Shown one piece after another: positions 1 to 11,853 of a stretch of 11,853 bases of DNA. Position numbers and translations under genes: made by a program. The notes under the pieces are model-generated. The model did no database searches, had not been told where the DNA came from, and saw only the letters and a list, made by a program, of their open reading frames with translations. How positions within the stretch are numbered: position 1 is the first letter of the stretch; each line of letters opens with the position of its first letter. The DNA is from Erythrobacter sp. UBA3075 (GTDB lineage: Bacteria; Pseudomonadota; Alphaproteobacteria; Sphingomonadales; Sphingomonadaceae): NCBI GenBank assembly GCA_002367375.1, contig DFBR01000179.1, positions 452 to 12,304 of the forward strand. Reading direction: 5' to 3'.

Positions 1-2
1 CG

Positions 3-203
3 GTTCGTGAGTTTTCCAGCGCTTCCCTGCGGAAGATGCCTGCCTTGAAGCACATCATGCAGGTTCGTTTCGGCGGAACCCGTTTCGATTGCCCCAAGTG
101 CGGTACCGTCGAGAGCACCTTCCACAAGCTGCAAAAGCGCCGCACCTACGTCTGCGCCGCCTGCAGTCACCATGTGAACCCCACCGCTGGCACCAGCCCC
201 TGA
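3..203 (+). pseudogene. IS1595-family transposase, N-terminal fragment
   Basis: The reading frame is open from the window edge to a TGA at 201-203. It encodes the zinc-ribbon start of an IS1595/ISXO2-like transposase: FGGTRFDCPKCG, then TFHKL, then a second Cys pair (CAAC) and HVNPTAGT. The paired CxxC knuckles followed by PTAGT and normally IFHKS are characteristic of this family's N-terminal domain. Similarity stops at PTAGT (about 194), where the sequence switches to an IS3-family OrfB in another frame. The whole DDE catalytic domain is missing, so the piece cannot be active. Its own start lies beyond the left edge. The family call rests on remembered motifs; no database search was made. 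Confidence 0.72.
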
Positions 204-429
204 AGAACCGCATCCTGCTGGAGAACTACTTCCTTCCCGGTGATCTGGAAACGCAGGTCGAGGCGCTCGTCAAACACTACAACCATCAGCGCTATCACGA
301 GAGCCTGAAAAACGTCACACCCGCGACGCCTACTTCGGAAGGGCGGAAGCCATCATCAAACAGCGAGAAAGGATCATACGTAGAACCATCGAGCAACGGC
401 GCTTGCAACACCGCAAGCTTGCCGCCTAA
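185..429 (+). pseudogene. IS3-family transposase OrfB, C-terminal remnant with frameshift
   Basis: From 188 the frame reads WHQPLKNRILLENYFLPGDLE and then HYNHQRYHESLKNVTPA, the standard tail of an IS3-family rve integrase after the last catalytic Glu region. At about 321-325 one base seems to be lost. The family sequence would continue as PADAYFGRAEAIIKQRERI, but the open frame leaves it, and the expected residues (DAYFGRAEAIIKQ, ending RRLQHRKLAA) resume in the next frame from 325 to the TAA at 427-429. Only about 80 codons of a roughly 270-codon gene remain, and the DDE core is absent. Its 5' edge is fused to the IS1595 fragment. It is the same kind of IS3 element as the OrfA piece at 7868, on the same strand. 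Confidence 0.78.
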
Positions 430-505
430 TATCAACCAACCAAATGGGCCCAAACACTCACCTGCCTTAGAGCGCCAGCTGTCTCAAATTATCTGACGAC
501 AGACA
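430..505 (+). mobile_element. Probable right-hand end of the IS3-family element
   Basis: This short non-coding tail follows the OrfB stop. IS3-family elements normally carry a short tail after OrfB that finishes in a terminal inverted repeat ending in CA. Here a plausible end is the GACGACAGACA stretch ending near 505. The matching left terminus is not present next to it, so the exact boundary is an inference. No target duplication can be shown. Confidence 0.3.
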
Positions 506-886
506 GCAAGAAATCTGGGCTGTTGAGAAACAGTGCGACGGTGCCCAGAAGGGCATCGAATTGCAACCTCATTTATAAATTAAATCAATTGCATAGCCCA
601 ATAGTATACCGGAAGGGCCCGCAATTATGGCCGCATATCGTGGATGACAAATTGCTTCTATAGCACTTGCGGGAATCAAACCTTCACTATTTGCTTGTTG
701 CGGAGACAGCCCTCGGCTTCCTGCCTAATTGAGCGCTGCACCGGTCATTCCTTCAATGTCCCATCATAAGGTCCAATCGAACTCGAAAAGCTGGTCAAAC
801 GCAAATGGTGACAGAATGTCGGACGAAGAATCCAATTCGCAGGACCTTCACCCTCGCTTCCGTGGACATGACATATCGAAGGAAGC
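506..886. other. Intergenic stretch without a recognisable gene
   Basis: No convincing coding sequence is seen here on either strand. Positions 540-720 are clearly more AT-rich than the rest of the window, with a run of A/T around 570-585. Positions 744-872 are bounded by GTCATTCC and GGACATGAC, an imperfect inverted pair. On the plus strand the end of this block reads HPRFRGHD, which resembles the false peptides read from dispersed palindromic repeats in many alphaproteobacterial genomes. The interval is the 3' flank of the exporter operon. A 6-bp inverted repeat (856-861 with 881-886) lies just after the yhhJ stop, but it lacks a T tract and a short loop. Confidence 0.45.
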
Positions 887-2020
887 TCACACCATTGTCG
901 TGATCGTCTGCCGGAACCGCCTGAGAGCGACAATAAAGAACGCAGCGCCTATCGCAGCGATGGCCAGGAACTGCGGCCATACGACGTCGAACCCGGCACC
1001 GCGGTAGAGAATTGCCTGGGCCATCTTCACAAAATGCGTGGTGGGCGCTGCAAGCATTACGGTCTGGACGAATTCGGGCATGCTCTCGCGCGGGGTCACC
1101 CCGCCTGACAGCATTTGCAGCGGCAGAAGGACCAACATCAGGAGCAGGCCGAACTGGGGCATGGAACGCGCGATCGTGCCCATGAATACACCCATGGAAG
1201 TTGTGGCGAACAGGTGCAGCCCGGCCCCCGTCAGAAAAAGCAGGGCAGAGCCTTCGACAGGAACCGCAAGAACGCCTTCAACCACTATTTTCAGGGCGAA
1301 GGCACAGGCCATCAGCACTACAAGGCTCATCGCCCACACCTTACTCGCCATGATTTCAAAAGGCGTGATCGGCATCACCAGCAGATGCTCGATAGTGCCA
1401 TGTTCGCGCTCGCGGATAAGGGCCGCGCCGGTCAGGATGATGGAAAGCATGGTAACATTGTTGATGATAGCCATAAGCGAGCCGAACCAGCTCTGGGCCA
1501 GGGTGGGATTGAACCGCTGGCGCACGGCGAGCTCGATCGGCGGCGGCGGCCCGGCGCGCGTACCGCGGGTGAATTCAGCCACCTCGGCCTGAACGATCTG
1601 CTGGATATAACCGCCCCCACTAAATGCCTGACTCATACGCGTTGCATCAACGTTGAGCTGTATCGTCGGGCGGCGCCCGGCCAGCACGTCGCGCTGGAAA
1701 CCGGGCGGGATATCGAGCGCGAACGTAAAGTGGCCTGCATCCATGCCCCGGTCCACCTCGTCCAGGTCGACCATTGCCGGGCTGACGAAATGGGGTGGGT
1801 AGAACGCGCTCACGATGCGGCGGGAGAGCTGTGACTGATCTTCATCGGTGATGGCGATGGGGGCTTTATACAGCGTTTCGGGCATGGCCGTGCCCGACAC
1901 ATAGATGCTGAACGAGAAGGCGTAGATGATCAGGATCATCATCATCGGGTCGCGCCATAGGCTGCGCAATTCCTTGATTCCAAGGCGATAGATATTGGCA
2001 GTTTTCGCGACTCGGTCCAT
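887..2020 (-). CDS. yhhJ: YhhJ-type ABC-2 permease (inner-membrane exporter subunit)
   Basis: This 377-residue inner-membrane permease of the ABC-2 superfamily closely resembles E. coli YhhJ (about 374 residues). Shared stretches include APIAI.D.DQSQLS near 53-66, NVDATRMSQAF at 123-133, AIINN at 184-188, the cytoplasmic loop REREHGTIEHLLVMPITPFEIM at about 203-224, and MLSGG.TPRESMP at 303-315. It has one N-terminal membrane segment (about 26-43), a large periplasmic domain (about 45-175), and five further helices (about 179-200, 228-249, 257-280, 289-306, 349-367). The loop after helix 2 is the expected contact with the ATPase domains. It starts 3 bp after the rbbA stop, with AGGAG nine bases upstream of the ATG. 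It should pair with the permease half of RbbA to form the translocation path. It is the last gene of the exporter operon. Confidence 0.93.
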   Translation of the reverse strand: MDRVAKTANIYRLGIKELRSLWRDPMMMILIIYAFSFSIYVSGTAMPETLYKAPIAITDEDQSQLSRRIVSAFYPPHFVSPAMVDLDEVDRGMDAGHFTFALDIPPGFQRDVLAGRRPTIQLNVDATRMSQAFSGGGYIQQIVQAEVAEFTRGTRAGPPPPIELAVRQRFNPTLAQSWFGSLMAIINNVTMLSIILTGAALIREREHGTIEHLLVMPITPFEIMASKVWAMSLVVLMACAFALKIVVEGVLAVPVEGSALLFLTGAGLHLFATTSMGVFMGTIARSMPQFGLLLMLVLLPLQMLSGGVTPRESMPEFVQTVMLAAPTTHFVKMAQAILYRGAGFDVVWPQFLAIAAIGAAFFIVALRRFRQTITTMV

Positions 2021-2023
2021 GGT

Positions 2024-4786
2024 TCACCGCTCCTGCTTGCGTAGAAATACAGCGGATATGCCGAGAATGACGGGATAGGTAACGAACAGGATCAGCAAAG
2101 GGCCCCATAGGTCAGACATCCCCAGCCCTTTGGAAAAAACGCCCCGACAGATGGTGACAAACCATGTTGCCGGAAACACGGTGCCAATCACCGCGCCTGC
2201 CCCTTCCAGCGAGGAAATCGGATCAATCAGTCCGGAAAATTCCACCGTGGGCAGGATGGTGCCGATGGCGGTTGCGAACATCGCGGCGATCTGACTGCGC
2301 AGGAACACCGAAAATAGCAGACCCAGCGCGGTCGACGACAAGACATATAGAAGCGCGCCAAGTGTCATAACCGCGAAACTGCCGGTAATCGGAACGCCGA
2401 AGGCGGCCACGGCCAAGAAGACCAACAGCAGATAATTGATCATGGCCAGAGCCACATAGGGGAGCTGCTTGCCTAGCAGAAATTCCACCCGGCTGATTGG
2501 CGTGACATAAAAATTGACGATCGACCCCAGCTCTTTTTCCCGCACCACGCTGAGCGCTGTCAGCATGGCCGGAAACAGCATGAGAAGGATGGGAATCACC
2601 GCCGGCGCGATAGCCACCAGGCTCTCGACATCGGGATTGTAGCGATAGCGAAGGGCAATATCGACCGGTCCGGCCTGAGGTCTGACACCCAGTTCGCGCA
2701 CCGCCATATCGCCCAGCCATTGGGCGTGGAGAGCTTCAACATAGCCTTGGGTCGTTTCCGCACGCATTGGCATTGCACCATCCACCCACACGCCGATCTC
2801 GGTTGAACTGCCACGCCGCAGATTGCGCGCGAAATTCGGTGGTATCTCGATCGCCACACTCAGCTCGCCAGAACGCATCCTGCGGTCTAGCTGGGCATAA
2901 TCGGTGATCGGTGGGTGTTCGATAAAATAGCGCGACCCGGTCATATTCAACGCATAATTCTGGCTGGTTGTCGTTCCATCCCGGTCAAGCACTGCAAAGG
3001 TCAGATCCTCTACATCCATGCTGATACCATAGCCCATGATGAACAGGAGTATGACGCTGCCGACCATTGCCAGCGTGGCGCGGATCGGGTCTCGCCGCAA
3101 TTCCAGCCCCTCGCGCCAGGCATAGCTCATCATTCGCCGGTAGGTCAGCCAGCCGCCCGCCGGTCCTGCGTGATTCGCACTGGTGGTCAGCGATTCAGGC
3201 ACCGCCTGCGAAGGGTCAGAATCAAGCTGAGCCGCACCGTCCTCGCTGGCCTCTTTCAGGTAAGCAATAAAGGCTTCTTCCAGATTATCGCCGTTGCCGC
3301 GGCCTTCGGCGATGGCCTGCGGTGTGTCGCTGACCAGCACCTGCCCCGCATGCATCAGCGAAATGCGGTCGCAGCGTTCCGCCTCGTTCATGAAGTGGGT
3401 AGAAATAAAGATCGTCACCTTGTCGCGCCGCGACAGGTCGATCATCATCTGCCAGAACTGGTCCCGCGCGATCGGGTCCACCCCGGAGGTCGGCTCGTCA
3501 AGGATCAGGATTTCCGGCTTGTGAATCATGGCAACAGCCAGACTGAGCCGCTGGCGCTGCCCCAGAGGTAGCGCGGCGGGCAGCTTTTCCATGATATCAG
3601 TGAGATCGAAACGCTGCGCCATCTCCATCACCCGATCAGGGATGTCGTCGGGGGGAAGGTGGAATAACCGGGCGTGCAACTCAAGATTCTGGCGCACGGT
3701 CAGCTCGGAATAGAGCGAGAAGGCCTGGCTCATATAGCCGACCCGGCGACGGATCTCCATGTCGTTATGACCGATTGATTTTCCGAACAGCCAAGCCTGC
3801 CCCTCGCTGGCCTGCAGAAGGCCAGTCAGCATCTTCATGGTCGTCGATTTTCCGCATCCGTTGGAGCCGAGAAATCCGAAAATCTCCCCCCTTTCGATCT
3901 CGAAATCGACGTGATCGACTGCAGTGAAATCGCCAAACCGCATGGTCAGGCCTTTCGCCTCGATCGCGATCTGCGCATCGCTGCCATCGCTGCGCGGCGG
4001 AATCGTAACGGGCCTGTAACCTTCCCGGCGGTCTTGCGGCAATAAGGCAATAAAGGCCTTCTCCAGCGCAGTTTCGCCGGTCCGCTCATAGAGATCCTTT
4101 GGCGTTCCATTGGCCAAAATCCGCCCCGCATCCATCGCGATCAGCCAGTCGAAGCGCGCTGCCTCTTCCATATAGGCCGTGGCGACGAGCACGCTCATAT
4201 CAGGGCGCCGCGTTCGGATACGTTCGATCAATTCCCAGAACTGCGCCCTTGAAAGCGGGTCCAGCCCAGTGGTGGGTTCGTCCAGCAGAAGAAAATCGGG
4301 GTCATGGATCAGCGCGCAGCATAGCCCGAGCTTTTGCTTCATCCCCCCTGAAAGCTTGCCTGCAGGGCGGTTGCGGAACGGGTCCAGCCCGGTGCTTTTG
4401 GTCAGTTCGGCGATACGGCGTTCCCGCTCTGCCGAAGGCTGACCAAACAATCGTCCGAAAAAGTCCAGATTTTCCTCTACCGACAGCGTGGGATAAAGGT
4501 TTTTCCCAAGACCCTGCGGCATATAGGCAATGCGCGGGCAGACGGCCGCGCGGTGCTGGCGGTCCGCCATATCGCCGCCCAGCACCTCGACCTCTCCCTG
4601 CTGAATAACGCGGGCCCCCGCAAGGAGAGAAAACAGGTTGGATTTGCCCACCCCGTCCGGCCCGATCATCGCCACCATCCGCCTGGCGGGTATGGTGAGA
4701 TCCACCTGCTCCAACGCAGCGACATCGCCATAATGCAGGCTTACCCCTGCAAGACGGGCAACCGGATCAGTGCGTGGGCTTGTCAT
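2024..4786 (-). CDS. rbbA: RbbA: double ABC ATPase fused to ABC-2 permease
   Basis: This 920-residue protein matches E. coli RbbA (about 911 residues) in length and domain order. ABC domain 1 has Walker A GPDGVGKS (42-49), signature LSGGM (145-149) and Walker B ending DE (169-170). ABC domain 2 has Walker [10 protein letters not shown] (307-315), a divergent signature LPLGQRQ (406-412), Walker B ending DE (430-431) and H-loop His464. After a linker rich in A, S and P comes an ABC-2 permease: a helix at about 574-590, a periplasmic domain at about 595-715, and a helical bundle at about 722-914 with [10 protein letters not shown] (747-756) and FSGLIDP (850-856). E. coli RbbA was described as a ribosome-associated ATPase, but its location here argues for an exporter engine. 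The start at 4786 overlaps the yhiI stop as ATGA, as in the upstream gene pair. An in-frame ATG at 4810 exists but would overlap yhiI by 28 bp. In domain 1 the H-loop His is Ala204. Confidence 0.94.
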
Positions 4787-5856
4787 TGCGGGACATTGAC
4801 CGCCAGCCAATCAGGCCATGGGGTATCCTCGTCCGCGCGGACATAGGCGACCCCCGGAAGGCCGGTTTTGACCTGCGACAGATTGCGCTGGAGCAGTTCA
4901 GGATCGATCTGCGCCCGCACCCTGAACATCAGCTTCTGCCTTTCATCCGCGGTTTCCACTGTCCTTGGTGTAAACTGGGCGACATCGGCAACGAAGCTGA
5001 CCCTGGCGGGCACAACCATTTCGGGCGCCGCATCCAGCACGAGGCGGACCTCTGTGCCTAGAGCGACCCTGCCTGCGACCGTTTCGGGCAGGAACAGTGT
5101 CATGTAGACATCACCCAGATTGACGAGATTGAGCACCCGTCCGCCGCCGCCGATCACCTCGCCGGGCTGCGCAACGAGATATTGCACCCGCCCATCAGTG
5201 GGGGAGCGCAGAGTACTGTCCCCGATTTCAGCATCGATGCGCGCCACCGTTGCACGCGCGGCATCGACCTGCGCACGGGCTGCGCCGATCTGGCTTCGGG
5301 CCGTTTCAATGGCGGCGTCTACCGCGGAGACCTGCGCCTGTGCAGCTTCGACCGCTGCCGCCGCGCTTTCGGCCTGCGCGGCATTGTCGTCGCGTTCCTG
5401 CATGGAGATAGCGCCTTCATCAGCGAGTGTTGTCGATCGGGCCAGCCGCCCTTGTGCAGCGACCAGCTCTGCCTCGCGCTGGCGAACCATGGCTGTGACT
5501 GCAGCCCGATTGCTCACTTGCTGAGCGACCTGGCTTTGGGCTATCTGGATACCATTGACAGCCTGCGCCAGTCGGGCTTCGGCTTCTGCCTTTTGCGCCA
5601 GCAGCGTTTCGGCATCCATGCGGGCAACGATCTGATCCGCCTCGACAAATTCACCCTCACCCACCAGGATCGCGTCGACCCGGCCAGGCATCTTGGCCGA
5701 TACGTCTATTTCGACCGCTTCGATGCGCCCGTTGCCACTGATGATTCCGTCGGGCAATTCGTCTCCATCAAGCATCTGCCAGCCGAGGTAGAGAGCAACC
5801 AGCACGGCAGCCGCAATCGCGCCCCTGATCAGCCAGGTCTTGCGGGATGATGTCAT
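4783..5856 (-). CDS. yhiI: YhiI-type HlyD-family membrane-fusion protein
   Basis: This 357-residue periplasmic adaptor should link the RbbA/YhhJ inner-membrane transporter to the outer-membrane channel. One N-terminal membrane anchor (about 9-25) is followed by the first half of a biotinyl/lipoyl-like domain (about 40-80, with GNGRIEA and [14 protein letters not shown]). Next comes a long Ala/Gln/Glu-rich alpha-helical hairpin (about 83-210), then the second lipoyl half with [17 protein letters not shown] (218-234), and a beta-barrel region containing VYMTLFLPE and the YhiI-typical FTPRTVET and [12 protein letters not shown]. Similarity to E. coli YhiI runs almost end to end. Its ATG overlaps the stop of the outer-membrane gene as ATGA, with GGAG ten bases upstream, and its own stop overlaps rbbA the same way. 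Translational coupling is therefore likely. Confidence 0.93.
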
Positions 5857-7376
5857 TGCGATTGCTCTCCAGTCTGTTGCGAAGGTGTGTGCTCATCCGG
5901 ATTGTCTGCCGGGAATCCGCCGCCAAGCGCGGTGTAAAGCCCGACCCCTGCCGCCTGATAGGCACGCTGCAATCGCACCAGCACCTGCTCGGCTTCAAAA
6001 AGATCGCGCTGGGCATCGAGCACTTCGAGATAGGCCGAACGGCCATTGTCGAAGCGCAGCTGCGCCAATCGCGCACGTTCGCGCAAAGCACTGAGCGCAA
6101 CGCTTGTCGTCGCGATCTGTCTTGCCAGTTGCTCACGCTGGACAAGCGCGTTGGACACATCACGGAAAGCAAGCTGGACCGTCTGTTCGTAATTTGCCAC
6201 GGCCTCCACCTGCCGGGCACTCGCAAGATCGAGATTCGCCGCCAGCTGCCCGCCATGGAACAGGGGCAGTGTAAGGCTGGGGGTAAAGCTCCATGTCTCA
6301 CTGCCTGAACCGAACAGGCCGTCCAGTTCGGTACTGGCGGTGCCAAATGCCCCTGTCAGACGGATGTTGGGAAAGAATGCGGCACGGGCCGCACCAATAT
6401 CAGCGTTTGCGGCGCGCAATTGGTATTCCGCCGCCATGATGTCCGGCCTTTGCACAAGCAGATCGGACGGCAGGCCCGCAGGCAGCGTGATGGCAGGCTG
6501 AGCCTCTACCAGATCCAGAGGGGGCAGTACGGCCTCCACTGGTCGTCCGACAAGCACGGTAAGTGCGTTGTGATTGATGTGCCGCTCTTGCTCCAGCGCT
6601 TCATAGGTGCCCTGCGCCTGCGCCAACAGGGTCTGGGCCTGAGTTACTTCCAACATCGAACCGGCCCCCACTTCATAGCGACGGCGCATTATTCGCAGCG
6701 CCTCTTCACGCGTTGTAATGGTGCGCGATGCCAACGCCAGCCGGCCGGTATATTCGCGTTCCTGCAGATAGAAACTGGCGACCTGCGCGATCAGGCCAGT
6801 GGCCACTGCGCGCTTCGCTTCCTCACTTGCCAAATATCGGTTGCGGGCGGCTTCGTTGAGATTTTGCAGGCGGCCCCAGAAGTCGATTTCCCAACCTCCA
6901 CTTACCTGGGCGGTAATCTGCTCCACATCGTAACGCAGCGGCCCTGTTCCAGGCAATTCGATCAGCGACCTTCCCCTCGTCCCGATGCCGATCGCATCCA
7001 GGCTGGGATAAAGGCCTGCCCCTTGAATGCGCCAAGCCGCCCGCCCCTGTGCCACGCGAGCTGCGGCGATGTGTATGTCGCGATTTTCTTCCAGCGCGGT
7101 CGAAATGAGCGCGCGCAAATACTCATCCTGAATGAAATCCTGCCAACCGATCTGAGCAATTGATTGCCCTGCCGGGGTCGAATGAAAGTAGCTTTCTGGA
7201 ACAAGAGCAACCGATGGGGTGGATGGCGGAGCCAACGAGCAGCTCGACAACAGAAGCGATGGGGCTGCAACAACAATTGGGACGAACAATCGGCACCGCT
7301 TTGGCGGAGGTGGGGCCAGCCGTTCCGAGCAATAGCTCTCCAGACTGCCACCCTTATCGGCTCGGAAACTTGCCAT
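5853..7376 (-). CDS. NodT-family outer-membrane efflux lipoprotein (TolC-like)
   Basis: This 507-residue outer-membrane factor forms the exit duct of the exporter. A basic, Pro-rich N-terminus leads into a hydrophobic stretch and a lipobox ending LSSC (Cys46), so lipidation is expected. Two OEP repeats follow. Repeat 1 includes LRALISTALEENRDI and RVAQGRAAWRIQGAGLYPSL (about 88-125). Repeat 2 includes ANADIGAARAAFFPNIRLTG and PLFHGGQLAANLDLA, and ends with the typical YLEVLDAQRDLFEAEQ and LYTALGGG. NodT-family proteins most often serve RND pumps; here the gene leads an ABC operon and overlaps yhiI by four bases. The 45 residues before Cys46 are long for a signal peptide. No later ATG lies before the lipobox, but a TTG at residue 30 would give a more normal signal, so the true start is uncertain. 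The Shine-Dalgarno before the ATG is weak. The substrate is unknown. Confidence 0.9.
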   Translation of the reverse strand: MASFRADKGGSLESYCSERLAPPPPKRCRLFVPIVVAAPSLLLSSCSLAPPSTPSVALVPESYFHSTPAGQSIAQIGWQDFIQDEYLRALISTALEENRDIHIAAARVAQGRAAWRIQGAGLYPSLDAIGIGTRGRSLIELPGTGPLRYDVEQITAQVSGGWEIDFWGRLQNLNEAARNRYLASEEAKRAVATGLIAQVASFYLQEREYTGRLALASRTITTREEALRIMRRRYEVGAGSMLEVTQAQTLLAQAQGTYEALEQERHINHNALTVLVGRPVEAVLPPLDLVEAQPAITLPAGLPSDLLVQRPDIMAAEYQLRAANADIGAARAAFFPNIRLTGAFGTASTELDGLFGSGSETWSFTPSLTLPLFHGGQLAANLDLASARQVEAVANYEQTVQLAFRDVSNALVQREQLARQIATTSVALSALRERARLAQLRFDNGRSAYLEVLDAQRDLFEAEQVLVRLQRAYQAAGVGLYTALGGGFPADNPDEHTPSQQTGEQSQ

Positions 7377-7442
7377 CCGTATATCGCTAATCCTTTGCTG
7401 AGAAGATCATTCGATTTGAGGTATCGTCCCCATCATTCTGCA

Positions 7443-7471
7443 GTGATATCCGTAGATTTCCTGATTGCCAA
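7443..7471 (-). promoter_or_regulatory. Candidate sigma70-type promoter for the exporter operon
   Basis: On the minus strand TTGGCA (7471-7466) and TATCAC (7448-7443) are separated by 17 bp, giving five of six and four of six matches to the -35 and -10 consensus. Transcription would begin near 7436, leaving a leader of about 60 nt before the ATG at 7376. This is the only gap upstream of the four overlapping or abutting genes, so a promoter is expected here. Alphaproteobacterial promoters are loose, and this match could arise by chance. Confidence 0.35.
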
Positions 7472-7489
7472 CAGAACGCCCAGATATTC

Positions 7490-7799
7490 CTAGGTGGATC
7501 GAACCAAGGCCCTGTCTTCATCCATTCTGTTCCGCAGAATCCCCAACAAACTCTGCGTTCCCGCGACGATCAGCGGACCGAGCACGAAGCCATGCGCTCC
7601 GAAAACGACAATTCCACCGACGATCACTAGAATAAGGCGGCATGGAATGAAACACCAGCCAACGACCCACGAGAATTGGGTAGATGATGTTATCAATCAG
7701 CCCGACAATAAAGGCACCGAGAAACCCCTGCAGGGCAGAGACAGCGGCAGTACCGTATACCGAAGCGAAGATGGCTTTCTCCATCCGATCAGTCAGCGC
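7490..7799 (-). pseudogene. AI-2E-family transporter remnant (deleted and frameshifted)
   Basis: Reading right to left, the frame entering at 7799 gives RMEKAIFASVYGTAAVSALQG, the conserved last third of an AI-2E/PerM-family membrane protein. This jumps directly to AFIVGLIDNIIYPILVG, so about 50-60 family residues (the WWLGLP and VPVLGA helices) are missing. Near 7650-7680 the frame breaks. The expected C-terminus continues in a second frame as LILVIVGGIVVFGAHGFVLGP, followed by LLGILRNRMDED, to a TAG at 7490-7492. A stop (7800-7802) bounds the right side, and the N-terminal two thirds are gone. Three lesions (5' truncation, internal deletion, frameshift) make it a clear pseudogene. It points towards the exporter operon, and its tail lies just upstream of the candidate promoter. 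Confidence 0.8.
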
Positions 7800-7867
7800 C
7801 TATGGCACAGATTAGGGATTGAGATTCAAGGAGTCTTTGTTTCTCGTCGTAGTGACGAAGGAACTAG

Positions 7868-8010
7868 ATGAGAAACAAACAGTCAAAGCCCAAAGCGAGC
7901 GCTGAGCGGGTATTGAAGGACATTCGCCGCAAGACACGGCGTCGGTTCTCTCCCGAGGAGAAGATAGGCATCGTGCTGGAGGGTTCGCGCGGCGATGACA
8001 GCATGCCGCC
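7868..8010 (+). pseudogene. IS3-family OrfA, N-terminal fragment with its start site
   Basis: An ATG preceded by AAGGA five bases upstream opens an IS3-family OrfA: basic start MRNKQSKPKASAERVLKDI, then RRKTRRRFSPEEKIGIVLEG and SRGDDS, the beginning of the helix-turn-helix (EEKI.IVLEG.RGEDSIA in relatives). At about 8003-8005 the family would read SIAAL. Here a base appears missing, and beyond about 8010 the sequence is unrelated, although the frame continues to a TGA at 8036-8038. Only about 47 of roughly 100 codons remain. The 65 bases before the ATG (7803-7867) probably include the left end of the element, but I cannot place its terminal repeat. It belongs to the same IS type as the OrfB remnant at 185-429. 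Confidence 0.75.
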
Positions 8011-8124
8011 GCTATCGGCGCGCCACTGCTTGCCCTGAACCATGTGCTGGGCAGCGCCAGCTTCAACATCTTGCTTCTGGCCGCCGCCGATCTGCTGCTC
8101 GGCCGGCGCTCTCTGACATCGGTT
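8011..8124 (+). pseudogene. Fragment resembling a CaCA-family cation antiporter
   Basis: In the plus frame the strip reads AIGAPLLALNHVLGSASFN, then ILLLAAADLLLGRRSL. The combination AL.N.VLGS..FN..LL followed by a hydrophobic helix and a basic turn resembles an alpha-repeat of Na+/Ca2+-exchanger-type antiporters (typically IGNVLGSNIFNLLL). Only about 38 codons remain, without a start, and similarity ends near 8124. The frame happens to stay open beyond this, but it is composition-driven and lies antisense to the acyl carrier protein gene. The identification is weak because the piece is short; another polytopic membrane protein is possible. Confidence 0.35.
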
Positions 8125-8200
8125 GTGGCAATTTCCGGCAACGCACCCCTAAAGCGGTCGCGCCGCTGGGATTTGCCGGCGGAGTGCGGTCGCTGCCCAT
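8125..8200 (-). pseudogene. Possible start of a lost gene downstream of the acyl carrier protein
   Basis: Immediately after the acyl carrier protein TAG (8203-8201) an ATG at 8200-8198 opens a frame beginning MGSDRTPPANPSGATALGV and RCRK. It runs out of plausible protein near 8125, where the opposite strand begins to look like a membrane-protein fragment. The abutting TAG-ATG would fit the tight packing of this operon. I do not recognise the peptide. It may be the 5' stub of a gene truncated by the rearrangement, or a chance open frame. Confidence 0.22.
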
Positions 8201-8449
8201 CTACCCGGGACCGTTTTCCAACAGCCACTGCACCGCGCCGCCAACGGTCACAAAGCGGGCGGCTTCTGCATCGGGAATGTCGATGCCGGTCCGCTGGTGC
8301 AGCGCGGCGATCAGGTTGAAGATGTCCATAGAGTCGAGATCCAGCGCATCGCGCACATCCTCGTCATCGCCGATGGTCACCGGAGCCACATCAGGAGCGA
8401 TCGCCTCGATTTCTTCGATCACCAACGCGCGGATTTCAGGCATGTTCAC
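8201..8449 (-). CDS. Acyl carrier protein encoded in the dehydrogenase operon
   Basis: This small acidic four-helix carrier has 82 residues from GTG, or 80 from the ATG at 8443. The phosphopantetheine attachment motif is DSMD, with Ser40 (GTG numbering) at the start of helix 2, preceded by the usual acidic stretch IGDDEDVRDALDL. Helix 3 and 4 signatures (GIDIPDAEAARFVTVGGAV) are conserved in spacing. The GTG overlaps the E2 stop as GTGA, matching the ATGA couplings in this operon. GGAGG lies 4 bases before the GTG and 10 before the ATG, so both starts are possible. A housekeeping AcpP would normally sit between fabG and fabF; this one is the last surviving gene of an acyl-CoA-producing operon. 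It may receive acyl groups, serve a lost downstream enzyme, or supply octanoyl-ACP for lipoylating E2. Confidence 0.88.
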   Translation of the reverse strand: MNMPEIRALVIEEIEAIAPDVAPVTIGDDEDVRDALDLDSMDIFNLIAALHQRTGIDIPDAEAARFVTVGGAVQWLLENGPG

Positions 8450-9615
8450 AGGTCCTCCGGATGGGCTAGCAATTCTTCGATATGGCGCAGGAGCAAAGCC
8501 CCTCTGTGTCCGTCATTGGCCCGGTGATCGCCTGCCAGACTGACATTCATAACCGGGCGTATCGCCAGCGCGTCGTCGCTGGCCCACGGATGGGTGCGCG
8601 GGCTGCCAAATCCAATAATCGCCACCTGGGGTGGGTAGATGATCGGCCAGAGGCTATCGACACCGCGCTCTCCCAAACTGGAAATCGTCACTGTTGGATC
8701 GCCTATTTCGGAAGATCGCAGCTCACCGCGCCGGGTCCGGGCAACAAGATCGCGCAGCTTCTTCATCAGATCGGGCAGCGAATGTTCGGCGGTATTCCGA
8801 ATAGCCGGTGCCGCCAGCCCGCCACCGCGAATCGAGATGGCGCTTCCAACATGCACCGCTTCGCTGGGCTGATAGCCATCCGCTTTGTAGAAGCCGTTGA
8901 AGTCAGGAAAGTCGCCGACCGCAACAGCCGCCGCTTTCAGGAGAACAACACCAAGAAGGAGCCGCTCGGCAGGCGCGCGGGCCTCGTTATATTTGGACAG
9001 CCAGGACAGCGTGGGTGCCATGTCGATGCGATGCATCAGGTAATAATGCGGTATATCGCGCTTTGAGCGGCCCATGGCGGCGGCGATAGCGCGGCGCATG
9101 GCGGACGGATCGACCCCGTTGGAGTGCGCGGTGGCAGGCTGAACGCCTGCACTTTCAACATCGGACAGCTGAATTGCCCCGTCCGGACCCGTCCCCGTTA
9201 TGGCGGCGAGATCAATGCCCCGATCCGCCGCAAGTGTGCGGGCGGCAGGAGAAGCGCGCAGTTCAGCAGCAATACGCGGCGGCCTTTTTTGTTCAGGAGG
9301 CGACACTGCAGCCGCTGCAGCAGCAGGCGGCTTGTCTGTGTCGATACCTGCGTCGTCGGAAACATGTCCCTCAGCATGGCCATCGCCGGCTATCCGGGCC
9401 AGCGCCGTTCCCACCGGCACGCTTTGCCCCGGATCGACCAGCAAAGCCTCGATCTCGCCCGCTTCGAAAACCTCGACCTCGATCGCGCCCTTATCGGTTT
9501 CGACCACCGCGATGATGTCGCCATGGTCTACACGCTCGCCGGGCTGTTTGAGCCATTCTACAAGCGTCCCGGCCTCCATGTCAGCGCCCAGCGAGGGCAT
9601 GGTAAACACGCCCAT
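8446..9615 (-). CDS. Dihydrolipoyl acyltransferase (E2) of a 2-oxoacid/acetoin dehydrogenase
   Basis: This 389-residue E2 forms the core of the complex and moves the acyl group from its lipoyl arm to CoA. It has a single lipoyl domain (2-76) with Lys42 in ETDKGAIEVEV as the lipoylation site, and an Ala-rich linker (about 95-108). A peripheral subunit-binding domain follows (about 114-152, with ASPAARTLAADRGIDLAAITGTG). The catalytic domain (about 170-389) includes ISSLGERGVDSLWPIIYPPQ and the active-site motif DHRANDG (His364, Asp368). All key residues are present. The start at 9615 places the lipoyl domain at the N-terminus, two bases after the E1 beta stop. An upstream in-frame ATG (9810) would add 65 residues that only mirror E1 beta in another frame. 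Substrate choice between pyruvate, acetoin and a branched oxoacid cannot be settled from sequence. Confidence 0.93.
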   Translation of the reverse strand: MGVFTMPSLGADMEAGTLVEWLKQPGERVDHGDIIAVVETDKGAIEVEVFEAGEIEALLVDPGQSVPVGTALARIAGDGHAEGHVSDDAGIDTDKPPAAAAAAVSPPEQKRPPRIAAELRASPAARTLAADRGIDLAAITGTGPDGAIQLSDVESAGVQPATAHSNGVDPSAMRRAIAAAMGRSKRDIPHYYLMHRIDMAPTLSWLSKYNEARAPAERLLLGVVLLKAAAVAVGDFPDFNGFYKADGYQPSEAVHVGSAISIRGGGLAAPAIRNTAEHSLPDLMKKLRDLVARTRRGELRSSEIGDPTVTISSLGERGVDSLWPIIYPPQVAIIGFGSPRTHPWASDDALAIRPVMNVSLAGDHRANDGHRGALLLRHIEELLAHPEDL

Positions 9616-9617
9616 CG

Positions 9618-10592
9618 TCAGCGCCCCAGCACTGTCCGCGCGGCCGTAACGATCTTCTCCGCGCTTGGCAAAGCTGCCTCTTCCAGATGCGCGGCATAAG
9701 GGATCGGCACTTCCTCGCTGCATACCCGGGCGAGCGGTGCGTCGAGCGTCCAGAATCCCTGCTCGACAATTCGGGCCATGATCTCGGCTGACAGGCTGCC
9801 CGAACGCCACCCCTCATCCACAATAACGCAGCGGCGTGTCTTTGCGAGCGTGGCGAGGATCGCGTCGTCGTCCAGAGGTCGTAGGACACGCAAGTCCAGC
9901 ACTTCGGCATCAATCCCATCGCCTGCCAACTGCCCGGCCGCAGCCAGCGTCTTGCCCAGTGACCCGCCATAGGTGATCAGGCTAATATCGCTGCCTTCCC
10001 GGCGGATCGCGGCATGGTCGATATCGACGCTGCCCGGATCGCCCGCCGGTCCGGTCTCGTTATACAGCAGCGCATTTTCGAAAATCAGGACAGGGTCCGG
10101 GTCGGCGAGCGCCGGGCCGAGCATTCCGCCAGCATCTTCGACCGTGGCAGGTGCCAGCACGCGAAGGCCGGGGATGTGGGCATACCAACCCTCCAGACTG
10201 TGCGAGTGCTGCGCAGCAAGCTGCCTGCCCCCGCCGGTCGCCATGCGAATGACAATCGGCACCGTCACCTGCCCGCCCGACATGTGCCGCATGGTCGCTG
10301 CATTGTTCATGATCTGGTCGAGCGCCAGCAACGAGAAATTGCAGGTCATAATCTCGACGATCGGGCGCACCCCGTTCATCGCCGCGCCGATCCCGGCACC
10401 CGTAAACGCGCTTTCGGAAAGCGGCGTATCGCGTATCCGCTGCGGGCCGAATTCCTCCAGCAGTCCCTTGGTGACCGCATAACAGCCACCGTAATGGCCC
10501 ACATCCTCGCCCATCAGGAAAACCCGTTCGTCCTCCTGCATCGCTGTACGGATCGCGCCGCGCATCGCCTCGCGGTAGGTAAGATCGGTCAT
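9618..10592 (-). CDS. E1 beta subunit of a pyruvate/acetoin-type dehydrogenase
   Basis: This 324-residue transketolase-like subunit builds the thiamine-diphosphate active site together with E1 alpha. It contains [12 protein letters not shown] (26-36), [19 protein letters not shown] (56-74) with the Glu60 that activates the cofactor, and [18 protein letters not shown] (126-143) with His129. Its C-terminal domain has [10 protein letters not shown] and VDEGW. The ATG at 10592 overlaps the E1 alpha stop as ATGA, with GGAG eight bases before it. A longer in-frame version from 10643 would add 17 unconserved residues. The protein begins directly with the catalytic fold. Housekeeping PdhB of many alphaproteobacteria, including Zymomonas, carries an extra N-terminal lipoyl domain that is missing here. 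This suggests a second, acetoin-type or specialised complex. Confidence 0.93.
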
Positions 10593-11581
10593 GGCCGCCG
10601 CTCCGCCCCGACATGGCGGGTGAGATCGGCGACAGGTTCCCACGTCCCGTCTTGCGCAAAAGCCACCGCCTGATCAATTTCGCGAGCGATTTCAGCTTCG
10701 ATCTCGGCCACGTCGCTCTCGCGAAGTTCGCCAGCTTCGAACGCCCATGTCTTGAACCGCCTGATCGGTCCGCGCTCTTTCCACGCCTCAACCTCCTCCT
10801 TTGCCCGGTAGAGCTGCGGATCGTACATTGAGTGAGCGCGAAATCGATACGTCCGGCATTCGAGAAAGCGCGGACGGCCCGTTTCGTGGATGGCCGCAAC
10901 AGCGCGGCGCGCGGCCACTTCTACGGCGACCACGTCCATCCCGTCGACGGCTTCGGATGCGATGTCGTAACAAGCAGCCTTGGCGCTGATATCGGTCTGC
11001 GATTCGGACAGGTCCAGCGCTGTGCCCATGGCATAGAGGTTGTTCTCGCACACAAACAGCACCGGCAATTGCCACAGCGCCGCCAGATTCAGAGCCTCGT
11101 GGAACTCGCCTTCAGCCACCGCGCCTTCGCCGAAGAAGCAAGTGGTGATCCGGGACCGGTCGGCCAATGTGTCCGCCAATGCGAGCCCGGCGGCGATGGG
11201 CAATCCGCCAGCCACGATGGCATTGCCGCCGTAAAAACGATGCTCTGTATCGAACAAATGCATCGACCCGCCGCGGCCACCGCTGCAGCCTTCCTGCTTG
11301 CCGAACATTTCGGCCATGATGGTATCGGCAGGCACCCCTTTCATCAGGGCGTGCCCGTGTTCGCGGTAGGTCGCCACCACCGCATCTTCGGGTGCGAGTG
11401 CTTGCATAACCCCGACAGCCACGGCTTCTTCGCCAATATAGAGATGCAGGAAGCCCCTGATCTTCTCCTGCGTATAGAGTTCGGCGCATTTCTCCTCGAA
11501 CCGGCGGATCCGCAGCATTTGATGCAGCAATGTGCGGCAATGCTCGCGCGAGAGCCGTACTTTGGCGGGATTGCCGCTCAT
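10589..11581 (-). CDS. E1 alpha subunit of a pyruvate/acetoin-type dehydrogenase (PdhA/AcoA family)
   Basis: This 330-residue thiamine-diphosphate-binding subunit, with E1 beta, decarboxylates a 2-oxoacid (or cleaves acetoin) and reductively acylates the E2 lipoyl group. Family landmarks are [14 protein letters not shown] (44-57), [11 protein letters not shown] (72-82), [11 protein letters not shown] (101-111), and the cofactor motif GEG (151-153) ending ENN (179-181). The loop [20 protein letters not shown] (245-264) carries the active-site His250. All catalytic positions look intact, and the length is normal for the family. The ATG at 11581 overlaps the ligase stop as ATGA, and GGAG lies eight bases upstream. 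Pyruvate is the default guess, acetoin the main alternative. Confidence 0.93.
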
Positions 11582-11853
11582 GGCCTTGTCTCCAGCGTAG
11601 AAATATCGCCTTCAGGCAGGCCGATTTCGCGCGCTTTGAGCAGACGGCGCATGATCTTGCCCGACCGCGTGCGGGGCAGGTCGTCGCGAATCTCGATGGC
11701 TCGGGGAGCCATCACTGCGCCCAGTTTCCGGCGCACATGCCCCATCAGTTCCTTGCGAAGTTCATCGGAAGGGTCATGCCCGTGGTGGAGGGTGACGTAA
11801 GCCTTCACCACCTCGCCCACGCGCTCGTCCGGCAGGCCGATAACTGCTGCCTC
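11578..11853 (-). CDS. Acetyl-CoA-synthetase-like AMP-forming ligase, C-terminal part
   Basis: Only the last 91 residues lie in the window; the gene continues past the right edge. They form the small C-terminal lid domain of the acyl/acetyl-CoA synthetase family: [20 protein letters not shown], then [18 protein letters not shown] with the invariant catalytic lysine in SGK, the residue commonly acetylated to switch off Acs. The final [10 protein letters not shown] resembles the acetyl-CoA synthetase terminus (LGDTSTL) more than long-chain ligases, so acetate or propionate is the likelier substrate. Its stop overlaps the E1 alpha start, which makes it the upstream partner in the operon. The N-terminal domain and substrate pocket cannot be seen. 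Confidence 0.88.

Follow-up and report, generated by a model that had tools for sequence, protein, structure and literature searches.

Loading of a carrier protein by E1 and E2 enzymes like those of pyruvate dehydrogenase (PDH) is an idea already proposed for a few natural-product pathways, to go by the accessible portions of the publications on them. Among the gene sets concerned are QncN/QncL/QncM, whose product we take to be quinocarcin, and NapB/NapD/NapC, presumably a set similar to Scl and Qnc. In the accessible portion of PMC6335953, both SclQ1-4 (scleric acid) and QncN/QncL/QncM are described as ThDP/lipoyl systems that hand an acyl unit to a carrier protein; both lie in natural-product clusters, and the unit proposed is glycolic acid derived from a ketose phosphate. 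For pepteridine, an E1-like protein goes with Plu2796, a fusion of E2, carrier and condensation domains; the authors suggest that the carrier could be primed in place of coenzyme A (CoA), and a mutant of the carrier serine showed product dependence (accessible portion of PMC5384830).

The window, i.e., the whole stretch of 11,853 nucleotides analyzed here, carries the five-gene operon that the initial annotation had described, with ligase, E1-alpha, E1-beta, E2 and acyl carrier protein (ACP) all on the minus strand and read from position 11853 to 8201:

11578-11853, minus strand: C-terminal part (91 aa) of an AMP-forming acetate--CoA ligase-type enzyme (PF13193; NF003313 is the best NCBIfam match)
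10589-11581, minus strand: E1-alpha of the pyruvate dehydrogenase type (330 aa, TYREHG motif; TIGR03182, 444.5 bits, cut-off 393.85)
9618-10592, minus strand: E1-beta (324 aa; NF006667, 398.4 bits, cut-off 321; PF02779, PF02780)
8446-9615, minus strand: E2 (389 aa) with one lipoyl domain, an E3-binding domain and a 2-oxoacid_dh catalytic domain (PF00364, PF02817, PF00198)
8201-8449, minus strand: dedicated ACP (82 aa, GTG start overlapping the E2 stop; PF00550)

Read from the DNA, the junctions are ATGA at 11578-11581 (ligase/E1-alpha), ATGA at 10589-10592 (E1-alpha/E1-beta), TGA-CG-ATG with a 2-bp gap at 9616-9617 (E1-beta/E2) and GTGA at 8446-8449 (E2/ACP); start codons were assigned from these junctions and from relatives. 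Lys42 in the lipoyl domain of E2 and Ser40 (DSMD) in the ACP, both pointed out before, are in place. The overlaps had also been taken to indicate fixed stoichiometry and shared function. The overlaps themselves hold, but the stoichiometry argument is weak: many operons have four-base overlaps, so the weight rests on conservation. Chance or an annotation artefact is ruled out, since the identical five genes are found in identical order in dozens of loci. The AMP-forming ligase is likewise present, but not as a complete gene: the window ends at the end of the contig (12304 bases), which falls inside the ligase gene, and thus only the C-terminal domain is seen. Full-length relatives have 583-587 aa (L035, L036 and L038); the one in L036 scores 872.2 against the acetate--CoA ligase cut-off of 729 (PRK04319 type), and a variant in L076 scores 636.2, below this cut-off.

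The operon is a second, horizontally spread pyruvate-dehydrogenase operon, equipped with a specialised ACP and an acetate ligase of its own. This cassette recurs in Alpha-, Beta- and Gammaproteobacteria and in Actinomycetota, on chromosomes and plasmids and with a patchy distribution, and the examined records annotate it plainly as acsA-pdhA plus acyl carrier protein. No earlier description was found in a literature search by titles and abstract openings, a coverage with most subscription journals outside it. This E2 subfamily and the ACP occur together. In surveys anchored on E1-alpha and on plasmid E2s, and not on the ACP, it follows E2 in all 16 readable E1-alpha-anchored places (two further places are cut by contig ends) and in 18 of 18 examined plasmid E2 relatives at no less than 41% identity. 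None of the four examined E1/E2 or E2 loci outside the cassette, with E2 identity of at most 35%, has it. The suspicion that the ACP might be missing from, or foreign to, the E2 loci of relatives is thus not borne out. The 4-bp E2/ACP overlap is found in 42/46 loci, with L069 left out of the overlap counts. Distances between ACPs correlate with those between E2s at 0.71 over 44 loci (Mantel 0 of 2000), next to 0.73 for E2 and ligase and 0.76 for E1-alpha and E1-beta, a value inflated by eight loci with fused E1-alpha/E1-beta that were kept in the comparison and do not inflate the ACP-E2 value. L079, with a housekeeping-like ACP identical to that of L009 and a shared contig, was excluded from cassette counts; the remnant L037 was left out of the E2 alignment, and L065, L039, L075 and L108 are among the rows outside the 42-row alignment.

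The carrier serine is kept in 49/49 ACP rows. At AcpP position 41, Asn is found in 45 of these 49 rows versus Glu in 27/27 AcpP rows (a number that counts the L079/L009 sequence twice), and the mean charge of helix II is -0.2 in the cassette ACP versus -5.0 in AcpP. A recognition helix without the acidic charge of AcpP marks this protein as a specialised carrier. None of the 10 NCBIfam ACP models listed scores it above cut-off (41.9 bits against 70.45 for TIGR00517), and it forms a separate clade (100/100) in a comparison set made up only of AcpP rows of near relatives. Identity with the housekeeping AcpP was rejected because of the cut-off and the different helix II. With short words of one ACP as query, no natural fusion with this ACP appeared among proteins of ~366-1164 aa.

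Human PDH E1-alpha provides the best solved relatives of E1-alpha, whose TYR[ED]HG motif is kept in 43/46 loci. His364 and Asp368 of E2 align to His603 and Asp607 of E. coli AceF; across loci, the catalytic motif (DHRxxDG) keeps His in 45/45, Asp in 43/45 (missing from L130 and L132) and Ser or Thr in 45/45. There are also cassette-specific positions such as Arg263, found in 45/45 cassette E2s versus 0/4 reference E2s. Lipoyl and E3-binding domains are detected by Pfam in 42/42 E2s; the loss of the E3-binding domain hinted at by a narrow regular expression was an artefact. Ligase, E1 and E2 exist as one natural polypeptide in P0122 and P0123, and the Pfam list of long proteins holds no carrier domain in such ligase-E1-E2 chains. 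The same list gives no E3-binding domain for P0122, P0123, P0125, P0128 and P0129.

A 2-oxoacid dehydrogenase complex does not require its own E3 in the operon and often borrows one. The initial annotation stated that E3 is missing and must be borrowed: the absence from the operon stands, and the borrowing is presumed. An LpdA-like gene was found in one of 52 stretches of differing lengths (L102, opposite strand, ~2.7 kb beyond the ACP). E3-like pieces are present in the genome of the window itself (contigs C73 and C183), and presumably the housekeeping E3 serves the cassette E2.

Genomic neighbors were compared between 20 cassette regions and 20 control regions lying at a distance of ~200 kb in those genomes (BLAST, threshold 1e-8). 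The families were first named by eye; for Hsp20, USP, phosphoribosyltransferase, PAS kinase, response regulator and P-ATPase, one representative each was confirmed by Pfam. Cassette versus control counts were 4 vs 0 for Hsp20, 3 vs 0 for USP, 2 vs 0 for CBS, 4 vs 0 for phosphoribosyltransferase, 3 vs 0 for P-ATPase, 6 vs 2 for SDR, 2 vs 1 for ADH, 6 vs 4 for ABC, 7 vs 5 for PAS kinase and 5 vs 5 for FixJ-like regulators. Stress-gene neighbors are enriched, not universal. A regulator link failed this control and is therefore unsupported. No conserved acyl-consuming neighbor was found beside the cassettes, and among the examined plasmid regions with the cassette, the 10 that are annotated show no complete NRPS or PKS. 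In L131, genes of the KAS III type lie ~8-10 kb upstream of the ligase. Immediately upstream in L133 are two AMP-binding proteins, of which one combines PP-binding and acyltransferase domains (carrier-adenylation-acyltransferase).

We hypothesize, giving it an even chance, that the cassette forms an acetyl-loading module with two entry points around its dedicated carrier protein; the substrates, acceptor and product of such a module are what we infer. Judging from its family, E1 would decarboxylate pyruvate and acetylate the lipoyl arm of E2. From there the E2 catalytic domain may transfer acetyl to the neighboring holo-ACP, at its phosphopantetheine thiol, with CoA either bypassed or competing, and the AMP-forming ligase would activate acetate and feed the identical carrier directly or via acetyl-CoA. 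The reduced lipoyl arm would be reoxidised by the housekeeping E3, probably docked on the E3-binding domain observed in E2. Acetyl-ACP could serve as a protected acetyl donor for a later step, perhaps mainly under stress if the neighbors are a guide. Our analysis suggests a protein arm as the recipient of acetyl from this operon, in place of CoA or alongside it, perhaps during stress. In favor of this reading count the association of the ACP with this E2, its invariant serine and altered helix II, the retained E2 machinery with its cassette-specific positions, the ligase-E1-E2 chains, the ligase-ACP pairs free of E1/E2 and the pepteridine, SclQ and Qnc precedents; against it count the family of the ligase, the ordinary catalytic residues of E2, the Asp missing from L130 and L132, the search that found no fusion with this ACP, and neighbors among which no acyl-consuming gene is conserved. 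Of the three roles offered in the initial annotation, such direct transfer from E2 to the ACP has gathered the most support, as an inferred step; supply of a starter acyl-ACP is possible, with no starter-using pathway recurring beside the cassette and lipid-type genes at single loci (L131, L133). A wider version seems rather unlikely as a whole: a cross-phylum, horizontally transferred acetyl-ACP synthase that would charge, from pyruvate (E1/E2) and acetate (ligase), a dedicated carrier whose neutralised helix II keeps it apart from fatty-acid synthesis, and so maintain a CoA-independent, protein-bound acetyl pool in stressed or dormant cells for envelope O-acetylation or other acetylation, with loci of ligase, ACP and membrane O-acyltransferase (MBOAT) as a Dlt-like reduced form.

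Since the ligase belongs to the acetate--CoA ligase family, CoA may be its acceptor. It is possible, although somewhat doubtful to us, that a second pyruvate dehydrogenase and an acetate ligase both make acetyl-CoA here, the ACP being structural or regulatory, or acetylated later from acetyl-CoA. The L036 ligase and E1-alpha, each above its cut-off, agree with this, as do the standard catalytic residues and retained E3-binding domain of E2; the four related loci outside the cassette that do without the ACP, and an invariant carrier serine that a purely structural ACP would not need, argue against it. Glycolyl-ACP or a similar unit would result if E1/E2 used another donor, be it a ketose phosphate as proposed for Qnc/Scl or another 2-oxoacid. 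We consider this decidedly unlikely: E1-alpha passes the PDH model with its motif largely conserved, the ligase beside it is an acetate-type one, and the 10 annotated plasmid regions hold no complete NRPS/PKS (though L133 has its carrier-adenylation-acyltransferase protein upstream), against which stand the patchy, partly plasmid-borne distribution and the gene set of E1-alpha, E1-beta, E2 and ACP shared with SclQ1-4 (accessible portion of PMC6335953).

Two genomes of one family, G365 and G188, carry ligase and ACP without E1/E2, and next to each pair lie a conserved partner gene and a related MBOAT, assigned to PF03062 in L076. The ligase could thus be the main partner of the ACP and E1/E2 an additional source, with the carrier delivering acetyl to the membrane O-acyltransferase as in DltA-DltC-DltB. 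We hold this to be very unlikely, given that only these two genomes are concerned, that their MBOAT genes are convergent to the pair and outside its operon, and that no related MBOAT was found in the stretches examined around other cassettes. Lipoylation draws on octanoyl-ACP and E2 requires lipoylation, which is what speaks for the remaining role, octanoyl-ACP for Lys42. Yet the acidic residues that AcpP has in helix II are gone from this ACP, the ligase-ACP pair does without an adjoining lipoyl protein in the same two genomes, and no such ACP is present at the examined lipoyl-E2 loci outside the cassette; this role is disfavoured as extremely improbable.

To return to the acetyl-loading module, a logic like that of the natural-product systems reappears here in compact form, in a gene set that spans two phyla and several classes and is carried by chromosomes as well as plasmids. 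If acetyl-ACP is indeed made, it would be a second acetyl currency outside secondary metabolism, and the acetyl donor of some membrane O-acetyltransferases, to our knowledge an open point, would become testable. The conservation of the ACP would call for an explanation even if CoA were the acceptor.

The textbook pyruvate dehydrogenase operon, e.g., that of Sphingobium (L139), has the same E1-alpha, E1-beta and E2 with lipoyl, E3-binding and catalytic domains, but lpdA follows E2 there, whereas the cassette has no E3 and adds ligase and ACP. The acetoin dehydrogenase (aco) operon also has relatives of E1-alpha, E1-beta and E2; this identity was rejected, as the cassette E2 reaches only 74.4 bits on the acetoin E2 model NF011457 against a cut-off of 307. 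DltA-DltC-DltB is a system of ligase, carrier and membrane acyltransferase, and the variant without E1/E2 resembles it in having an AMP-forming ligase, a carrier and an MBOAT near each other; it differs in its acetate-type ligase, convergent transcription and restriction to two loci. We dropped a possible connection with lxa, the low-oxygen-activated locus of Burkholderia cenocepacia, as no textual support was found: the accessible text of PMC3759415 contains neither "pyruvate dehydrogenase" nor "acyl carrier", and that of PMC6127331 neither "pyruvate dehydrogenase" nor "acyl carrier protein". The SclQ and Qnc sets, as far as their published description is accessible, share E1-alpha, E1-beta, E2 and a small ACP with the cassette, a likeness at the level of the gene set; the cassette differs by its acetate-type ligase, PDH-type E1-alpha and often nearby stress genes. 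The pepteridine system, according to the accessible part of its description, likewise has E1/E2 without their own E3, but its carrier is fused to E2 and an NRPS condensation domain, whereas the cassette has a separate ACP and a ligase in the operon. Compared with these carrier-loading E1/E2 systems (Qnc, Nap, Scl and pepteridine) together, the cassette lies outside natural-product assembly-line clusters in the 10 annotated plasmid regions, with L131 and L133 as exceptions to weigh, and shares with them a dedicated carrier with an intact serine, tied to E1/E2.

An E1-alpha query (E 1e-95) matched 17 of 385 class genomes at 18 places, and the acyl carrier protein (ACP) was present in all 16 places with readable downstream DNA; the two further places (L137 and L138) are interrupted by contig ends. 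An E2 query matched 51 plasmid records. Among the 40 matches listed, 28 were at 41% identity or more, and the 18 examined all carry the ligase, E1-alpha, E1-beta and ACP; for the other 10, the annotation at the match names an acyl carrier protein in eight and is silent in two. The 18 hosts belong to Methylocystis, Sinorhizobium, Ciceribacter, Azospirillum, Leisingera, Tropicibacter, Cupriavidus, Burkholderia, Paraburkholderia, Photobacterium, Rhodococcus, Streptomyces and Embleya. E2 relatives at 35% identity or less (12 among the matches listed) had no ACP in the four stretches examined (L139, L197, L198 and L206). Therefore, within this sample, the ACP is a property of the cassette's E2 subfamily, and the comparison of homologous neighbourhoods proposed in the initial annotation finds it conserved beside this E2 in relatives.

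The right edge of the window is the contig end (bases 452–12304 of a 12304-base contig), and the genome is 79% complete. The window contains the following:

8201–11853, minus strand: the cassette, in transcription order AMP-forming ligase (last 91 residues), E1-alpha, E1-beta, E2 and ACP
7490–7784, minus strand: overlapping fragments that by eye resemble the end of a membrane transporter, probably a broken gene; the piece 7518–7784 has no Pfam or NCBIfam match
887–7376, minus strand, downstream of the cassette: NodT-type outer-membrane protein, HlyD-type adaptor, RbbA-like ABC fusion (1547.7 bits, cut-off 1050) and a second ABC-2 permease
3–496, plus strand: short ORF pieces that by eye resemble insertion-sequence transposase and integrase fragments

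The cassette's gene junctions (ATGA, ATGA, a 2-bp gap and GTGA) are in the DNA as first annotated. The closest named relatives of the ACP are from Erythrobacter and Aurantiacibacter, which makes Erythrobacteraceae the very probable family of the source. The cassette is a second set in its genome, since another E1-alpha/E1-beta pair (44% and 51% identical) lies on contig C102.

Tight coupling is common among relatives. A 4-bp overlap joins E2 and ACP in 42 of the 46 loci with both genes (a set that includes the remnant L037 and leaves out L069), ligase and E1-alpha in 41 of 45, and E1-alpha and E1-beta in 35 of 37; in eight more loci (L065, L077, L095, L096, L098, L110, L132 and L135) the two E1 genes form a single open reading frame. 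An ACP search (E 1e-8 or better) found matches in 18/385 class, 12/398 phylum and 10/249 family genomes, samples that overlap and include the window's own genome and the variant G365. This patchy distribution fits horizontal spread, and the E2 search places cassette relatives on plasmids too.

Judged from its sequence, the ACP is a specialised carrier. Its serine is kept in 49/49 rows, including four unusual loci (L037, L069, L076 and L194). Position 41 (AcpP numbering) is Asn in 45/49 cassette rows versus Glu in 27/27 rows of the housekeeping ACP, AcpP, one locus entering twice; nearly all AcpP rows have Glu at positions 47, 48 and 49, where the cassette rows mostly show His or Ser, a variable residue and Arg, respectively. 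We take fatty-acid enzymes to contact the carrier at these positions. Helix II has an average charge of −0.2 versus −5.0 in AcpP. In a tree of 75 rows, built on few columns and with comparison AcpP from near relatives only, a branch with full support separates the 48 cassette ACPs from the other rows. Pairwise ACP and E2 distances correlate at 0.71 across 44 loci (Mantel 0/2000), within the 0.58–0.76 found for all cassette gene pairs. No fusion of this ACP to another protein was found among proteins of about 366–1164 aa. A second locus (L037:9606–12917) of uncultured Erythrobacter 4-1445, the isolate with the intact cassette L035, holds only the last 131 E2 residues and an ACP whose DSMD motif reads GSMD. 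Next comes a molybdopterin oxidoreductase of 902 aa that has iron–sulfur domains; the locus is probably a decaying remnant.

The cassette E2 looks like a functional E2 in its sequence, with lipoyl, E3-binding and catalytic domains in 42/42 rows. All 45 cassette E2s keep the equivalent of His603 in E. coli AceF, and 43/45 keep that of Asp607; the latter is His in L130 (Sinorhizobium fredii plasmid) and Gly in L132 (Leisingera caerulea plasmid), both of which keep the ACP. At the Ser551 equivalent, 24 have Ser and the other 21 Thr. Several positions are near-fixed in the cassette and absent from the few (four) reference E2s, and Arg263 and Gly241 (full-length numbering) occur in 45/45 cassette E2s and in no reference. 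An E3-like gene was found in only 1 of 52 stretches searched, and E3-like pieces lie on two contigs of the window's host genome.

The ligase belongs to the cassette unit: ligase, E1-alpha, E1-beta and E2 are fused into a single chain in two metagenomic proteins (P0122 and P0123, of 1618 and 1685 aa). Queried with the full-length ligase of a relative (L036, E 1e-140), 19/385 class genomes matched at 20 places, the locus in G197 being interrupted by a contig end. Two genomes from two genera of one family, G365 and G188 (loci L076:7373–14758 and L194:5843–14586), have the ligase followed by ACP without E1 or E2; therefore, the ACP is able to pair with the ligase without E2. In both genomes the pair is neighboured by genes for an MBOAT, for a conserved partner and for a GNAT-containing ADP-forming acyl-CoA synthetase (Pfam domains from L076), which are 59–62% identical between the genomes. 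The L194 ACP has no Pfam match at 1e-3 and was assigned by similarity to that of L076 (62%).

Across loci, no acyl-consuming gene was found to recur beside the cassette, and no recognisable assembly-line cluster surrounds it. KAS III-type (lipid-type) genes occur in plasmid locus L131. Directly upstream of the cassette on a Cupriavidus sp. USMAHM13 plasmid (L133:8131–10947) is a gene whose 939-aa product combines PP-binding, AMP-binding and acyltransferase domains and may be a lipid-making partner in that locus alone. Like the window, L129, L135 and L168 have efflux genes near the cassette. The association with stress genes is genuine but partial. In 9/31 genomes, Hsp20 genes are found no more than 25 kb from the cassette, and 11 of 101 Hsp20 matches fall in those stretches versus about 1.3 expected by length. 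Universal stress protein genes are near it in at least 7/31 genomes, counted by hand among the matches listed (of 222 matches overall, about 2.8 would be expected to fall in such stretches). One or the other occurs in 9/10 annotated cassette-bearing plasmid regions, L135 being the exception.

Gene content, conservation, intact motifs, the specialised ACP, the ligase–E1/E2 fusion and the ligase–ACP pair are best read as a two-entry acetyl supply to a dedicated ACP. E1/E2 would pass acetyl from pyruvate to the carrier, and the ligase would load the same carrier with acetyl from acetate; we infer the substrates, the transfer and the use of the acetyl group. Among the roles first suggested for the ACP, direct transfer from E2 is the most likely. 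Excerpts of PMC8421416 describe an E. coli E2 channel that the lipoyl arm enters from outside and CoA from inside a hollow core with an entrance about 30–40 angstroms wide, and the ACP would need access to this CoA side. Supply of a starter acyl-ACP is possible, with lipid-type genes seen in single loci. Provision of octanoyl-ACP for lipoylating E2 is unlikely for a carrier that also occurs beside the ligase without E2.

No earlier description of the cassette was found in the literature searched, and we regard it as a real, widespread variant of an E1/E2-plus-carrier logic. For pepteridine, the authors suggest, in the sections of PMC5384830 considered here, that priming could act on a carrier arm rather than on CoA and that the host supplies E3; a carrier serine mutant was tested, and the paper also cites work by Craig and Brady (2011) and by Peng (2012). 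The scleric acid set SclQ1-4 comprises an ACP, E1-alpha, E1-beta and E2 and has homologues in QncN, QncL and QncM (PMC6335953, in part). By analogy, the cassette may work functionally like these E1/E2–carrier systems, but unlike them it lies outside any recognisable assembly-line cluster.
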